The position numbers were made by a program, and so were the translations under genes. The notes beneath the pieces were generated by a model. The model did not search any database and was not told the DNA's origin. It saw nothing but the letters and a program-made list of their open reading frames with translations. Of a stretch of DNA of 64,000 nucleotides, positions 1-64,000 are shown piece after piece; the stretch's first letter is position 1; every line of letters begins with the position of its first letter. Source of the stretch: Polyangiaceae bacterium (lineage in GTDB: Bacteria; Myxococcota_A; Polyangia; Polyangiales; Polyangiaceae); assembly GCA_019637295.1 (NCBI GenBank), contig JAHBVX010000003.1, positions 310,001 to 374,000 of the forward strand. The letters run 5' to 3'.

Positions 1-742
1 CGAGCAGCCGCAACACCGCCATCGCGGCGCCGAAGCCGTTGTCGATGTTCACCACCGTAACGCCTGCGGCGCAGCCCGTGAGCATGCCGCACAGCGCGGT
101 GACGCCGGCGAACGCAGCCCCATAGCCGATGCTCGTCGGAACGGCGATGACCGGGCACGCGACCAGCCCGCCGACGACGCTGGGAAGAGCGCCTTCCATG
201 CCCGCGACGACGATCACCGCAGGCGCGGCTGTCAGTACCTCGAGTGAGCCGAAGAGTCGGTGGATGCCGGCGACGCCAACGTCGAACACCCGCACATGTG
301 GGACCCCAGCCATGCGCAGGGTCTCCGCTGCCTCCTCGGCGACGGGCAAGTCGCTGGTCCCCGCGGTGACCAGGGCGACAGGAACGTCGGTGCGCTGCGG
401 GATGGGCGCGTGCTCGTAGGTGGCCACGCCCGCGATCGGGTGTAGCTGCAGCGCTGGCAACAGCTCGCGGACGGCGGCGCCCTGCTCGGGGGACAAACGC
501 GTAATGAGCACGTTCTGCTCCGCTTCGACCAGACGCCGGGCGATGCCCGCGATCTGCTCGGGCGTCTTCCCGAGCCCCAGTACCACCTCGGGCAGCCCTT
601 GGCGCAAGGAGCGATGGTGGTCGACCCGTGCGTAGCCCAGATCCGCATAGGGCAGGTGCTTGAGCGCCCCGAGCACGTCCTCGACGGAACGCCCGCCGGA
701 TTGCAGCTCCATCAGCAGAGCTCTGAGCTTGTCTTGATCCAC
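1..742 (-). CDS. larB: LarB, nickel-pincer cofactor carboxylase/hydrolase, C-terminus cut by window edge
   Basis: LarB carboxylates nicotinic acid adenine dinucleotide and hydrolyses it to the pyridinium dicarboxylate precursor of the nickel-pincer nucleotide cofactor. The reading frame enters the window open at base 1 and gives 247 residues, close to the usual 250, so only a few C-terminal residues are missing. It shows the AIR-carboxylase-like core and the family motif GCAAGVTVVNIDNG; its cysteine (residue 224) matches the conserved LarB active-site cysteine. The start is GTG at 742, chosen because GGAGG lies six bases upstream. larC, larE and a lactate racemase gene are not in the window. 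The gene is divergent from the membrane protein at 863. Confidence 0.9.
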   Translation of the reverse strand, partial: MDQDKLRALLMELQSGGRSVEDVLGALKHLPYADLGYARVDHHRSLRQGLPEVVLGLGKTPEQIAGIARRLVEAEQNVLITRLSPEQGAAVRELLPALQLHPIAGVATYEHAPIPQRTDVPVALVTAGTSDLPVAEEAAETLRMAGVPHVRVFDVGVAGIHRLFGSLEVLTAAPAVIVVAGMEGALPSVVGGLVACPVIAVPTSIGYGAAFAGVTALCGMLTGCAAGVTVVNIDNGFGAAMAVLRLL

Positions 743-862
743 GAAACCTCCGAGGAGCGATGTAGAACACGACCCTGCTTGCCGCAATGCCCAGCGCCCG
801 GCGCCAACCGTGAGGGCTCTCGGGTCGCGCCGCCGTGCTACCGTGCGCCCGGGTTACGACGG

Positions 863-1402
863 ATGCCCCTTGCTTCCCTGCCCCTGCTCGGCTTGCTCGC
901 CGGTCTCGTGTTCGCGTCGGCCGCGGGAGAGTCACGTGGGCACCCGGCGATCCTGGCTCGCGCGCTGGTTCTGGGCGCGGCCTTCGGGCTGCTGCTGCTC
1001 GGTCCATGCGCGGCATTCCTGGTGGCGATCGCGCCCGACTGGTCGCTAGCCTACCTGCTGGATAGCCGTCGCGTACCCAGCCTCGCGTTCATGCTCTGGG
1101 TGCTAGCCGTGACGGCCTGTGTCCCGCTGGGGACGTGGCTCGGGAGCAGCACGCCGGCGCTACGCCGGCGGCAGCTGGTGCTGCAGGGCGTGGCGGTTCT
1201 CGTCATCGCGGTCGTCGCGATCGTCGCGGCTACCCTGCCCCGCCTCGCGGTGCTGGCGACCTTCGCGCAGTACCAGGGTAAGTTCGGCGTCCGCCCGTTG
1301 GCCGGTAGCCCGCTCGGCTACGGCCTGGTTTGGCTCTCGGCCCTGCTCGTGGGCGGCGCCGCGTTCACGTTCCGGGCCATCGTCAAGCGAGTGACCAGCT
1401 GA
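863..1402 (+). CDS. Small multi-pass membrane protein of unknown function
   Basis: A 179-residue protein dominated by about five hydrophobic segments (roughly residues 3-20, 32-57, 73-91, 105-130 and 150-170) joined by short loops; the C-terminus ends in basic residues. No family is recognised. The frame is open upstream to 599, but that part overlaps larB on the other strand and is not hydrophobic, so the ATG at 863 directly before the first membrane segment was chosen. It ends 65 bases before tldE and may be transcribed with it. Confidence 0.65.
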   Translation: MPLASLPLLGLLAGLVFASAAGESRGHPAILARALVLGAAFGLLLLGPCAAFLVAIAPDWSLAYLLDSRRVPSLAFMLWVLAVTACVPLGTWLGSSTPALRRRQLVLQGVAVLVIAVVAIVAATLPRLAVLATFAQYQGKFGVRPLAGSPLGYGLVWLSALLVGGAAFTFRAIVKRVTS

Positions 1403-1467
1403 GAAGCGAAGACCGGCTGTCGGGAATTGACGTCAGGGTCGCGTGGCCTCACGGTGCCCGTCGTCTC

Positions 1468-2829
1468 ATGAAGGACTCGGAACGACAGCTGATCACTCTG
1501 GCAGAGCGCCTGGTGGACGACGCCCTCGGGGGCGGAGCGCAGTTCGCTGACGCGACCGCCCACGCTGGCTGGGAACTGAGCGCGAAGGTTCGCCTGGGCG
1601 AGCCCGAGTTGGTCGAGGAGGCGGGCACTCGCAGCGTCTCGCTGCGAGTCATGCGCGATCAGCGGGTCGCCATCACCGCCACCAGCGATTTGACGGAAGC
1701 GGGTCTGCAGCGCGCGGTGGCCGACGCCCTCGCGCTGTTGGAGCTGACGGAGCCGGACCCCTGCGCCGGTCCGGCGGACCCGAGCGAGCTCGCCAGCCCA
1801 CCCTTCCCCGAGCTCGAGCTGTATGACGAGGCGGTGGCTGGCATCGACGCGGACGAGGCCCTACGTCGCGCGACCGCTGCCGAACGCGCCGCGCTCGCTC
1901 ACGACGCGCGCCTCACGCTGAGCGACGGCGCCAGCTTCTCGCGCACCCAGAACACCATCGCCACTGTCCTCAGCACCGGCTTTCGAGGCGCGTTCACTAC
2001 GTCCTACGCGTCCCTCGTGGTCTCCCCCGTCGCGGAGGACACCGGCGGCAAGAAGCGGCGGGGCTTCTACTGGACGGGCGGGCGCCACCTCACCCAGCTC
2101 GAGGATCACGAGGCGGTTGGGATCGAGGCAGCCCGCCGCACGCTTCAGAAGCTGGGCGCACGCAAGGTGGCGACCGGAGAGGCGCCCGTCGTGTTCGATC
2201 CGGACGTCGCCGCCTCGCTGATCGGCACCCTCGCGGGGTGCCTGTTGGGCAGCAGTATTTGGCGCAAGTCGAGCTACCTACTCGAGCGCGAGGGCACCCT
2301 CGTCGCCAGCCCGCTCTTGACCATCGTGGACGACCCCCTGCGCCCGGGTGCGCCGGGCTCGCGACCGTTCGACGGTGAGGGGCTGCCCTCTCGCCGGACG
2401 GTTGTCGTCGACAAGGGTCGGCTCGAGACGTACCTGCTCGACTGCTACAGCGCCCGCAAGCTGGGCCGCAAGTCCACCGGGAGCGCGTCTTCGGGCAGTA
2501 CCACCGTGACCCCCACCACGACCAACTTCATCGTAGCGCCCGGCGAGCAGACGCGTGAGGCGCTGATCGCGTCGGTGAAGCAAGGCCTGTACGTGACCGA
2601 CATGATGGGGTTCGGCTTCAACGCGGTCACTGGCGACTACTCCCGGGGCGCCTCGGGGTTTTGGATCGAGAACGGCGAGCTCGCCTACCCAGTCTCGGAG
2701 ATCACGGTGTCGTCCAATCTCGACGCGATGCTGAAGGGCATCGACGCCGTGGCCAACGATCTGGAGTTCAAGCGCAGCACGGTCGCGCCCACGCTGAAGG
2801 TCGATCGTATGACCATCGCCGGCGAGTGA
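1468..2829 (+). CDS. TldE/PmbA-type metalloprotease-family protein
   Basis: 453 residues with the TldD/PmbA fold across the whole length. The C-terminal half carries typical signatures of the family: the stretch around LLGSSIWRKSSYLLEREG, the GLPSRRTVV segment, a serine/threonine-rich loop, and GDYSRGASGFWIENGE. No HExxxH zinc motif is seen, which fits the TldE (PmbA) half of the TldD/TldE heterodimer rather than the catalytic TldD half. TldD/TldE degrade or trim leader peptides and unfolded peptides in the cytoplasm. No tldD lies nearby. The ATG at 1468 is used because upstream sequence in this frame overlaps the preceding gene. Confidence 0.85.
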   Translation: MKDSERQLITLAERLVDDALGGGAQFADATAHAGWELSAKVRLGEPELVEEAGTRSVSLRVMRDQRVAITATSDLTEAGLQRAVADALALLELTEPDPCAGPADPSELASPPFPELELYDEAVAGIDADEALRRATAAERAALAHDARLTLSDGASFSRTQNTIATVLSTGFRGAFTTSYASLVVSPVAEDTGGKKRRGFYWTGGRHLTQLEDHEAVGIEAARRTLQKLGARKVATGEAPVVFDPDVAASLIGTLAGCLLGSSIWRKSSYLLEREGTLVASPLLTIVDDPLRPGAPGSRPFDGEGLPSRRTVVVDKGRLETYLLDCYSARKLGRKSTGSASSGSTTVTPTTTNFIVAPGEQTREALIASVKQGLYVTDMMGFGFNAVTGDYSRGASGFWIENGELAYPVSEITVSSNLDAMLKGIDAVANDLEFKRSTVAPTLKVDRMTIAGE

Positions 2830-2842
2830 CGGGACGCCCGGC

Positions 2843-4276
2843 TCACTCGAAGCCGTTGGGCAGCCCCGGCGACGCGCCGGGCGGGCCGTGCGGGAGAAGT
2901 CCCGCGGCATCGTCATCGAAGGCCCCCTTTCGCCGAGCTATGCTGCGACCCGCCTTGCTCGCCGAGCGCGCGGGAAAGCGAGAGACGAGCTCGCCGTCCG
3001 GGCGAGACAGCGTGATGGGTTCGCCGCCGTTGGCCAGGCCGTTCTTCCCCAACTGCGCGACGCGCACCAGGACCGTGGCGGCGGCCGGCGGGTGGTCCAC
3101 GACCGAGTCAGCGTCGAAGTCGTGACGCACCACCAGCGCGAAGGCCCCGGGCTCGAGCAGCGCCGCTTCCAGCGGGTACTCGGCAGCTCCGTCCGAGAGG
3201 CGATAACCCTCGAGGGCGACGGGCACGAGGCCATCGTTGTACAGCTCGACCCACTCTTGCGCCGGCTCCGGGCCCACTGGGTTCGCCATCACTTCGCTCA
3301 CGACCACGCGCGCCCGGGGCTCGCTGGTCACTACATCGACGCCCCGACTACGCTCGACTCCGGTGGCGTCGGCGCTGAAGGTCTCGACGCGGTATGCCTG
3401 ACTCGGCGAGAGCCCGCCGATCACCTGGCGCGCTGCCGGACTCAGCGCGAAGGACTCTTGTCGACCTGCGACCGACACCATCCACAACGCCGCGACTCGC
3501 TGCTGAGTGAACACGAGCCGGTCGTCCTCGACAGCGAGGCACGCCAGCTCGAGGTCGTGCGTGTCCGCGGGGCAGGGCGGCGACTCCGTCCAGACCGGGT
3601 CCCCCGGCGAGAGCAGGCTGGGCTCGAGCACGCTCCCGCCCACGGCGAGCGGCGCGAGGGCGGACAGGCTGAGCGGCTCCTCGGGACGCAGGCCGACGCA
3701 GCCGGCGCCGAGGTGCGGGCCGAAATCCGCCACCGACGCCCAGATCGGATCGCCGCCGGGGACGAGCGTGAGCGACTGAGCTGGCAGCGGGCCTGGCGGC
3801 GCTTGGTCACCGCAGAACAACGCCAGGCTGACGGCCGAGGGCATGGCAGCGAGCGGCCAGCGCCGAGACAGCGGGCTTCGGTCACCCTCGCGGACGACGA
3901 TCGGGGCTAGCGTGCCTGCGCCCACCCGCACCAGCGAGTAGCGCTCGAGAGGGACCAGGGGTGCAAGCGGAGCTATGACCCACCCAGCCTGCTCGCGGTA
4001 GCCGACGGTTTCGACACGACGCTCGAGCAACGTCTTGGGCAAGTCGGCGCGACGCACCCGGCCCTCATGGTAACGACTGAGCTCGCCGGCGAAGAGCAGC
4101 ACCGCCTCCTCGTCACCTTGAACGTAGCTCATCCGGAGACGCACGACGCTCGGTGCAGCGTCGAGCGACCCGTCCGGAAGCACCTCGACGTCTTTGCGTG
4201 GGCCCCGTGGCTGGGGCGCGGCCAGGTCAACAGCGCACGCGGAACACAGCGCGACCCACAGCAGCAATGCTCGCAT
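2843..4276 (-). CDS. Secreted or lipid-anchored protein with C-terminal lamin-tail domain
   Basis: 477 residues. The N-terminus has a short hydrophobic signal followed by cysteine (LCSAC, C14), a weak lipobox. The middle region, about residues 45-310, is Ig/fibronectin-like beta-rich sequence of no clear family. Residues about 322-440 form a lamin-tail domain (VVSEVMANP, then EWVELYNDG, VALEGYRLSDG and later ITLSRPDGE). Such domains occur on extracellular proteins of many bacteria and are thought to mediate surface or nucleic-acid attachment. The gene converges on tldE and is divergent from the HTH gene at 4306, leaving only about 30 bases between the starts. Confidence 0.75.
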   Translation of the reverse strand: MRALLLWVALCSACAVDLAAPQPRGPRKDVEVLPDGSLDAAPSVVRLRMSYVQGDEEAVLLFAGELSRYHEGRVRRADLPKTLLERRVETVGYREQAGWVIAPLAPLVPLERYSLVRVGAGTLAPIVVREGDRSPLSRRWPLAAMPSAVSLALFCGDQAPPGPLPAQSLTLVPGGDPIWASVADFGPHLGAGCVGLRPEEPLSLSALAPLAVGGSVLEPSLLSPGDPVWTESPPCPADTHDLELACLAVEDDRLVFTQQRVAALWMVSVAGRQESFALSPAARQVIGGLSPSQAYRVETFSADATGVERSRGVDVVTSEPRARVVVSEVMANPVGPEPAQEWVELYNDGLVPVALEGYRLSDGAAEYPLEAALLEPGAFALVVRHDFDADSVVDHPPAAATVLVRVAQLGKNGLANGGEPITLSRPDGELVSRFPARSASKAGRSIARRKGAFDDDAAGLLPHGPPGASPGLPNGFE

Positions 4277-4305
4277 GAGGCTGGTTCGGCTGGAGGTAGG
4301 GCGCG

Positions 4306-4686
4306 TTGCGCGAAAAGTGCTCCATCGGACCGGAAGATGCCCTACCCTCCACCGTCGTGTCCCCCGACGAGGTCAAACGGCTGAGGAAGGAGCTCGCGAT
4401 CACGGGCCGCCAGCTCGCGCAGGCGGTCGGCGTGGACGACAACACCGTGTTCGCCTGGGAGTCCGGCGAGCAGTTTCCCACCAAGCGCTACGTCGACAAG
4501 ATGCAGGCGCTGCTAGCAGCCGGTGCCGACGCATTCCCCGGCAAGCGGCCGAACGCGCGAGCCACGGGCGTCGCCCGGCTGCGTGACCCGGAGCTGTGGG
4601 ACGTCTTCGCCAAGCTCGTCGCCCACCCGGCGCTGCTCGAGCAGGTGCGCAAGTTGGCGGCCGAGTTTCCGACGCCAGAAGACTGA
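4306..4686 (+). CDS. Small HTH (XRE-like) DNA-binding protein
   Basis: 126 residues. Residues about 18-75 form an XRE-type helix-turn-helix: DEVKRLRKELAITGRQLAQ followed by VDDNTVFAWESGEQFP, the pattern of plasmid-type phage repressors with the recognition helix at NTVFAWE. The C-terminal 45 residues are helical with no known domain. The TTG at 4306 lies nine bases after GGAGG; an alternative is GTG at 4357, which starts right before the HTH but has no Shine-Dalgarno. Its 5' end nearly abuts the divergent lipoprotein gene, so it may regulate that gene, but this is inference. Confidence 0.7.
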   Translation: MREKCSIGPEDALPSTVVSPDEVKRLRKELAITGRQLAQAVGVDDNTVFAWESGEQFPTKRYVDKMQALLAAGADAFPGKRPNARATGVARLRDPELWDVFAKLVAHPALLEQVRKLAAEFPTPED

Positions 4687-4727
4687 GCAAGAGCCTTGGC
4701 GGCTCGTGAGCCGCGCTTCAGCTCTCT

Positions 4728-5930
4728 TCAATCGTCGTCGTCGTCGTCGTCCTCGTCGTCGTCCTCGTCGTCCTCGGCGTCCTCGGCGTCCTCGTCGTCC
4801 TCGGCGTCCTCGTCGTCCTCGTCGTCGTCCTCGTCGTCCTCGGCGTCCTCGTCGTCCTCGTCGTCCTCGGCGGAGTCGGCGGCCACGTTCGGCCCACCGT
4901 CGTCGTCCGACCCGCTGCTCGGTTCGTCGTCCTCGAGGGCCGCCGCCGCGGGCGCGGCGTCCGCCCCGCCGGACTCGTCCGCCACCGTCGGCAACTCCTC
5001 CGGAGCTTCCTCGCCGGTCTCCTGCTCGAACACGACCTTCGATTCGTCGCTCAGCTCGGTAAACTCCTTGAGGGTGGGCAGGTCTTGCAGCGACCGCATG
5101 TTGAACAGCTCGAGGAACGCGGGCGTGGTTCCGTACAACATGGGCCGACCCGGCTCGTCCTTCTTGCCGATGATGCGGATCAGCTCGCGCTCGAGCAGTC
5201 CCTTGAGCACCGGCCCCGTGTCCACGCCTCGAATGTCGTCGATTTCCGGGCGCGTGATCGGCTGTCGGTAGGCCACGATGGACAGGGTCTCGAGCTGCGC
5301 GCGCGACAATCGCACCGGCCGCTGGGCGAGGAACGAGCGCACGGTCGTGGAGTAGGTGGGGTTGGAGCGAAACGCATAGCCCCCCGCGACCTCTTCGATG
5401 CGCATGCCCCGGGACTCGTGCTCGCTGCGCAGCTCCGACAAGAGCTCCTCGGTGCGTTTGCGATCGATGCGGGCCGCGCGCGCCAGCTCCTTGAGCTCGA
5501 GCGGGCGGTCGCTGACGAACAACAGGGCCTCGATCAACCCCTTCAGGTAAGCCTGGGTGTCCTCGACGGTGCTCTCGTCCACCGGGTCCGTCTGCGCAGT
5601 GATGACCGAGTCCTCGAGCGGCTCGGACCCCGGGGGCACGGGCGCCCGGTCGTCGACCCAAGTCTTGCGGTCAGCGTCGTCCTCGACTGCCGCCTGCTCG
5701 TCCGGCGCCGCCTGCTCGTCCGGCGCGGCGTGCTCGCCCGATGGCGGCCCGCCGTCGGCGTCTTCCGGCTCGGCGGGTTCGGGTGACGCGGGGGCCGCGG
5801 CGCTCGAGTCGGGCTCGGCCTCTCGGACACCGGCCTTGCGCAGCCGCGGTGTGGTCACTGTCTTGACGGGTGCGGGCGCGGATTTCGGCTTCTTCACGTG
5901 GGTTCGTCGCTTTGCCATCGGGCGGGTCAT
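4728..5930 (-). CDS. scpB: ScpB, segregation and condensation protein B, with long acidic tail
   Basis: ScpB binds ScpA and Smc in the bacterial condensin complex. Of 400 residues, about 150-325 form the paired winged-helix core (LKGLIEALLFVSDRPLE, VRLSRAQLETLSIVAYRQP, DTGPVLKGLLERELI, GRPMLYGTTPAFLELF). The first 140 residues are a lysine then proline/acid-rich extension absent from typical ScpB (about 190 residues), and the last 80 are Asp/Glu-rich, ending in an almost pure D/E run. The start ATG at 5930 overlaps the scpA stop (ATGA), indicating translational coupling. The tail is encoded by an imperfect triplet repeat, annotated separately. Confidence 0.92.
   Translation of the reverse strand: MTRPMAKRRTHVKKPKSAPAPVKTVTTPRLRKAGVREAEPDSSAAAPASPEPAEPEDADGGPPSGEHAAPDEQAAPDEQAAVEDDADRKTWVDDRAPVPPGSEPLEDSVITAQTDPVDESTVEDTQAYLKGLIEALLFVSDRPLELKELARAARIDRKRTEELLSELRSEHESRGMRIEEVAGGYAFRSNPTYSTTVRSFLAQRPVRLSRAQLETLSIVAYRQPITRPEIDDIRGVDTGPVLKGLLERELIRIIGKKDEPGRPMLYGTTPAFLELFNMRSLQDLPTLKEFTELSDESKVVFEQETGEEAPEELPTVADESGGADAAPAAAALEDDEPSSGSDDDGGPNVAADSAEDDEDDEDAEDDEDDDEDDEDAEDDEDAEDAEDDEDDDEDDDDDDD
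4733..4870. repeat. Imperfect GAC/GAG/GAT triplet tract in the 3' end of scpB
   Basis: On the plus strand this is a run of gtc, ctc and cgg/cgt triplets; on the coding strand it encodes only Asp, Glu and occasional Ala. The unit is irregular, with recurrent short blocks such as GACGAGGACGCC. Such tracts are prone to length change by slippage. Confidence 0.85.
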
Positions 5931-6898
5931 CCAGTCACTGGTTCCGGATCGGGCGTCTCGGGCGGCTCGCTGGCGGGCGGCCGGGCCGAGACCGGCTCCT
6001 GGTGCGCCGCTGCCGGGGGCTCGAATGAGCTGTCGCCCCACTCCCCAGCGGTCGCCGGCGAGTCGTCATCGCTCACCGCCAACTCGATGGTGATGGGACC
6101 GAGCGCCTCGGCTTGGGCCAGCCGCGTCATGCGCAGGCGCGTCATTTCGAGCAGCGCCAAGAAAGTGAGGATCAGATCCGCCCGCGAGCGCTGACCCTCG
6201 AACAGCTCCTCGAAGGAGAGCCTCGCCCGCTCCCGCAGGCGGTCAGCCAGCTCGTTGATCCGATCCGAAATCGAGAAACGCTCCAGCTCGATCTCGTGGT
6301 CGATCACGGTCTTGGCGCGCGCCAATATGCCCTGGAATGCGTCGAGCAACTTGAACAGGCTGATGGGCGCCAGCGGCGCTTGCCCGTCCACTTCGGGCGC
6401 GGGCACTCCGCGCGAAAAGATGTCGCGACCAAACACGCTGCGGCCACCCAGATCCGCGGCGGCATGCTTGTACTTCTGGTACTCGAGCAGGCGCCTTACC
6501 AGATCCGCGCGAGGATCGAGCTCCGCGTCGTCTGACTCCTCGTCGTCGTCGGGGGCGCTCGGCAAGAGCAGCTTGGACTTGATGTGGGTCAGCGTCGCCG
6601 CCATCACGAGGTACTCGCTCGCGATGTCGATGTTCAGCTCCTGCATCAACAGGATGTACTCGACGTACTTCTCGGTCACGAACCCGATGGGGATGTCGAG
6701 GATGTCGATCTCGTGCTGCTGGATCAGGTGCAAGAGCAGGTCGAGGGGTCCCTCGAAGTTCGGGAGCTGGACCGAGTAGGTCACGCCTCCTCGAGGCAGT
6801 CCGACCTCCTCGCCGCGCGTCTTCTTGAGCTGAGGCCCGGCGGCGGCCGCGACCGCGTCCGCCGACTCGGTGTCGCTCCCGTCGGTCGACTCGCTCAC
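5927..6898 (-). CDS. scpA: ScpA, segregation and condensation protein A
   Basis: The kleisin subunit that bridges Smc heads with ScpB. 323 residues. The N-terminal Smc-binding domain is clear at residues about 40-120 (YSVQLPNFEGPLDLLLHLI, then DIPIGFVTEKYVEYI), and the C-terminal winged helix is seen near residues 225-290. It starts with GTG at 6898, overlapping the stop of the upstream M50 protease (GTGA), and its own stop overlaps the scpB start, so the three genes form one coupled operon. The C-terminal 40 residues are a proline-rich extension. Confidence 0.93.
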   Translation of the reverse strand: MSESTDGSDTESADAVAAAAGPQLKKTRGEEVGLPRGGVTYSVQLPNFEGPLDLLLHLIQQHEIDILDIPIGFVTEKYVEYILLMQELNIDIASEYLVMAATLTHIKSKLLLPSAPDDDEESDDAELDPRADLVRRLLEYQKYKHAAADLGGRSVFGRDIFSRGVPAPEVDGQAPLAPISLFKLLDAFQGILARAKTVIDHEIELERFSISDRINELADRLRERARLSFEELFEGQRSRADLILTFLALLEMTRLRMTRLAQAEALGPITIELAVSDDDSPATAGEWGDSSFEPPAAAHQEPVSARPPASEPPETPDPEPVTG

Positions 6899-7581
6899 GA
6901 GAGCCCTCCCCACACCCAGAGTCCGAACAGGGACTGGAGCCCCCCGCTGATGAAGCCTACCGGGCGTTCGATGAGCACCCCGCGCAGCGTGTCGGAGTAG
7001 AGCACGAGCAAGAGGAGGAGAACCGACATGGGCGCGAGCATTTCCTGAAGGCGATCGAGACTCCGAGGCAAGAGCCGGCTGCCGTCCAGCGGCGGGATGG
7101 GCAGCAGGTTGAACACCGCCAGCCCGACGTTGACCACGAACATCGCGCGCAGCAGATACACCATGCCGCCGCGTCCGTCCTGAGCAATCAGGACATCGGG
7201 CGAAATACGCGAAATCGCGGCGAGGATCGCGATGCTGAGCACCGCCAGGACGAGGTTGGACAGGGGGCCGGCGAGCGCAACGAGGGTCATCGCGCTGCGC
7301 ATGGAGAGCCGCCGGGTGAAGCGCACGGGCGTCACCTGCACCGGGCGCGCCCAACCGATGAAGGAGAAACCGCCGAAGGCGGCCGCCACCACCGGCACCA
7401 GCAGCGTCCCGAAGAAGTCGTAGTGTTCTAGCGGCGACAGCGTCAGTCGACCCTGTCGGCGCGGTGTGTCGTCGCCGAGTCGATCCGCCACCCAGGCGTG
7501 GGAGAACTCGTGAACGCTCAGCGACAGCACCATGGGCACTAGGTTGAGCACGATGCGGGGGACGAGATCCGTCGGAAGCAC
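6895..7581 (-). CDS. Site-2-protease-type zinc metalloprotease (M50, membrane)
   Basis: 228 residues with about five membrane segments. The zinc-binding HEFSH motif is at residues 24-28 and the second conserved motif, NLLPIPPLDG, near residue 150, as in the short M50B family (FtsH-like Rip proteases without a PDZ domain). These enzymes cut substrates inside the membrane. A small M50 protease in front of scpA-scpB is a common arrangement in bacteria, though a functional link is not established. The GTG at 7581 fits the family's N-terminus; the frame stays open to 7686, so a longer form is possible. Confidence 0.85.
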   Translation of the reverse strand: MLPTDLVPRIVLNLVPMVLSLSVHEFSHAWVADRLGDDTPRRQGRLTLSPLEHYDFFGTLLVPVVAAAFGGFSFIGWARPVQVTPVRFTRRLSMRSAMTLVALAGPLSNLVLAVLSIAILAAISRISPDVLIAQDGRGGMVYLLRAMFVVNVGLAVFNLLPIPPLDGSRLLPRSLDRLQEMLAPMSVLLLLLVLYSDTLRGVLIERPVGFISGGLQSLFGLWVWGGLS

Positions 7582-7775
7582 AGGGGGGCGAGAGCCTATA
7601 CGGCCACGGCCAGCGGGTTCAACCCGGCGCCCCGAGAAGACCGTTTTGGCCCAACACCCGGGCAACGGTGAGCGCCCCTGCCACAACGATGTCGCGGCTC
7701 GCTGGCCGCTGCGGATCCGGCGAGGCCCGCCAAATCAGCGTTCGCCAAACGCCAGCGCTGCTAGACTGAACGCGG

Positions 7776-9725
7776 ATGAGCGAGCCCCCCAAGGTGTGCT
7801 CCAAGTGCGGGCAGCGCTATGACGAGGACGTCATCTTCTGCCCGAAGGATGGAACGCCGTTAGGCACCTCCAAGACCGAGGTCAGCGACGATCCGTACAT
7901 CGGCCTCCTGGTCGCCGGCCAGCTCGAGATCCGTCAGCTCATCGGCATCGGCGCCATGGGACGAGTGTATCGCGCCCACCAGCGGGGCGTGGACCGGGAC
8001 GTGGCGGTCAAGATCTTGCACCGGGAGCTGCTGCGCAATCCCACCGTGATGGCGCGGTTCATGCGCGAAGCCAAGGTCGCCAGCCGACTCACCCACCCCA
8101 ACGTGGTGCAGGTGCTGATGACCGGCGAGCTGGACAAGCAGGGCGGGGACGTCGGCGGGGAGGCCTACCTGGCCATGGAGTACCTGGACGGGATCTCGTT
8201 GCGCTCTGCGTTGGCTGCCGCCGGGGGAGCGATGGCTCTGCCGCGCGCGCTGCATGTCCTGCTTCAGACGTGCGACGCGGTCGGCGAGGCCCACGCGCAA
8301 GGCATCGTCCACCGCGATCTCAAGCCCGAGAACGTGATGTTGGTCCGACGCGGCGACGACCCGGACTTCGTGAAGGTACTCGACTTCGGGGTCGCCCGCA
8401 TCGACTGGGCGGACAGCACGGTGGCGACGCAGGCCGGCGTCATCTTCGGTACCGCCCGCTATATCTCGCCGGAGGGCGCGCAGGGCAAGACCGTCTCCGC
8501 TCGCAGCGACGTCTATTCGCTCGCGGTGATGCTCTACCAGTGCCTCAGCGGCCAGACGCCCTTCGACGCCGACAGCCCGGTGGGGATCCTGATCAAGCAC
8601 ACCAGCGAGCCAGCCCCGGACGTACGGAGCGTGGAGCGAGCGAGCTACGTACCCGAGCCCATCGCCCGGGTCATCGCCGCGAACCTCGAGAAACGCGCGG
8701 AAGATCGCTGTCCAGACGCCCGAGATCTCGGGCGAGCGCTGCTCTCGGCGGCCCGGGACAGCGGCCTGTCTGCGGACGACCTCGTCGCGCGTTCCACCCT
8801 GATCGGCAAGACCGCCCTGAGCCTGGAGAGCATACAGCGCACCAAGACCCTCGAGCTGAGCGCCGGCTTGGCGGACAAGCTCGCCGGCAGGACGGGGCCT
8901 CGCACCGAGTTGCTCGCGGAGCCCTCGTCTCGAGCCGAGCCGGCGCCGTCGCCGCCGCCGTCCTCTCGTCCCTCCTCGGGCGTCGAGCCGACGCTCGCAG
9001 ACGAGCCGGCCGATGCACGCGTCTCGTCGCCGAGCGCGAGCCCGCCGCCGTCGCTCCCGTCGTCTCCCGCGCCGAGCCAACCAACCGCGGCGCTGCAGAG
9101 CCATGAGCCGTCGCCGGAGAGCTTGCGTGCATCCTTGCCACCGGCCAGCACAGAGGGGCACTCGCCGCCGAGCGCCGCACGCAGCATCGTGATCGCCGCG
9201 TTCTTCGTACTCGGCGCGCTCCTGGCGTACTTCGCGGCCGCGCGCCTGGGAGTGTTCGAACCGAAGCGGTCGGAGCGCGAGGCGCTGCTCGCCCGCGCGC
9301 ACGCCGCGTTCGAGCGCGGCGCGTTCGATGCACCCCCCGGCGAGAACGTCCGCGATCTCACCGGCGACGGGCTGAGGCGCTACCCGGACTGGCCGGAGGC
9401 ACTCACCCTCCGCAAACGCGCCGCCGATCGACTTCGTTTGATGGCGGAGGACGCCCGCTCGGATCGGCCGGTCGACGCGCGCGACCTGGCCAGCCGCGCG
9501 CTGCAGCTCGATCCGGACAGCGCTGCAGCGCGCGCGGTGCTCGACGCGCTCGATGCTGCGTCGGACGACGGCGACGCGCGCGCTCCGGGCGTCGCACCCC
9601 CGAGTCGCAAGCCCAGCCGCGTAGGACGCCCGATCGAGCCGACCGATGACGCCGCCGCGGCGCCGTCATCGTCTGCCGCAGTACCCGTCCCGACCCCCTC
9701 GGCCACGGAGGGGCGCTGGCTATGA
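7776..9725 (+). CDS. Ser/Thr protein kinase with N-terminal zinc ribbon and one membrane segment
   Basis: 649 residues. A zinc-ribbon-like motif (CSKCG at residues 8-12 and FCPKDG at 21-26) precedes a Hanks-type kinase domain at about 45-330: glycine loop GIGAMGRVY, VAVK lysine, HRDLKPEN catalytic loop, DFG, and SPEG in place of APE. A long Ser/Pro-rich linker follows, then a membrane segment near residue 470-490 (IVIAAFFVLGALLAYF) and an extracytoplasmic helical domain. All catalytic residues are present. The stop overlaps the next start (ATGA), so the kinase and the beta-barrel-like protein are co-translated. Confidence 0.93.
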   Translation: MSEPPKVCSKCGQRYDEDVIFCPKDGTPLGTSKTEVSDDPYIGLLVAGQLEIRQLIGIGAMGRVYRAHQRGVDRDVAVKILHRELLRNPTVMARFMREAKVASRLTHPNVVQVLMTGELDKQGGDVGGEAYLAMEYLDGISLRSALAAAGGAMALPRALHVLLQTCDAVGEAHAQGIVHRDLKPENVMLVRRGDDPDFVKVLDFGVARIDWADSTVATQAGVIFGTARYISPEGAQGKTVSARSDVYSLAVMLYQCLSGQTPFDADSPVGILIKHTSEPAPDVRSVERASYVPEPIARVIAANLEKRAEDRCPDARDLGRALLSAARDSGLSADDLVARSTLIGKTALSLESIQRTKTLELSAGLADKLAGRTGPRTELLAEPSSRAEPAPSPPPSSRPSSGVEPTLADEPADARVSSPSASPPPSLPSSPAPSQPTAALQSHEPSPESLRASLPPASTEGHSPPSAARSIVIAAFFVLGALLAYFAAARLGVFEPKRSEREALLARAHAAFERGAFDAPPGENVRDLTGDGLRRYPDWPEALTLRKRAADRLRLMAEDARSDRPVDARDLASRALQLDPDSAAARAVLDALDAASDDGDARAPGVAPPSRKPSRVGRPIEPTDDAAAAPSSSAAVPVPTPSATEGRWL

Positions 9726-10441
9726 CCGCGAGAGCCGCGCTCGCCCTCGCGCTCGCCCTGAGCGCGCTGCCCGCGCGGGGGGCGGAGGAGTCCGGCGCCA
9801 GAGCCCCCGAGCCGCCGTCGAGCCCGGCGCGCGCGGTAGGCATGGCGGAGGTCGGGCTCGGTTGGCTGGTGCTTCCGGCCGCGGACGTCTGCGTCGAGCG
9901 TGACATCGCCGGTTGCACCACCGGGGACTCCAGCTTCGAGCTCGACGCGTGGCAGATCTTTCGGCTGACCCCGCGGCTGGCCTTCGGCGCGGGCATCACC
10001 CTCGGGCTGACGCCGACGACGGACGCGCCACGCCAGGATCCCCCCGGAGTGGAGCGGGACCACTCGCGCGGCTACTTCACGGTCGAGGGCGTGTTCCGCT
10101 ACTACGCCATCGCGCAGGATTCCTTCGACGGCTGGATCGGCCTCACCAGCGGACTGGTCGTGGTCAGCGATCGCTTCGAGTCCCGCGAGGGACGCTCGGA
10201 CCGCGCCCTGGTCGGTCCGCGGGGCGTCACCATCCGAACCGAAGGACTGACCGTGGGGCTCGCCGTCGGTGCCGCGCTCCCGCTCGGGCCGAACTGGTCG
10301 CTGGGCGCCGCCGCTCGCTACGGCAGTTGGTTCCTTCCGAAGGAGCCGAACACCAATCCGCTGGGCGACGAAGCGTCGCTGGTCGGCCAAAACGACGTCC
10401 TGAGCCTCGTGCTGACCGTCGGCTATCGCGTGCCGCTGTGA
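9722..10441 (+). CDS. Outer-membrane beta-barrel-like protein
   Basis: 239 residues with a signal peptide (hydrophobic residues 4-17, cleavage near ALPARGAEE). The mature part is a series of alternating hydrophobic/polar strands rich in Gly, aromatic residues and Leu (for example WQIFRLTPRLAFGAGITLGL, EGLTVGLAVGAALPLG), ending in VGYRVPL, the kind of terminal strand used by outer-membrane barrels. No family is recognised. The start overlaps the stop of the kinase gene by four bases. Confidence 0.7.
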   Translation: MTARAALALALALSALPARGAEESGARAPEPPSSPARAVGMAEVGLGWLVLPAADVCVERDIAGCTTGDSSFELDAWQIFRLTPRLAFGAGITLGLTPTTDAPRQDPPGVERDHSRGYFTVEGVFRYYAIAQDSFDGWIGLTSGLVVVSDRFESREGRSDRALVGPRGVTIRTEGLTVGLAVGAALPLGPNWSLGAAARYGSWFLPKEPNTNPLGDEASLVGQNDVLSLVLTVGYRVPL

Positions 10442-10456
10442 AGTCGGGGGCGCCGC

Positions 10457-11179
10457 CTAGCGCGCGACCGCGATCAACTCGACCATACGCTCGAGCACGA
10501 GCGCGAAGACCCCGAGCACCAGCAGCGATTTGAGCGGCGCGAGCAGCGGCTGCACGAACGCCGGGCTCGCGGCGCGCGCGACCAGCGCGCTGGCCACCTC
10601 CAGCACGATCGCCGCGGCGATCACGGGGGCGGCCACCGCGATGGCGAGCTCCACGCTGCCGAGTAGCGCGTGGGATGCGCGGGTCCACGCGCCGAGCAAC
10701 TGCCCGTCGGTTCGGGCCAACGCCGTCACGACCCGCGCGGCTCCGCCTCCCTCGAGAAAGGCGACGCTAGCCAACATGCCCAGCAGCGCCCCGAGCGGTG
10801 TCGTCGCGCCCAGGTTTGGCAGGTTGGTGGTGTCGCGACCACCGCGAAGATCGTCCGCGAGCCCACCCGCTTGGGAAGCCGCCCAGAGCACGGACGCGGC
10901 GCCGAGCGCGATTGGTAGCCCGAACGACGCGGAGGCAAAGAGCTGCACGACCCACGGCGTGTCCGCCGCCACCGGGCGCACGAACGCCGGCGCGATGCAC
11001 AGCGCGAGCGTGAGCCCGAGCACCACCCGGGCGGGCGCCGGGATTGCCCGCAGCCCGAACGCGGGCACCAGGACCACGGTGGGCATCACCCGCGCCCACG
11101 CGAGACCCCAGGCCCCGAGATCCACGCCCTCCGCTTCGGCCAGTCGAGCCACCAGGGCGAGCAGCTCGTGGCTGGGCAT
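10457..11179 (-). CDS. FliR/SctT-like type III export apparatus protein, isolated
   Basis: 240 residues with about six membrane helices covering nearly the whole protein. The order of motifs resembles FliR/SctT/SpaR: an N-terminal segment with WARVMPTVVLVPAFG, then the conserved proline and arginine region before a long hydrophobic stretch, and a C-terminal membrane helix. These proteins form the export gate of flagellar and type III secretion systems with SctR and SctS. None of the other export genes are in the window. The ATG at 11179 was chosen because the frame upstream is unlike the family and runs into the start of the next gene. Confidence 0.6.
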   Translation of the reverse strand: MPSHELLALVARLAEAEGVDLGAWGLAWARVMPTVVLVPAFGLRAIPAPARVVLGLTLALCIAPAFVRPVAADTPWVVQLFASASFGLPIALGAASVLWAASQAGGLADDLRGGRDTTNLPNLGATTPLGALLGMLASVAFLEGGGAARVVTALARTDGQLLGAWTRASHALLGSVELAIAVAAPVIAAAIVLEVASALVARAASPAFVQPLLAPLKSLLVLGVFALVLERMVELIAVAR

Positions 11180-11268
11180 GGAGCGACCACGTACCCTTCG
11201 TGCCCGCGGGCGCCAAGACCCACGCCGCCGTTGACGCGACGGCCTTGGCCCAGTAACCACAGCCAGCC

Positions 11269-12105
11269 ATGAGTCTCGACCTCTCCGCCGCGGGCTATCG
11301 GAGCAGCCCTCACTCCTTCACCTACGACTGGAAGACGGTCGTGCTGTACGCCTTGGGTATCGGGGCCACGCGGGACGAGCTGCCGTATCTGTACGAGTCC
11401 AAGGGTCCGAAGGTCTACCCCAGCTTCGCCGTCATCCCCGTGTTCATGGCGCTCGGCGACGCGTTGGCCAAGACCGGGGGAAACCTGGCGTCGGTCGTCC
11501 ACGGGGGGCAGATCATCCGGCTGCATCGCCCCATCCCCTCGGAGGGCACGCTCGAGACCGTCGCGACGATCGAGGGCATCTACGACCTGCGCAAGATGGC
11601 GCAGGCGGTGGTCAAGACGACCAGCACGATGAACGGCGAGCCGTGCTTCGAGACGGAGTGGTCGATCCTGTTCCGCGGCGAGGGCGGTTTCGGGGGTGAC
11701 CCACCACCCAAGACGGAGACGCCGTCGGCGGCGGGGGCAGCACAGGAGTCCGTCGAGCAGATCACCTCGCCTGAGCAGGCCCTGCTCTATCGCCTGTCGG
11801 GAGACTTGAACCCGCTGCACGCGGATCCGGACTTCGCCGCGCTGGTCGGCTTTCCCCAAGGACCCATCCTGCATGGGCTGTGCACCTACGGCTACGTCGC
11901 CCGCGCAGTGATCCAGAAGTACGCTGGCGGGGACGGCGACAAGCTGACCGAGCTGGGCGTGCAGTTTCGCAAGCCCGTCTGGCCCGGCGAGGCGATCCGC
12001 ACCGACATGTCCCGCGTCGACCCGAGCACCATCGCGCTGTCCGCCTACGCGGGCGGCCGTCCGGACGCGGTGATCACCAACGCTTGGGCGAAGCTGTCTT
12101 CCTGA
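11269..12105 (+). CDS. MaoC-type enoyl-CoA hydratase (hydratase 2, double hot dog)
   Basis: 278 residues, the length of the two-domain MaoC/peroxisomal hydratase-2 family. The N-terminal hot dog fold covers about 1-130 and the catalytic C-terminal fold about 155-275. The active-site motif is intact: YRLSGDLNPLHADPDFA, with the conserved Asp and His, followed by PILHGL. The enzyme hydrates trans-2-enoyl-CoA to (R)-3-hydroxyacyl-CoA in fatty acid breakdown or PHA supply. It is followed after seven bases by a parvulin gene, with no evident pathway link. Confidence 0.88.
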   Translation: MSLDLSAAGYRSSPHSFTYDWKTVVLYALGIGATRDELPYLYESKGPKVYPSFAVIPVFMALGDALAKTGGNLASVVHGGQIIRLHRPIPSEGTLETVATIEGIYDLRKMAQAVVKTTSTMNGEPCFETEWSILFRGEGGFGGDPPPKTETPSAAGAAQESVEQITSPEQALLYRLSGDLNPLHADPDFAALVGFPQGPILHGLCTYGYVARAVIQKYAGGDGDKLTELGVQFRKPVWPGEAIRTDMSRVDPSTIALSAYAGGRPDAVITNAWAKLSS

Positions 12106-12112
12106 GGCGACC

Positions 12113-12916
12113 ATGGCAAAGAAGCGTACGAGCAGCGATCCCAAGCACGACTCCCCGTTGGCCGATCCGCCCTGGAAGAAGAGCGACGAGGAGCAGGACG
12201 GCGACGACGCGGCTGACGACGACTCGACGGACGACGAGGACGACGAAGCCGACGAGGAAGACGACGACGAGGAAGACGACGACGAGGAAGACGACGACGA
12301 GGAAGACGACGACGGGGACGCCTCGGCCAACCCTGACGACGACGATGACGAGCCGTCCGAGCGGCCCGCGATCGCCTCGAAGCGCCACCCTCGACGGGAA
12401 GAGCCGCCGCAGCGACGGCGTCCCCGGACCGACGACGACGAAGACGGTCTACCGGACTGGCTGCCCTGGGCGGTGCTCATCGCGCTCGTCGCGCTCGGCG
12501 TCCTTGGTGCCGCGGGCTTGTTCTCGGGGAAGTCTGGCGCGAAGTCGGACGCGAGCTCGTCGGCCGCGCCCGGCGCCGGCGAGGCGGCGCCGGCCAGCAT
12601 CAGCGCGCAGCACCTGCTCGTGCAGTATCAGGGCTCGGCGCGCGCGCCCGCCACGGTCACGCGCACCAAGGACGAAGCCCAGACGCGCGCAGCCGAGGCG
12701 CTCGGCAAGGCCAAGCGGGGCGGCAGCTTCGACGACTTGGTGGCCGAGTACTCGGACGAGCCCGGCGCGAAGACCGGACACGGCAAGCTCGGGCGGTTCA
12801 CACCCGACCGCATGGTCAAGCCCTTCAGCGACGCGGCATTTCAACTTGCCGTTGGAGAGCTGAGCCAAGTCGTGGAGACTCCCTTCGGGTTCCACGTCAT
12901 CAAGCGGCTCGAGTGA
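12113..12916 (+). CDS. Membrane-anchored parvulin-type peptidyl-prolyl isomerase with acidic N-terminus
   Basis: 267 residues: a very acidic cytoplasmic region (about 25-80) containing repeated DEEDD units, an Arg-rich stretch, one membrane helix (116-138, WAVLIALVALGVLGAAGLF), and a parvulin domain at about 162-267. Family hallmarks are ISAQHLLVQY, FDDLVAEYSDEPG, LGRFTPDRMV and the C-terminal FGFHVIKRLE. The domain faces the periplasm and should assist folding of secreted proteins. The next gene encodes a lipoprotein with a similar domain and overlaps it. Confidence 0.85.
   Translation: MAKKRTSSDPKHDSPLADPPWKKSDEEQDGDDAADDDSTDDEDDEADEEDDDEEDDDEEDDDEEDDDGDASANPDDDDDEPSERPAIASKRHPRREEPPQRRRPRTDDDEDGLPDWLPWAVLIALVALGVLGAAGLFSGKSGAKSDASSSAAPGAGEAAPASISAQHLLVQYQGSARAPATVTRTKDEAQTRAAEALGKAKRGGSFDDLVAEYSDEPGAKTGHGKLGRFTPDRMVKPFSDAAFQLAVGELSQVVETPFGFHVIKRLE
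12248..12316. repeat. 15-bp tandem repeat encoding DEEDD in the parvulin gene
   Basis: The 15-base unit gacgaggaagacgac is repeated about four times in perfect register inside the acidic coding region. A repeat length divisible by three keeps the frame open when copies are gained or lost. This is the cleanest tandem repeat in the window. Confidence 0.85.
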
Positions 12917-13425
12917 TGTCGCACCGCACCTGCGCCGTGCTGGCGCTCGTCGTCGCATCCAGCGGCTGTGTGGTCACGACTCACGAGGGCCACACCGAGG
13001 CCCCCCGTGGCGCGGTGAAACCCATCTGGCCACCGCTGGGCAAGCCCTCCCTCGACTCGGAGGACGGCGCGCCCGGAGCTGCTCGCACGCCCTCGGGGCC
13101 CGAGGCCATCGCCGCGCGCCACATCTTGATCATGCACCGGGGCTCGATGCGTGCCCCCCCCTCCGTGACCCGCAGCAAGGAGGAGGCCCGCGCCCTCGCC
13201 GAGCAGGCCGTCGCGCGCGCCAAAGCCGGGGAGGACTTCGTGGAGCTCGTGCGCGAGTACTCGGACGAGCCGGGCGCCGCAGGCCGCGGCGGCTCGCTCG
13301 GCAAGTTCCCGCGCGGCGTGATGGTGCGCGAGTTCGAGAACGCCGCCTTCGAGCTCGAGCCAGGCGAGATCAGCGAGGTGGTGGAGTCCCCCTTCGGGTT
13401 TCACGTGATCGAACGGCTGGAGTAG
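12916..13425 (+). CDS. Parvulin-type isomerase lipoprotein
   Basis: 169 residues with a lipoprotein signal (LVVASSGC) and a parvulin domain at about 65-169: ARHILIMHRG, FVELVREYSDEPG, SLGKFPRGVMV and FGFHVIERLE. The domain is clearly paralogous to that of the preceding gene, including the unusual RAPxxVTRxKxEA stretch after the first strand. The TGATG junction makes ATG at 12916 the likely start; GTG at 12913 would give one extra residue. It is probably exported to the outer membrane or periplasmic face as a folding helper. Confidence 0.85.
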   Translation: MSHRTCAVLALVVASSGCVVTTHEGHTEAPRGAVKPIWPPLGKPSLDSEDGAPGAARTPSGPEAIAARHILIMHRGSMRAPPSVTRSKEEARALAEQAVARAKAGEDFVELVREYSDEPGAAGRGGSLGKFPRGVMVREFENAAFELEPGEISEVVESPFGFHVIERLE

Positions 13426-13443
13426 CTCCCGCGATCCGCGCGC

Positions 13444-14589
13444 TCAGCGCCGAAGCAGGTGCTTGGCAATGACCATGCGCTGCACCTCGCTGGTGCCTTC
13501 GCCGATCTCGCACAGCTTCGCGTCGCGCAGGTGGCGCTCCACGTCGAACTCGCGGGTGTAGCCGTATCCCCCGTGGATCTGCAAGGCGTCGTTGCACACG
13601 CGCGTCGCCACCTCGCTCGCGAACAGCTTCGCCATCGCTGCTTCCGCCGAGTAGGGCTGGCCGGCTTCCCGCAGCCAGCAGGCGCGATGGATGAGGAGCT
13701 CCGCTGCGTCCAGCCCGGTCTGCGCGTCCGCCAGCTTCCACTGGATGGCTTGGAAGTCCGCGATGGGCTTGCCGAACGCCTCCCGGTCGCGAGCGTAGGT
13801 CAGCGCCATGGCCAGCGCGCCGCGACCGAGCCCGAGGGCCATGGCCGCGATGGAGATGCGCCCCGTGTCCAGGATCTGCATCGTGTCGTAGAACGCGTGG
13901 TCCACCTCGCCGAGTCGTTGCTCGTCCGCCACGCGCACGTTCTCGAGGGAGAGCTCGACCGTGTCACTGGAGCGACAGCCATACTTCTCGAGCTTGCGGC
14001 TGGCGGAGAAGCCTGGCGTGCCTCGATCGACGATGAACGCGCTGATGCCACGGCTCGCCGGGACGTCCTTGTTCGTCCTGGCGAGCACCACGCAGAAGCC
14101 GCCGACGCTGCCTTGCGTGATGAACATCTTCGTGCCGTTGATCACCCACTCGTCGCCGTCACGCACGGCCGTGGTGGTCATGCCGGCGCTGTCCGAGCCG
14201 CTGCCGGGTTCGGTCAGCGCCCAGGCGGCGAGCCACTCGCCGGTGACCGCGCGCGGCAAGTACTTCTGCTTCTGCGCCTCGCTGCCAAAGGCGAGGATGT
14301 GTCCGGTGCCCAGACCGTTGTGGCTGGCGACCGTGAGCGCCAGTGAGCCGTCCACCCGGGCGCACTCCTCGACGGCGATGGCGTAAGCCAGAGTGTCCAT
14401 CTCGGCGCCTCCGTAGGCCTCGGGGATGCGGATCCCGAGCAGGCCGAGTTCGGCCAGCCGGGGCACGATTTCGAGTGGGAAGCGCTCCTCGGCGTCCCAG
14501 CCGCGAGCGTGCGGTCGCACCTCGCGCTCGCAGAAGTCGCGCAGGGTCTGGCGCAGGATGCGATGGGACTCGGGTAGTTCGAAGTCCAT
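13444..14589 (-). CDS. Acyl-CoA dehydrogenase
   Basis: 381 residues, the normal length of the short/medium-chain family. It has the N-terminal helical domain, the FAD-binding beta domain (LTEPGSGSDSAGM) and the C-terminal helical domain ending QIHGGYGYTREFDVERHLRDA, followed by CEIGEGTSEVQ, whose glutamate is the expected catalytic base. It introduces the trans-2 double bond into acyl-CoA and passes electrons to ETF. The start ATG at 14589 is five bases after the upstream lipoprotein stop, so the two are in one operon. Substrate chain length cannot be read from the sequence. Confidence 0.92.
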   Translation of the reverse strand: MDFELPESHRILRQTLRDFCEREVRPHARGWDAEERFPLEIVPRLAELGLLGIRIPEAYGGAEMDTLAYAIAVEECARVDGSLALTVASHNGLGTGHILAFGSEAQKQKYLPRAVTGEWLAAWALTEPGSGSDSAGMTTTAVRDGDEWVINGTKMFITQGSVGGFCVVLARTNKDVPASRGISAFIVDRGTPGFSASRKLEKYGCRSSDTVELSLENVRVADEQRLGEVDHAFYDTMQILDTGRISIAAMALGLGRGALAMALTYARDREAFGKPIADFQAIQWKLADAQTGLDAAELLIHRACWLREAGQPYSAEAAMAKLFASEVATRVCNDALQIHGGYGYTREFDVERHLRDAKLCEIGEGTSEVQRMVIAKHLLRR

Positions 14590-14594
14590 GGCTC

Positions 14595-15704
14595 TCAGCC
14601 TCCGAGCAAGGCCTTCAGGCGTTCGAGCTTCTCGGCGTCCGTCAGGCGAACCTTGGCCGCTTCCTCGGCGCTCTGGCCGGACGAGAGCACGTTCGCCTCG
14701 TCGCCCACGCCAAGGACCGCGTTGCCCTTGCGCGCCACCACCCACGACACTTTGGGGCTCGCCTCGTCGTCCTGCTGAGCAAAGGAGATCCCGTCGAGGG
14801 GCGGAGCCTTCAGCTCCTTGGCGCCGCCGAGTCGGCCGAAGGTCTTGAGCACGTCCTTGGCCGCTGCGTCGTCGCCACGCACTAGCGCGAGCACGCGCCA
14901 GCGCTTGTCACCTTCCTTGTAGTACCCGAACGCCGCAGGGCCGGTCCCCGCGACGCCGAGCGCGTCTCGCGACTCGAAGGCGACGCCCAGGCGAACGCGC
15001 CCCTGCTCGGGTAACAGCGCGACCGGGGGCAGCGGAGTCGTCTCTCCGGGGAGCTTGGAGCCCATCTCCTTCGCGATGGGCGGGACGACCTTGGCGCTCG
15101 TGGCCTTCAGCTCGTCCGGCGACTCGAGCTCGTTGGTGTAGCTCAGTTCCGCCACGAACTCCCCACGCCAGACGTAGGCGATACCCGTGCCCAGCGCTCC
15201 GGCGCCGCCAGCCTCGAGCGCTTCCGGCGCGACCTCGACGGGATCACCGTCGGCGACCACACGCTTGGTGAAGAAGCCGAACGCGCCTTCCTTCGTCGCG
15301 AAGTGGGTCAGGTTCACGTTCACCGCGCCGGGCGAGCCCTTGCCGTCGACGTAGCGGAGGGTCACGACGCGCCGCAGGCCGAACCCTTTGTAGACCTCGC
15401 ACTCGCCGTCGAACAGCTCGGTGCACACCTTGTCCACCGTGCCGCTGGCGTTCTCACCGTAGGCCCGGGCCTCCCCGTTCGGATCGAGGCAGTAGTCGCC
15501 GGCGACGCGAGGGAAGAAGCCAGCGCTCACCTTGTCCGTCACGGTGCCGCCGCCGCCGCCGCAGGCGCCGGGCTTGGTGCTCTCCACGGGCGGAGGAGCC
15601 GCGCCGCGGTCCTTTCCCGCATCGCCCTTCTTGTCACAGCCGCCGGCGATCACCAGCAGCACGCCTAGCCCGAGGGCTTTTTGCCACGACATGTCCCCCG
15701 ACAT
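14595..15704 (-). CDS. Lipoprotein, DUF6599-like
   Basis: 369 residues with a lipoprotein signal (VIAGGC) followed by a Lys/Gly-rich linker. Two similar alpha/beta halves are visible, each with a segment of the type GAFGFFTKR and GTGIAYVWRGEFVAEL, which suggests the DUF6599 family known from myxobacterial lipoproteins. The assignment is a recollection of the pattern and not verified. The start ATG at 15704 has GGAAGG seven bases upstream; the next ATG (15692) does not. Divergent from the minor-pilin operon with a 187-base control region between. Confidence 0.65.
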   Translation of the reverse strand: MSGDMSWQKALGLGVLLVIAGGCDKKGDAGKDRGAAPPPVESTKPGACGGGGGTVTDKVSAGFFPRVAGDYCLDPNGEARAYGENASGTVDKVCTELFDGECEVYKGFGLRRVVTLRYVDGKGSPGAVNVNLTHFATKEGAFGFFTKRVVADGDPVEVAPEALEAGGAGALGTGIAYVWRGEFVAELSYTNELESPDELKATSAKVVPPIAKEMGSKLPGETTPLPPVALLPEQGRVRLGVAFESRDALGVAGTGPAAFGYYKEGDKRWRVLALVRGDDAAAKDVLKTFGRLGGAKELKAPPLDGISFAQQDDEASPKVSWVVARKGNAVLGVGDEANVLSSGQSAEEAAKVRLTDAEKLERLKALLGG

Positions 15705-15810
15705 AGCGCAGCCTTCCGGCCGCAACCACCGCGGTTGGCGGTCGCGGGGCAGGCTCGCAAGGCTCCGCAATCATTACATAGCGCCGCAATCCTTACCGTG
15801 CTCGGCGCCG

Positions 15811-15849
15811 CCGACCCCCCAAAAACCTGGCCGATCCAAGGGGGGTCGG
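15811..15849. promoter_or_regulatory. Inverted repeat upstream of the sigma-54 type promoter, possible activator site
   Basis: Two perfect 10-base arms, ccgacccccc at 15811-15820 and ggggggtcgg at 15840-15849, are separated by 19 bases. A pair of ccgcaatc direct repeats lies further upstream at 15765 and 15784. Sites placed just upstream of a -24/-12 promoter are typical of sigma-54 enhancer-binding proteins such as PilR, but the role is inferred from position only. Confidence 0.4.
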
Positions 15850-15860
15850 GGCGCAGCACC

Positions 15861-15876
15861 CGGCACAGGGCTTGCT
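15861..15876 (+). promoter_or_regulatory. Sigma-54 (-24/-12) type promoter of the minor-pilin operon
   Basis: The sequence cGGCACagggcTTGCt matches the -24/-12 consensus TGGCAC-N5-TTGC except for the first base, with GG at 15862 and GC at 15874 spaced by ten bases. Transcription would begin near 15887, about five bases before the proposed GTG start. A second element with almost the same core precedes mlaC. Confidence 0.6.
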
Positions 15877-15891
15877 CTACTCGGCCCTTTG

Positions 15892-16578
15892 GTGCTCCCT
15901 TCGCTCCGTCGCCCCCGCCCATCCGACCGCGGCTTCACCCTGCTGGAGCTGATGGTCGTGGTGGTGATCATCGCTGCTCTGGCCGCCCTGGCGGTCCCCT
16001 CGGTGGTGGAGCAGCTCCGGGACCGCCGCACCCAGACCGCTGCCCAAGAGGTGGCGGCGCTCTACCGCAACGCCCGCCTGCGGGCCATGGCCCGGGGAGG
16101 GGCGGTGCTGGTCCGCTACGACGCCAGCACCGCGACCGCCGGCCGGCTCGAGGTGCGCGAGGCGATCCGCGGGCCCGCCCCCGACCCGAACGATCCGACG
16201 ACGCCGGATCCGACCTGCGCGCAGCTGCCCGTGTCGAGCTGCGCCCTGACGAGCTGGCAGGCGGCCAACCCGGACAGCAAGCTGGTAACGTTCTTCGATC
16301 CGGGAAGTCGCAGCGAGTACGCGAACGTCAACGTGATCGCGACGGGGCCGGCGCTGCCACCGAACGCCGCACAGCTGCAGACGCAGATGGACGTCTGCTT
16401 CTCGCCGCTGGGGCGCGCGTTCGTGCGCTTCAACCAGAACGGCCCCTTCGTGGCAATGACCGGCGCGGCGGACCTGGCGGTCATGCGCAGGATGGGCGGG
16501 GACCAAGTCGGGCTGGCGCGCTCGGTGATCGTGATGCCGAACGGACACGCTCGCTCGGGGCAGGCGGTGGCGCCATGA
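15892..16578 (+). CDS. FimT/GspH-type minor pilin
   Basis: 228 residues with the type III prepilin signal: a basic leader ending DRG, then FTLLELMVVVVIIAALAAL, with Glu at position +5 after the cleavage site. The globular part is GspH/FimT-like beta sequence. It is processed by the prepilin peptidase and joins the pseudopilus tip complex. No ATG precedes the signal; the frame is open upstream, so GTG at 15892 (or TTG at 15889) was chosen because it gives a leader of about 14 residues. Its stop overlaps the next start (ATGA). First gene of a six-gene operon. Confidence 0.85.
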   Translation: MLPSLRRPRPSDRGFTLLELMVVVVIIAALAALAVPSVVEQLRDRRTQTAAQEVAALYRNARLRAMARGGAVLVRYDASTATAGRLEVREAIRGPAPDPNDPTTPDPTCAQLPVSSCALTSWQAANPDSKLVTFFDPGSRSEYANVNVIATGPALPPNAAQLQTQMDVCFSPLGRAFVRFNQNGPFVAMTGAADLAVMRRMGGDQVGLARSVIVMPNGHARSGQAVAP

Positions 16579-17162
16579 AGCAGCGCGGCTACACCTTGGT
16601 CGAGCTGCTCATGGCGATAACCATCTTCGCCATCGGTGTGACCGGCGTGATCGCGATGCAGAAGGTGACCGTCGTTGCCAACCAACACGCCCGGGAGCTC
16701 GCGGTCGCGACCCACATCGGACAAGCGTGGCAAGAGCAGCTCGCGACCGATGCCATCGCCTGGAATCATCCGTCGCCGAAGGTCGCCGCCCAAGACATCG
16801 GCGACACCAACTGGCTCGTCAACGTCACCGGCAACGCGGGCAACTGGTTTCGTCCGGCCTATCGTGACGCGATGAAGTTTGGTCCGTCCTTCGACACGCT
16901 GGGCAACGTCGTTGCGGAGGCCAACGTCGCTCAGGCGCACTACTGTACGCACATCCGTCTCGGGTGGCTGTACCCGGACACCGCCGGCAACGGCCTGCTC
17001 CGAGCCGAGGTCCGGGTGTTCTGGCCCCGCGAGGGTCAGGCCGGCGCCCTCGGCGCCGGGGTGTGCGATCCCAACGTCCAGCCCGCCGCCATCGACGCCG
17101 CCTCCGAGCGCTACCACTTCATCCACCAGGTCACCGCCATCAAGCAGAACACGGCCCTGTGA
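16575..17162 (+). CDS. PilV-like minor pilin
   Basis: 195 residues beginning MKQRGYTLVELLMAITIFAIG, a short prepilin leader with cleavage after the Gly and the +5 glutamate present, and the IGVTGVIAMQ pattern usual for PilV. The rest is a soluble domain with several Trp residues. Overlaps the preceding stop by four bases and the following start by one (TGATG). PilV/FimU-type proteins form the priming complex with PilY1. Confidence 0.85.
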   Translation: MKQRGYTLVELLMAITIFAIGVTGVIAMQKVTVVANQHARELAVATHIGQAWQEQLATDAIAWNHPSPKVAAQDIGDTNWLVNVTGNAGNWFRPAYRDAMKFGPSFDTLGNVVAEANVAQAHYCTHIRLGWLYPDTAGNGLLRAEVRVFWPREGQAGALGAGVCDPNVQPAAIDAASERYHFIHQVTAIKQNTAL

Positions 17163-18433
17163 TGACCCTTGGTTCCCTCTCCCGACGACCCTCGCGCGGC
17201 TTCACGCTGGTGGAGCTCATGGTCGCCGTCACGGGCGGGCTCTTCGTCTCGCTCGCTGTCTTCGCCCTGGCCAGCGACGGCTCGCGCTTCTACCGGCGGG
17301 AGTCGCGCGTCGCAGACGCCACGCTCTCGACCATCGTGGGCTTCGAGCGGCTACGGATGGACGTCGCGAGGGCCGGCTTCCTGTCCTCGCCCAACGTGCG
17401 ACGCGATCCGCGCGTGTGCGGCACGCCCGCGACGGATCCGAGCTGGCCAGCAGAGCTGTCCACGCTCGCGGCTCTGCGCATCGCCAAGGGCGGCTCGCCT
17501 GCCAACACCACCCTCACCGCCAATGGCATCGCGGCGGACAGCTTGGTGCTCAGCGGCAGCTACACCTCGCCGGACCAGTTCCCGATTTGGAACGTGCAGA
17601 GCACCGGCGCGATGCACATCGTGTATCTGCAAGCGAACATCGGCCCGCTCGCGCGGATGGGTTACTCCTCGAGCACGAACCAGGCGGCGCTGCTCAGCAG
17701 CGTGTTCGGCGTCGGGCGCGGGTTGCGCATCCAAGACCCCTCCGGCGAGCTGCAGTTTGGCACCATCCGTACCACGAACGCGGGCGCCATCCCGCAGGTC
17801 GTCCTCGCCAATCAGCCCAGCTTGACCTACCGGCAGACGGCGGGCGCCACCTGCGGCCTGAAGGGCAACGTGACCGGCGCGGTGGCCAACGTGCTGAACT
17901 TCGTACGCTACGATCTGCGAAACCTGTCGAGCAGCCCGGCCACACCGTCTGCCGCGAGCGCCTACGCGCCCGCGTACGGGGACTCGCTCACCGCCGAGTG
18001 GGACGGGGATCGCACGGATTTGGTGCGGGTCGAGCTCGACACCGCCGGCACGCCCATCGACGGCACCGAAGAGCTCGTGGCCGAGTACGCCGTCGACTTC
18101 CGGCTTGGTCTGACGGTGATCAGCGGCTTGCTCAACAGCGATCCGACCCTCAGCACGCTGCTGCCCGAGGACGCGGCGGTCGGTGCGTGGACGGACGTGC
18201 TCGGAGTCAACCCGACCATCGCGCCGCAGCGTATTCGTTCGGTACGCGTTCGTCTGGCGGTACGCACCCGAGAGCCGGATCGAGAAGAGAACGTCACGGC
18301 TGCGCTGGTCCCGGGCCTCGCGGGAGGCATGTACCGCATCGGTCTCGGCCCCAGCGCCGGCGCGCCCTTTGCCCGCGTTCGCACCATGCAAGCGGACGTG
18401 GCCCTGCACAACCAAGCGGGGGTGCTGTGGTGA
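17162..18433 (+). CDS. PilW-like minor pilin
   Basis: 423 residues with leader SRRPSRGFTLVELMVAVTGG, including the prepilin cleavage site and +5 glutamate, then a long non-helical head. The large size and PilW-type N-terminus suggest a PilW (GspJ-like) subunit. Near residues 345-365 the text RIRSVRVRLAVRTREPD fits the PilW C-terminal pattern. Coupled to the genes on both sides by overlapping stop/start codons. Confidence 0.85.
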   Translation: MTLGSLSRRPSRGFTLVELMVAVTGGLFVSLAVFALASDGSRFYRRESRVADATLSTIVGFERLRMDVARAGFLSSPNVRRDPRVCGTPATDPSWPAELSTLAALRIAKGGSPANTTLTANGIAADSLVLSGSYTSPDQFPIWNVQSTGAMHIVYLQANIGPLARMGYSSSTNQAALLSSVFGVGRGLRIQDPSGELQFGTIRTTNAGAIPQVVLANQPSLTYRQTAGATCGLKGNVTGAVANVLNFVRYDLRNLSSSPATPSAASAYAPAYGDSLTAEWDGDRTDLVRVELDTAGTPIDGTEELVAEYAVDFRLGLTVISGLLNSDPTLSTLLPEDAAVGAWTDVLGVNPTIAPQRIRSVRVRLAVRTREPDREENVTAALVPGLAGGMYRIGLGPSAGAPFARVRTMQADVALHNQAGVLW

Positions 18434-19101
18434 GACGCTCCGAGCGCGGCGCCGCTGTCTTCGTGGTCCTGTTGGTCGTGACGTTGCTCACGGCCATCGG
18501 CATCTTCGCGGCGCGCTCCGCGAGCCTCGTCAACCAGGCGGCGGGTTTCGATCGCCAGATGGTCCAGACCCAGTACCTCACCGAGTACGCTGGTCGCGCG
18601 GTCGCAACGGAGATCGGCGATGGCGCCGGCAAGAGCTACCTCGACCAGGTCGTCCGCGGCTCGGACAAGTGCGAGACGAACAAGCTGGTGCTGCCGCTGG
18701 CCACCGACGCCCCCATCGCCTGCTACAAGCTGTACATTTCCGAGATCAACGACCGGGTGTCGGTCAAGACCGGCAACGCCGTGCTGTCTGACCAGTCCGT
18801 GGCCGCCGCGGGCAGCCTCGGACCCAAGCTCGCGGCCGCGGGTACGGGCTCGCAAGTGGAGGGGCTGTTCGTGGTCGAGATGACCGAGCCCTTCGAGAGC
18901 GTGCCGAACCCGGGCTCGGAGGCCGGCGGCGCGCAGATCAACGCGTTTCGGGACGTGCAGCTCACCTTGACGGCCTACGGCCAGGTGAGGCCCTTCGCCG
19001 CCGCCGCCAGCAACCCGTGGTGTGCGGTGGCAGCCACCAGCACCGCCGCCAGCATCGGTGGCCTGCGAGCGCACGTCACCTTGAGGAACGTTCCACGATG
19101 A
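18430..19101 (+). CDS. PilX-like minor pilin
   Basis: 223 residues beginning with basic residues and RGAAVFVVLLVVTLLTAIGIF, the PilX N-terminal form that lacks the FTLxE motif. PilX-type (GspK-like) subunits cap the minor pilin complex and interact with PilY1. The start is GTG at 18430 overlapping the pilW stop (GTGA). It ends ten bases before pilY1. Confidence 0.82.
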   Translation: MRRSERGAAVFVVLLVVTLLTAIGIFAARSASLVNQAAGFDRQMVQTQYLTEYAGRAVATEIGDGAGKSYLDQVVRGSDKCETNKLVLPLATDAPIACYKLYISEINDRVSVKTGNAVLSDQSVAAAGSLGPKLAAAGTGSQVEGLFVVEMTEPFESVPNPGSEAGGAQINAFRDVQLTLTAYGQVRPFAAAASNPWCAVAATSTAASIGGLRAHVTLRNVPR

Positions 19102-19111
19102 GGAGAGAGCG

Positions 19112-22100
19112 ATGAGTTCGTCCACCCGATCCAGAACGTGCCACTTCGCGCTCACGCGACGGCGTTCTGCCGTCGCGAGGCTCCCCAACGTCGCGCTGGT
19201 CGCCAGCGCCGTGCTCGTCGCGTCCGCCGCCGGTGCACAGGTGGACATCGAGCCCCCGCCACCGAACGTGATGCTGCTCGTCGATTCGTCGGGGTCCATG
19301 GAGTACAAGTCGTCGAGCTCGGCCTTCCCGGCCTGTGATCCGACCGGGAACACGGCCAGCGAGAAGAGCCGCTGGGTCGAGCTGGTGGAGGTCCTCGCCG
19401 GCTCCATCCCCAACTACCGCTGCGCTGCAGTGGATCGGACGTCGACCGCGTTCAAGTCGATGTACAGCCTCAGCGGCGTGCTGCCGGCGGACGCGGACTA
19501 CAGCAACCCCTACCATCGGCCGCTGTCCGGAACCTGCATGACGGTGCCGGGCACCCTGCCTCTCAACCCATACGATTTCGGCTCCATCGCGTTCCGGGAG
19601 TTCTCTTCGCCGGCCACGCCGTGCGGCCCGGTCGAGCCGCAAGCGGACGGGCTGCTCGAGTCCTTCGGCACCCGCGTGCGCTTCGGTTTGATGACCTTCG
19701 ACACCCACCCGAACCCGGGTCGGGGGGCCATCGGCAACTCGCAGGATCCGACCTCCGGCGTCGCGGGGACTTGGAGCTACTTCGTGAGCAGCTCCAAGGC
19801 GGGTAAGCCCGCGGCCTGCGACACCCTCTCGCCCATGGAGGTCGGCGCGCGCAACGCGGCCGCTCCGCCCTGGGAGGGGAAGATGGTCGCCTTCGGCGCG
19901 CCCACCGGCGGCGCTACCCTGATGAACGCGAAGACCGCGCAGATCAAGCAGATCTTGCTGTCCACGCGGCCCTACGGCGCCACACCCGTCGCCGGCATGC
20001 TCGACGACGTTCGAGACTTCCTGCGCAACGACACCACCAAGGATCCGCTGATCGCCGCCGACGACTTCGGCCCCTACGACGACCCGTTCATCAAGGGCGG
20101 CTGTCGCGGCAACTTCGTGATCCTGCTCTCGGACGGCGAGCCGAACATGGACCTGCGCCCATTCTGCGAAGGCGCAGGACCGCCGGCAGGCGTGTGCCCC
20201 TACGACAAACCCGAGGACATCGCGTTCGATCTGGCCAACGCCACCGATCCCAACCAGCGCACCAAGGTATTCGTGATCGGCTTCGCCGTGTCCAACGTCA
20301 CGCTGCAGAACGCCACCCCCGTCAACTGCGCCAACTTGACCGACACGGATCTGAACAGCCCCGGCGGCCTGTGCGCCAGCAACCCTGACGAGCGCGCGCT
20401 GCAGGCTTGCTGCACCCTGAGCCGCATCGCCTACAACGGCGGCACCACGCGCGCGTATTTCGCCGACGACAAGGAGCAGCTGCGCGCAGCGCTCTCGGCG
20501 GTGCTGTCGAGCATCGTCACCAACACCAGCAGCCGGACGCTGCCGGTCTTCGCGTCCTCGCCCACGGTCAGCGACGGCTTCGCCGCCGGCTATCGCTTCT
20601 TCAGCTCCTTCGAGCCGCGCCAGTTCTCGCTGTGGAGCGGCATCCTCGAGCGGCAGCGCTACGTGTGCGAGAAGGACGTCGTCACCGGCGAGTTCACCCC
20701 CGAGCCCCAGCCCATCGACAAGACCAAGGGCGACGACTTCGCCGCCAACGTGAACTCCGGCGTGGGCGATGCGCGCCGGTTCTTCACGGTCTTGGGCCAG
20801 ACGGCGGGTCCGCTCATCCACTCCCGCCGCACCATCCGCCCGGAGCTGACCACCAACCCGGACGGCGTGAGCAACTACCTGGGCACGGAGGTCAACGAGA
20901 CCGTCGACAACTTCCCGCCGCTGGTGACCCCCGCGGCCATGGCCATCGACGCCACGTCCTGCCCGGGCCTCACAGCCGTGCAGTGTCGCGACCGCTACCT
21001 GCGCTGGGTCGTGGGCCTGAGCAACGGGACGGCGTATCATCGCTGCGCGAGCCCTGGGGTCAACTGCGACCTCGTCGGGGACATCTTCCGCTCCACGCCG
21101 CGCATCGTGGGTCGTCCGTCGGATCTGCTGAGGGACGAGACCTACCAGCTCTTCGCGGTCAACAACACCAAGCGCCCAGTGGTGCTGTACACCTCGACGA
21201 ACGACGGCATGCTGCGCGCCTTCAAGGTCGCGGCGGGCGATCCCGCGGACACGTTCAAGGTCGACAGCCTCCGTAACAACGAACTGTGGTCCTTCATCCC
21301 GCCGGCGGTGTTGCCGTCGTTGCCGTCCCAGTACCCGGGCACCCACTCGGTGCTGCTCGACGGCGTGCCCGTCGTCAAAGACGTCGTCGCCATCCTCGAG
21401 AACAACAAGTTCCGCTTCGAGCGCTCGCCCAGCGCCGCCCAGTCCGCGCAGGGAACCTGGCGTACGGTGCTGGTGCAGGGCTTCGGCGGCTCTCGCGGCG
21501 GCTACTTCGCGCTGGACGTGACCGAGCCCGCCAAGGGGCCGAAGTTCCTGTGGCAGGTCACCGAGGACGCGAGCGGGCAGAAGCTGTTCGGCACCAGCGG
21601 CACGCCGCTGATCACGACGCTGTACTTCGACACCGGCAACAACCAGGTCAAGGAGGTCGCGGTGGCGGTGCTGCCGGGAGGCGACTCGCCGCCCGTGGCG
21701 GGCTCCTGCAACCGCGCCGACCCCACGCCCTCGGACGTGGACAGCCGCTTCCCGGCCCGCGCCGCGGTGCCTTGCTACGGCGCGAACGTCCCCGCGCGGT
21801 CGCTGACCATCGTGCGGCTGGACACCGGCGAGATCATCCGCTCGTTCCGCGGCAGCGCCGCGGACGCGCCAGCGAGCCTGGTCGGCTCCGGGCGCGTGAC
21901 CCAAGCGCCGCTGGACTCCCCCATCACCGGCACGCCGGTGGCGTTCCCCGGCACGACCGGCGCCATCGCCGATCGCGCGTTCGTGGGCGATCGCGACGGC
22001 GCGCTGTGGCGCGTGGATCTCTCGAGCACGAACCCAGGCAACTGGAGCATGAAGCTCTTCTTCGACGTGTACTCCAGCGCCCTGGGACACACCTGGAGCG

Positions 22101-22804
22101 ACGGACACCCGATCCAGACGCCGCCGGTGTTGAGCGTGGACGAGATCGGCAACGTGACCTTGGCGCTGTCCACGGGCGACCAAGAGGTCATGAACGCCCC
22201 CGCGGGCATGGCCACCTACGCCTTCTCCCTCACCGAGAAGCTCAACTCGCTCGGCTCGGCCTTCGAGTCGAGGGCCAACTGGTACACCAAGTTCGTCGAC
22301 GGTGAGCGCGTGGCCGGGCCGATGACCCTGTTCAACGGCGCGCTCTTCTTCTCGACCTTCAAGCCCGAGTCGCCGAGCAGCGCCAACGTGTGCAGCGCCG
22401 GCTCGAGCCGCGTGTGGGGCGTGGACTACCTGCAGCCCAAGCAAGCTGGTAGCAACATCTCGGACCTCGAGAAGGGCGGCTTCGAGCGCCTGCCGGAGGG
22501 CTCGAACATGGTGCAGTTCATCGACAGCACCAGCTCGCTGCTCCAAGCCGGCGCGGTGATCTTCGGCGTGGGCGTCACCCAGCTGCCCTCCTGCGTCGAG
22601 GAGGTTCCGCTCACGGACCCGTACTTCGGCGCCGGCACCCACACGTCGGTCAGCAACGTGACGCCGGGCAAGTTCCAGCTCGTGATGCACACCGGCGCCG
22701 CAGGCGACACGGTCGTCGGCGGCAAGTCGAAGCGGCTCGAGATCGAGCTACCCACACCGCCGAGCTCGGCGCGCATCGACTCCTGGGCGGCCTTGATCGA
22801 GTGA
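19112..22804 (+). CDS. PilY1-like type IV pilus tip adhesin
   Basis: 1230 residues. A signal peptide (cleavage near residue 42, SAAGAQ) is followed by a von Willebrand A-type domain at about 50-480 with a MIDAS motif DSSGS at residues 58-62. Around residues 680-1060 the sequence YTSTNDGMLRAF and GDRDGALWRVDL mark the PilY beta-propeller. PilY1 sits at the pilus tip, controls retraction and in some bacteria mediates adhesion and surface sensing. Upstream AGGAGAG gives a good ribosome-binding site for ATG 19112. Its stop overlaps the next start. Confidence 0.92.
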   Translation: MSSSTRSRTCHFALTRRRSAVARLPNVALVASAVLVASAAGAQVDIEPPPPNVMLLVDSSGSMEYKSSSSAFPACDPTGNTASEKSRWVELVEVLAGSIPNYRCAAVDRTSTAFKSMYSLSGVLPADADYSNPYHRPLSGTCMTVPGTLPLNPYDFGSIAFREFSSPATPCGPVEPQADGLLESFGTRVRFGLMTFDTHPNPGRGAIGNSQDPTSGVAGTWSYFVSSSKAGKPAACDTLSPMEVGARNAAAPPWEGKMVAFGAPTGGATLMNAKTAQIKQILLSTRPYGATPVAGMLDDVRDFLRNDTTKDPLIAADDFGPYDDPFIKGGCRGNFVILLSDGEPNMDLRPFCEGAGPPAGVCPYDKPEDIAFDLANATDPNQRTKVFVIGFAVSNVTLQNATPVNCANLTDTDLNSPGGLCASNPDERALQACCTLSRIAYNGGTTRAYFADDKEQLRAALSAVLSSIVTNTSSRTLPVFASSPTVSDGFAAGYRFFSSFEPRQFSLWSGILERQRYVCEKDVVTGEFTPEPQPIDKTKGDDFAANVNSGVGDARRFFTVLGQTAGPLIHSRRTIRPELTTNPDGVSNYLGTEVNETVDNFPPLVTPAAMAIDATSCPGLTAVQCRDRYLRWVVGLSNGTAYHRCASPGVNCDLVGDIFRSTPRIVGRPSDLLRDETYQLFAVNNTKRPVVLYTSTNDGMLRAFKVAAGDPADTFKVDSLRNNELWSFIPPAVLPSLPSQYPGTHSVLLDGVPVVKDVVAILENNKFRFERSPSAAQSAQGTWRTVLVQGFGGSRGGYFALDVTEPAKGPKFLWQVTEDASGQKLFGTSGTPLITTLYFDTGNNQVKEVAVAVLPGGDSPPVAGSCNRADPTPSDVDSRFPARAAVPCYGANVPARSLTIVRLDTGEIIRSFRGSAADAPASLVGSGRVTQAPLDSPITGTPVAFPGTTGAIADRAFVGDRDGALWRVDLSSTNPGNWSMKLFFDVYSSALGHTWSDGHPIQTPPVLSVDEIGNVTLALSTGDQEVMNAPAGMATYAFSLTEKLNSLGSAFESRANWYTKFVDGERVAGPMTLFNGALFFSTFKPESPSSANVCSAGSSRVWGVDYLQPKQAGSNISDLEKGGFERLPEGSNMVQFIDSTSSLLQAGAVIFGVGVTQLPSCVEEVPLTDPYFGAGTHTSVSNVTPGKFQLVMHTGAAGDTVVGGKSKRLEIELPTPPSSARIDSWAALIE

Positions 22805-23340
22805 GTCGGCTCATGCGTCTCTCGGCTCTGCGGCTGTTGTCTGGCCTGGCGGCGGTGCTGTCGGCGGCCTCCGGCTGCCAGAGCGAGCCCGACCTCGTGG
22901 GGCCGAGCCCGGCGCCGAGCGCGACCTTGACCCGACCCCTCGACCGGCTCGGCCCGGGTGAGCTCGCCGTGGGCAAGGCCGAGGCCTTCGGCTTCGTCGC
23001 GCCGCGCGAGATGCGACTCGAGCGTCGCTACCCGGACACCGCTCACTTCGTCGGCAACGTGCGGCCCGAGTCGGTCTCGAACTACGTCCGAGAGCGCGTG
23101 CTCGTCGCGCAAGTGGAGGTCGGTCCCGCGCGCACCATCTTTCCGAAGGTCACCATCAAGGGGGGCGCCCCCGAACGGGTGTATCGGATCGACGTGGTGG
23201 GGGACGGTCCGCTGACGCGGCTGGTCATTCGCGACATCACGCCGCCGCCGACGACCGAAGGGCTCTCGGAGCAAGAGCGCTGGAAGCGCGCGGGCTTCGG
23301 CCCGGATGGCACGCCGCTGAATCCCAAGCAGCTGCAGTGA
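22801..23340 (+). CDS. Lipoprotein of the minor-pilin operon
   Basis: 179 residues with a lipoprotein signal ending LSAASGC, then a short linker and a soluble beta-rich domain of no known family. The GTG at 22801 overlaps the pilY1 stop (GTGA); a second start ATG lies four codons on. Its place at the end of the operon suggests a periplasmic or outer-membrane role in pilus assembly, which is inference. Confidence 0.7.
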   Translation: MSRLMRLSALRLLSGLAAVLSAASGCQSEPDLVGPSPAPSATLTRPLDRLGPGELAVGKAEAFGFVAPREMRLERRYPDTAHFVGNVRPESVSNYVRERVLVAQVEVGPARTIFPKVTIKGGAPERVYRIDVVGDGPLTRLVIRDITPPPTTEGLSEQERWKRAGFGPDGTPLNPKQLQ

Positions 23341-23409
23341 CGACGCTTCTTTGTTACTTGGCAGCGCGGTGGACGCGAGCTGGTCTACCCTTCGGGTCGG
23401 AGGTCGAGG

Positions 23410-23774
23410 ATGAGCGAGATTTCGCGCAAAGCGTTCTTGGAGGTGACCCTGTGCTGACGGCGGCGGCCGCAACGACCACGCTGCTCGCCTGCGGCGGCGA
23501 CGACGATGGCGGAGGCAACGGCCCCGGCACCAAGTCCTGCGGCTCGAGCGGCAATGACATCGCGGACAACCACGGCCACTCCCTGAGCATCCCCGCCGCA
23601 GACCTGGACAGCACCACCGAGAAGACGTACGCGATCAAGGGCTCGAGCCCCCACAGCCACTCGGTCACGCTGACGGCCAATCACCTCGCGCAGCTGAAGA
23701 GCGGCCAGAGCGTCACGGTCCCGTCCACCACGGAGCTCGCCCACGCTCACGACCTCACGGTCCGCTGCAGCTGA
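23410..23774 (+). pseudogene. Tat-type lipoprotein interrupted by a one-base frameshift
   Basis: An ATG at 23410 with GGAGG nearby starts MSEISRKAFLEVTLC and then stops at TGA 23455. The continuing protein is in another frame from 23451: LTAAAATTTLLACGG and a His-rich domain with HGH, HSHSV and HAH motifs, ending at 23774. Adding one base between about 23440 and 23454 joins the two into a normal Tat lipoprotein signal (SRKAFL, then LLAC). The domain belongs to a widespread family of small HGH/HSH proteins of unknown function. It may be a sequencing error, a true pseudogene, or a translation starting at GTG 23451 without the Tat part. Confidence 0.6.
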
Positions 23775-23855
23775 TCCCCGAGCGCACAGCCGGCCGTCCG
23801 CGCCGCCTTCCGACCGCGTTGTCTCCCGTCGCCCGGTGAACTAGCTTTTGCCACC

Positions 23856-24965
23856 GTGAACGACTCACTGAGGCACACACCCCTCTACGCGCAGCACCAG
23901 GCACTCGGCGCTCGGCTCGTCGGGTTCGCCGGCTGGGCGATGCCCATTCAATACGCCGGCATCAGCAGCGAGCACGACGCGGTCCGCACCCGGGTCGGGC
24001 TGTTCGACGTATCGCACATGGGGGAGCTCGAGCTGCGCGGCGAGCACGCGGCGGCGGTGGTCAACTACCTGGTCACCAATGACCTCGATCGCATCGAGCC
24101 GGGCCAGGCGATGTACACCTGCTGCTGCAACGAAGGCGGCACCATCCTCGACGACCTGATCGTGTACAAGCGCGGGCCGCAGGACATCCTGGTCGTGTGC
24201 AATGCGTCGAACCGAGACAAGATCGCGGCCCACTTCTTGCGAGCCGCCCAGGACCACTGCGACTTCCGAGACGCGAGCGACGAGACGGCGCTCATCGCGC
24301 TGCAGGGTCCCCGTGCCCTCGAGACGCTAAAGGCGGCAGGCGTGGCGGCGGACTTCGACGTGCAGGCCCTCGGGGCGTTCCGATTTCGGACCACGACCAT
24401 CGCCGGGCTCGCGGCCACCGTCGCGCGCACCGGGTACACCGGGGAGGACGGCGTCGAGCTGTTCTGTGGCTGGTCCGACGCTCCGGGCCTGTGGCAAGCG
24501 CTGCTCGAGGCCGGCCGCGGCTTCGGTATCGCGCCGGCGGGCCTCGGGGCTCGGGACACGCTGCGCCTCGAGGCGCGCCTGTCGCTCTACGGAAACGACA
24601 TCGACGAGACGACCAACCCCCTCGAGGCGGGCCTGGGCTGGACCGTCAAGCTCGGCAAGGCCGACTTCGTCGGCAAGAGCGCGCTGCTGCGGGCCAAGGA
24701 GGAGGGCCTGGCCCGCAAGCTGGTGGGCTTCGAGATGGTGGGCCGGGGGATCGGCCGGCACGGCTACCCGCTGCTCTCGCCGGAGGGGTCCGTCATCGGG
24801 GTCTGCACGTCCGGCGGCCCCTCCCCCACCCTGGGCAAGAGCATCGGCCTGGGCTATGTGCCGCTGCCGCACTCGGCGGAGGGCTCGCGACTCGGGGTGG
24901 ACTGCCGAGGCAAGGTGGTCGAGGCCGTCGTGGTCAAGACCCCTTTCTACAAACGAGCGAGCTGA
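23856..24965 (+). CDS. gcvT: GcvT, aminomethyltransferase of the glycine cleavage system
   Basis: 369 residues covering the whole GcvT family. It begins [23 protein letters not shown] and FDVSHMGE and contains the [11 protein letters not shown] and [12 protein letters not shown] motifs of the tetrahydrofolate-binding fold. It releases ammonia and passes the methylene group to THF. Start GTG at 23856. gcvH follows 82 bases later. Confidence 0.95.
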
Positions 24966-25047
24966 ACCGAGCCCCCGAACCGGGGTCGATCGCGCTATAA
25001 GGGCCCCGCTTGCCCGAGCCGAACAGCCACGAGGAGCGAGACCGATC

Positions 25048-25455
25048 ATGAGCGGAGCGAAAGAAGTCAAAGACGATCGCAGCTACACCAAGGACCACGA
25101 GTGGGTGAAGCGCGACGGGGACGAGTGGCTGGTGGGGATCACCGCGTTCGCCGTCGATCAGCTCGGGGACATCACCTTGGTCAGCTTGGACGTGAAGGTG
25201 GGCGACTCGATCGACGCCCACAAGGGCTTCGGCACCATCGAGAGCGTCAAGACTCTGAGCGATCTGTTCGCGCCCCTCAGCGGCACCGTCACTCGCATCA
25301 ACGACGCGCTGGAGGACAGCCCGGAGCTGGTGAACGACGACTGCTGGGGCAAGGGCTGGATGGTGGCCATCAAGCCGAGCAAGCTCGACGCAGAGCAGAG
25401 CAGCCTGTTGGACTCGGTCGCTTACGCCGGTCACGTCGAGGAGTCCTCGCATTGA
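25048..25455 (+). CDS. gcvH: GcvH, lipoyl carrier protein of the glycine cleavage system
   Basis: 135 residues, the normal GcvH length, with the lipoylation motif [12 protein letters not shown] (lysine 68) and the C-terminal [13 protein letters not shown]. It shuttles the aminomethyl group between the P and T proteins. The ATG at 25048 is preceded by GAGGAG. The stop overlaps the gcvPA start (TGATG). Confidence 0.96.
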
Positions 25456-26804
25456 TGCGATACCTCCCGCACACGCCGGAAGAGGTCGACGCGATGCTCC
25501 GGGTGGTGGGCAAGGGGTCGCTCGACGAGCTGTTCGACACCGTGCCCGAGGCCGCGCGCTTCTCCGGCGCCCTGGCGGTCGCGCCGGCGCTGGCGGAGCC
25601 CGCGTTGATGGCGCACCTGGAGCAGCTCGCGAACCAGAACGACGGCGCGCGCATGCTCTCCTTCCTGGGGGGCGGCATGTACGACCACCACATCCCGCCG
25701 GCGGTGGATCAGCTGCTGCTTCGCAGTGAGTTCTACACGGCGTACACGCCCTACCAGCCCGAGGTCGCGCAAGGCACGCTGCAGGCCATTTGGGAGTTTC
25801 AGACCATCGTCAGCGAGCTGTATGGACTGCCCCTGGCCAACGCCAGCCTGTACGACGGCGCGAGCGCGACCGCCGAGGCGGCGCTGATGGCGCGCCGGCT
25901 CACCAAGCGGAGCCGGGTGCTGCTGTGCGGCACCGTGCACCCCCACTACCGTGAGACGACGCGCACCTACCTCACGGCTGAGCCCGAGGCGTACGTCGGG
26001 TTGCCGCTGGCCGCCTCGGGCCACTCGGATCTCGGCGCCATCGAAGCCGCCCTCGGCGACGACGTCGCTGCGGTCATCGTCGGCTACCCGAGCTTCGTTG
26101 GCCCCATCAGCGACCTGCGCGCCATCGCCCAGCTGGCGCAGTCCCGCGGCGCGCTGCTCGTCACCGCCAACTCGGAGCCCTACGCGCTCGCGCTGGTAGA
26201 GTCGCCCGGGGCGCTCGGCGCCGACATCGCCGTCGGCGAAGGACAGCCCCTCGCCTGCCCTCCCCAGTTCGGAGGCCCGGGCGTCGGCCTCTTCGCCTGC
26301 CGCGACGATCGCCGCTACCTGCAGCAGCTGCCGGGTCGGCTGTGCGGCGAGACCGTGGACGTGCGCGGGCAGCGTGGCTACGTGCTCACCTTGTCCACCC
26401 GCGAGCAGCACATTCGCCGTGATCGCGCCACGAGCAACATCTGCACCAATCAGGGCTTGCTCGCGCTGAGCCTGCTGATCCGCGCTAGCTTGCTGGGCAA
26501 GCGGGGCTTCATCGAGGTCGCCCAGCAGTGCGCCCAGAAGGCGCGCTATCTGGAGCAGCGGCTCCTGCAGCTCGACGGCTTCTCCCGGGCCGTGACCGGC
26601 CCGTTCTTCAACGAGTTCGCCGTTCGTGTCCGTGGCGGCTCGGCGGCGCGAGTGTGCGACGCCCTCGAACGCCGCGGCATCCTCGCGGGCATCGATCTCG
26701 GTCGCCTCGAGCCGGGATGGGGAGATCGACTGCTCGTCGCCGTCACCGAGAAGCACTCGCGCGCAGACCTCGACCGGCTGGTCAGCGAGCTCGACCAAGT
26801 CTGA
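25455..26804 (+). CDS. gcvPA: GcvPA, glycine decarboxylase subunit 1
   Basis: 449 residues, the size of the N-terminal half-subunit of two-subunit glycine decarboxylases. It has the [15 protein letters not shown] start, FLGGGMYDHHIP, and TAYTPYQPEVAQGTLQ motifs. The active-site PLP lysine is carried by subunit 2 (gcvPB), which is not found after this gene: the next gene runs in the opposite direction four bases on. So the partner must be encoded elsewhere. Confidence 0.94.
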   Translation: MRYLPHTPEEVDAMLRVVGKGSLDELFDTVPEAARFSGALAVAPALAEPALMAHLEQLANQNDGARMLSFLGGGMYDHHIPPAVDQLLLRSEFYTAYTPYQPEVAQGTLQAIWEFQTIVSELYGLPLANASLYDGASATAEAALMARRLTKRSRVLLCGTVHPHYRETTRTYLTAEPEAYVGLPLAASGHSDLGAIEAALGDDVAAVIVGYPSFVGPISDLRAIAQLAQSRGALLVTANSEPYALALVESPGALGADIAVGEGQPLACPPQFGGPGVGLFACRDDRRYLQQLPGRLCGETVDVRGQRGYVLTLSTREQHIRRDRATSNICTNQGLLALSLLIRASLLGKRGFIEVAQQCAQKARYLEQRLLQLDGFSRAVTGPFFNEFAVRVRGGSAARVCDALERRGILAGIDLGRLEPGWGDRLLVAVTEKHSRADLDRLVSELDQV

Positions 26805-26807
26805 GCG

Positions 26808-27896
26808 TCAGCAACCGTCGCCCATCGCTTGAGGGCACGCCGAGGCCTCGGACAGCGCGCGGGCGGTGTTCAAGATGCGACACTGCACCTTCTTGTTCGG
26901 CGCCGTGAGCAGATCATAGCCCTGGTCCGCCTTGCCACTGTCGCCCAGGGAGACGCAGTCCGTCATGCACTCGAGCTGGCTGCTGAACTTCCCGGCGAAG
27001 TCGCTGGCGCACGCCTGCTCGAGCAGCAAGCAATACGACTCACAGCTACCGAAGGCGCCGCCCTGATCGAGGCCGCAATGCCCGTCACCGCTCGGGCCCG
27101 CATGGGAACAATGACCGCCGGGCGCCGCGAAGGAGTTGTACGCGTGGTAGATGCGACAGCCGACGGTATTCTCCACGGTGTGCGAGTAGGTCCCTAGCGG
27201 CAGCGCCTTGCACACGTCCTGACATTGCTGTTCGTTCTCGAACACGGCGAGCGGTCCCTCGCAGGCGGCAGCGACCACCGCGCAGTAGTGCTCGCAGCTC
27301 GGCACGGCGTCGAGGGGCTCGTTGCACGCAGCCCGGGGAATGAGCGCGGCGTTCTTGCACTCGGCCGAGTCGAGCGCTGCCGCCGAGAGTCGGGACAACC
27401 GACACTCGATGGTGTCTCCGCCGTCGCCGGAGGAGAGCGAGAACGCGCCAGTCTGCGGGACCGCGGCGCAGGTCTTCTCGCAGGCAGCGATGGCCTTGGC
27501 GTCTTCTGGGCAAATGCTGGCCCACAGTGAGCAGTAGGCCTGACACGGGGAGCCGCACTTTCCCGCCCCGTAGGGCCCGGCCGCGGGGCAATGAAACCCT
27601 GGCTCGTTCGTCTGCAGCGCCTGAGTGACCTGACCGCGGCGGCACTCGAGCGTGTTCTGCGGGCTCGCCTCGCCCCGCGGGTACTCGTCGCACACCCGGA
27701 TGCAGGCTGCCCGACTGGCGAACTGAGCATGCTGGCCAGTGCACGCCTTGCCGATCTCCGTGCAATAGGCCTCGCACTCGGGGCTGCCCGTCACCGGCGC
27801 CTCGTAGCGACGGTCCTCGATCCCCGCGACGCTCTCGCAACCGAAGGGCACAGAGAGCAGCGCGAGCCCAGCCAGTAGGCGCGGGACCAGCTTCAT
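26808..27896 (-). CDS. Cysteine-rich lipoprotein with four tandem repeats
   Basis: 362 residues. A lipoprotein signal (LLSVPFGC) is followed by four repeats of about 80 residues, each starting CxxYC (CEAYC, CQAYC, CEHYC, CESYC) with a later C-x3-C (CIRVC, CEKTC, CQDVC, CMTDC) and ECR or VQCR. Repeats 1 and 3 also contain HCxxAGPxGxGxCG. The even number of conserved cysteines suggests disulfide-bonded modules at the cell surface. Function is unknown. Start overlaps the stop of the upstream gene (TGATG), so it is the last of three co-translated genes. Confidence 0.8.
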   Translation of the reverse strand: MKLVPRLLAGLALLSVPFGCESVAGIEDRRYEAPVTGSPECEAYCTEIGKACTGQHAQFASRAACIRVCDEYPRGEASPQNTLECRRGQVTQALQTNEPGFHCPAAGPYGAGKCGSPCQAYCSLWASICPEDAKAIAACEKTCAAVPQTGAFSLSSGDGGDTIECRLSRLSAAALDSAECKNAALIPRAACNEPLDAVPSCEHYCAVVAAACEGPLAVFENEQQCQDVCKALPLGTYSHTVENTVGCRIYHAYNSFAAPGGHCSHAGPSGDGHCGLDQGGAFGSCESYCLLLEQACASDFAGKFSSQLECMTDCVSLGDSGKADQGYDLLTAPNKKVQCRILNTARALSEASACPQAMGDGC

Positions 27897-28921
27897 CAGA
27901 ATCGACCTCCGAGCGAGAGCCCACCGGCGCGGGTCGACACCGCAGGATACAGCCGAACCCCCGCCGGGGAGCTCGGCGCCGTCAGATACAGCACGGCTCC
28001 GCCGATCACGGCGGCCGCGCCGACGCCGAAGGCGATGTTGCTCACCAGTGCGGCGCCTTTGGCGTCGTCGGTCAGGTCCACGCCACGAGGCTCGTCACAC
28101 ACGTTGCCGCGAGGACACAGCGCCTTGGCGTCGTCGTTCTTGCCGATGGCGCGCAGTCCGAAGAAGGCGCCGACGCCGACGCCCACCACGCCCAGTCCGC
28201 CGACGACCAGCCCGGCGGTGCGTTGCCCCGACCCGTCGCGCGTGCCGCGATCTGCTGGTGGTGGCGGCCCGACGGGAGGCGTGACAACGGCAGGAGCAGC
28301 GACCGGCTCCGGGGCTGCGGCGGGCTGCGCCGACCGCTCGAGCGGCGGGATGGTGACGCGCTCGCGCGCCGCCGACTCCCCGACCTTCACGGTCGCCGTG
28401 AAATCTTGGTAGCCCGGCGCACGCGCGGTGATCTCGTGCGGCCCCGGGTCCACCGGCACCTCGACGCCGAAGACGCCCGGATCGACGGAAGCGCCCCGGC
28501 GAGTGACCACGAAGCCGGCGATGTCGCGGTTGCTCGCGGCCACCTCGATCACGAGCTTGCTCAGCCTCGCGGCGAGCAGCTCCGCGCGCTTCTCGCCGGC
28601 GGCGGCTCGCTCCGCTTGACCGGCAGCCCGAGCAACGGAGGCGCCCTCCCGGAAGGTGGCCCACGCGCTCGCCAATCGCCCGGAGCGTTCGTAGCAGTCC
28701 GCGAGATAGAGGAGGGTGCCGATGGCCGGATCGATCCGCTGGCTCTGCTCGAACTTGGTGCAGGCCTCGTCGTACCGCTTGGCCTCCATCAGCGTTCGCG
28801 CCTGCTCGAAGAGCGCTTCGGCAGCCACTCGATCCGACGTCTGGGCGGCGACGGGAGCGGCCGACGTGAAGTGTACGAACGCGGCAAACGCCGCGAGCAT
28901 CGGAGTAACTCGAGAGCGCAT
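27896..28921 (-). CDS. TPR protein with PEGA-like domain and two C-terminal membrane segments
   Basis: 341 residues. A signal peptide (residues 1-26) precedes two tetratricopeptide-like units (ALFEQARTLMEAKRYDEACTKFEQS, IGTLLYLADCYERSGRLASA). Residues about 120-190 are a PEGA-like beta domain (PGPHEITARAPGYQDFTATVKVG). A Pro-rich linker and two hydrophobic segments near 235-255 and 290-315 follow. Such proteins occur next to Ser/Thr kinases in myxobacteria. Confidence 0.78.
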   Translation of the reverse strand: MRSRVTPMLAAFAAFVHFTSAAPVAAQTSDRVAAEALFEQARTLMEAKRYDEACTKFEQSQRIDPAIGTLLYLADCYERSGRLASAWATFREGASVARAAGQAERAAAGEKRAELLAARLSKLVIEVAASNRDIAGFVVTRRGASVDPGVFGVEVPVDPGPHEITARAPGYQDFTATVKVGESAARERVTIPPLERSAQPAAAPEPVAAPAVVTPPVGPPPPADRGTRDGSGQRTAGLVVGGLGVVGVGVGAFFGLRAIGKNDDAKALCPRGNVCDEPRGVDLTDDAKGAALVSNIAFGVGAAAVIGGAVLYLTAPSSPAGVRLYPAVSTRAGGLSLGGRF

Positions 28922-28941
28922 GACGATCCTGGTCCGAGGGT

Positions 28942-30345
28942 TCAGCGACGCCCGCCGAAGTCCGTGGGGACGGGCGTGGACGTCGTGGGCGGCTTGACCT
29001 GGGGCGCGCGCGGCGGACGCACCGGCTTCGGCGTCGGCGCGACGGTGGCCGCCGCAGCGTCCGCGGCCAGGGGCGCAGGCTCAGCCACGGGCGGCGGCTG
29101 CGCGCTGGTGGACCGCGGGGCGGGCTCCACGGGCAGCGCCGGCTCGGCCGGCGGAGCTGGCGTGACCGACGCAGCCGTGGCCGCCTCACCGTCGGCCGGC
29201 TCGGCCGACGCGGAGGTGCGGGAGATCCCGAACGCGATCAAGGCTGCGGCGACCAACCCGGCGACCACCCAAGCCCCCGCCCAGCGGCGCCTCGGCGCCC
29301 CCTCCACCACGGTGGCGTCTCCGGTCCGACCCCAAGCCGACTGAGTGGCCACGTCCCCACCCGCCGCAGGCAGCGTCAGCGCGGTGGCCTCCGCGCTCCG
29401 GATCGCGGGCGCCGTCGGCGCCAGCTCTCCGTCGGTGCGCGACAGCCGCTGAACCGTGAGCAGGTGCTGCGGGGCGTCTCCGGCGCCGAAGGGCGCCAAC
29501 GCTTCGGCGAACGCCAAGACGCTCGGGTAGCGACCTTCGCGATCCTTGACCAGCGCGCCCATCACGGCGCGCTCGAGCTCGACGGGGACCTCCGGTCGCA
29601 GCTCGTGCAGCGCTGGCGGCACGTCGTTGATCAGGGCCGAGCAGAGCTGCGGCAGGGACTCGGCCACGAACGGAGGCCGACCTGACAGTAGTTGATACAG
29701 GATCGCGCCGAGCGCCCAGATGTCGGTGCGCACGTCGACCGAGCGCGCCGAGTGCATCTGCTCGGGAGACATGTAGAGCGGAGATCCGATCAGCGCCGCG
29801 GTGGACGTGAGCGAGAGATCGGTGGCGGACGCGCCGCCTACGGACTTCGAGATCCCGAAGTCGAGCACCTTGATCACCGACGATCCGTCCGCCTTGCGAT
29901 GAAGGAACAAGTTCGCCGGCTTCAAGTCACGGTGCACGATCCCTGCGCGGTGCGCCTCGGCCACGGCCTGGCAAGCCTGCAACACGTAGTCGACCGCGAG
30001 CGTGGGCTCGAGCGGACCGTCCGCTTGCAGCAGATCGCTGAGATCCCGTCCATCGAGGTACTCCATCACCATGTAGGGCAGCCCGTCGTCCGTGCTGCCG
30101 ACGTCGATGACCCTCGCCACGTGCTCGCTGGTGATCTTGGCGGCGGCCCGCGCCTCGCGGCGGAAGCGCTCGGCCGCGTCGCGATGCTCGGCCACCTCTG
30201 CGAGCAGGAACTTCACGGCCACGCGTTGATCGAGATCAAGGTGGCGGGCCGCGACGACGACGCCCATGCCCCCCTCCCCGAGGATACGCTCGACCTCGTA
30301 CTTGTCGGCGAGGATGTCCCCGGGCTGAACCGGCACGGCTGCCAT
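28942..30345 (-). CDS. Ser/Thr protein kinase with one membrane segment
   Basis: 467 residues. A Hanks-type kinase domain fills about 14-275: LGEGGMGVV glycine loop, VAVKFL lysine, HRDLKPANL, DFGISKS and SPEQ. All catalytic residues are intact. A membrane segment (AWVVAGLVAAALIAFGI) lies near residue 355-372, followed by a Pro/Ala-rich extracytoplasmic tail. It leads the three-gene operon with the TPR and Cys-rich proteins. Start ATG at 30345. Confidence 0.93.
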   Translation of the reverse strand: MAAVPVQPGDILADKYEVERILGEGGMGVVVAARHLDLDQRVAVKFLLAEVAEHRDAAERFRREARAAAKITSEHVARVIDVGSTDDGLPYMVMEYLDGRDLSDLLQADGPLEPTLAVDYVLQACQAVAEAHRAGIVHRDLKPANLFLHRKADGSSVIKVLDFGISKSVGGASATDLSLTSTAALIGSPLYMSPEQMHSARSVDVRTDIWALGAILYQLLSGRPPFVAESLPQLCSALINDVPPALHELRPEVPVELERAVMGALVKDREGRYPSVLAFAEALAPFGAGDAPQHLLTVQRLSRTDGELAPTAPAIRSAEATALTLPAAGGDVATQSAWGRTGDATVVEGAPRRRWAGAWVVAGLVAAALIAFGISRTSASAEPADGEAATAASVTPAPPAEPALPVEPAPRSTSAQPPPVAEPAPLAADAAAATVAPTPKPVRPPRAPQVKPPTTSTPVPTDFGGRR

Positions 30346-30409
30346 GACCTCAGATACTAAACCAATTGTCAGCGGCGTCGACCAGACTTCGGACCCCGAG
30401 CGGGGAGCC

Positions 30410-31018
30410 TCAGGGCTCGTCCGGGCGGTGGGCGGGGAACGGGTTTCTCCACCACTGGTCGCCGGTTCGTCGGTAGATCGTGAGGCGGGCCAGGTCGATG
30501 CCGAGGGTGACCGCGTAGTGACGCCCCTGGTTCGAGCCTCGCCCCGCCGTTCCGCTCAGCGTGATGCCCCAGGGAGCGCCCAGGGACAGCGAGCCCATCA
30601 GGCCGGTCGACCCGGGCCCCCACCACCGCTGGTAGCCCCCCAGGTCCACCGCGGCGCCCCAATCCCCATTGACGAAGCCGTGGCTCGCGCTGCGCGCCAA
30701 GAGCCCGAGATCGCTGCCGTGACCGAAGAAGGTGTGCATGCGGAAGCCCCCGCCCACCATGAGCGCTCCCGAAGGCGGAGAGCCGAGGCCCGTGTCGAGC
30801 TGCATCGAGAGGGCTGGATCAGCGTCCAGACTCGACGGGCTCACGAGGCCAGGCCCACCGCCGAGGTACAGCCACGACGACACGTCCGCCGAAGCCGTCG
30901 CCGGCCCCAGCGCGACCACGCCGAACGCCGCGAGGGCCGGCAGGACGCGACCTCTCGGCCGCGGCCGAAGCGCTGAGAGCAGGGGCCGTCGCACGGGTGG
31001 GGAGCTAACACGACCCAT
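30410..31018 (-). CDS. Secreted beta-barrel-like protein
   Basis: 202 residues with a signal peptide (about 20-44, ending ATASAD). The mature part is Gly-, Trp- and Tyr-rich in alternating strands (SSWLYLGGGPGLV, GALMVGGGFRMHTFFG, YAVTLGIDLARL), which suggests a small outer-membrane barrel. No family is recognised. The gene stands alone between the kinase operon and the lipase. Confidence 0.6.
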   Translation of the reverse strand: MGRVSSPPVRRPLLSALRPRPRGRVLPALAAFGVVALGPATASADVSSWLYLGGGPGLVSPSSLDADPALSMQLDTGLGSPPSGALMVGGGFRMHTFFGHGSDLGLLARSASHGFVNGDWGAAVDLGGYQRWWGPGSTGLMGSLSLGAPWGITLSGTAGRGSNQGRHYAVTLGIDLARLTIYRRTGDQWWRNPFPAHRPDEP

Positions 31019-31035
31019 CCGAAAAGGACAGCACC

Positions 31036-31752
31036 CTACATCCAGCGGCGGGACTCGCGAATGCGTCGGACCACCAGGCCAGCGACCCGTTCGTCGTACA
31101 GCAGTCCGTTGTGCCCGCAGCCCTGGACCAGGGCGCGCTCACCGTGATGAAAGACCGCCTGCTCGGTCACCATCGTGTCCTCCCGCGCCGCGACCGACAG
31201 GTGGGGTACCCCGCCCGCCGCGCCGTCCCGCAGCCGCGAGAGCACCTCGCTGCCGGGCAGGATGTCTCGCCCGACGGCGCCGGGCATCAACCGCGCGCGT
31301 CGAGTGCCGTTGAAGGGGCTCCCGAGCGAGATGCTCTGCACCACCCGGGGGTCGCCGCCGAGCTCCTGCACGTACCAGCGCGCCACGACGCCGCCCAAGC
31401 TATGCCCGAGCAGGTGGATGCGCACGTCGGCCTCGATCGCGCTGACGAACTGGCCAAGTCGAGTGCCAAGCTCGTGAACCCCCGGCCCTGGCGCGTAGGT
31501 GAACGCTGCCGTCGTCGCCGGAGCGCGCGCCTCGATCAGCTTGCGGATGGGGCGGAGCACGCCGGCGGTCGCGAACAGGCCGTGCAGCACGACCACCACG
31601 TCCTCTCCGGCCAGCACGGCGTCGGGAGCGCGCGCCGTCCAGTCCCTGTGCAGCAGCGTGGCCTGCCGTGCGAAGGCCAAGGCCTCACGGGTGATGACGC
31701 CCAGACCCGGCAAGCGAGCCGGCTGTCGGGGAACGACGTGGTCGTAGGTCAT
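31036..31752 (-). CDS. Alpha/beta hydrolase, triacylglycerol-lipase-like
   Basis: 238 residues. The oxyanion strand VVVLHGLFATAG and nucleophile elbow LLGHSLGGVVARWYV are clear, with a conserved SLGSPFNGT loop typical of lipases of the LipA/PGAP1 type. The catalytic His is probably in GCGHNGLLYDE near the C-terminus. The ATG at 31752 is used; the frame upstream reads through unrelated sequence. No signal peptide, so likely cytoplasmic, although the family can act on lipids at the membrane. Confidence 0.82.
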   Translation of the reverse strand: MTYDHVVPRQPARLPGLGVITREALAFARQATLLHRDWTARAPDAVLAGEDVVVVLHGLFATAGVLRPIRKLIEARAPATTAAFTYAPGPGVHELGTRLGQFVSAIEADVRIHLLGHSLGGVVARWYVQELGGDPRVVQSISLGSPFNGTRRARLMPGAVGRDILPGSEVLSRLRDGAAGGVPHLSVAAREDTMVTEQAVFHHGERALVQGCGHNGLLYDERVAGLVVRRIRESRRWM

Positions 31753-31929
31753 GGCGGGCTTGGCGAATTCTGTAACGCAGCACGCCTGCGAGGGACCAAG
31801 TTTTTGGCCCCCGAGGCGCTGCACAACCCCGTTCGCAGCGCGCCTCCCCCAGCTAGCGCTCGAACTCGCCCGAGCGCGAACGGCGCTTCGCGCCACTTTA
31901 TGTGAGACACCCACCCACCTCCGGGCGTG

Positions 31930-32505
31930 TCAGGCGAGATCGGCGCGCAGACTCTCGAGGGTCGCGCCCGTGAGCGGAGCCTCGGCTCGGTAGGCCGCGT
32001 GATCGATCTCGAGCGCCACCGCCGCAGCCCCGCCGCGCACCCGCGCGGCGAGCTCCGGGCCCAGGTGGAACTTGAAGTAGTGCACGGCCGTCGTGCGATC
32101 GGTGCGCTCTCCGCGCTGCTCCGGCGCCCCCCGCACCCGCTCGCCGTCCACCGACAGAGTCACTCGCTCCTCCATGCCGGCGAGCGCGACCAACATGCGC
32201 TCGCGCTCGTCCTTGTCCGTGTACTCCACGAACAACGTCAGACACAGCTCGTCCTGACCGGGGACCAAGGTGTTGTAGGTGTCAATTTCGTGCTGAACCG
32301 CCGCCGGCGCCGTGATCCGCTCGGTGCGTAGCATCTCCTGGATCTGAAACAGCACCGTGTCGCGGTTCTCGAACACCGCCGTCATGTTCGCGCCGAGCGC
32401 GACCCGCCGCCGCCGCTTCTCTTCCAGGATGCGCGCGCGAAATCGCTCACGGATCTCTTCGTAGGCCCCCAGCGCCAAGAGCTCACTCGCGTCGACCGGT
32501 CTCAT
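31930..32505 (-). CDS. DUF3501 family protein
   Basis: 191 residues, the whole length matching the DUF3501 pattern: start VDASELLALGAYEEIR, then RRRVALGANMTAVFENRDTV, FQIQEML, DTYNTLVPGQDELCLTLFVEY and YFKFHLGPE. The family has no known function but is almost always next to a GlpC-like Fe-S protein and rubrerythrin, as here. Start overlaps the Fe-S gene by 23 bases. No signal or membrane segment. Confidence 0.9.
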   Translation of the reverse strand: MRPVDASELLALGAYEEIRERFRARILEEKRRRRVALGANMTAVFENRDTVLFQIQEMLRTERITAPAAVQHEIDTYNTLVPGQDELCLTLFVEYTDKDERERMLVALAGMEERVTLSVDGERVRGAPEQRGERTDRTTAVHYFKFHLGPELAARVRGGAAAVALEIDHAAYRAEAPLTGATLESLRADLA

Positions 32506-33874
32506 CCTCGGCCTCCTGATGCTCGACCGGCGAGCTCGAGCGCGCGCCCCCGCCGTCGAGTCCGTATGCGCGAGCCAGCGCTACGATGGGGTGCAGCGCG
32601 GCGCGGCGGTTCTGCTCCAAGATGCGCTGCCCCGCTAGGCTACAGTCCGTCACGATCACGTCCGGCGGCTCATCCTCGGGCTCGAGCGCTCTGGCGAGGC
32701 GCTTCGCGTAGCGCACGCCCTCCTCGTAGTACTCGGCCTTCATGCCCCAAGTTCCGTCCACCGCGGAGCAGCGCTCCACGATGCGCACCTCCGTGTCTGG
32801 CAGGGCGGCGAGCAGCCGAGCCCCGGGCGTCGCCACCTTCTGAGCTCGCAGGTGACAGGCCGCGTGATAGGCCACGACGCCGAGGCCGGACTCGAAATCC
32901 TCCTCCAGCTCACCCGCCTTGCGCAGCCCGTCGAGGAACTCCATCAGATCGCGGGTCGCACCGGCGACCTCCTGCGCGTCGGCAGTGCCAAGATACACCG
33001 GCCACTCCTTCTTCATGGTGTAGCCGCAGGTCGGCCCCGGCGTGACCACGAGCGCGCCATCGCGCACGTGCGGCAGCAGGCGGTCCACGTTGCGGCGCAT
33101 CTTCGCTCTGGCCGCGTCCACGTCACCGCCGTCGAGGTTCGGCATGCCGCAGCAGTCGATCTCTTCTGGGGCGATGACCTCGTAGCCGTTGTGTTCGAGC
33201 ACCTGGACCGCCGCCTGCGCCACCTCGGGGAAGTTGTACTCGCCGTAGCAGGTGGCGAAGAGCACGACCTGGCCGCGGACTCCCGCGCCCGGGGCCGGCT
33301 GATGCGCCCGGAACCAACGCGCGAACGGCTTGGCGGCCAGCGGTGGCAGCGGGAAGTCCGCGCTGATGCCGGCGGTGGCCTCCATCGCCCGGCGCGCGAG
33401 CCGACTGGCGTTGACGAAGTTGGTGGGCGCTGCCGCCATGCCCGAGCCCAACCAGCCGATCAGGCGCGGCTCGCCGAGGATGCGGTCCACGAGCGGGACG
33501 CCCTCGCGCCGCGCCCGCTGCGCCTTCTCGCGGGCCATCAGCCGCGGAAAGTCCAACAGTTCCCGCGCGCCCTCGTCGGGCGTGTACGGGCACTTGATGT
33601 AGCAGAGCTTGCACTGCCAGCAGTGGTCGCTGACCTGGCGCACCACGTCCGCGCCCAGCGTCTCGACGCTCTGTGCCCGTCCCGCGTCGACCTCACGGTC
33701 GATGTGGTCGAAGAGGATCGGAAACGAGCCGCAGTACGTCACGCACATGCGGCAGTCGTGGCAGATGTGGAAGGTCCGCTGCAGCTCCGCTTCGAGATCG
33801 CGTGGATCCCAGTAGCGGTCGCGGTTCGGATCGAACTCGGGCTCCGTGACGGGCTCGCGTGCAATGGTGCTCAT
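32483..33874 (-). CDS. Fe-S protein of the GlpC/heterodisulfide-reductase type
   Basis: 463 residues with two 4Fe-4S motifs near the N-terminus (CHDCRMCVTYC and CWQCKLCYIKCP) and CCG-type domains, seen as DCCGMPNLDGG and AYHAACHLRAQK, that bind a further cluster or act in electron transfer. Proteins of this kind move electrons between quinone or soluble donors and acceptors. Placed between DUF3501 and rubrerythrin, it may supply electrons to rubrerythrin. Start ATG at 33874; it ends by overlapping the DUF3501 start. Confidence 0.9.
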   Translation of the reverse strand: MSTIAREPVTEPEFDPNRDRYWDPRDLEAELQRTFHICHDCRMCVTYCGSFPILFDHIDREVDAGRAQSVETLGADVVRQVSDHCWQCKLCYIKCPYTPDEGARELLDFPRLMAREKAQRARREGVPLVDRILGEPRLIGWLGSGMAAAPTNFVNASRLARRAMEATAGISADFPLPPLAAKPFARWFRAHQPAPGAGVRGQVVLFATCYGEYNFPEVAQAAVQVLEHNGYEVIAPEEIDCCGMPNLDGGDVDAARAKMRRNVDRLLPHVRDGALVVTPGPTCGYTMKKEWPVYLGTADAQEVAGATRDLMEFLDGLRKAGELEEDFESGLGVVAYHAACHLRAQKVATPGARLLAALPDTEVRIVERCSAVDGTWGMKAEYYEEGVRYAKRLARALEPEDEPPDVIVTDCSLAGQRILEQNRRAALHPIVALARAYGLDGGGARSSSPVEHQEAEDETGRRE

Positions 33875-33913
33875 GACAGGTCTTCGCGTGCAGTGGCGGC
33901 GTCAATCGAGAGA

Positions 33914-33946
33914 AGGCCACCGGTCGTGGTCGACGACCGGTGGCCT
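33914..33946. terminator. Strong hairpin between rubrerythrin and the Fe-S gene
   Basis: A perfect 14-base stem (aggccaccggtcgt with its complement) and a five-base loop lie downstream of the rubrerythrin stop. There is no U-rich tail, so it is more likely a processing, stabilising or partial-termination structure that lets rubrerythrin be made in excess of the downstream genes. Confidence 0.5.
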
Positions 33947-33972
33947 CGGGGATGGGGTGAGAAGGGTCGCCC

Positions 33973-34392
33973 TCAGCCCAACGTGTCGAGCGCCTTCTGA
34001 AAGCGCCCGGCGTGGCTCTTCTCTGCCTTCGCCAGCGTCTCGAACCACTCGGCGACCTCGTCGAAGCCCTCGTCGCGCGCCGTCTTGGCGAAGCCGGGGT
34101 ACATGGTCTCGTACTCGTAGGTCTCGCCCGCGACGGCCGAAGCGAGGTTGTCCTTGGTGACCCCGATCTTCTTGCCGGTGGCGGGGTCGCCGACCGCTTT
34201 GAGGAAGTCGAGGTGGCCGTGGGCGTGACCCGTCTCGCCGTCCGCCGTGTCCTTGAACAGACCGGCGACCTCCGGGTAGCCCTCGATGTCCGCTGCCTTC
34301 GCGAAGTACAGGTAGCGACGATTGGCCTGCGACTCGCCCGCAAAGGCCTCCTTCAGGTTCTCGTGTGTCTTGGTTCCTTCGAGCTTCGCCAT
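33973..34392 (-). CDS. Rubrerythrin (diiron, without rubredoxin domain)
   Basis: 139 residues of four-helix diiron fold. The iron ligands are recognisable in [19 protein letters not shown] and EKSHAGR. The C-terminal rubredoxin domain of classical rubrerythrin is absent, so an outside electron donor is needed; the adjacent Fe-S protein is the obvious candidate. Rubrerythrin reduces hydrogen peroxide to water. ATG at 34392 has a strong AGGAGG upstream. Confidence 0.93.
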
Positions 34393-34445
34393 CGATTCCT
34401 CCTGTTCGCTCGCGGCCCGCGGGACGCGGCGACGAATGGGCCCAC

Positions 34446-34473
34446 ACCATAGAGACTCCCGGCGTCGGGTCAA
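34446..34473 (-). promoter_or_regulatory. Sigma-70-like promoter of rubrerythrin
   Basis: On the minus strand TTGACC (34473-34468) and TATGGT (34451-34446) are 16 bases apart, giving a start about 45 bases before the rubrerythrin ATG. It lies in the 211-base region shared with oxyR. Confidence 0.5.
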
Positions 34474-34603
34474 CCCCGGGGCGTCACGACAGTTTTCCCA
34501 TGAATTACCAGCCGTTGAAGCCGAGCACTGCGAGCGCCGGCGGGTTCAGTATCCACCGCACCTCGACGCCGCCGCCAATCCGAAGTTCGTATCCCCCCAT
34601 CAG

Positions 34604-35560
34604 ATGGACTTATCGGCTCTGACCCTGACCCAGCTCCGCTACTTGTGCGCGCTCGACCGGGAACGCTCCTTCCGCGCCGCCGCCGAGCACTGCCTCGTCA
34701 CCCAGCCGGCTCTCAGCATGCAGGTACAGCGGGTGGAGCAGCTGCTCGGCCTCGTGGTGTTCGACCGCTCCCGCCAGCCCATCTTGCCCACCGAGCCGGG
34801 CGCCCGCATCCTCGCCCAGGCGCGAACGATCCTGCACGAGGTCGAGCGGCTGCGCGAGATCGCCGAGCACGATGGCGGACACCCCGCGGGCGCGTATCGC
34901 CTCGGGGTCATCCCGACCCTGGCATCCACGCTCTTGCCGCGGCTGTTGCCCACCTTCGCACGGCGGCTGCCCGCCGTGCAGCTCCAGGTGGAGGAGGTCC
35001 CCACCGACGCGCTGCTCGCCGGGCTCGAACGCGACCAGCTCGACGGAGGTCTCGCCGCCACGCCCCTCGAGGCCCCCGGAGTGCGCGAGCAGACCCTCTT
35101 TCGAGAACCGCTCTACGCCTACCTTCCGCCCCGCCATCCGCTGGCCAGCCGCGCGACCGTGCGTCAGTCGGAGCTGGTGGGCGAGGCGCTCTGGCTCATG
35201 GACGAGGGGCACTGCTTCCGCCATCAGGTGCTGCAGCTGTGTCGCATCGACAGCCGCGCCCTGCAGGCTCAGACTCCGGTGCGCTTCCAGAGTGGCAGCT
35301 TCGAGACGCTGATCCGCATGGTCGATCGCGGCTTCGGCGTGACGGTGCTGCCGGCCCTGTCCGTGGCCGAGCTGCCCGCCAGCCGCCGGCGCGAGCAGGT
35401 GCGGCCCTTCGCCGGCGCGGTGCCCGTCAGGCAAGTGAGCCTGATCCGCACCCGCGAGCACCTGAGACGACGGCTGAGCGAAGCGCTCGCGACGGTCGTG
35501 GCGGAGGTGCTCCCGAGCTTCCCTACCTCGTCGAAGGCCTGGGTCGTGCCGCCGCGGTAG
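34604..35560 (+). CDS. oxyR: OxyR, hydrogen peroxide-sensing LysR-type regulator
   Basis: 318 residues: N-terminal winged HTH (TLTQLRYLCALDRERSFRAA, then LVTQPALSMQVQ) and the substrate domain. The redox pair is intact: DEGHCFRHQVLQLC, cysteines 204 and 213, with the same spacing as C199/C208 in E. coli OxyR. This makes a peroxide sensor likely. Start ATG at 34604. It is divergent from the rubrerythrin gene across 211 bases, so it probably controls the rubrerythrin-Fe-S-DUF3501 operon and itself. Confidence 0.92.
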   Translation: MDLSALTLTQLRYLCALDRERSFRAAAEHCLVTQPALSMQVQRVEQLLGLVVFDRSRQPILPTEPGARILAQARTILHEVERLREIAEHDGGHPAGAYRLGVIPTLASTLLPRLLPTFARRLPAVQLQVEEVPTDALLAGLERDQLDGGLAATPLEAPGVREQTLFREPLYAYLPPRHPLASRATVRQSELVGEALWLMDEGHCFRHQVLQLCRIDSRALQAQTPVRFQSGSFETLIRMVDRGFGVTVLPALSVAELPASRRREQVRPFAGAVPVRQVSLIRTREHLRRRLSEALATVVAEVLPSFPTSSKAWVVPPR

Positions 35561-35574
35561 CGACGCCGCGCCGC

Positions 35575-36558
35575 CTACGCCTCCTCGAGCAGCACGCTCA
35601 GCCCCTTGGCGCCGAGGACGGCGTAGTTGCGCACGCAGTTGTTGAACACGACGTGGACTCGCTTCGCCTCGCGCGCCAGCGCTCGAATGCGCGGCACCCA
35701 AGGGCGAAGCTCACCCTCGGTGTAGAGCCAGTCGAACCGCTCATGGACGCTCGCCCCTCGCTTGCCGAAGCCCGCCACGTTGTGACCGTGGAAGCGCACG
35801 ACGGCGAGGAGGGAGCACGTCACCCACGCGTCGCTCGGCACGCCGGCGTGCTCCGTGACGGGCTCGTCCACCACGACGTACGACATCTCGTTGTCGCCGA
35901 GCAGCGTCGTCAGACGCTCGCGTCGGTCCGGTGCGAGCCAGCTTGGGTGACGAAACTCGACGGCGAAGGGCAGCGACGGGTGCCGCTCTCGAACCGCGGC
36001 GATGCGTCGCGCGTTGCCTCGTGTCGCCGCGAACCAGGGCGGATACTGCAGGAACACGGCGCCCAGCTTGCCCGCTGCGCTCAGGGGCTCGAGGGCGGCG
36101 ACGAAGCGCTCCTCGATCTCCCGGGCGACGCCGCTCGGCAGCGCGTCCGGGTACACGCGCCCGGCAGGCAACGCCGCGCGCAGGTCCAGAGGCAGCCGCG
36201 CCACCTCGATGGGATGACCGGTGAGCACCGGGTGCGCCTTGACGTCGAACGTGAAGTCCTCGGGCGTGTGCTCGGCCCAGGCCCCGGTCGTGTCTCGCCC
36301 CACGAGGGTGTAGTAGGTGGCGTCCACCTCCACGAGCCTGAAGTGCTCGGCATAGAACCGCAGCCGCTCGGCGGCGCGCAGCGACTTCTTGGGATAGAAG
36401 GCGCCGCTCGAGAGCAGCGTCTTGTCCGTCCAACCCGCGGTACCGAAGCTCACGTTGCCCTGCATCGCGGGCAGCGGGGCGCGCGCGGCCAGCGCCTCCG
36501 CGTCCCGCGCACGCTCCGGATCCGGTTCCGGGAGTCTGGGGACAGACGCGCGCTTCAC
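35575..36558 (-). CDS. DUF72 family protein (second copy)
   Basis: 327 residues with the DUF72 TIM-barrel pattern: VSFGTAGWTDKTLLSSGAFYPKKS near the start, a middle segment LGAVFLQYPPWF, and AVEFRHPSWL, then VFNNCVRNYAV near the end. The family's biochemical role is unknown. GTG at 36558 was chosen because GAGG lies seven bases upstream; a TTG at 36600 would overlap the preceding gene. Follows its paralogue directly. Confidence 0.8.
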   Translation of the reverse strand: MKRASVPRLPEPDPERARDAEALAARAPLPAMQGNVSFGTAGWTDKTLLSSGAFYPKKSLRAAERLRFYAEHFRLVEVDATYYTLVGRDTTGAWAEHTPEDFTFDVKAHPVLTGHPIEVARLPLDLRAALPAGRVYPDALPSGVAREIEERFVAALEPLSAAGKLGAVFLQYPPWFAATRGNARRIAAVRERHPSLPFAVEFRHPSWLAPDRRERLTTLLGDNEMSYVVVDEPVTEHAGVPSDAWVTCSLLAVVRFHGHNVAGFGKRGASVHERFDWLYTEGELRPWVPRIRALAREAKRVHVVFNNCVRNYAVLGAKGLSVLLEEA

Positions 36559-36580
36559 GGCAGCGCCTCGACCATGCGGG

Positions 36581-37567
36581 TCAGTGCGGGTAGTCGTCAA
36601 GCCCGTCCGGCGGCGGGTCGCTAGCCTCCCGCACCCAGCGTTCGGCCAGCGCCCGCACCGTGAGCGGGCTCGAGCCCTCGGCCTTGTTGTTGACGATCAC
36701 GAGCAGCACCTTGCCCAGCAGCTCGCAGGCGCGGGCGAGGCGCATCACGTCCGCGCGCATGTCCTCACGCGGGTCGACGATGCGATCGAACGGCGCGAGC
36801 CGCCGCTTGCGCGCCTCGTAGCGCTGCCCAGGCGGGATGAGCAGTCGCGCCACGACGACGTCGCCCAGCAGCGCGCCCGGCACGTCGAGCTGCTCCGCGA
36901 GGGTCGGCATCCGCTCCCAGTAAGAGAACACGTGGCCCGCCCCTGCCGACTGCAGCGCCTGTACATAGCGATGGGTGAGCAGCTCGCGGTTGCGCAGCTC
37001 GACGGCGTAGGAGAGCTCCGGAGGCAGCCTGCCCAGGAACGCGGCGAGCCGCTCGGCGAAGGCGCTGGGCTCCGGCAGCTCGCCCGGGCGAAGCGGCATC
37101 AACTCGAACACGACCTTGCCGCTGTGCTCCGAGAAGTGCTCGAGCACGGGCTCGAGGACTTCCTTCGCGCAGCGTTCGGCGTCCAAGAAGTGGGGATTGG
37201 GATCGCGGGTCCGCGGGTGCACGGCGCTCGTGATGCCCGCAAACGCCTTCATCACCCAGCGAAACCCGGCTGGCAGCTGCGCTCGATAGCGGGCGAGGGT
37301 CGCCGCGTCGAGGGGCGCGTAGTAGCTGCGGTCGATGCCCACGCCGCGAAACAGCGGATGACGCGCGTACTCCTCGAGTCCGCGCTCGGCCAGCTCGCGC
37401 TCGCTGGGGCGGCCCTCGTAAACCAGACCCGCCCAACCGGGGAAGGTCCAGCTCGAGGTGCCGAAGCACAGCCACGCGGGCACGTGCCGCATCAGCTCGC
37501 GGTCGGCGGCATGCGCGTCCTTGGCCGCCGGCGGATCGAACAGTCCGAGCTGTCGGCCCGCGGTCAT
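36581..37567 (-). CDS. DUF72 family protein (first copy)
   Basis: 328 residues, paralogue of the following gene. Motifs: FGTSSWTFPGWAGLVYEG, VVFELMPLRPGE and YAVELRNREL, and LLVIVNNKAEG near the C-terminus. Start ATG at 37567, three bases after the upstream phosphotransferase stop. Tandem DUF72 genes are uncommon; the two differ widely outside the core motifs. Confidence 0.87.
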   Translation of the reverse strand: MTAGRQLGLFDPPAAKDAHAADRELMRHVPAWLCFGTSSWTFPGWAGLVYEGRPSERELAERGLEEYARHPLFRGVGIDRSYYAPLDAATLARYRAQLPAGFRWVMKAFAGITSAVHPRTRDPNPHFLDAERCAKEVLEPVLEHFSEHSGKVVFELMPLRPGELPEPSAFAERLAAFLGRLPPELSYAVELRNRELLTHRYVQALQSAGAGHVFSYWERMPTLAEQLDVPGALLGDVVVARLLIPPGQRYEARKRRLAPFDRIVDPREDMRADVMRLARACELLGKVLLVIVNNKAEGSSPLTVRALAERWVREASDPPPDGLDDYPH

Positions 37568-37570
37568 GAC

Positions 37571-38644
37571 TCACACGTGGCCGAGCTGGATGGCCTCGAC
37601 GCCGCGATTGGCGAGCACCCGCACGCCTAGAATCAGCGCGGCAAAGCGCTCGTCACGGGTGAGCCCCTGCTTGTAGCGGTAGTAGATTTGCTGCAGCACC
37701 ACGGCCGTCTTGAACAGCCCGAAGCAGTAGTAGAACAGCGCATCGCTGAGGTCTCGGCCGCTCTTTCGCGCGTAGCGCTCGACGATCTCTCGACGCGACA
37801 GCGCACCTGGCCGAGTGGTCGGCCCCCAGCGTAAGAACTCGGCGTCGTCACCATCCCCGGGCTCCACCCAGTAGCTGAGGGAGGTGCCGAGATCCATCAG
37901 CGGATCGCCGATGGTGGACATCTCCCAGTCCAGGATCCCGATGATGCGGGTGGGCTGGGCCGGGTCGAGCACCACGTTGTCGAGCTTGTAGTCGTTGTGA
38001 ATGAGCGCGGCGTCGCGCTCCGGCGGGCGGTGGTCAGCGAGCCACTTGGCCAGCCCCAGAACGCTCTCGATCTCGTCGGTCTGCGAGTCTTGATAGCGCT
38101 GGGTCCAGCCCGTGACCTGGCGTTCGACGTAGCCTGCGGGTCTTCCGAGATCAGCGAGTCCCAGCGCGCGATAGTCGAGCGAGTGCAGGTGGCACAGCTC
38201 GTCGAACAGGCTCTCGCACAACGTCCGCACCTGCTCGGCGGAGAGCTCGAGACCGGCCGGCAAGTCCTTGCGCAGGATGATGCCGCTGACCCGTCGCATG
38301 ACGTAGAACTTGGCGCCGAGCACGCTCTCGTCGTCGCAGTAGAGCAGCGGCTGCGGGGCCAGCGGGTAGACCGGCGACAGCGCCGAGAGCACCCGATACT
38401 CCCGTCCCATGTCGTGCGCGCTCTTGACCTTGCTGCCGAAGGGCGGACGCCGCAGCACGTACTCGCGCCCGGCGGCACGGATCAAATAGGTGAGGTTCGA
38501 GTGCCCGCGTGGAAACTGCTCCACCGCGACCTCGGCGTCCGCGGGGATCTCGTCCAGCTGCTCCCGTAGGTAGGCCGCGAGCGGCTCGAGCTGTAGCTCT
38601 TCCCCCGCGCGGACGCTGCCGGCTCGGTCCGCGTGCTCGCTCAT
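37571..38644 (-). CDS. Aminoglycoside-phosphotransferase-fold kinase, ACAD10/11-type
   Basis: 357 residues with the kinase fold of APH enzymes: the nucleotide loop EQFPRGHSNLTYLI, YVLRRPP, the catalytic HNDYKLDNVV and the metal-binding ILDWEMSTIGDP. This is the pattern of the phosphotransferase half of ACAD10/11 and of bacterial LvaA, which phosphorylate 4-hydroxyacyl-CoA before an acyl-CoA dehydrogenase removes the phosphate. An acyl-CoA dehydrogenase is two genes upstream. The ATG at 38644 overlaps the xthA stop (ATGA). Confidence 0.87.
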   Translation of the reverse strand: MSEHADRAGSVRAGEELQLEPLAAYLREQLDEIPADAEVAVEQFPRGHSNLTYLIRAAGREYVLRRPPFGSKVKSAHDMGREYRVLSALSPVYPLAPQPLLYCDDESVLGAKFYVMRRVSGIILRKDLPAGLELSAEQVRTLCESLFDELCHLHSLDYRALGLADLGRPAGYVERQVTGWTQRYQDSQTDEIESVLGLAKWLADHRPPERDAALIHNDYKLDNVVLDPAQPTRIIGILDWEMSTIGDPLMDLGTSLSYWVEPGDGDDAEFLRWGPTTRPGALSRREIVERYARKSGRDLSDALFYYCFGLFKTAVVLQQIYYRYKQGLTRDERFAALILGVRVLANRGVEAIQLGHV

Positions 38645-39417
38645 GACTCGATCTCCACCAGCACCGGACAGTGGTCCGATGGCGTCAGGCCCTGTTGTTT
38701 CTTGCGGTACTCGCGATCGATGACGGCGCTGCGGACGCCACCGGCGAGGGCGGCAGTTCCCAACGCCAAGTCGATGCGCAGCCCCTGCTTCTTGTGGAAC
38801 GCTCCGCCGCGGTAGTCCCACCAGGAGAACTCCTGCCGCTCCGGGTGAACGGCTCGGTACAGGTCCACGAAGCCGGCGCCCAGCAACTCGGCGAAGCGGG
38901 CTCGCTCGGCGGGGGTGTGGAAGACGTGCCCCGCGTGACCCGCTTCGTCCCAGGAGTCGATGGCGGCGGGCACGATGTTGAAGTCACCCGCCAGGACGCC
39001 TGGCCGCGATGGCTCGAAGGTCTCGCGCAGGTGAGCGGCCAGCGAGTCCAGCCAGGCGAGCTTCTTCGGGTAGTCCTCGTGCTCCGTGCTCTTGCCGTTG
39101 GGCACGTACACGCTCGCAAAGCGCAGCCCCTGTACGTCCGCGGTGATGAGACGCGCGCCGTCGTCCTCGCGTCCCGGTAGGCCTCGCGACACCAGGGTGG
39201 CTGGCTGCTTGCTGAGGATGGCGACGCCATTCCAGCTCTTCTGCCCGTGCACCAGGCAGTGGTAGCCCTCCGCGCTCAGCTCGAGCGCGGGGAACGCGTC
39301 CTCCGTCAGCTTCAGCTCTTGCAAGCCCACCACGTCCGGCTGCCGCGCCCTGAGCCAGCCGAGCAGGAAGTCGAGCCGCGCTCGTAGCCCGTTGACGTTG
39401 AAGGTCGCGATCCGCAC
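38641..39417 (-). CDS. xthA: Exodeoxyribonuclease III (AP endonuclease)
   Basis: 258 residues of the exonuclease III fold: RIATFNVNGLRAR at the start, QELKLTED with the metal-binding Glu, SWNGVAILS, GDFNIVP and the C-terminal SDHCPVLVE. All catalytic residues are present. It repairs abasic sites and 3' blocks in DNA. Start GTG at 39417, eight bases after the acyl-CoA dehydrogenase stop. Its place between two fatty-acid genes is odd. Confidence 0.92.
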   Translation of the reverse strand: MRIATFNVNGLRARLDFLLGWLRARQPDVVGLQELKLTEDAFPALELSAEGYHCLVHGQKSWNGVAILSKQPATLVSRGLPGREDDGARLITADVQGLRFASVYVPNGKSTEHEDYPKKLAWLDSLAAHLRETFEPSRPGVLAGDFNIVPAAIDSWDEAGHAGHVFHTPAERARFAELLGAGFVDLYRAVHPERQEFSWWDYRGGAFHKKQGLRIDLALGTAALAGGVRSAVIDREYRKKQQGLTPSDHCPVLVEIES

Positions 39418-39425
39418 CCCGCTGC

Positions 39426-40646
39426 TCAGCCTTTCCCCACGGAGCCCACCTCGAGCCCGTACCCGCGCAGGATGCGCCGGGCCACGGACGCTTTGTGCAC
39501 CTCGTCCGGGCCGTCGTAGATGCGCGCCGCCCGCTCGTGCCGAAAGAACGACGCGATCGGCGTGTCGTCCGTCATGCCGAGGGCGCCGTGGGCCTGCAGC
39601 GCGCGATCGAGCACGCGCTGCAGCACTCCGGCGACGTAGAACTTGATGCAGCTCACCTCGGTGCGAGCCTCGTGACTGCCTACGCGATCGATCTTCCACG
39701 CCGCGTGCTGAACGAGCAGGCGGGCGGCGTCGATCTCCGCGCGGCTCTCCGCGACCCAGTCTTGCACCATCTGTCGGGTACCGAGCGGACGGCCGGGCGA
39801 CAGCTCGCGCTTGGCCACCCGATCGCACATCAGATCGAACGACCGCTCGCAGATCCCAATCCAGCGCATGCAGTGGTGAATGCGGCCGGGGCCGAGTCGC
39901 TCTTGCGCGATCATGAAGCCAGCGCCCTCGTCACCGAGCCGGTTGGAGACGGGCACGCGGCACCCTTCGTACGCGATCTCGGAGTGACTCGCCCAACCCG
40001 AGCCCTCCTCCCCCATCACGCTGATCTTGCGCACCTGTCGAAACCCGGGCGTGCTCGTGGGCACCAAGATCATGCTGGCGCGGGCGTAGTGGGCCGCGTC
40101 GGGATTGGTGACCGCCATCACGATGGCGACGCGGGCTCCGTCGGCAGCGGTCGTGAACCACTTGCGCCCGTCGATCACGTACTCATCTCCCTCTCGACGC
40201 GCCGTCGTCGCCAGCCAGGTGGGGTTGGAGCCCGCGAGATCCGGCTCGGTCATGGAGAAGCAGCTGCGAAACTCACCCCGCGCCAGCGGCACTAGCCACT
40301 CTTGCTTCTGCGCCGCGGTGCCGAACAGGTGCAAGATCTCCATGTTGCCCGCGTCCGGAGCCTGGCAACCGAACAGGTAGTGTCCGAGCGGACTCCGGCC
40401 CAGCTCCTCGCTGAGGGTCGCGTGCTGGCGGAAGTCGAGACCCAGGCCGCCGTACTCTTTGGGCACTTGCGGCGCCCACAGGCCCTCAGCCTTGACGCGC
40501 TCCCGCACCGCCGCGAGCTCGGGCTCGCACGCGAGGAAGGGTCGCTGCGCGATCTCTCGCTCGAGCGGGAACACCACCTCGGACATGAACGCCTTCACGC
40601 GGGTGATCAGCGCATCTAGCTCGGGAGACGGCTCGAAGCTCAGCAT
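39426..40646 (-). CDS. Acyl-CoA dehydrogenase, ACAD10/11 (LvaC)-type
   Basis: 406 residues: N-terminal domain with PQVPKEYGGLGLDFRQ, FAD domain with MTEPDLAGSNPT, and a C-terminal helical domain ending ERAARIYDGPDEVHKASVA, a form typical of the ACAD10/11 branch. In known examples this branch, with a partner phosphotransferase, converts 4-hydroxyacyl-CoA to 2-enoyl-CoA by way of a phosphorylated intermediate. ATG at 40646 was selected because GAAGG lies nine bases upstream. Confidence 0.88.
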   Translation of the reverse strand: MLSFEPSPELDALITRVKAFMSEVVFPLEREIAQRPFLACEPELAAVRERVKAEGLWAPQVPKEYGGLGLDFRQHATLSEELGRSPLGHYLFGCQAPDAGNMEILHLFGTAAQKQEWLVPLARGEFRSCFSMTEPDLAGSNPTWLATTARREGDEYVIDGRKWFTTAADGARVAIVMAVTNPDAAHYARASMILVPTSTPGFRQVRKISVMGEEGSGWASHSEIAYEGCRVPVSNRLGDEGAGFMIAQERLGPGRIHHCMRWIGICERSFDLMCDRVAKRELSPGRPLGTRQMVQDWVAESRAEIDAARLLVQHAAWKIDRVGSHEARTEVSCIKFYVAGVLQRVLDRALQAHGALGMTDDTPIASFFRHERAARIYDGPDEVHKASVARRILRGYGLEVGSVGKG

Positions 40647-40678
40647 GGCGGGCATCCTTCGCCGCGCCCGAGCAGCCG

Positions 40679-41614
40679 TCAACCCGCTGCGGGATCCGGC
40701 TTACGGCGAAGCAGGCGGCTCCCAGCGCTCAGCCCCAGCACGATGACGCCGCCGACCACGACACCGACCAGGCCATCGAGCGCCATTGGCACGACAGCTC
40801 CCACGAACGGAACCCCCGCGGCGCTCGCCGCCCAGCCCGCAGCGAGCTTGTGCAGGATCGGGACGCCGTGAACGATGATCCCGCCGCCCACCAGGAACAT
40901 CGCGGTCGTGCCCGCGATGGACAGACCCTTCATCAGCCAAGGCGTCGTCACCAGGATGCCCCGGCCCAAGCCCCGCGCCAGCGCCGACGACCGCCGGTTG
41001 AGGGCGAGGCCCGCGTCGTCCAGCTTCACGATTCCGGCGACCAGCCCGTACACGACCACCGTGAACAGCACGGCGATGACCGTGAGCAGGACGGCCTTCT
41101 TGGCGAGCGAAGCGTCGACCGCCGTACCGAGCGCAATGACCAGGATCTCCGCCGAGAGGATGAAGTCGGTACGGATCGCGCCCTTGATCTTGGACTGCTC
41201 GAAGGCGACCAGATCCGTGCTCGGATCCGCGACCGCAGCGAGCAGCTCTTGGTGGTGCTTCTCGTCGTCCTCTTTGCTGTGCAGCAGCTTGTGGGCGACC
41301 TTCTCGAAGCCCTCGAAGCATAGGAACGCGCCGCCGAGCATCAGCAGCGGCACGATGAGCCAGGGAGCCAGCGCGCTGATGAGCAGCGCCGCCGGTACCA
41401 GGATGGCCTTGTTCAGCGCCGAGCCCTTGGCCACCGCCCACACCACCGGCAGCTCCCGATCGGGCTTCACCCCCGTGACCTGCTCGGCGTTCAGCGCGAG
41501 ATCGTCGCCCATCACCCCCGCGGTCTTGCGGGTGGCGACCTTGGTCATCACCGCGACGTCGTCGAGCAAGGTCGCGATGTCGTCGAGCAGGGCGAGCAGC
41601 TTGGGTGCAGCCAG
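40679..41614 (-). CDS. DUF808 (YedI-like) membrane protein, possible CTG start
   Basis: 311 residues, several membrane segments. The core matches DUF808: LLDDIATLLDDVAVMTKVA, GDDLALNAEQVTGV, ELPVVWAVAKGSALNK and LGGAFLCFEGFEKV. The first TTG in frame (41569) would lose the conserved LLALLDDIAT segment. No ATG, GTG or TTG lies upstream of it before the stop at 41714, but CTG at 41614 has GGAGG five bases before it and gives an N-terminus that aligns in length with YedI. It is therefore the favoured start. Function unknown. Confidence 0.75.
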   Translation of the reverse strand: MAAPKLLALLDDIATLLDDVAVMTKVATRKTAGVMGDDLALNAEQVTGVKPDRELPVVWAVAKGSALNKAILVPAALLISALAPWLIVPLLMLGGAFLCFEGFEKVAHKLLHSKEDDEKHHQELLAAVADPSTDLVAFEQSKIKGAIRTDFILSAEILVIALGTAVDASLAKKAVLLTVIAVLFTVVVYGLVAGIVKLDDAGLALNRRSSALARGLGRGILVTTPWLMKGLSIAGTTAMFLVGGGIIVHGVPILHKLAAGWAASAAGVPFVGAVVPMALDGLVGVVVGGVIVLGLSAGSRLLRRKPDPAAG

Positions 41615-41713
41615 GATGTCCTCCGAGACCTGCAGAGTACACGGTCCTCGCCGGCCGAGAAGCCGCGACGTCGACGGGGCCTGCTTTCTCCAGCGCCGCC
41701 GGGCGGACGTGGC

Positions 41714-42427
41714 TCAGCGCCGCGTCCACATCGACTCGGGCAGGTGCCCGACGTCGTTGTAGCGCGCGAGACCCACCCGTCCCGCAGAGAAGCGCAGCTC
41801 GGTGACGCTGGCGTTCTCGAGCACGAAGCCGAGCTCCAGCGTCCGCCTCGCATCCGTGCCGAGCACGTGACCCACGATCGCACCGATACTGCCCGCGGAG
41901 CTGACGGCCACGACCGTTTGCCCAGACTCTGCGCTCGAGGTCAGGGCGGCGAGCGCGCGCGCCGTCCGCTGGCGAAACTGCGCGAAGCTCTCCACGCCCG
42001 GCAGCTCGGGCCCATCCTCCGCCCAGCACAGGAGCGCCCGGCGCAGCAACAAGTCGAGGGAGCGACCGCGCGCGCGCCGGTCCTCGCTGGTCTGAAACGT
42101 CCGCATCAGCGCCGCCGCGCCTTCGTCCGCTTGCAGCACCGCCGCCAGCCCCGCGAGCACGTCATCCGCGGGGTACTCGTCGAGCTCCGGCTGCTGCTCG
42201 AACGCGGGGACAGCCCCTCCGTCCAGCCCCAGCACCGCGCACAGCTGGGCCGCGGTGTCGCGTTGCCGACGCCGAGGCCCGGAGACCACCCAGGCAGGCG
42301 CAATGCCGCGCTCGCGCCACACCAGAGCGAGCTGTCGAGCCTGCTCCACGCCCTGGTCGCTCAGGCGGTCGTAGTCCTCGGTCAGGAACGACGCCTGCGC
42401 GTGGCGCACGAGCAGCAGGCGGCTCAC
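41714..42427 (-). CDS. Histidine phosphatase (phosphoglycerate-mutase-like)
   Basis: 237 residues with the RHG-type motif LLLVRHAQAS and a later conserved VVAVSSAGSIGAIVG. The second catalytic His appears in the GHVLG region. The family removes phosphate from small metabolites; the substrate cannot be told from the sequence. GTG at 42427 overlaps the argG stop (GTGA), so the two are co-translated. Confidence 0.82.
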   Translation of the reverse strand: MSRLLLVRHAQASFLTEDYDRLSDQGVEQARQLALVWRERGIAPAWVVSGPRRRQRDTAAQLCAVLGLDGGAVPAFEQQPELDEYPADDVLAGLAAVLQADEGAAALMRTFQTSEDRRARGRSLDLLLRRALLCWAEDGPELPGVESFAQFRQRTARALAALTSSAESGQTVVAVSSAGSIGAIVGHVLGTDARRTLELGFVLENASVTELRFSAGRVGLARYNDVGHLPESMWTRR

Positions 42428-43671
42428 GTCGTCTTTCGGCGCCGCAGCGCCTCGAGCCGAAGCCGCAGACCGTTGAGGCGAATGAAGCCACCCGCGTCCG
42501 CCTGATCGTACACGTCGTCCCGCTCGAAGGTGACGAAGTCCTCGCGGTAGAGCGTGTTCGGGCTCTTGCGACCCACCACCGTGACGCTGCCCTTGTACAG
42601 CTTGACGCGCACGACGCCGCTGACGACGTCCTGGATCGAGTCGACCATGGTCTGCAGCATCTCGCGTTCCGGAGAGAACCAGAGCCCGCGATAGACCAGC
42701 GTCGAGTACTCCGGGATGAGCGAGTCGCGGATGCGGATCTGCTCGCGATCGAGGGTGATCGACTCCATGGCGCGGTGCGCCCGGTGGATCACCGTTCCGC
42801 CCGGAGTCTCGTACACGCCGCGGCTCTTCATGCCCACGAAGCGACTCTCGACGATGTCCACGCGACCGACCCCGTGGCGCCCCGCGATCTCGTTCAGCCG
42901 GCCGAGCAGCGCCACCGGGGCGAAGCTCTGGCCATTGATGCTGACTGGGTTGCCCTTGTCGAAGCCGAGCTCGAGGTACTCTGGCTCGCTCGGTGCGTCC
43001 TCCGGGTTTCGGGTCAGCAGGAACATGTCCCGCGGCGGCTCGGCCCAGGGGTCCTCCAGAATGCCGCCTTCGAACGAGAGGTGCAGCAGATTGCGATCCA
43101 TGGAGTAGGGCTTCTCGGCCGTGGCGGTGACGGGGATACCGTTCTTCTTGGCGTACTCGATCAAGTCCATCCGGCCCTTGAACTCCCACTCGCGCCAGGG
43201 CGCGATGATGCGGATCTCCGGGTCGAAGAACATGGCGCCGAGTTCGAACCGAACTTGGTCGTTGCCCTTGCCCGTAGCGCCGTGCCCGATGGCGTCCGCG
43301 CCCACGTCCGCCACGGTCTGCATCATGCCTTCGATGATGCAAGGCCTGGCCAGCGAGGTACCGAGCAGGTACTCGCCCTCGTACAACGCGTTGGCTCGCA
43401 GCGCCGGGAACACGAAATTTCGAACGAAGCTGTCACGCAGGTCCATCTGCACGTAGCTCGAGGCGCCGGTGTCCTTCGCCTTCTTCTCGAGGCCGTCGAG
43501 CTCCTCGGCCTGACCGACGTCCGCGCACCAGGCCACGACCTCGCAGTCGTACTTCTCCTTGATCCACTTCAGGATGACGCTGGTGTCCAGACCCCCCGAG
43601 TACGCGAGCACGACCTTCTTGATGGGTTTCACGGGCACGACTCCTTGTTCGCTCTTGGCTGGCGCAGCCAT
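42424..43671 (-). CDS. argG: Argininosuccinate synthase
   Basis: 415 residues of the normal argG length. N-terminal ATP-loop VVLAYSGGLDTSVILKW, the aspartate/citrulline-binding motifs GHGATGKGNDQVRFE and SYVQMDLRDSF, and the tetramer region GVYETPGGTVIHRAHRAME. It condenses citrulline and aspartate in the last but one step of arginine synthesis. argH is not in the window. Follows the E2-like gene by 20 bases. Confidence 0.96.
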   Translation of the reverse strand: MAAPAKSEQGVVPVKPIKKVVLAYSGGLDTSVILKWIKEKYDCEVVAWCADVGQAEELDGLEKKAKDTGASSYVQMDLRDSFVRNFVFPALRANALYEGEYLLGTSLARPCIIEGMMQTVADVGADAIGHGATGKGNDQVRFELGAMFFDPEIRIIAPWREWEFKGRMDLIEYAKKNGIPVTATAEKPYSMDRNLLHLSFEGGILEDPWAEPPRDMFLLTRNPEDAPSEPEYLELGFDKGNPVSINGQSFAPVALLGRLNEIAGRHGVGRVDIVESRFVGMKSRGVYETPGGTVIHRAHRAMESITLDREQIRIRDSLIPEYSTLVYRGLWFSPEREMLQTMVDSIQDVVSGVVRVKLYKGSVTVVGRKSPNTLYREDFVTFERDDVYDQADAGGFIRLNGLRLRLEALRRRKTT

Positions 43672-43691
43672 CCGCTCGCGCGAGGACCGGG

Positions 43692-44501
43692 TCAGACGCC
43701 GAGCTCTGTCTCGGGGTCCTGCAGGACCTGGTGGAAGCGCTTCGCCATGCGGCCCGCCTGATAGCCGTCCAGGACCCGGTGGTCAAACGCTACTCCGAGC
43801 ACCAGCTTGCGCCTCACCTCCACCCGACCCTCGACCACGAAGGGCGCGGGATGGACGGCCCCGAGGGTGACCACCAGCGGGACCCGCCCCGGCGGAAACA
43901 GCGGCGCGAACCCGGTCGTCAGCCCGAACATGCCGACGTTCGTGATCATGCAGGACCCGAAGGCGTCGAACGGGATGCCCCACTTCGACAGATCGAGCCC
44001 GAAGTCGTAGCTGAGCCCCTCGCCCACGCGCATCGCCAGACCCGTCACCCAGGGCGGGAGGTTCGCCAGCTGCGCGGCGCTCTTCTGGGTGGGGTGGTCC
44101 TTTCGAGTGCGGATGCGCGTCGCCCGTTCGCCGAGCTCACGAGCGATGTCCACGACGGACTTCTCGTCCGCGCGTTCGACCTTGGCGCCCGCCAAGTTCT
44201 CCCCGTCCTCGAAGGCCACCTGGAAGAACACGTCCACGGTGTCCCTCACGAACAGCCGGCCGCGCCGGAGGATGGCGTTGACGTCGGGGCGCTCACGAAT
44301 CGCCAGAGCCACCGCCTTGCCCACCAGGTGAGTCAGCGTGACTCGCTCGCCGGTGAGCTCCCGCAGGCGGTCCAGATGCGCGAGCGCGGGCTCCGCATCC
44401 AAGTCCACGATCCCGTACACCGTGGGATCGCTCGGACGCGACCAGGCGTGCAGCGCGAGCTTGCGCCAGGAAGGTACGTTCGAGAGCGGACGGAAGGTCA
44501 C
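43692..44501 (-). CDS. 2-oxoacid dehydrogenase E2-type acyltransferase without lipoyl domain
   Basis: 269 residues consisting only of the catalytic E2 fold. It ends with GVAFDHRVLDGYQAGRM, the conserved His and DG active-site motif. Neither a lipoyl domain nor an E1/E3-binding domain is present, so it cannot work as a standard E2. Similar small proteins occur in several bacteria and have no proven function. GTG start at 44501 overlaps the lipoprotein stop. Confidence 0.82.
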   Translation of the reverse strand: MTFRPLSNVPSWRKLALHAWSRPSDPTVYGIVDLDAEPALAHLDRLRELTGERVTLTHLVGKAVALAIRERPDVNAILRRGRLFVRDTVDVFFQVAFEDGENLAGAKVERADEKSVVDIARELGERATRIRTRKDHPTQKSAAQLANLPPWVTGLAMRVGEGLSYDFGLDLSKWGIPFDAFGSCMITNVGMFGLTTGFAPLFPPGRVPLVVTLGAVHPAPFVVEGRVEVRRKLVLGVAFDHRVLDGYQAGRMAKRFHQVLQDPETELGV

Positions 44502-45037
44502 GGATCCAGAGCGAACCCCCGCTCCGACGCGGCCGCAAGGGCTTGGCGCAGCTCCCCTTCGGACACGACCCCGGCCCGACGCGTCGTCTCCGACCCGTCG
44601 CGGTCGAGCACGATGAGCGTCGGCACGCGATCGATGACGCCGAAGGGGCCCGACTCTCCGATGCCCTGGTCGGCCATCGCCACCGGGAACGAGAGCTCGA
44701 GCGCCGTGCGAAATGCCTCGGCCATCACGGCGTACTTGGGGGGCTCGAGCACGATGGCCGCGGCGTTCACCCGGGGCCTCTGCGAGCGCACCACCTGCTC
44801 GAGCCGCCGTACGAGGAGCTGAGAGGCCAGGTCATACGTCGTCACGAACACGATCGCCGTCGCGCGACCGCGCGTCGTCCGGCTCGACAGTTCCTCGCCG
44901 GTGGTCGTGGTGTAGACGAACGCCGCCGCGGAGGTGCGCCCGCCGAGGGGAGGCTCGGCGCCGCGCCGCGCAGGCTCGGCGCACGCGCTGAGTCCGAGCA
45001 GCGTCACGACGAGCAGCGAGCGACCGAGCGCGGCCAT
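44498..45037 (-). CDS. Thioredoxin-fold lipoprotein lacking CxxC
   Basis: 179 residues with a lipoprotein signal (LLGLSAC). The rest resembles TlpA/AhpC-type folds: AIVFVTTYDLASQLLVRRLEQVV where WCPPC would be, and GVIDRVPTLIVLDRDG, the cis-proline strand. The catalytic CxxC is missing, so it is not an ordinary disulfide reductase. Coupled by overlap to the E2-like gene. Confidence 0.72.
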   Translation of the reverse strand: MAALGRSLLVVTLLGLSACAEPARRGAEPPLGGRTSAAAFVYTTTTGEELSSRTTRGRATAIVFVTTYDLASQLLVRRLEQVVRSQRPRVNAAAIVLEPPKYAVMAEAFRTALELSFPVAMADQGIGESGPFGVIDRVPTLIVLDRDGSETTRRAGVVSEGELRQALAAASERGFALDP

Positions 45038-45053
45038 GGACGGGGGCGTAGCG

Positions 45054-45743
45054 TCAAGCCGGCGCCGGGTCGAACAGATCGGCAAACAGCGCGAGAACCT
45101 CGGGCAAAGCGCGGCCGCTACGCTGGTGCGCCAGGACGGCCAACGCGAGCTCGTCGACCAAGCCGCGGAGCGGGACCGCCTCGAGCGCCACGCCGAGCAC
45201 CTGGTCCCCGGGTTTGGGAGCCGCTCCGTCTTGGACGATCGGGTCGTGCCGCACCCAGGAGAATCCGGCCGAGGTGCGATAGCCGCAAGCCAGGACCTGC
45301 ACGAAGTCGAGATACAGCGGCCACACCACCGCGGCCACGTGCTCCCCGGAGGGCGCGCGCCCGGACAAGCCACGCGGCGCGCGCCTCGGCGTCGCGCGGA
45401 CGTCCGCCGGCCCCAAGGCCTCGGTGATTCGCGCCCGCCGCCCGGCGTCCGTCTCCACCGCGAGCAGCGGGGCGTACACGGCGATACGCGGGATGCCGAG
45501 CTCGGAGGCGTCCTGTTCGAGGGCGGTCAGCCACTGTTCTCGCCCTGGTGGATCGAGCTCCTTGTAGGCCATGGAGGCGGCGAGCGCCGCCTCCGCGTCC
45601 GTCGCGAGCGCGCCCAGCCACTCGCGCCACGCAGCGACGACGCGTGGGTCGCCCTCGGGCAATCGCGCCACGGGCAACGGGGTTCGCTCGGCTGGCGACG
45701 GCGCCGTCGAGGAATCGGCAGGCTGAGGTGGCACGCGGGTCAT
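45054..45743 (-). CDS. Conserved-looking protein of unknown function
   Basis: 229 residues. The N-terminal 40 are Pro/Ser-rich; the remainder is helical with motifs EWLGALATDAEAALAA, WLTALEQDASELGIPR and VVWPLYLDFVQVLACGY. No recognised domain, no signal peptide. It heads the minus-strand run that leads into the thioredoxin-fold lipoprotein after 16 bases. ATG at 45743 used; a TTG at 45770 is possible. Confidence 0.6.
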   Translation of the reverse strand: MTRVPPQPADSSTAPSPAERTPLPVARLPEGDPRVVAAWREWLGALATDAEAALAASMAYKELDPPGREQWLTALEQDASELGIPRIAVYAPLLAVETDAGRRARITEALGPADVRATPRRAPRGLSGRAPSGEHVAAVVWPLYLDFVQVLACGYRTSAGFSWVRHDPIVQDGAAPKPGDQVLGVALEAVPLRGLVDELALAVLAHQRSGRALPEVLALFADLFDPAPA

Positions 45744-45863
45744 GGTGCGCTCGCTACTCACCAGGTGCAAGGGCGAGCATCGTCAGCAGTAAGCGCGCAG
45801 AGCCGCGGCGTTGTCAACCGTGAGCGCGACATCCGTCACCCCGCAATTGTCGCGCGCGCGGAC

Positions 45864-46103
45864 TCACTCCGCCACAGGTGCGACAATGGCGCCAATGTCG
45901 TCCTCGAGATCCGCGAGCAGCTCGTCGAGCTCGCGCAATCGGCTCGCGTGCGCCGCGAGGATGAGCTCACCGCCGTGTTCCGCGAACAACGCCGCGACCC
46001 CCTCGCTGGCTTCGAGTATGCCCTTGACGAACACGACATCGCGCGCTTGCACTCGCACCTGCCGGTTGAGCAATCCCACGCCGAGGAGCGGAGCCGCAGG
46101 CAC
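45864..46103 (-). CDS. Small DUF4911-like protein
   Basis: 79 residues with the DUF4911 pattern: LNRQVRVQARDVVFVKGILEASEGVAA, then GGELILAA and RLRELDELLADLEDD. It starts with GTG at 46103. Function is unknown. Divergent from the propeller-like gene at 46214. Confidence 0.65.
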   Translation of the reverse strand: MPAAPLLGVGLLNRQVRVQARDVVFVKGILEASEGVAALFAEHGGELILAAHASRLRELDELLADLEDDIGAIVAPVAE

Positions 46104-46213
46104 GCGCGCTCTCTAGACCAGCGCGCCGGTTTCGGCAACAGCTGGGCAGCGACCCACGTGCATTCCACAAAGACGATTGAGGCCCGAGCCGCGGGACTCT
46201 ACGCTGCCCGTCC

Positions 46214-47596
46214 GTGACCGAGACCCCCGACGAAGAGCTCGACGACCTCGAGCAGCCACCCGACTCGCTCCCGCCCCCCGAGTCGGAGGAGGAGGGTGAA
46301 GGCCCCGACGATCCCGCGCTCTCGGCTCTCCCCGAGGCCTCCGGCGACGACGAGGACCTCGATGACTCGACGGCGGACGAGCTCGACGTCGGTACCGAGC
46401 TGGCGAAGCTCGGTGCCGGCGACGCCGACGAGCCCTCGGCGATCGGCTTCGATGTCGGCGAGCTGCTAGCCGTCATCCCCGACTCACCTGCCACGGAGGA
46501 CGGCGCCGAATGGGCAGGGAGCGCCGAGTCCTTCGGCATCGACGAGGAGCTGCCCGGGCTGGGCAGCGACGGCGACGCCGAGTCGGGGATGGACGAGCCG
46601 CTCGACACGCTCGTCGACGGCGAGCTGCCCGGGCTCGACGCGGACGAAGAGGGCGACTTCGAAGAGCCGCCGTGGCTCCTGCCGTCGGCCGCCGACGACG
46701 GTCCGCCGCCGCTGATCGCCGAGCCCTGGGCGCTCACGTCACGGTCGAGCGAGGTCCACGTCGCCATGGCGACCCTCGGCACGGGAATCGCCGCAGCGGG
46801 CGGCGCGCTCACCTTCTGGCCGACGCCCGACGCCCCTCGTCGGGTGACCCTACCCGAGCGCGCGACAACCCTGGTGGGCCTGGCCGATTCGGTGCTCGTG
46901 GCGACGGTGCGCGGGCGACTCCTTCGCGTTCGTCCCGACGGACGCATCGACTGCCTGTCGTCATTCGAGCACGCCCTGCCCCGGGACCTCTCGACGGCGC
47001 CGGTCGCCGTGAGCGGCGGCGTTGGCGGGGATCGGGTCACGTTCGTGCTCGACACGGGCCAGGTCGTCGAGAGCCGGGACGAGTGCTCGAGCTTCGCTCA
47101 TCTGACGTCGCTCCGTGGCGTTCGCGCCGTTACCAGCCACGCGCGGCACCTGCTCAGCGAGCGAGGGCTGTTCGACAGCACCCTCGGCTACGACGCCCGA
47201 CCGCTCGAGGTGCCGACCGCTCTGTCCCAGGCCGAACGCGTGGTGTTGGCATCCGAGGAGAATATCGTTGCGATTGGAGCCTTCGACGCCGGAGTCTGGC
47301 TCTCCACCGACGGCGGAGCCCACTTTCGGCGCGTGCCGCACACCTCCGCCGTCAGCGCGCTGCTCGTGGAAGACGGCGAGGTCTTCGCGGCGCTGACGGG
47401 CTCGGTCCGCGAGCGAGCCCGCCTGGTGCAGATCGAGCTCCCGAGCGCCGTCGCCACCGCCATCGCCGTGCTGCCGGCTACGGAGGCGGAGCCCGCGACG
47501 GTGTACTCGCTAGTGCTCGCCCCGCTCTTGGACCAACTCTGGGCGGCGTCGAGTGTCGGCGTCTTGGCCGTGACCCGCGGGCCGCGCGCGCAGTGA
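46214..47596 (+). CDS. Acidic protein with C-terminal beta-propeller-like domain
   Basis: 460 residues. The first 170 are rich in Asp, Glu and Pro and probably unstructured (several ELPGLxxD repeats). The rest is beta-rich with an Asp-box like STDGGAHF near residue 368, typical of BNR propeller blades. No signal peptide. Function unknown. GTG start at 46214. Confidence 0.65.
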   Translation: MTETPDEELDDLEQPPDSLPPPESEEEGEGPDDPALSALPEASGDDEDLDDSTADELDVGTELAKLGAGDADEPSAIGFDVGELLAVIPDSPATEDGAEWAGSAESFGIDEELPGLGSDGDAESGMDEPLDTLVDGELPGLDADEEGDFEEPPWLLPSAADDGPPPLIAEPWALTSRSSEVHVAMATLGTGIAAAGGALTFWPTPDAPRRVTLPERATTLVGLADSVLVATVRGRLLRVRPDGRIDCLSSFEHALPRDLSTAPVAVSGGVGGDRVTFVLDTGQVVESRDECSSFAHLTSLRGVRAVTSHARHLLSERGLFDSTLGYDARPLEVPTALSQAERVVLASEENIVAIGAFDAGVWLSTDGGAHFRRVPHTSAVSALLVEDGEVFAALTGSVRERARLVQIELPSAVATAIAVLPATEAEPATVYSLVLAPLLDQLWAASSVGVLAVTRGPRAQ

Positions 47597-47637
47597 AGTG
47601 CGTGGCACACGCTGCGCGCGTCGTGTAGCCTGAGGTC

Positions 47638-49869
47638 ATGATCAGGCGGATGCGCAGCACGCGGCTGGGCCTCGCTGGCGTCGCCGGGCTGCTCGGGCTC
47701 GGCTGCGCGCCGGCCGAGCCGGAGCCCGGGGGCGGCGACACCGGGGGCTGGGTGGCGCGCGCCGGTCACCACGGCAGCGCGCTAGCCGTGCTCGACGGCG
47801 CGAGCGCCATCGCCGCCGTGCTCGAGCTCGGACCGCTGACCGTCGAGCCGCCGGACGCCTCAGCCGTTCATCGGGTCGGGCTGCGCTACGACGCCACCGC
47901 CGGCGATCCCGAGCTCGAGATCTCGCTCGAGCAGTCCGGCACCTGGAGCGAGTGGGAGCGGGCGACGGTCACGTTTCACGAAGGCGGTTCCTTCAACGCG
48001 CACGTGCACTGGCCAGCACCGGGTGAGCGGGTCCGTCTGCGGGCGACGAACGCTGGCTCCAGACTGTCCTTCCTCGTGGTGGAGCTGTTCGACGCACCGC
48101 TGCAGACCGTGCCGGCGGCCGTGACCGAGCCCGAAGTGGGCTCGTCGTCCTTCGCGCTCGCACCAGCGTCCCTCGTGCGCCCCCGCAGCGACTGGGGCGC
48201 GACGGCGACCCCGGACTGCGGCACGCCTCACAACCCGGCCTACCTCACCATCCACCACACGGTGACACCCAACAACGACACCACCCCGCCGGCGCAGCGC
48301 ATCAAGGGCATCCAGAACTATCACATGAACAGCAACGGGTGGTGCGACATTGGCTACCACTTCTTGATCAGCCAAGACGGCGATCGCTGGCAGGGCTGGA
48401 AGACGGAAGAGCGCTCGGGGATCCACACCGCCAGCCACAACCTGCACAACGTGGGCATCTCGTTCTTGGGCAGCTACCACATCGCCGCGCCGCCCCAGGC
48501 GCAGGTGGATGGCGCCGCGCCGCTGGTGAAGTGGATGTCGGACACCTACTCGATCCCGCTCAATCGCACCCGCGTGCTGGGGCACGGCGAGTGGCCGGAC
48601 AACAGCACCTCGTGTCCCGGCAGCTTCCTGCTCTCGCGGCTCGACGAGATCATCGACAAGGCGCTCGCCGGCGACGCCGAGCAGCACATGGAAATCGGCG
48701 CGGGCTTCGTCACCATCGCGGGCCAGGAGCGAGACTTCGTCAAGGGCTCGAGCAGCGACGTCTTCGACGTGCTGGTCGGTCAGATCGTGGAGGGCGAGGT
48801 GCGGCTCCGCAACGGGTCTGGCCGCCCGGCCACGGACGACGTGCTCGTGGGCTACTTCGTCGAGGCTCCGTACCTCGCGCCGGTGTCGTACCGCATCGAG
48901 CACGACCTGCCCGCCAAGGACGGCGAGAGCTTCGTGCTCAGCCCGGCCGACTCGAGCGGCAAGAACCCCGACAAAGGGTCGTTGCCCAGCGAGGGCGTGC
49001 TGGACGTCGGGGTGCTCCAGCCCGGCGAGACGGTGCGTATCGTGTTCTCGCTGCGAGCGGAGCAGTACAGCTTCGGCTCGGCGGATCATCCGGATCTGCG
49101 CGCGTGGGTCAAGCACGTCGGCGGCTACTACGGCGAACAAGACGGCTGGGACGATCCGGTCGAGACCAACCACGCCGGCAAGATCTTGCAGTCACACGCT
49201 CAGCTCGACGTGTTCAGCGGACACGAGTGGCGCTTCGATGGTCCCGCGGGCGACGACGTCGAGGGCTGGCAGATCGGCAGTGACTTGTCGGATCTCGCGG
49301 TCAACCTCGTCGATCACGCCCTGGCCATGAAGTCCTCGGGCGGCGATCCCTCCGCCCTCAGCCCGCCCTACACACACATCGACGCCGGCATGTACAAGGA
49401 GGTGCGGCTCCGGGCGCGGCAGCACGGCGAGCCGCGGGCCGGCAAGCTCTACTTCCGTCGCGAGGGCGAGCAGTTCGCCGAGTCCCGCGCGGCCGGCTTC
49501 AGCACGATCGGTGGAGGCGCCTGGGAAGAGCTGGTCGTCGATCTCTCGACGCACGCCGAGTGGTCCGGCACCGTGGTCGGGCTAAGGCTCGATCCCTGGG
49601 AGGGCGGCAGCTACGACGGCGCGGCGGCGTGGTTCGACGTCGACTGGGTGCGCGCGGACGGCGCCGTGGGGGCCGGTGGCGGTGGGGGCTGGTCCGGCGG
49701 CGGAAACGTGGGCACCGGAGGCAAGGCCAGCGGCAAGCAAGGCAGCGCCGTCGACAGCGACGACAGCGGCTGTGGGTGCAGAGCCGCGCCCTCGGACTCC
49801 ACCGAGTCCCGCGCCGGGCCGTGGCTCGCGCTGCTGCTGTTGGCCGGGCTCCGACGCCGGCGGGGCTGA
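47638..49869 (+). CDS. Peptidoglycan amidase (Amidase_2/PGRP-like) with MYXO-CTERM-like tail
   Basis: 743 residues: a signal peptide (possibly lipoprotein, GLLGLGC), an N-terminal beta domain, then an amidase domain at about 180-340 with zinc ligands in LTIHHTV and GHGEWPDNSTSCPGSF, and later beta domains. The C-terminal end is SGCGCRAA, then a hydrophobic WLALLLLAGL and RRRRG, the MYXO-CTERM sorting pattern that anchors proteins to the cell surface. It likely cuts the bond between muramic acid and L-Ala, acting on its own wall or on prey walls. Confidence 0.88.
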   Translation: MIRRMRSTRLGLAGVAGLLGLGCAPAEPEPGGGDTGGWVARAGHHGSALAVLDGASAIAAVLELGPLTVEPPDASAVHRVGLRYDATAGDPELEISLEQSGTWSEWERATVTFHEGGSFNAHVHWPAPGERVRLRATNAGSRLSFLVVELFDAPLQTVPAAVTEPEVGSSSFALAPASLVRPRSDWGATATPDCGTPHNPAYLTIHHTVTPNNDTTPPAQRIKGIQNYHMNSNGWCDIGYHFLISQDGDRWQGWKTEERSGIHTASHNLHNVGISFLGSYHIAAPPQAQVDGAAPLVKWMSDTYSIPLNRTRVLGHGEWPDNSTSCPGSFLLSRLDEIIDKALAGDAEQHMEIGAGFVTIAGQERDFVKGSSSDVFDVLVGQIVEGEVRLRNGSGRPATDDVLVGYFVEAPYLAPVSYRIEHDLPAKDGESFVLSPADSSGKNPDKGSLPSEGVLDVGVLQPGETVRIVFSLRAEQYSFGSADHPDLRAWVKHVGGYYGEQDGWDDPVETNHAGKILQSHAQLDVFSGHEWRFDGPAGDDVEGWQIGSDLSDLAVNLVDHALAMKSSGGDPSALSPPYTHIDAGMYKEVRLRARQHGEPRAGKLYFRREGEQFAESRAAGFSTIGGGAWEELVVDLSTHAEWSGTVVGLRLDPWEGGSYDGAAAWFDVDWVRADGAVGAGGGGGWSGGGNVGTGGKASGKQGSAVDSDDSGCGCRAAPSDSTESRAGPWLALLLLAGLRRRRG

Positions 49870-49903
49870 GCGCCGAGACGTGGCGCCCGCTGCAAGCGCG
49901 TCT

Positions 49904-51805
49904 TCAGTTGATCTGCAGCTGCGGTCCGGCCACGCCGTTGTTGCCGGGACCGCCGGTGCCGCCGACGGGGTTGGTGCCGCCAGCGCCGCCGGTGCCGGCC
50001 GAGCCGGTGGTGCAGCTGTTGCCCTGGTAGGTCGTCTGCGACAGCGCCGTGCGCGCGAGGCACGCGCTCGGTCCGCCGCCGCCACCGCCGCCCGGGCCGC
50101 CCGCGCCGCCCGCGCCGCCCGGGCCGCCGTTGCCGCCCGGTCCGCTGTCGTCGGAGTGGGCGCCGGCCGGGCCACCGGAGCCCCCTTGCTGGCCGGAGGT
50201 GCCGTTGCCGCCGACGCCGCCGTTGCCGCCCTTACCCGTCTCGATCGTGTTGCCGCTGACGATCGCGGTGCCGCTGGCCACGAAGACCCCGAAGCTGCCG
50301 CCACCTCCCCCGCCGGCCGTGCCCGGGTTGCCGCCGAGGCCTCCGCAGCCGCCGCTGCCGCCGCCGCCACCAACATCAGGACAGCACGGGAAGGAGCCTG
50401 ACCCGCCGCCGCCGCCACCGCCACCGCTGCCGCCCGTACCCGGGGTGCCCGCTCCACCGGCTGCCCCCGACGAGGGCGCGTACGCGCCCCCGAGCGCTCC
50501 GCCGACGTTGGAGCCGCCGGTCCCGGCGCTGCCGGCGTTGCCTTGGGAGCCCCCGTTGCCACCGCTCGCGGCTGTGCCCGGATCGGGCAGAAGCGGCGTG
50601 CACCCATTCGGCCCAGCGCCGAGACCACCGGGCACGCCACCTCCGCCCGGATCCCCCTGGACGCCAGTAGCACCGCCGAGCGCGCCCTGTCCGCCCTTGC
50701 CACCCAGTCGAGTGCCCGAGCACACCGCCGCTCCCCCCAAGCCGCAGTTGCCCCCGTTTCCGCTGGCGCACGCCAGGCCACCACCGTACTCGCAACCGGC
50801 GCCGCCCGGGTTGCCCGTCGGAGCGACCGACACGGCGAGGGGCGTGCCGTCTGCCCCGGGGGTGCCGTCGGTACCGGCGGCGGCGTGGATGGTGTTGTAG
50901 CGCACGTACAGCGTGTTGCTGCCTTCGACCAGGCGCACGCCGTAGGTGCTCTGGCCCGCACCGCTCGGCGTGAGAGCGCGGATGGTCATGCCCTCCAGGT
51001 GCGTCTCTTGGTCCGCCTTGGGGACCAAGAACACCGTTCCGCTGGCCTCGACGGTCGTGGTCACGTTCGGGGAGCGCCGGAACTTGAAGTCGGCGTTGTT
51101 GTGATCGAACCCGCCATACACGCTGATGCCGCTCTCGACCGTCACGTTCTCGATGTACTTCTCACCCGAGACGCACACCGCCGGCACCGCGTTGCCCTTG
51201 GCATACAGGACCGCTGCGCCGATGGTCTGCAGCGGGTTCTGTCGGGTTCCGTCGCCCGTCGAGTCGTTACCCTGACTGGCCGAGACGTACACGCACTGCT
51301 CCACCAGCCCATCGCCACCGTCGCAGTTGTCGTCCTCGAAGTTCGGATCGATGGGGTCGGCGTTGCCCTTCTTCACGCACGCGTACTCGCAGCCACACAC
51401 GCCGGTCAGGGGGTTCTTGTCGACATCCCAGAAGTTCGTCGGACAGCCCGTCGCGCAGGGACCCGCGTCGCCGCCGCCCGAGCCGCCCGTGCCTGAGCCG
51501 CCCGTGCCCCCGAGCCCACCGCTGCCCCCGGTGCTCGCGTCCGCGCCGCCGTCCGCCCCGGCGGAGCCCGCAGAGCCGGCCATGCCGGCGCCGCCCGCGC
51601 TGCCGCCGGTCGCGCCGACCCCGCCGCTGCCCGCGCCGCCACCGCCCGTGCCTCCACCCCCTGTGCCCGCGCCGCCGTCCGTACCCGCGCCGCCGCCCTT
51701 CGCCCCCGTCCCCGTGTCGGCTTCGCCGCCTCCGGCGCAGCCCCAGGTCAACGCGATCACGGCGAGCAAACAAAGCCAAGCGGCCACAGCGGTCCGAGCC
51801 TTCAT
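49904..51805 (-). CDS. Glycine-rich surface lipoprotein with DUF1565 domain
   Basis: 633 residues. A lipoprotein signal (VIALTWGC) is followed by a Gly/Ser/Thr low-complexity region, then a DUF1565 beta-helix-like segment (about residues 165-290, with YVSASQGNDSTGDGTRQNPLQTI and YGGFDHNN), and a long tail of Gly-Gly-X repeats. The composition recalls mycobacterial PE_PGRS proteins but it is not related in the N-terminus. Probably a surface or exopolysaccharide-associated protein. The Gly tail gives long false frames on the other strand. Confidence 0.82.
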   Translation of the reverse strand: MKARTAVAAWLCLLAVIALTWGCAGGGEADTGTGAKGGGAGTDGGAGTGGGGTGGGGAGSGGVGATGGSAGGAGMAGSAGSAGADGGADASTGGSGGLGGTGGSGTGGSGGGDAGPCATGCPTNFWDVDKNPLTGVCGCEYACVKKGNADPIDPNFEDDNCDGGDGLVEQCVYVSASQGNDSTGDGTRQNPLQTIGAAVLYAKGNAVPAVCVSGEKYIENVTVESGISVYGGFDHNNADFKFRRSPNVTTTVEASGTVFLVPKADQETHLEGMTIRALTPSGAGQSTYGVRLVEGSNTLYVRYNTIHAAAGTDGTPGADGTPLAVSVAPTGNPGGAGCEYGGGLACASGNGGNCGLGGAAVCSGTRLGGKGGQGALGGATGVQGDPGGGGVPGGLGAGPNGCTPLLPDPGTAASGGNGGSQGNAGSAGTGGSNVGGALGGAYAPSSGAAGGAGTPGTGGSGGGGGGGGSGSFPCCPDVGGGGGSGGCGGLGGNPGTAGGGGGGSFGVFVASGTAIVSGNTIETGKGGNGGVGGNGTSGQQGGSGGPAGAHSDDSGPGGNGGPGGAGGAGGPGGGGGGGPSACLARTALSQTTYQGNSCTTGSAGTGGAGGTNPVGGTGGPGNNGVAGPQLQIN

Positions 51806-51959
51806 CCCCCGAGTGTGCCCTTGGATGGCCCTGCGCTCAAGGCGTGACTCGACCGCCGCCCCGCAGATGTAGCTCCGCCACCTACACTGACCCGGCCACC
51901 GGCTACCCACCTCCGGCGGATAATTGGCCGGCCGCCGCACCTCATGTTAGCCGCGAGCC

Positions 51960-53147
51960 ATGGCGGTCGTCGTTCAGAAATACGGTGGTTCCTCGGTCGC
52001 CGACATCGACAAGCTCGGACAAGTAGCCGACCAGGTGGTGGCCGCCCGCGCCGCGGGACACGACGTGGTCGTCGTGGTCAGCGCGATGGGCAAGACCACC
52101 GACAACCTGCTCGAGCTGGCCCGGCGAGCCGCGAGCGTCGGCGAAGCCTCCGAGACGGAGCCCGCCAAGCGCGAGCTCGACATGCTGGTCAGCACCGGGG
52201 AGAGGGTCAGCATGTCGCTCCTGTCCATCGCCATCCAGGCGCGTGGCCATGACGCGGTCAGCTTCACCGGTTCCCAGTCCGGCATCATCACCAACGATCG
52301 CCACTTCGACGCGCGCATCATCGAGGTCAAACCACACCGCATCGAAGACGAGCTCGCGCGCGGCCGCATCGTGATCGTCGCGGGCTACCAGGGCATGAGC
52401 TACAAGCGCGAGATCACGACGCTGGGGCGGGGGGGGAGCGACACGACAGCGGTCGCGCTGGCCGCAGCCCTCGGCGCCGAGCGCTGCGAGATCTACAGCG
52501 ACGTCGACGGCGTCTACAGCGCCGATCCGCGAGTCGTATCCGATGCTCGCCACCTTCCGGCGCTCGACTACGAGACCATGCAGGAGATGGCCGAGGTCGG
52601 CGCCAAGGTCCTCAACGCGCAAGCCGTCGAGTGGGCCCGGCGAAACCAGGTCACCATCGTGGCGCGGCGCACCGGGGATCGCTCCGCCACGGCGCGCGAG
52701 TCGCTCGTCAGCGGCGCCGGTGGGCAGGCCCTCGCCGTGGTGAGCCTCGAGCGGATAGCGGCGCTGCAGTCCAGCGCGGGCGAGCTCGGCAACGTGCTCG
52801 AGGTGACGCGAGCCCTGGGCCTGCCGCTGTGTGACGTCGTGGCCGGGACGGAGCTGTGGGCCTGGTGGTCGGTGGTCAACGTCCCGGGGTGGGGCGAAGC
52901 GCGCGGCAAGCTGGCCCGGGCCTTGGGCACGGGGTCCACCGTGCACGACGGCCTCGGCGCGGTCAGCCTGGTCGGGGTCGAGGCCGGCACGAGGCCCGAT
53001 CGCGTGCAGGGTCTGCTCGAAGCCGCCGGCGGCGCGCGGCGGGCGTTGTTCGTCCATCCCTTGCGCGCGACCGTGCTGCTCGAGTCGGCCGCGGTCGTGC
53101 CATGCGCACAGCGCCTTCACGCGCGCGTGATCGGCGGCGAGGCCTGA
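51960..53147 (+). CDS. lysC: Aspartate kinase
   Basis: 395 residues. N-terminal kinase domain with [42 protein letters not shown] and the [29 protein letters not shown] motif spread over positions 52425-52510; then ACT-type regulatory domains at about 270-395. It makes aspartyl phosphate for lysine, threonine and methionine synthesis. ACT domains suggest feedback control by an amino acid. Followed by strong hairpins. Confidence 0.95.
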
Positions 53148-53156
53148 GTTCGTCTC

Positions 53157-53184
53157 AAGAGCTGTCGAAGAATCGACAGCTCTT
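53157..53184. terminator. Hairpin downstream of lysC
   Basis: A 12-base perfect stem aagagctgtcga/tcgacagctctt with loop agaa starts ten bases after the lysC stop and is followed by a weakly T-rich stretch. It probably ends transcription and also forms part of the repeat element below. Confidence 0.6.
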
Positions 53185-53297
53185 TCATTCTGTCGCCGGG
53201 GAGGCACGCGCCTCCCCGCCCCAACGAAGTGAATTCGTTGGGGCCCCACCCCACGCGGGCCGGCTTCGCCGGCATGAACTGGGTCAATTCTTGACAG
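53162..53297. repeat. MITE-like element with stacked hairpins between lysC and a TPR gene
   Basis: The 136-base element starts ctgtcgaagaat and ends attcttgacag, near-perfect terminal inverted repeats differing by a single base. Inside are several perfect palindromes: ggggaggc-acgc-gcctcccc (53198-53217), a ten-base stem at 53219-53243, and gccggc-ttc-gccggc (53259-53273); at the right end gtcaa-ttc-ttgac (53283-53295). There is no open reading frame. It lies between two convergent genes. Confidence 0.6.
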
Positions 53298-53301
53298 ACC
53301 T

Positions 53302-55179
53302 TCAGCTCTGCTGGCGCTCGCGTCGAGCGAGCTCCGTGAGCTTGGCGGCGACGTCGCGGTACGCGCGGGCGACGCGTTCATCCTGTGGCGCAACCCGCAG
53401 TGCGATGGCAAGGTGCCGCTCGGCGGCCACCCAGTCGTGGTGGGCGTCGAGCTCGTGCTCGGCAGCTTCCCGCAGCCAGGCGGCCACCGGTGGCTCCGCC
53501 CGCGCGCCGAGCTCGATGGCGTCTCTCAATCGAGCGAAGCACAGCGACGCACCGGCGAGATCACCCAAGGCGCGACGGTAGCTAGCCTCCAGGTAGCGGG
53601 CCCGGAGCACCGCGCCGCTGCCGAGGGGCACCTTGCGCAGCCACGCCACGGCCCGCGGCAGATCCCGATACTGCCCCGCGACCAACTCGGCTAGATCGAC
53701 GAGCACCCGCCCGTCTGGGGCGCCGCTCTCCTCGGCGAGGGACGCCGCACGCTCGAGCAGCGACAGAGCGCGGTCGGCTCGTCCAGTGTCGCGCAGCGAA
53801 CGACCCAAGCCGGCCAGCGCCGCAGCGTCGTCCGGGACGTAGCGCAGCGCGCGCTCGTAGAAGCGCAGCGCTTCCCGCGTGAAGCCCGCCTCGAAGTAGG
53901 CGTCCGCGACGCGCAGGCAAGCGGCGTGACGCTCACTCGGCGCGGGCGCCAGGGCCTCCAGGTGCTCGGCGTCCGAGCGGGATCGATCCAGGTCCCCCAC
54001 GCCGAGCGCCAGCTCGAAACGGACCCAACGCGGCGCGACGAGGCTGGGACAACGCGCGAGCGCTCGGTCGAGCGCGCAGAAGCGATCCGTGAGCTCGGGC
54101 TCGAGCTCCGCGAGGCGCGCCCAGCCCAGCGCGCAGAGCGGACCGTAGGGCTCGCTCGCGAGGGCGTGCTCGAGCGTGGTGCGCGCCGCGTGCAGGTCCC
54201 CGGCGCGTGCCAGCAGCCGTGCCGCGAACGCGCCCGCGTGGGTGATGGGCATACTCTCCGACAACAGGCCGATTGCGGCCTCGGCCCGGTCCTCCGTCAG
54301 CGCGTCGATCTCCGCGATCAGGCGCACGACCTCCGGATGGCGGGGCGCGCGATCGAGCACCTCCAGGTACAGCCCCCGAGCGCGCTCGGGATCGCCTTCG
54401 GTCAGCGCGTCGTCCGCCTCGCGGGTCAGCTCCGCCAGCCCGAGCGCCAGGGCCGCGCGGGTCGCGGTGGGCGCCGGCAGGAAGCTGGCATCGAGCGTGA
54501 CGACACACTCGTCGCCGCGCTCCGCAACGGCTCCGAAGCGCACGTCGTCCGCCGCAGGCGCGCGCACGCCGACCTCGGGGAGCAACGCACGGACGAGATG
54601 CCGAGCCAAGCTCGGCACGGTGACGACGCGTCCTCGGCGCTCGAACTGTCGAGGCAGCACACTATCGAGCACGCGCAAGGCGTGCCCGAGCGCCGGCCCC
54701 GCGAGCCCCTCGCCACGCACGCGGTCGACGGCGAAGCGCGCGTCGCCGAGCAGCGGGCAGAACACGATGTCGAAGCACAGCGCGCGGTCGGGTCCCGACA
54801 GGCCAACCCCGATCCCCTCGGGCACCCACCACAGTTCGAGGCGAGTTCCGTGACCGAGCAGGTCCACCACGCGGGGCCGCAGCCAGCGCCCGAGCTCGGG
54901 AAGTCCGAGCGCGAAGGTCAGGCGGCTGAGGTTGCCGCGACGGTGGCGGAACGCGGTCACGCCGCCGCTCAGATCGACCGGGAACCGCAGCCCCGGGAGC
55001 GTGAAGGCGAGCTCGTCGACCCTCAGTGGACCGAGCGCGAGCGGCTGATACAGCTCGATGCCGAGCACGCCTCGCTGCACCGCCAGACGCAAGGGGACGG
55101 CGCTCTGCCCCGGGCGCCCGGCCCTGCGCCGGGGCGGGTCGAGGCGGGGGGGGAGCGGCGAGGGCTCGGGTGGCGACAC
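53302..55179 (-). CDS. TPR protein of unknown function
   Basis: 625 residues with a GTG start at 55179. The N-terminal 230 residues are beta-rich and of no known family. From about residue 270 on there are multiple TPR-like units (for example ALRFYERALRYVPDDAAALAGLG, RALSLLERAASLAEE). There is no signal peptide. It converges on lysC across the repeat element. Confidence 0.7.
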   Translation of the reverse strand: MSPPEPSPLPPRLDPPRRRAGRPGQSAVPLRLAVQRGVLGIELYQPLALGPLRVDELAFTLPGLRFPVDLSGGVTAFRHRRGNLSRLTFALGLPELGRWLRPRVVDLLGHGTRLELWWVPEGIGVGLSGPDRALCFDIVFCPLLGDARFAVDRVRGEGLAGPALGHALRVLDSVLPRQFERRGRVVTVPSLARHLVRALLPEVGVRAPAADDVRFGAVAERGDECVVTLDASFLPAPTATRAALALGLAELTREADDALTEGDPERARGLYLEVLDRAPRHPEVVRLIAEIDALTEDRAEAAIGLLSESMPITHAGAFAARLLARAGDLHAARTTLEHALASEPYGPLCALGWARLAELEPELTDRFCALDRALARCPSLVAPRWVRFELALGVGDLDRSRSDAEHLEALAPAPSERHAACLRVADAYFEAGFTREALRFYERALRYVPDDAAALAGLGRSLRDTGRADRALSLLERAASLAEESGAPDGRVLVDLAELVAGQYRDLPRAVAWLRKVPLGSGAVLRARYLEASYRRALGDLAGASLCFARLRDAIELGARAEPPVAAWLREAAEHELDAHHDWVAAERHLAIALRVAPQDERVARAYRDVAAKLTELARRERQQS

Positions 55180-55231
55180 CCGCCCATCCTAGCAGCTCGG
55201 TTTTGGGCGGGAGTAATTGTGCGGGCTTGGC

Positions 55232-55840
55232 TCAGGCCTCGCCCTGGTCCCGCTTGCGCTTCATGCGCCGAACCAGCTCACCAAAGCCGTTCTTCTTGAT
55301 CACGCGGTTGAACTGGCTGCGATAGTTCCTGATCAGGCTCGAGCCCTCGGTCACGATGTCGTAGACGCGCCACTGGCCGTCCACGCGGTGCAAGACATAG
55401 TCGATGCTGACCGGCTCTTCGCGCTTGTTGGTGCGGCTCTTGGCCACCGTGCGCACGACCACGCCCTTCTTCGCCTCTGCCTCGCCGCGGTAGGTGATGT
55501 CGTAATCGAGGGTCTTCTGTAAGTTCTTACGGTAGGCGTTACGGACCAGGCTCTGCAGCAGCTCCCGGAACTCTTTACGCTCGGCTTCGGAGCGATCCGC
55601 CCAGTGGTTGCCCAGGGACTCCTTGGCCAGCATGTCGTAATCGAGCATACCGTCGAAGACGCTCTCTACCTTCTTGTCGGTCGCGGCACCCTTGGGGCCC
55701 TTGAGCAGCTTGGCCAGCTCGGTCTGCCGGTCCTTGATGAACCCCTCCGGCGACGGACTCGCCAGCGCCAACCCCGGTAGGGAGCTGAAGGCGATGACGG
55801 CGGCGGCGAAGGCGAACAAGGTGCGGCGGGTCATGGGCAT
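55232..55840 (-). CDS. MlaC-like phospholipid-binding periplasmic protein
   Basis: 202 residues with a signal peptide (MTRRTLFAFAAAVIAFSSL, cleavage near LALASPS) and the MlaC fold: FDGMLDYDMLAKESLGNHW, FRELLQSLVRNAYRKNL, IDYVLHRVDGQWRVYDIV and EGSSLIRNYRSQF. It carries phospholipids between the outer membrane and inner membrane MlaFEDB complex; none of those genes is here. ATG at 55840 or 55834. A sigma-54 type promoter precedes it. Confidence 0.88.
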   Translation of the reverse strand: MPMTRRTLFAFAAAVIAFSSLPGLALASPSPEGFIKDRQTELAKLLKGPKGAATDKKVESVFDGMLDYDMLAKESLGNHWADRSEAERKEFRELLQSLVRNAYRKNLQKTLDYDITYRGEAEAKKGVVVRTVAKSRTNKREEPVSIDYVLHRVDGQWRVYDIVTEGSSLIRNYRSQFNRVIKKNGFGELVRRMKRKRDQGEA

Positions 55841-55873
55841 CGTGGTATCCAAGTTTGGGTCCTGCTCTCTATT

Positions 55874-55891
55874 ACGCAAGCCCGGTGCCAA
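55874..55891 (-). promoter_or_regulatory. Sigma-54 (-24/-12) type promoter of mlaC
   Basis: The minus-strand sequence ttGGCACcgggcTTGCgt matches TGGCAC-N5-TTGC fully, GG and GC ten bases apart. Transcription would start near 55865, about 25 bases before the ATG. Its core matches that of the minor-pilin promoter except at one base. Confidence 0.65.
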
Positions 55892-56010
55892 ACCTTCACC
55901 CATTCCGCTCCTCCGCGTGAAGTATTCGTAATCACGCCCTTTCAGAGCTCCGACCGGGCCGACTGCCGGTGAGCCATCGGGGCCGGAGGCGCCCGGGTGT
56001 GGCGACGTAG

Positions 56011-57330
56011 TCACACCTCCGGGTTCACGGCGACCGGGGCACCCAGGTCCACCCGGAACACCGCGCCTCGGCCCCGCGCGCTGTCCACCTGGATGGAGAA
56101 GCCGTGATCGTCGGCGATCCGCTTGACCACCGCGAGTCCCACGCCGGTGCCCTTGGATCGCGTGGTGAAAAAAGCGTCGAATAGCCGCTCCCTGGCCTCC
56201 TCATCGATGCCCTCGCCCTCGTCCGCCACCGACAGGTTGACCCGACCCCGGTCATCCAAGTCCACGCCCACCTCGACGGTAGCCCCCGGGGAGCTCGCCT
56301 GGACGCCGTTGCGTACCAGGTTCCAGACGAGCTGCCGCAGCTGATCGGAATCCGCTCGCACCCAGGCCTGCTCTGCACCCGTGAAGCGGACCGACACGTC
56401 GTCCACGCCGCGCCCCGAGCCGCGGGCCAGCTCCACGACCTCCCGCGCGAGGAGCGCCGCGTCCACCTCCGCGAAGGCCGGCGGCCGGGGCCGCGACAGA
56501 TCCATCATGTCGGACACGAGATCGTTCAGGCGGCTCGCCTCCCGCTGCATGATCTCGAACAGCTTCCGATCGTCCTCGCCGAGCGCCGGGTTGGCCCGGA
56601 GCAACTCGATGGAGCCCGCGATGGAGCCGAGTGGATTGCGGATCTCGTGCGCAAGCCCGGCGGCCAGGCGACCGAGCGCCGCGAGCCGCTCGGCCGACTC
56701 GGCGCGCTGCTCCGCCTGGACCAGCTGACCGCCAGTGAAGCGCAGTCGCTCCGCGAGGTAACCGGCTAGCAGCGTCACCACCACCAGCATCATCAGGTTC
56801 AGCAGCCCGTAGTAGCTGAGCTCGTCGGTGCTCAGGCGGTAGAGCGCCGCGGGTTGGTCCGGGGGCGCCGCCAGCAGCCCGAAGTGGAGTGACCCGACCA
56901 GGGCGACGTAGCCGAACGCGCCCGCGGCGGCGGCGAGGGTCGCCCCGGGCAGCCCGCGCAGGACTGCGCCCATCAGGCAGCTCAGGCCGTAGAAGCTCGT
57001 CGCACCGCTCGAAGCGCCCCCGGTCAGGTAGACGAGCACGGTCCAGATGATGGGGTCGAGCACGAGCTGCGCGCTCACCATCCCCTCGAGGTGCCTACCC
57101 GAGCGCAGCAGCCCCGCGTACAGACCCGCGAGCGCGAAGCTGACGCCCAGCGTCGCCAACGCGACCTGCACGGAGAACGACTCGATACGAAACTCGCCGC
57201 GCAGGTAGAACAGCCCCAGGAGCGCCAGGGCAACGACCAACACCAACAGACGCGCCAGGGTGATCCACGCCAACCGCCGCGGGAGCGGCGCGTCGGCCAG
57301 AGCGTCCGGGATCCCGAGTCTTACCGCCAC
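56011..57330 (-). CDS. PilS-like sensor histidine kinase
   Basis: 439 residues. Six hydrophobic segments fill 20-195, followed by HisKA (RLAAGLAHEIRNPLGS, phospho-acceptor H228) and HATPase domains (LVWNLVRNGVQASSPG, DEGEGIDEEARERLFDAFFTT, GTGVGLAVVKRIAD). Architecture and neighbour pilC suggest PilS, which activates PilR and sigma-54 dependent pilin genes. No pilR is next to it. GTG start at 57330, 22 bases after the pilC stop. Confidence 0.85.
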   Translation of the reverse strand: MAVRLGIPDALADAPLPRRLAWITLARLLVLVVALALLGLFYLRGEFRIESFSVQVALATLGVSFALAGLYAGLLRSGRHLEGMVSAQLVLDPIIWTVLVYLTGGASSGATSFYGLSCLMGAVLRGLPGATLAAAAGAFGYVALVGSLHFGLLAAPPDQPAALYRLSTDELSYYGLLNLMMLVVVTLLAGYLAERLRFTGGQLVQAEQRAESAERLAALGRLAAGLAHEIRNPLGSIAGSIELLRANPALGEDDRKLFEIMQREASRLNDLVSDMMDLSRPRPPAFAEVDAALLAREVVELARGSGRGVDDVSVRFTGAEQAWVRADSDQLRQLVWNLVRNGVQASSPGATVEVGVDLDDRGRVNLSVADEGEGIDEEARERLFDAFFTTRSKGTGVGLAVVKRIADDHGFSIQVDSARGRGAVFRVDLGAPVAVNPEV

Positions 57331-57352
57331 CCAAGCCGTGCTCTCGGACGCG

Positions 57353-58567
57353 TCAGTCCGCCTTGATGTTGCCCGCCAGCGAGAAGATCGGCAGGTACAT
57401 CGCGATCAACACCACGCCGACCATGCCGCCGACCCCGACCATCAGGATCGGCTCGATGGCGCTGGTCATCGCGGCGACGGCGATATCCGTCTCTTCCTCG
57501 TAGAAGTCGGCGATCTTGTTGAGCATCTGATCGAGCGCACCAGTCTGCTCGCCGACGGAAATCATCTGCACGACCATGTCCGGGAACACCGCGGCCTCGG
57601 TCAACGGCTCGGCCATGTTTCGGCCTTCGCTGATCGACTTACGGACGTGCTGAATGCCCGCTTCGATGATGACGTTACCGCTCGTGCGCGCGCAGATGTC
57701 GAGCGCATCGAGGATGGGCACGCCGGATTGGAGCAGCGTACCCAAGGTGCGCGTGAAGCGAGCGACCGCGATCTTGCGCAACACGGGCCCGACGATCGGA
57801 AACTTCAGCAGCGCCTTGTGGAAGAAGCGCTTTCCCCCGGGCGTGCGATAGGAGTACGTGAACGCGACGGAGCCGATGATGACCGCGGCAATGGTGAACG
57901 GCAGGTAGCTCACGAAGGCGTGGGAGAGTGCCACGATCACCTGCGTGAGCTTGGGCAGGGCGTCCTTGCCGCCGCCGAAGTCCTGGAACATGCGCTCGAA
58001 GGCCGGAATCACGAAGGAGAGCAGGACGGTCATGACGCCGCCGGCGACGAGGATGACGATGGCCGGATACACCATGGCGCCGCGCACTTGCGCGATGAGC
58101 TTCTGCCGCTTCTCCAAATACACGGACAGCCGGCTCATGATGGTGTCGAGAATGCCGCCCACCTCGCCCGCGTGCACCAGGTTCACGAACAGCTCGTCGA
58201 ACACCTTCGGGTGCTTGCGGAGGGAGTCGCTAAAGGATGCCCCCTGCTCCACGGACGACTTGACGTCCTTCAGCACCGCCGAGAAGATCTTGTTCGCCTG
58301 CTGGTTGGCCAGGATGTCGAGGCACTGCACCAAGGGCAGGCCGGCATCGATCATGGTGGCGAACAGGCGGGTGAAGGTGACCAGATCCTTGGTCGTGACC
58401 CCGCTGCCGATTTGGAAGGAGCCGACCGCGCGCTTCTTCTTCACCTTGACCGGGTTGAGCTGCTGCTGCCGCAGACGCGCGTTGACCGCAGCCTCGTCGT
58501 CGGCCTCCATCGTGCCCTTGCGGAGCTCCCCGTTTCGGGAGCGGGCTTCCCAAGCGAACTCGGCCAT
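57353..58567 (-). CDS. pilC: PilC, type IV pilus inner-membrane platform protein
   Basis: 404 residues of the GspF/PilC family with two repeated membrane domains. Motifs: FTRLFATMIDAGLPLVQCLDIL, FDELFVNLVHAGEVGGILD, LGTLLQSGVPILDALDI and FPDMVVQMISVGEQTGALDQML. It couples the PilB/PilT ATPases to pilin assembly. ATG at 58567. Followed by pilS as in other pil clusters. Confidence 0.95.
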   Translation of the reverse strand: MAEFAWEARSRNGELRKGTMEADDEAAVNARLRQQQLNPVKVKKKRAVGSFQIGSGVTTKDLVTFTRLFATMIDAGLPLVQCLDILANQQANKIFSAVLKDVKSSVEQGASFSDSLRKHPKVFDELFVNLVHAGEVGGILDTIMSRLSVYLEKRQKLIAQVRGAMVYPAIVILVAGGVMTVLLSFVIPAFERMFQDFGGGKDALPKLTQVIVALSHAFVSYLPFTIAAVIIGSVAFTYSYRTPGGKRFFHKALLKFPIVGPVLRKIAVARFTRTLGTLLQSGVPILDALDICARTSGNVIIEAGIQHVRKSISEGRNMAEPLTEAAVFPDMVVQMISVGEQTGALDQMLNKIADFYEEETDIAVAAMTSAIEPILMVGVGGMVGVVLIAMYLPIFSLAGNIKAD

Positions 58568-58590
58568 GCGAAAGCTGGCGGCACGGTAGG

Positions 58591-59820
58591 ATGCCGCAGT
58601 CTCGGAAGCATACCGGGCCGCCCAGCGAGCGGTCAAAACCTCCGCTGGGCGCCGCGCCCGCGACGCCGGCTCGAGCGGGCATCTGGCCGCCGGATCCGCT
58701 GCTTTGCTCGCTGCTTCGGCGCGAGGTGGTCGACAGCGGCGTGGCGCCAGGGGCAACCGCCGCGTCCCTGTGGCTGGCGGCGGATGGCTGGCGGGGGGTG
58801 GTGGCGGCGGCGGGCAGCACCGACCCGACCGGCCACCAGGCCGTGACCCCCTCCACCGTGTACGACCTGGCGTCGGTGACCAAGCCCATCTTGGCAGCGA
58901 CCATCGCCCGGCTGGTGCGCGCTGGCACCTTGCGCCTCGACACGCCGGTCTCGGCGCTGCTGGACCTCGGGGGCGACGCGCCCTCGGATCTCACCGTCGA
59001 AGCGTTGCTCTCGCACCGGGCGGGGTTGCCTGCCCACCTCCCCTTGTTCGAGCCACTGCGGCAGCGCCGCGCCCTGCGGCGCGGCGCGATGCTCCAGGCC
59101 GCGGCCAGCCGGCGCGCGGACTGCGCCGGACCCCTGCCCGCGTCCGGCTTCGCGCCCGTGTACAGCGACCTGGGCTACCTGTTGCTGGGCGAGGCCGCCG
59201 CACGGTCGAGCGGACTGCCCCTGGACGTCCTCCTGGCACGCGAGGTGGCGGCGCCGTTGGGCCTTGCGATCGACTCCATGCGACGCCTGTTGGCGACGGA
59301 CCCGGGGGTCATGGGCGACGTCGCGGCCTCCGAGGCGGTCGGCTTCCGTGGCCGGCTCCAGGGAGTCGTTCACGACGAGAACGCCTGGGCGATCGCCGGC
59401 CACGGCGCGGCGGGGCATGCGGGCCTGTTCGGTCGTGCGGGAGACGTGGCTCGCTTCGGGGCCGCGATGCTCGACGCGCTGGCCGGCCGTTGCCCGTCCT
59501 GGCTCGACCCTGCCGACGCCGCGGTGCTGGTCCGAGAGCGTCTCGGCGGGACGCTGCGCGCCGGCTTCGACGGCGTGAGCCCGACCGGCTCGTCAGCCGG
59601 CCGCTTGGCGAGCAGCCGCGCCTTCGGCCACTTGGGCTTCACGGGTACGAGTCTGTGGTGCGATCCCGCCGCCGAGCAGGTGGTCGTGCTCCTCAGCAAT
59701 CGGGTCTGCCCGAGCCGCGACAACACCGCGATTCGCGCCGCCAGACCGCGCATCCACGACGCGCTGCTCGAGCGCGGTCGCGATCTGCGGCGCGAGCACG
59801 CCGCCGGCGACGCGAAATAA
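58591..59820 (+). CDS. Beta-lactamase-fold serine hydrolase
   Basis: 409 residues, class C beta-lactamase/esterase type. The catalytic SxxK motif is SVTK (95-98) in YDLASVTKPI, the Tyr motif is YSDLGY near residue 191, and the third motif HLGFTGTSLW is in the last third. No obvious signal peptide; the N-terminal 40 residues are Pro/Arg-rich, and the true start could be further in. Likely an esterase or peptidase. Starts only 23 bases from the divergent pilC gene. Confidence 0.82.
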   Translation: MPQSRKHTGPPSERSKPPLGAAPATPARAGIWPPDPLLCSLLRREVVDSGVAPGATAASLWLAADGWRGVVAAAGSTDPTGHQAVTPSTVYDLASVTKPILAATIARLVRAGTLRLDTPVSALLDLGGDAPSDLTVEALLSHRAGLPAHLPLFEPLRQRRALRRGAMLQAAASRRADCAGPLPASGFAPVYSDLGYLLLGEAAARSSGLPLDVLLAREVAAPLGLAIDSMRRLLATDPGVMGDVAASEAVGFRGRLQGVVHDENAWAIAGHGAAGHAGLFGRAGDVARFGAAMLDALAGRCPSWLDPADAAVLVRERLGGTLRAGFDGVSPTGSSAGRLASSRAFGHLGFTGTSLWCDPAAEQVVVLLSNRVCPSRDNTAIRAARPRIHDALLERGRDLRREHAAGDAK

Positions 59821-59918
59821 CCCTGGAACCACTCGATGGGACGTGGCACTTTTTACGGCAATCCGTGCCTGCGTTTGGCGTCGGGCCAAATGTCCGGCAG
59901 GATTCGACTCAGGCAGCG

Positions 59919-61403
59919 ATGTGGAAGCTCTCCATCGAGGATGACCAAAGCAACAAGACGGTCGTCAATTTGGTGCGCGACGAGTACACCTTGGGCCGCG
60001 CCGAGGACAACACCGTTCGCCTCACCGAGCGCAACATCTCCCGCCACCACGCTGCGCTGGCGCGCGACGGGTCAGGGTGGACGATCGAGGATCGCCAGAG
60101 CTACAACGGCTGCTACGTCAACGGCGTGCGCGTGGGCGAGCCCCAGCGCCTCGAGCACGGGGATCTGATCCAGGTCGGAGACTACCGGCTCGAGCTCGTC
60201 GACGATGCCGCCACCCAGGTCGCGCCGTCGCGTGCGGCCACGGTGCCGGCCGTGCCCAAGAGCCAGCTGTTGCTCGGTCAACCGGATCGCCTCGTGATGT
60301 TGGTCGGCCCGACGCCGGGTGCCGAGTTCGCGCTCGTGGGCGAGCGAGTCGTGATCGGTCGCGGAGAAGAGTGCGACATCGCGATCAATCACACCTCCGT
60401 CAGCCGCGTGCACGCCGAGGTCCAGTCCCTCGGCGACGGCCGATACGAGCTGGTGGATCGGGAGAGCGCCAACGGCGTGCGACTCAATGGCGTAGAGCTC
60501 AAGCGCGGGCTGATCGACGCACGCGACACGATCGAGCTCGGCGACGTGGTGTTCAAGTACATCCCCGCCGGCGAGATCTATGCCCTCGGCGCTGACGAGA
60601 GCCAGAAGCTCGCCTCCGTGAGCCCCGCGTTCGAGCGGCTGACCCCGGCCCCGGTCCGCTCTGGAGCCTCTCAAGCCACCAAGGCGGTGCTCGCCGTCTT
60701 CGGCTTGGGCGCGCTGGTCGTGCTGGGCCTGGTCGTCGCCAGGCGCGACCCGGCGCCCGTCGCCGAAGTCACCGCGGCTCAGGTGTCGGACGGCACCGGC
60801 CGGATCCTGCAGGAGGCGCTGGCGCTGGTGCAGCAGGGCGAGGTGGAGGCCGCGCACCTGAAGATCCTGAGCGAGATCCCAGCCGAGAGTAACGCCCGTC
60901 AGTCGCAGGAGTTTCGAGACATCGAGGCGCGCTGGGCGGACATGCTGTTCGACTTGGCTGCGTCCGAGACCGATCCGCTCAAGAAGCGCGAGCAGCTCGA
61001 GCGTATCGCGAAGGCCACCACGGTGGACACCGCGCGTCGCAAGCGCGCGAACACGGAGCTCGAGCAGCTCGAGCAAGGGGTGGCCGTGACGGACCTGCCC
61101 CCGGCACCGACGCCCATCAGCACCGAGGCGGCTGGTCCCAAGCCGCCGGCGCTCAAGGGTGGGATCGTGCGCAAGGATCCGTTCGCGAGCAAAGCCCCCG
61201 TCGCGGCGTACCCCAAGACGGCTCCGGCGCCGACGCCTCCGCCACCGACCGTCGGCAACGACGACCTCGGTGACCGGGCCAAGCTCACTGCCCAGAAGAA
61301 CGCGCTCAAGTCCAAGGTCGCGTCCGGGAAGGCGACGGATGGCGAGGCGCGCATGCTGCGGGCGCTCTGCCGTCAGCTCGGCGACATGTCCTGCGTGAAC
61401 TGA
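59919..61403 (+). CDS. Two-FHA-domain membrane protein
   Basis: 494 residues. FHA domain 1 at about 20-95 (LGRAEDN, NISRHHA, NGCYVNG) and FHA domain 2 at about 140-215 (IGRGEEC, SVSRVHAEV, NGVRLNG) bind phosphothreonine peptides. A membrane segment spans about 255-274 and a helical then Pro-rich tail lies on the other side. It may read the output of the Ser/Thr kinases. ATG at 59919. The SGNH gene follows after three bases. Confidence 0.88.
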   Translation: MWKLSIEDDQSNKTVVNLVRDEYTLGRAEDNTVRLTERNISRHHAALARDGSGWTIEDRQSYNGCYVNGVRVGEPQRLEHGDLIQVGDYRLELVDDAATQVAPSRAATVPAVPKSQLLLGQPDRLVMLVGPTPGAEFALVGERVVIGRGEECDIAINHTSVSRVHAEVQSLGDGRYELVDRESANGVRLNGVELKRGLIDARDTIELGDVVFKYIPAGEIYALGADESQKLASVSPAFERLTPAPVRSGASQATKAVLAVFGLGALVVLGLVVARRDPAPVAEVTAAQVSDGTGRILQEALALVQQGEVEAAHLKILSEIPAESNARQSQEFRDIEARWADMLFDLAASETDPLKKREQLERIAKATTVDTARRKRANTELEQLEQGVAVTDLPPAPTPISTEAAGPKPPALKGGIVRKDPFASKAPVAAYPKTAPAPTPPPPTVGNDDLGDRAKLTAQKNALKSKVASGKATDGEARMLRALCRQLGDMSCVN

Positions 61404-61406
61404 CCG

Positions 61407-62909
61407 ATGTCGGGCTCGGTCAAGCGGGTCACCGTTGCTGGCCCGGTGCTAGAGCAGCCACGCCAAGCATTGCTGTCTCGGCCCGTACTGGCCGTGCTCA
61501 CGGTGGTGGTCCTCGGCGCGCTGGCGGAGTGGATCCCAGCGTTGTCGAAGGTCCGCGTGTTCTCGGCTCCGGAGGCCGCCGAGACCGTCGCCGGGGTCGC
61601 CCCGCCGGTGCTCGAAGAGGGCGAAGCCACCCTCGAGCTGGAGACCACCGAGCGTCCCGAGCTCGCGCAACCCGAGGACCTGAAGCTCCCCACCGGCAGC
61701 CGGGGCCCGATCGCGAAATCGACCGCCGCCGCGGCGCCGATCGACGTGGAAGCACCGCCGGTGCCGATCGATGACCCCACCGGCAAGGCGCTGGTGGGCT
61801 TCTTCGAGGCCGTCGCTCGCACGAAGCGCAAGGAGCCCGCCGCCATCACTCGTGTGGCGCACTTCGGCGACTCCATCGTCACCAGCGACTACGTGTCCGG
61901 CACCCTGCGTCGCAAGCTGCAGCAAGAGCTGGGCGACGCGGGCCACGGCTTCATGCTGATGGCAAACGCTTGGCCGGCGTACTTTCACAACGACGTGAGC
62001 CGATTTGCGTCTGCAGGGTGGTCGGTCAGCCGCATCGTCGGACCCCTGACGCCGGACGGACTGTATGGCATCGGGGGCGTGACCTTTCGCGCTCCCCCGG
62101 GCTCGCGTGCCCGCTTCGGAACCGCGCGTCAGGGTAGCTACGGACGCGCGGTCTCCCGTTTCGTGGTCGCTTACCTGGCGCAGCCAGCTGGAGGCACCCT
62201 GCGGCTGAACCTGAACGGAAAGCCGCTGCGCGACGTCGACACCGCTTCGGCAGAAGTCGGGGTGCGCTACGAGACGGTGCTGGTTCCGGATGGCGCCCAC
62301 GAGCTCGAGGTCGTGACGGTACGCGGCGTGACCCGAGCATTCGGGGTCGTGATGGAGCGTGACGTGCCGGGGGCGGTGCTCGACGCCATCGGCATCCAGG
62401 GAGCCCGCATTCGCTTCCTCGACAAGCAAGACGACGAGCACTGGGCCGAGCAGCTGCGCTGGCGAAGCCCGGATCTGGTGATCTATCAGTTTGGCGCCAA
62501 CGAGAGCGGCGATGGCTTCGCCTACCCGATGGACGACTACCGACGCACGATGATCGACGTCCTCCAGCAGGGTCGGCGCGCGTTGCCCGGCGCCGGCTGC
62601 CTGGTCGTGGGCGCCATGGATCGCGCCGAGAAGGTCGGCGGGTCCTTGCGCAGCATGCCGGTCATCGCCGCCATCGTGAAGGAGCAGCGGGTGGCGGCGC
62701 GCGAGGTGGGCTGCGGGTTCTTCGACACCCTGAAGGCCATGGGCGGCCCGGGCTCGATGGCGGCCTGGGTAGAGCGCGGCCTGGGACAGGCCGACCTCAC
62801 GCACCCGACGGGCAGCGGCTCGGAGGTGCTCGCGAGCTGGCTGTACCGCGCGCTGATGCAAGCGTACTCGGCTTGGGCGACCTCCGCCCAGCCGGCCTCA
62901 CAGCCCTAG
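61407..62909 (+). CDS. Membrane-anchored SGNH (GDSL) hydrolase
   Basis: 500 residues. A membrane anchor at about 24-41 is followed by a Pro/Glu linker and an SGNH domain: HFGDSIVTSDY (nucleophile Ser near 156), IYQFGANESGDG, and the D-x-x-H pair in DLTHPTGSG near the C-terminus. Proteins of this kind add or remove acetyl groups on polysaccharides. It ends by overlapping the 3' end of the next gene by 12 bases. Confidence 0.85.
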   Translation: MSGSVKRVTVAGPVLEQPRQALLSRPVLAVLTVVVLGALAEWIPALSKVRVFSAPEAAETVAGVAPPVLEEGEATLELETTERPELAQPEDLKLPTGSRGPIAKSTAAAAPIDVEAPPVPIDDPTGKALVGFFEAVARTKRKEPAAITRVAHFGDSIVTSDYVSGTLRRKLQQELGDAGHGFMLMANAWPAYFHNDVSRFASAGWSVSRIVGPLTPDGLYGIGGVTFRAPPGSRARFGTARQGSYGRAVSRFVVAYLAQPAGGTLRLNLNGKPLRDVDTASAEVGVRYETVLVPDGAHELEVVTVRGVTRAFGVVMERDVPGAVLDAIGIQGARIRFLDKQDDEHWAEQLRWRSPDLVIYQFGANESGDGFAYPMDDYRRTMIDVLQQGRRALPGAGCLVVGAMDRAEKVGGSLRSMPVIAAIVKEQRVAAREVGCGFFDTLKAMGGPGSMAAWVERGLGQADLTHPTGSGSEVLASWLYRALMQAYSAWATSAQPASQP

Positions 62910-64000
62910 GGCAGCGCTCATCGCGCGACCGAGGGCGTCGTAACCTCGCGCCGTGAGGTGCACTCGATCTTGCGCCGCCAGCGGCGGCGATTTGGTCATC
63001 CAGGTCGTGAAGCCGCCGGGGCCACCCATCGCGCGGGCTGCGCTGAAGTACGCACAGCCACTCTCGGCGGCGACGCTCTCGACCACCTGATCGAGCTCCG
63101 CGACGCGCGGAACCGACGTACCGTCCGGCAGGGCCATGTCCGTGGGACCGACGAGCACGCAGTCCACGCCCGGGACGGCCTCTGCGATGCGGCCGACCAA
63201 GCCGCTCAAATGAGCGCGATAGCGCGCTGCAGCGAGGGTCGACGCCGCTTCGTTCGTTCCGTACGCGACCACGACCAGCGATGGGGCACGCGCGCGCACC
63301 TGCGCCGCGAAGCTCTGCGCGTCCCACGCCAGCGCCGTCGCCGCGCGCGCGCCGTTGATGCCGACAGTATCGACGACGACGCCCGGCTCGACGCTCTCGA
63401 CGATGAGGCCGAACAGTTCTGGCTCACCGCGCACTCCCGTGACGGTGAGCGTGGAGCGAGCGTCACCCTGGAGCTCGACACGCTCGATGTCGGACTGGGC
63501 GGTGCCAGAGATGGTCCTCGGCTTGTCGCCGCTCAGCTCCAGCGTGAATTTCGCGCCGCTTGGCGTGCGATGCAGCAGCGTGAAGCGCATCCGCCCGCTC
63601 GCCGCGCCGTCGAGCAACGTCACGCGCGCGACCGAGTCGGCGCCCAGGGGGATCGCGCGCTGCCCCGACAGACCGAAGACGCCGTCTTTGAAGCGCGCGG
63701 ACGCCGCTGGGTTGGTCGGCTCGCGACGCCACTTGCCGTCCACCTTCACGCTGACGAGGGAGTGCCGATAAGGCTTGATGCCCAGCGAGACGAACCCGGG
63801 CCCACCCTTACCGTAGCGCGCCTGCAGCGGCGCACGCAGCGCGTGGGGCCAGAAGTCGGCGTGCGTGTGCGAATCCCCGAGCCACAGCACGACCACCGGA
63901 GCGGTTCGGGCGTTGCGGCCGAGCTCGGCGAGCGCGGCGCGGAAGCCATCGAGGCGGGCGCCGCGGGCCGGGTTCGGCGTGGAGCCCGCGGCCGGCGGCG
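62898..64000 (-). CDS. SGNH (GDSL) hydrolase, N-terminus beyond window
   Basis: The open frame runs past the right edge, so the start is not seen. At least 367 residues. SGNH motifs: LWLGDSHTHADFW, VVAYGTNEAAS and DRVHLTARGYDALG. Paralogous to the gene at 61407, with which its end overlaps by 12 bases. The N-terminal part visible is helical (RLDGFRAALAELGRNARTA). Function probably polysaccharide acyl-esterase or similar. Confidence 0.85.
   Translation of the reverse strand, partial: PPAAGSTPNPARGARLDGFRAALAELGRNARTAPVVVLWLGDSHTHADFWPHALRAPLQARYGKGGPGFVSLGIKPYRHSLVSVKVDGKWRREPTNPAASARFKDGVFGLSGQRAIPLGADSVARVTLLDGAASGRMRFTLLHRTPSGAKFTLELSGDKPRTISGTAQSDIERVELQGDARSTLTVTGVRGEPELFGLIVESVEPGVVVDTVGINGARAATALAWDAQSFAAQVRARAPSLVVVAYGTNEAASTLAAARYRAHLSGLVGRIAEAVPGVDCVLVGPTDMALPDGTSVPRVAELDQVVESVAAESGCAYFSAARAMGGPGGFTTWMTKSPPLAAQDRVHLTARGYDALGRAMSAALGL

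Follow-up and report, generated by a model that had tools for sequence, protein, structure and literature searches.

An OxyR-linked aerobic-type rubrerythrin operon in a Polyangiaceae bacterium, a putative peroxide reductase

Introduction

The genes rbr, RFO and DUF3501 lie at 34392–31930 on the minus strand of the window (the whole stretch of 64,000 nucleotides analysed), and oxyR lies divergently at 34604–35560 on the plus strand. We propose with moderate confidence that they form an OxyR-controlled peroxide-reductase operon, in which the Fe–S protein RFO re-reduces rubrerythrin and, more speculatively, the DUF3501 protein docks. Cardenas, Quatrini and Holmes described the triad in 2016 as the "aerobic-type rubrerythrin" module (PMC5114695) and already proposed that RFO stands in for the lost rubredoxin. 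The electron supply of rubredoxin-less rubrerythrins in aerobes is a question left by that study, and genomes with and without RFO are now named, in which the donor question can be tested directly. The trio is also found in the mitochondria of some protists (PMC7050145).

Added here are the rarity of the OxyR linkage, its alternation with PerR-type genes, and the OxyR clade shared with ahp-linked relatives. Sideroxydans lithotrophicus is a betaproteobacterium. Its OxyR gene is clustered with genes for DUF3501, an Fe–S protein and rubrerythrin; the part of PMC7852563 available gives one case with no phylogenetic context, whereas the linkage described here belongs to a Myxococcota lineage. The description "novel module" was rejected, since the literature already contains the triad, the proposal of RFO as donor and one case of OxyR linkage (PMC5114695, PMC7852563). 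The text of PMC5114695 nowhere mentions LysR, OxyR, PerR or the Fur family, and the words regulator and transcription do not occur in it. In the window oxyR is divergent from the triad, and in relatives PerR-type genes alternate with OxyR.

Results and discussion

The triad and its rubrerythrin

The four genes named by the initial annotation were all recovered in place by open reading frames and profile matches. The window locus has the same three genes as the published module, a rubrerythrin with no rubredoxin, and the adjacent genes for DUF3501 and a COG0247-type Fe–S protein that define membership (PMC5114695). The last 23 bases of RFO also belong to the DUF3501 gene. The order rbr–RFO–DUF3501 on one strand is present in 82 of 98 DUF3501 stretches in the phylum (window included), in 68 of 80 stretches from a second collection, and in 17 of 17 stretches from an apparent Acidobacteriota order. 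The three sets have some genomes in common. Because this order recurs on one strand across the sets, the triad is more than a chance arrangement. The order mates of one locus (L205), taken for a Proteobacteria survey, look like Acidobacteriota. Burkholderia megaplasmid matches were also obtained, which carry no annotation.

The rbr gene (33973–34392, minus strand) encodes a rubrerythrin of 139 residues, which matches PF02915 at 113.6 bits in the Pfam profile search. The protein contains no cysteine, and thus it has no rubredoxin domain, as the initial annotation had claimed. CxxC is found in none of the 156 aligned rubrerythrins, including the window protein. Glu20, Glu53, His56, Glu90, Glu93, Glu124 and His127, which we take to be the diiron ligands, are conserved at 99–100% in the same 156 proteins. 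The closest solved relatives are the rubredoxin-less proteins 9onm, 4di0 and sulerythrin (E 5e-64 to 7e-57). By pairwise score, 4di0 (5.6e-64) and sulerythrin (7e-57) are much closer than the classical rubrerythrin 1b71 (2.2e-25). According to these sequence comparisons, the window rubrerythrin falls with sulerythrin and 4di0, apart from classical rubrerythrin.

The reaction of sulerythrin with H2O2 is reported to be fast, and that with O2 very slow (PMC12851003). Ferriperoxin of Hydrogenobacter thermophilus is reported to be active in vitro when NADPH and FNR are supplied, and low concentrations of paraquat and H2O2 kill or inhibit the fpx disruptant (PMC3317640). Both are single-domain rubrerythrins like the window protein, and peroxide reduction is reported for the two. 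By analogy with these relatives, the diiron centre of the window rubrerythrin would reduce H2O2 to water.

The Fe–S protein RFO

The RFO gene (32483–33874, minus strand) was identified by domain and family profile matches, cysteine alignment and fold search. CCG (PF02754) and 4Fe–4S dicluster (PF13534) domains both score above the cut-off. After removal of 20 of the 155 rows, those of less than 380 residues, the alignment keeps 15 cysteines, including 4+3 invariant cysteines of the CCG domains. The initial annotation had described a two-cluster CCG-type Fe–S protein; the CCG and 4Fe–4S domains are present, but RFO is more than a two-cluster protein because it also keeps these 4+3 CCG cysteines. 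In HdrB-type proteins, the CCG domains have five cysteines each. RFO was therefore rejected as an HdrB-type heterodisulfide reductase subunit, its CCG domains holding four and three invariant cysteines. The best NCBIfam model is GlpC at 216 bits against a curated cut-off of 278 (a further score is 134 against 279.9), and assignment as GlpC was rejected on the missed cut-off.

The fold of RFO matches EtfD (Z 22.5), HdrB (Z about 19) and LutA (Z 24.7), the LutA structure being an integrative model. EtfD shares two ferredoxin-type cysteine sets with RFO. In EtfD, four cysteines are reported to bind a linear [3Fe–4S] cluster, five cysteines and a histidine a noncubane cluster, and a membrane part is present (PMC13083937). 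RFO differs from HdrB and EtfD in its CCG set of 4+3 cysteines, and it contains no membrane-helix-like stretch (the best 19-residue hydrophobicity mean is 0.97); thus RFO was rejected as EtfD as well. This HdrB/LutA/EtfD-like protein with no evident membrane part would take over from rubredoxin the re-reduction of the diiron centre, as was proposed in 2016. No rubredoxin match was found by a genome-wide search of the host genome, which is 98.5% complete, and this result and the conserved RFO partner point to the Fe–S donor claimed by the initial annotation.

That claim was of a self-contained peroxide reductase with an Fe–S donor. Its peroxidase part fares well at the sequence level: the sulerythrin/ferriperoxin family, the full set of putative diiron ligands, and the OxyR clade shared with ahpC/ahpF-linked OxyRs (see below) are consistent with peroxide reduction. 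RFO as donor is not general, however. Nine rubrerythrin–DUF3501 stretches have no adjacent RFO, and four of these nine genomes have no RFO match at all (two have weak matches only, three a strong match elsewhere). The self-contained scheme is further weakened by ferriperoxin, which was assayed with NADPH and FNR; no mention of RFO or DUF3501 was found in the part of PMC3317640 available.

These observations bear on a tentative alternative, that rubrerythrin is an OxyR-controlled peroxidase fed by general ferredoxin/FNR, while RFO serves another purpose, for example repair of the diiron site or a side reaction linked to quinone or a flavoprotein. The activity of ferriperoxin with NADPH and FNR (PMC3317640), the four genomes with no RFO match, and the resemblance of RFO to EtfD, reported as a flavoprotein-to-menaquinone link (PMC13083937), argue for it. 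Against it, 167 of the 195 stretches across the three overlapping sets have an adjacent RFO, placed as AhpF is beside AhpC, and a membrane-helix-like stretch is missing from RFO. The alternative is possible but doubtful, and we favour re-reduction of rubrerythrin by RFO.

The DUF3501 protein

The DUF3501 gene (31930–32505, minus strand) encodes a protein which matches PF12007 at 218.8 bits. Its fold is the same as that of the DUF3501 protein 3fjv (Z 24.7 over 189 residues), which was released in 2009 and whose entry title gives the function as unknown. The other fold matches (Z at most 6.6) include no relative with a known function, a result which speaks neither way, and a tested function of DUF3501 was not found in the literature. 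Arg19, Lys30, Arg33, Arg34, Phe45, Glu46, Gln54, Glu57, Arg60, Glu62, Glu73, Tyr77 and Asn78 are among the residues conserved at at least 95%. The alignment contains no conserved cysteine or histidine, and a redox or metal protein was rejected for this reason. The likeliest role of DUF3501 is that of a docking partner with no redox function, which might hold rubrerythrin, and also RFO where present; this role is speculative.

DUF3501 stands alone in 9 of the 98 phylum stretches, several of which are truncated by contig ends. No recurring partner was detected among the 10 proteins scanned there. One lone DUF3501 gene (L124) adjoins a gene for an AhpC/TSA-type peroxiredoxin.

OxyR and its neighbours

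The oxyR gene encodes a LysR-type regulator, and its start is most likely 34604 and not 34322 of the longer open reading frame. Of the 50 NCBIfam families matched, OxyR scores highest, at 192.8 bits, below the curated cut-off of 329; the Francisella OxyR model scores 162.8 and CynR 140.6. The best solved relatives are OxyR proteins, and this gene is the only strong OxyR match in the host genome (the next is at 57.5 bits). Cys204 (codon 35213–35215) and Cys213 (codon 35240–35242) lie in GHC-x8-C spacing, which bears out the divergent OxyR with both cysteines described initially. Both cysteines are present in all five rbr-linked genomes. The other four rbr-linked OxyRs show just 61–63% identity to the window OxyR, and the linkage spans two genera.

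In the OxyR tree, the window protein falls in a clade of ten (support 100/100), five of which lie beside the rbr triad and five beside ahpF or ahpC–ahpF. The rbr-linked group needs one change and is seen in 96% of the bootstrap trees. No DUF3501 match was found in the five ahp-linked genomes of this clade, and two genomes outside it carry an ahp-linked OxyR plus the triad. The neighbour survey (30 loci of 68 places) indicated that the position beside OxyR is also held by ahpC/ahpF and katG genes. In this lineage the operon takes the slot by OxyR which ahpC/ahpF have in the sister lineage, an independent argument that the triad reduces peroxide and has a donor of its own. From this position, the operon would work like AhpC and its dedicated reductase AhpF, with different proteins. 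The oxyR–ahpCF locus shares with the window the OxyR clade, the position, and by analogy a peroxide-reducing enzyme next to its dedicated reductase; it encodes a thiol peroxidase and a flavoprotein, whereas the window encodes a diiron protein, an Fe–S protein and DUF3501. A bolder reading, which we regard as speculative, sees in the triad a plug-in counterpart of AhpCF with changed regulators, RFO being AhpF-like via its 4+3-cysteine CCG clusters and DUF3501 an obligatory non-redox coupler even where RFO is missing.

The intergenic region

The divergent intergenic region between oxyR and rbr (34393–34603) is 211 bp long. A sigma-70-like rbr promoter, TTGACC-16-TATGGT (34446–34473, minus strand), occurs once in 31850–35650 (mean of shuffles 0.1). 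Oxidised OxyR may switch on rbr–RFO–DUF3501 from the divergent promoter. The OxyR consensus consists of four half-sites. Neither this consensus nor the dyad of the relatives was found above shuffles in the window's intergenic region. Three relatives, all of one genus, carry the perfect dyad TAAGC-N3-GCTTA in the oxyR/rbr intergenic region; in the form GATAAGCNNNGCTTA it occurs exactly once per genome, between oxyR and rbr, in G276 and G071, and it is absent from the other three of the five genomes searched.

GATTGG (34575–34580, minus strand), a weak candidate for an OxyR half-site, is common to related oxyR intergenic regions: 7 of 9 have it, including the window, G144 has GAATGG, and G051 has neither. 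Both GATTGG (spread over 5 of 7 lineages, matched by 5 of 300 shuffles) and the 8-mer TCGATTGG (4 of 7 lineages, 0 of 300 shuffles) were chosen after the fact, and G071, a near copy of G276, was excluded from this shuffle test. The window region has GATTGG and lacks TCGATTGG.

The adjacency might be incidental, OxyR controlling only itself and katG elsewhere (KatG is also encoded in the host genome) while rbr is constitutive. The linkage is present in just 5 of the 93 examined phylum genomes, it lies within a syntenic block, which also has two DUF72 genes and a lipase-like gene, and a clear OxyR site was not found in the window. We consider this improbable, because the layout is divergent, as is typical of LysR regulators, the linkage is retained in two genera despite the low OxyR identity, three relatives have the dyad between oxyR and rbr, and TCGATTGG is shared with ahp-linked relatives. 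Control of the operon by OxyR is thus preferred. Against the operon model as a whole stand the lack of a conspicuous consensus site in the window's intergenic region, the 61 of 86 phylum loci with neither OxyR nor a PerR-type gene alongside, the two genomes with both an ahp-linked OxyR and a triad, and the KatG of the host genome.

Regulators beside the triad

The survey of DUF3501–OxyR co-occurrence suggested by the initial annotation established that the linkage exists, but the commoner neighbouring regulator is a PerR-type Fur. OxyR linkage is rare among the Myxococcota genomes carrying DUF3501; the survey covers 93 of the 94 matching genomes (the exception is G248, where a fragment of DUF3501 lies at the edge of a contig). 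Of 86 loci, 20 have a PerR-type Fur gene next to the triad and 5 have OxyR; the two are together at none, and neither is present at 61. The table of PerR residues covers 68 Fur rows, and seven downstream Fur genes, outside this table, were counted only in a wider interval. It is conceivable, as a joint and tentative proposal, that the AhpCF-equivalent triad has PerR-type regulators elsewhere and OxyR here, and that OxyR swapped its neighbouring enzyme.

It is very unlikely that the triad serves iron or oxygen handling and that its PerR/OxyR neighbours reflect iron set free by oxidative stress. In favour of such a role, rubrerythrins are members of the ferritin-like superfamily (PMC5114695), some have reported ferroxidase activity (PMC3317640) and PerR-type Fur genes are triad neighbours, but the reported preference of sulerythrin for H2O2 over O2 (PMC12851003), the sensitivity of the fpx disruptant (PMC3317640), and the sharing of the OxyR-adjacent position with ahpC/ahpF and katG argue for peroxide removal.

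Gene arrangement

The region 31930–35560 is occupied by four genes. The rubrerythrin gene (rbr, 33973–34392, minus strand) encodes 139 residues matching PF02915. The genes for an Fe–S protein with CCG and 4Fe–4S dicluster domains (RFO, 32483–33874) and for DUF3501 (PF12007, 31930–32505) are located on the same strand and overlap by 23 bases. A LysR-type regulator gene (34604–35560, plus strand) is divergent from rbr. Among the 50 NCBIfam models matched by the regulator, OxyR is the best, at 192.8 bits (below the curated cut-off of 329), and both redox cysteines are present (GHC-x8-C). According to the gene coordinates, the domain matches and the two cysteines, the four genes reported in the initial annotation are confirmed. 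A sigma-70-like promoter of rbr is located at 34473–34446 on the minus strand (one found in the motif search versus 0.1 expected).

The aerobic-type rubrerythrin, which has no rubredoxin, was described by Cardenas and colleagues. In their account, it mostly adjoins DUF3501 and in several cases also a COG0247 Fe–S protein, for which the name RFO was coined, and RFO is proposed to compensate for the lost rubredoxin-like domain (PMC5114695). Other papers describe the triad clustered together with OxyR in Sideroxydans (2020 ISME J; PMC7852563), and the trio in mitochondria of some protists (PMC7050145) and in Acidihalobacter (PMC7760498). The initial annotation had proposed a self-contained, OxyR-linked peroxide reductase, in which the Fe–S protein donates electrons to rubrerythrin. 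Because the triad, the RFO proposal and one OxyR linkage are already in print, this mechanism is not new and is essentially the published hypothesis of RFO compensating for rubredoxin. The triad of the window is a new member of the described module, with an uncommon neighbouring regulator. What is added here is comparative evidence on an OxyR position common with ahpC/ahpF and on a PerR-type alternative, together with the absence of rubredoxin and the RFO cysteine set. Taken together, these results should facilitate tests of the donor role that has been proposed in print.

Rubrerythrin and its proposed electron donor

In a sequence search of the structure database, the solved structures closest to the rubrerythrin are rubredoxin-less rubrerythrins and sulerythrin, with classical rubrerythrin far behind. 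Seven residues, which we take to be the diiron ligands, are 99–100% conserved among 156 aligned rubrerythrins, and no CxxC was found in these sequences. For the relative ferriperoxin, PMC3317640 reports reduction of both H2O2 and organic peroxides with NADPH and FNR; aerobic growth of H. thermophilus requires the ferriperoxin gene. Sulerythrin is described in PMC12851003 as reacting very slowly with O2 and, with earlier work cited for this part, rapidly with H2O2.

Genome-wide searches of the window's genome gave one match to the rubrerythrin and one to RFO. A single OxyR match is strong, the next reaching 57.5 bits. One copy of KatG is present, and catalase PF00199 gave no match. Rubredoxin PF00301 also gave no match in this genome, which is 98.5% complete. 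Thus, the rubrerythrin likely needs an electron donor other than rubredoxin, which favours the Fe–S protein as donor. Against this role, nine stretches contain rubrerythrin and DUF3501 with no adjacent RFO, and four of these nine genomes show no RFO match genome-wide (G046 and G085, 98–99% complete; G485 and G486, which carry no completeness figure). The same search gave only weak matches in G484 and G488, and a strong match away from the locus in G174, G068 and G487. Since four of the nine genomes show no match, RFO is the usual but not the obligatory partner of rubrerythrin with DUF3501. One RFO-less pair (L058, 4455–5995) lies beside a convergent truncated haemoglobin gene (Bac_globin).

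All 135 near-full-length RFO rows share 15 cysteines (for C38, 134 of them) and His341. Eight of these cysteines make up two ferredoxin-type sets; the first CCG domain contributes four (209, 241, 242 and 283), and the second CCG domain has three (340, 369 and 411). Judged from these residues, the "two-cluster" protein of the initial annotation probably undercounts the possible cluster sites. No membrane-helix-like stretch was found in RFO. The predicted fold (pLDDT 92.6) matches an integrative model of LutA (Z 24.7, 224 residues), the 3.8 Å structure of M. smegmatis EtfD (Z 22.5, 362 residues) and HdrB (Z about 19). HdrB has five cysteines per CCG domain, which the 4+3 set of RFO does not fit. 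Nor does RFO fit the ligands of EtfD, in which, according to PMC13083937, four cysteines bind a linear [3Fe-4S] cluster, and five cysteines and a histidine bind a noncubane cluster.

DUF3501

The DUF3501 model (pLDDT 96) matches 3fjv, a 2009 entry titled as of unknown function, with Z 24.7; all other listed matches are at Z 6.6 or below. The alignment contains no conserved Cys or His, and the conserved residues are mostly located in helices 12–32, 48–61 and 67–78 and strand 41–46. DUF3501 is therefore unlikely to act directly in redox chemistry; our best guess is a role in docking or coupling. A divergent second DUF3501 copy (L124, 6017–7465, minus strand) has as neighbours an AhpC/TSA-type peroxiredoxin gene and a gene for a periplasmic binding protein that resembles part of a heme or iron ABC transporter.

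Regulators adjoining the triad

DUF3501 is present in 94 of 282 genomes sampled from Myxococcota, and 93 of these were examined. Three sets of stretches were used: the phylum (98), a second collection overlapping it (80), and an order resembling Acidobacteriota (17). The same-strand order rbr-RFO-DUF3501 is found in 82/98, 68/80 and 17/17, respectively. The survey of DUF3501 with OxyR proposed in the initial annotation did find the linkage: OxyR adjoins the triad in five of the 93 phylum genomes, belonging to two genera of the window's family. In the second collection it does so in three of the 80 stretches, all of them from Myxococcota records; the remaining 77 and the 17 Acidobacteriota-like stretches show no such linkage.

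In the rbr-containing stretches (86, 73 and 17), a Fur-family gene was counted when it immediately preceded rbr or followed DUF3501. Such genes flank the triad in 20/86, 44/73 and 11/17, and OxyR does in 5/86, 3/73 and 0/17; the two never occur at the same triad locus in these stretches. Neither adjoins in 61/86, 26/73 and 6/17, some of which are ended by contig ends and three of which have a Fur-family gene farther off. In many loci the layout is that of L054 (4285–5269, plus strand), where a PerR-type Fur gene lies directly upstream of rbr on the same strand. For six triad-flanking Fur proteins scanned, PerR models score best, all below cut-offs. At the presumed PerR metal-ligand positions, 68 aligned rows, which include some genomes twice, have H (67), D (65), H (68), H (67) and D (68); the last D presumably marks PerR. 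The words regulator, PerR, Fur family and transcription do not occur in the text of PMC5114695, and within the open-access literature a PerR regulator is not mentioned in PMC7760498, PMC7465337, PMC7050145 or PMC7852563.

OxyR phylogeny and regulatory DNA

OxyR matches at E up to 1e-40 were found in 63 of the 282 genomes. Neighbours were assigned for 30 OxyR loci of 68 places, with flanks of about 1.5 kb on each side, some shorter: rbr in five, ahpC/ahpF or another peroxiredoxin in 11, katG in seven, and none of these within the seen flanks in seven. Ten neighbour proteins were scanned against NCBIfam and the others were assigned by phmmer. Four AhpC and one AhpF exceed the cut-offs. Lower scores were obtained for three AhpF fragments and a KatG fragment, all truncated by locus edges, and the peroxiredoxin beside the L257 OxyR is of another type.

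In the OxyR tree, the five rbr-linked and five ahp-linked proteins form one clade (support 100/100); at L256, one of these ahp-linked loci, ahpF was the sole ahp gene seen. A single change suffices for the rbr-linked group (94/88), as it does in 96% of bootstrap trees. DUF3501 gave no match in the five ahp-linked genomes of the clade (G051, G120, G144, G254 and G199). Outside the clade, G073 and G168 each combine an ahp-linked OxyR with a triad at another place in the genome; thus, one system does not generally exclude the other. Within the window's family, G056 has the triad and a lipase-like gene with no adjoining OxyR, which fits a putative polarity in which oxyR was placed in front of a pre-existing triad.

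Between oxyR and rbr, the dyad TAAGC-N3-GCTTA is present in three relatives of one genus, and absent from the window and G244. The sequence TCGATTGG is common to four of seven lineages, spanning rbr- and ahp-linked loci (0/300 shuffles); the window has GATTGG, not the full sequence. The predicted control of rbr by OxyR is accordingly drawn from layout and phylogeny.

An alpha/beta-hydrolase gene (31036–31914, minus strand; Palm_thioest/DUF676 matches) has its longest-ORF start 15 bases past the DUF3501 stop; G056 and each of the five OxyR-linked genomes have a homologue close to the triad. On the other side, 35575–37567 (minus strand) is occupied by a tandem pair of DUF72 genes, which converge on oxyR, and then an APH-family gene; homologues of these three genes are likewise found close to the triad in every one of the five OxyR-linked genomes.
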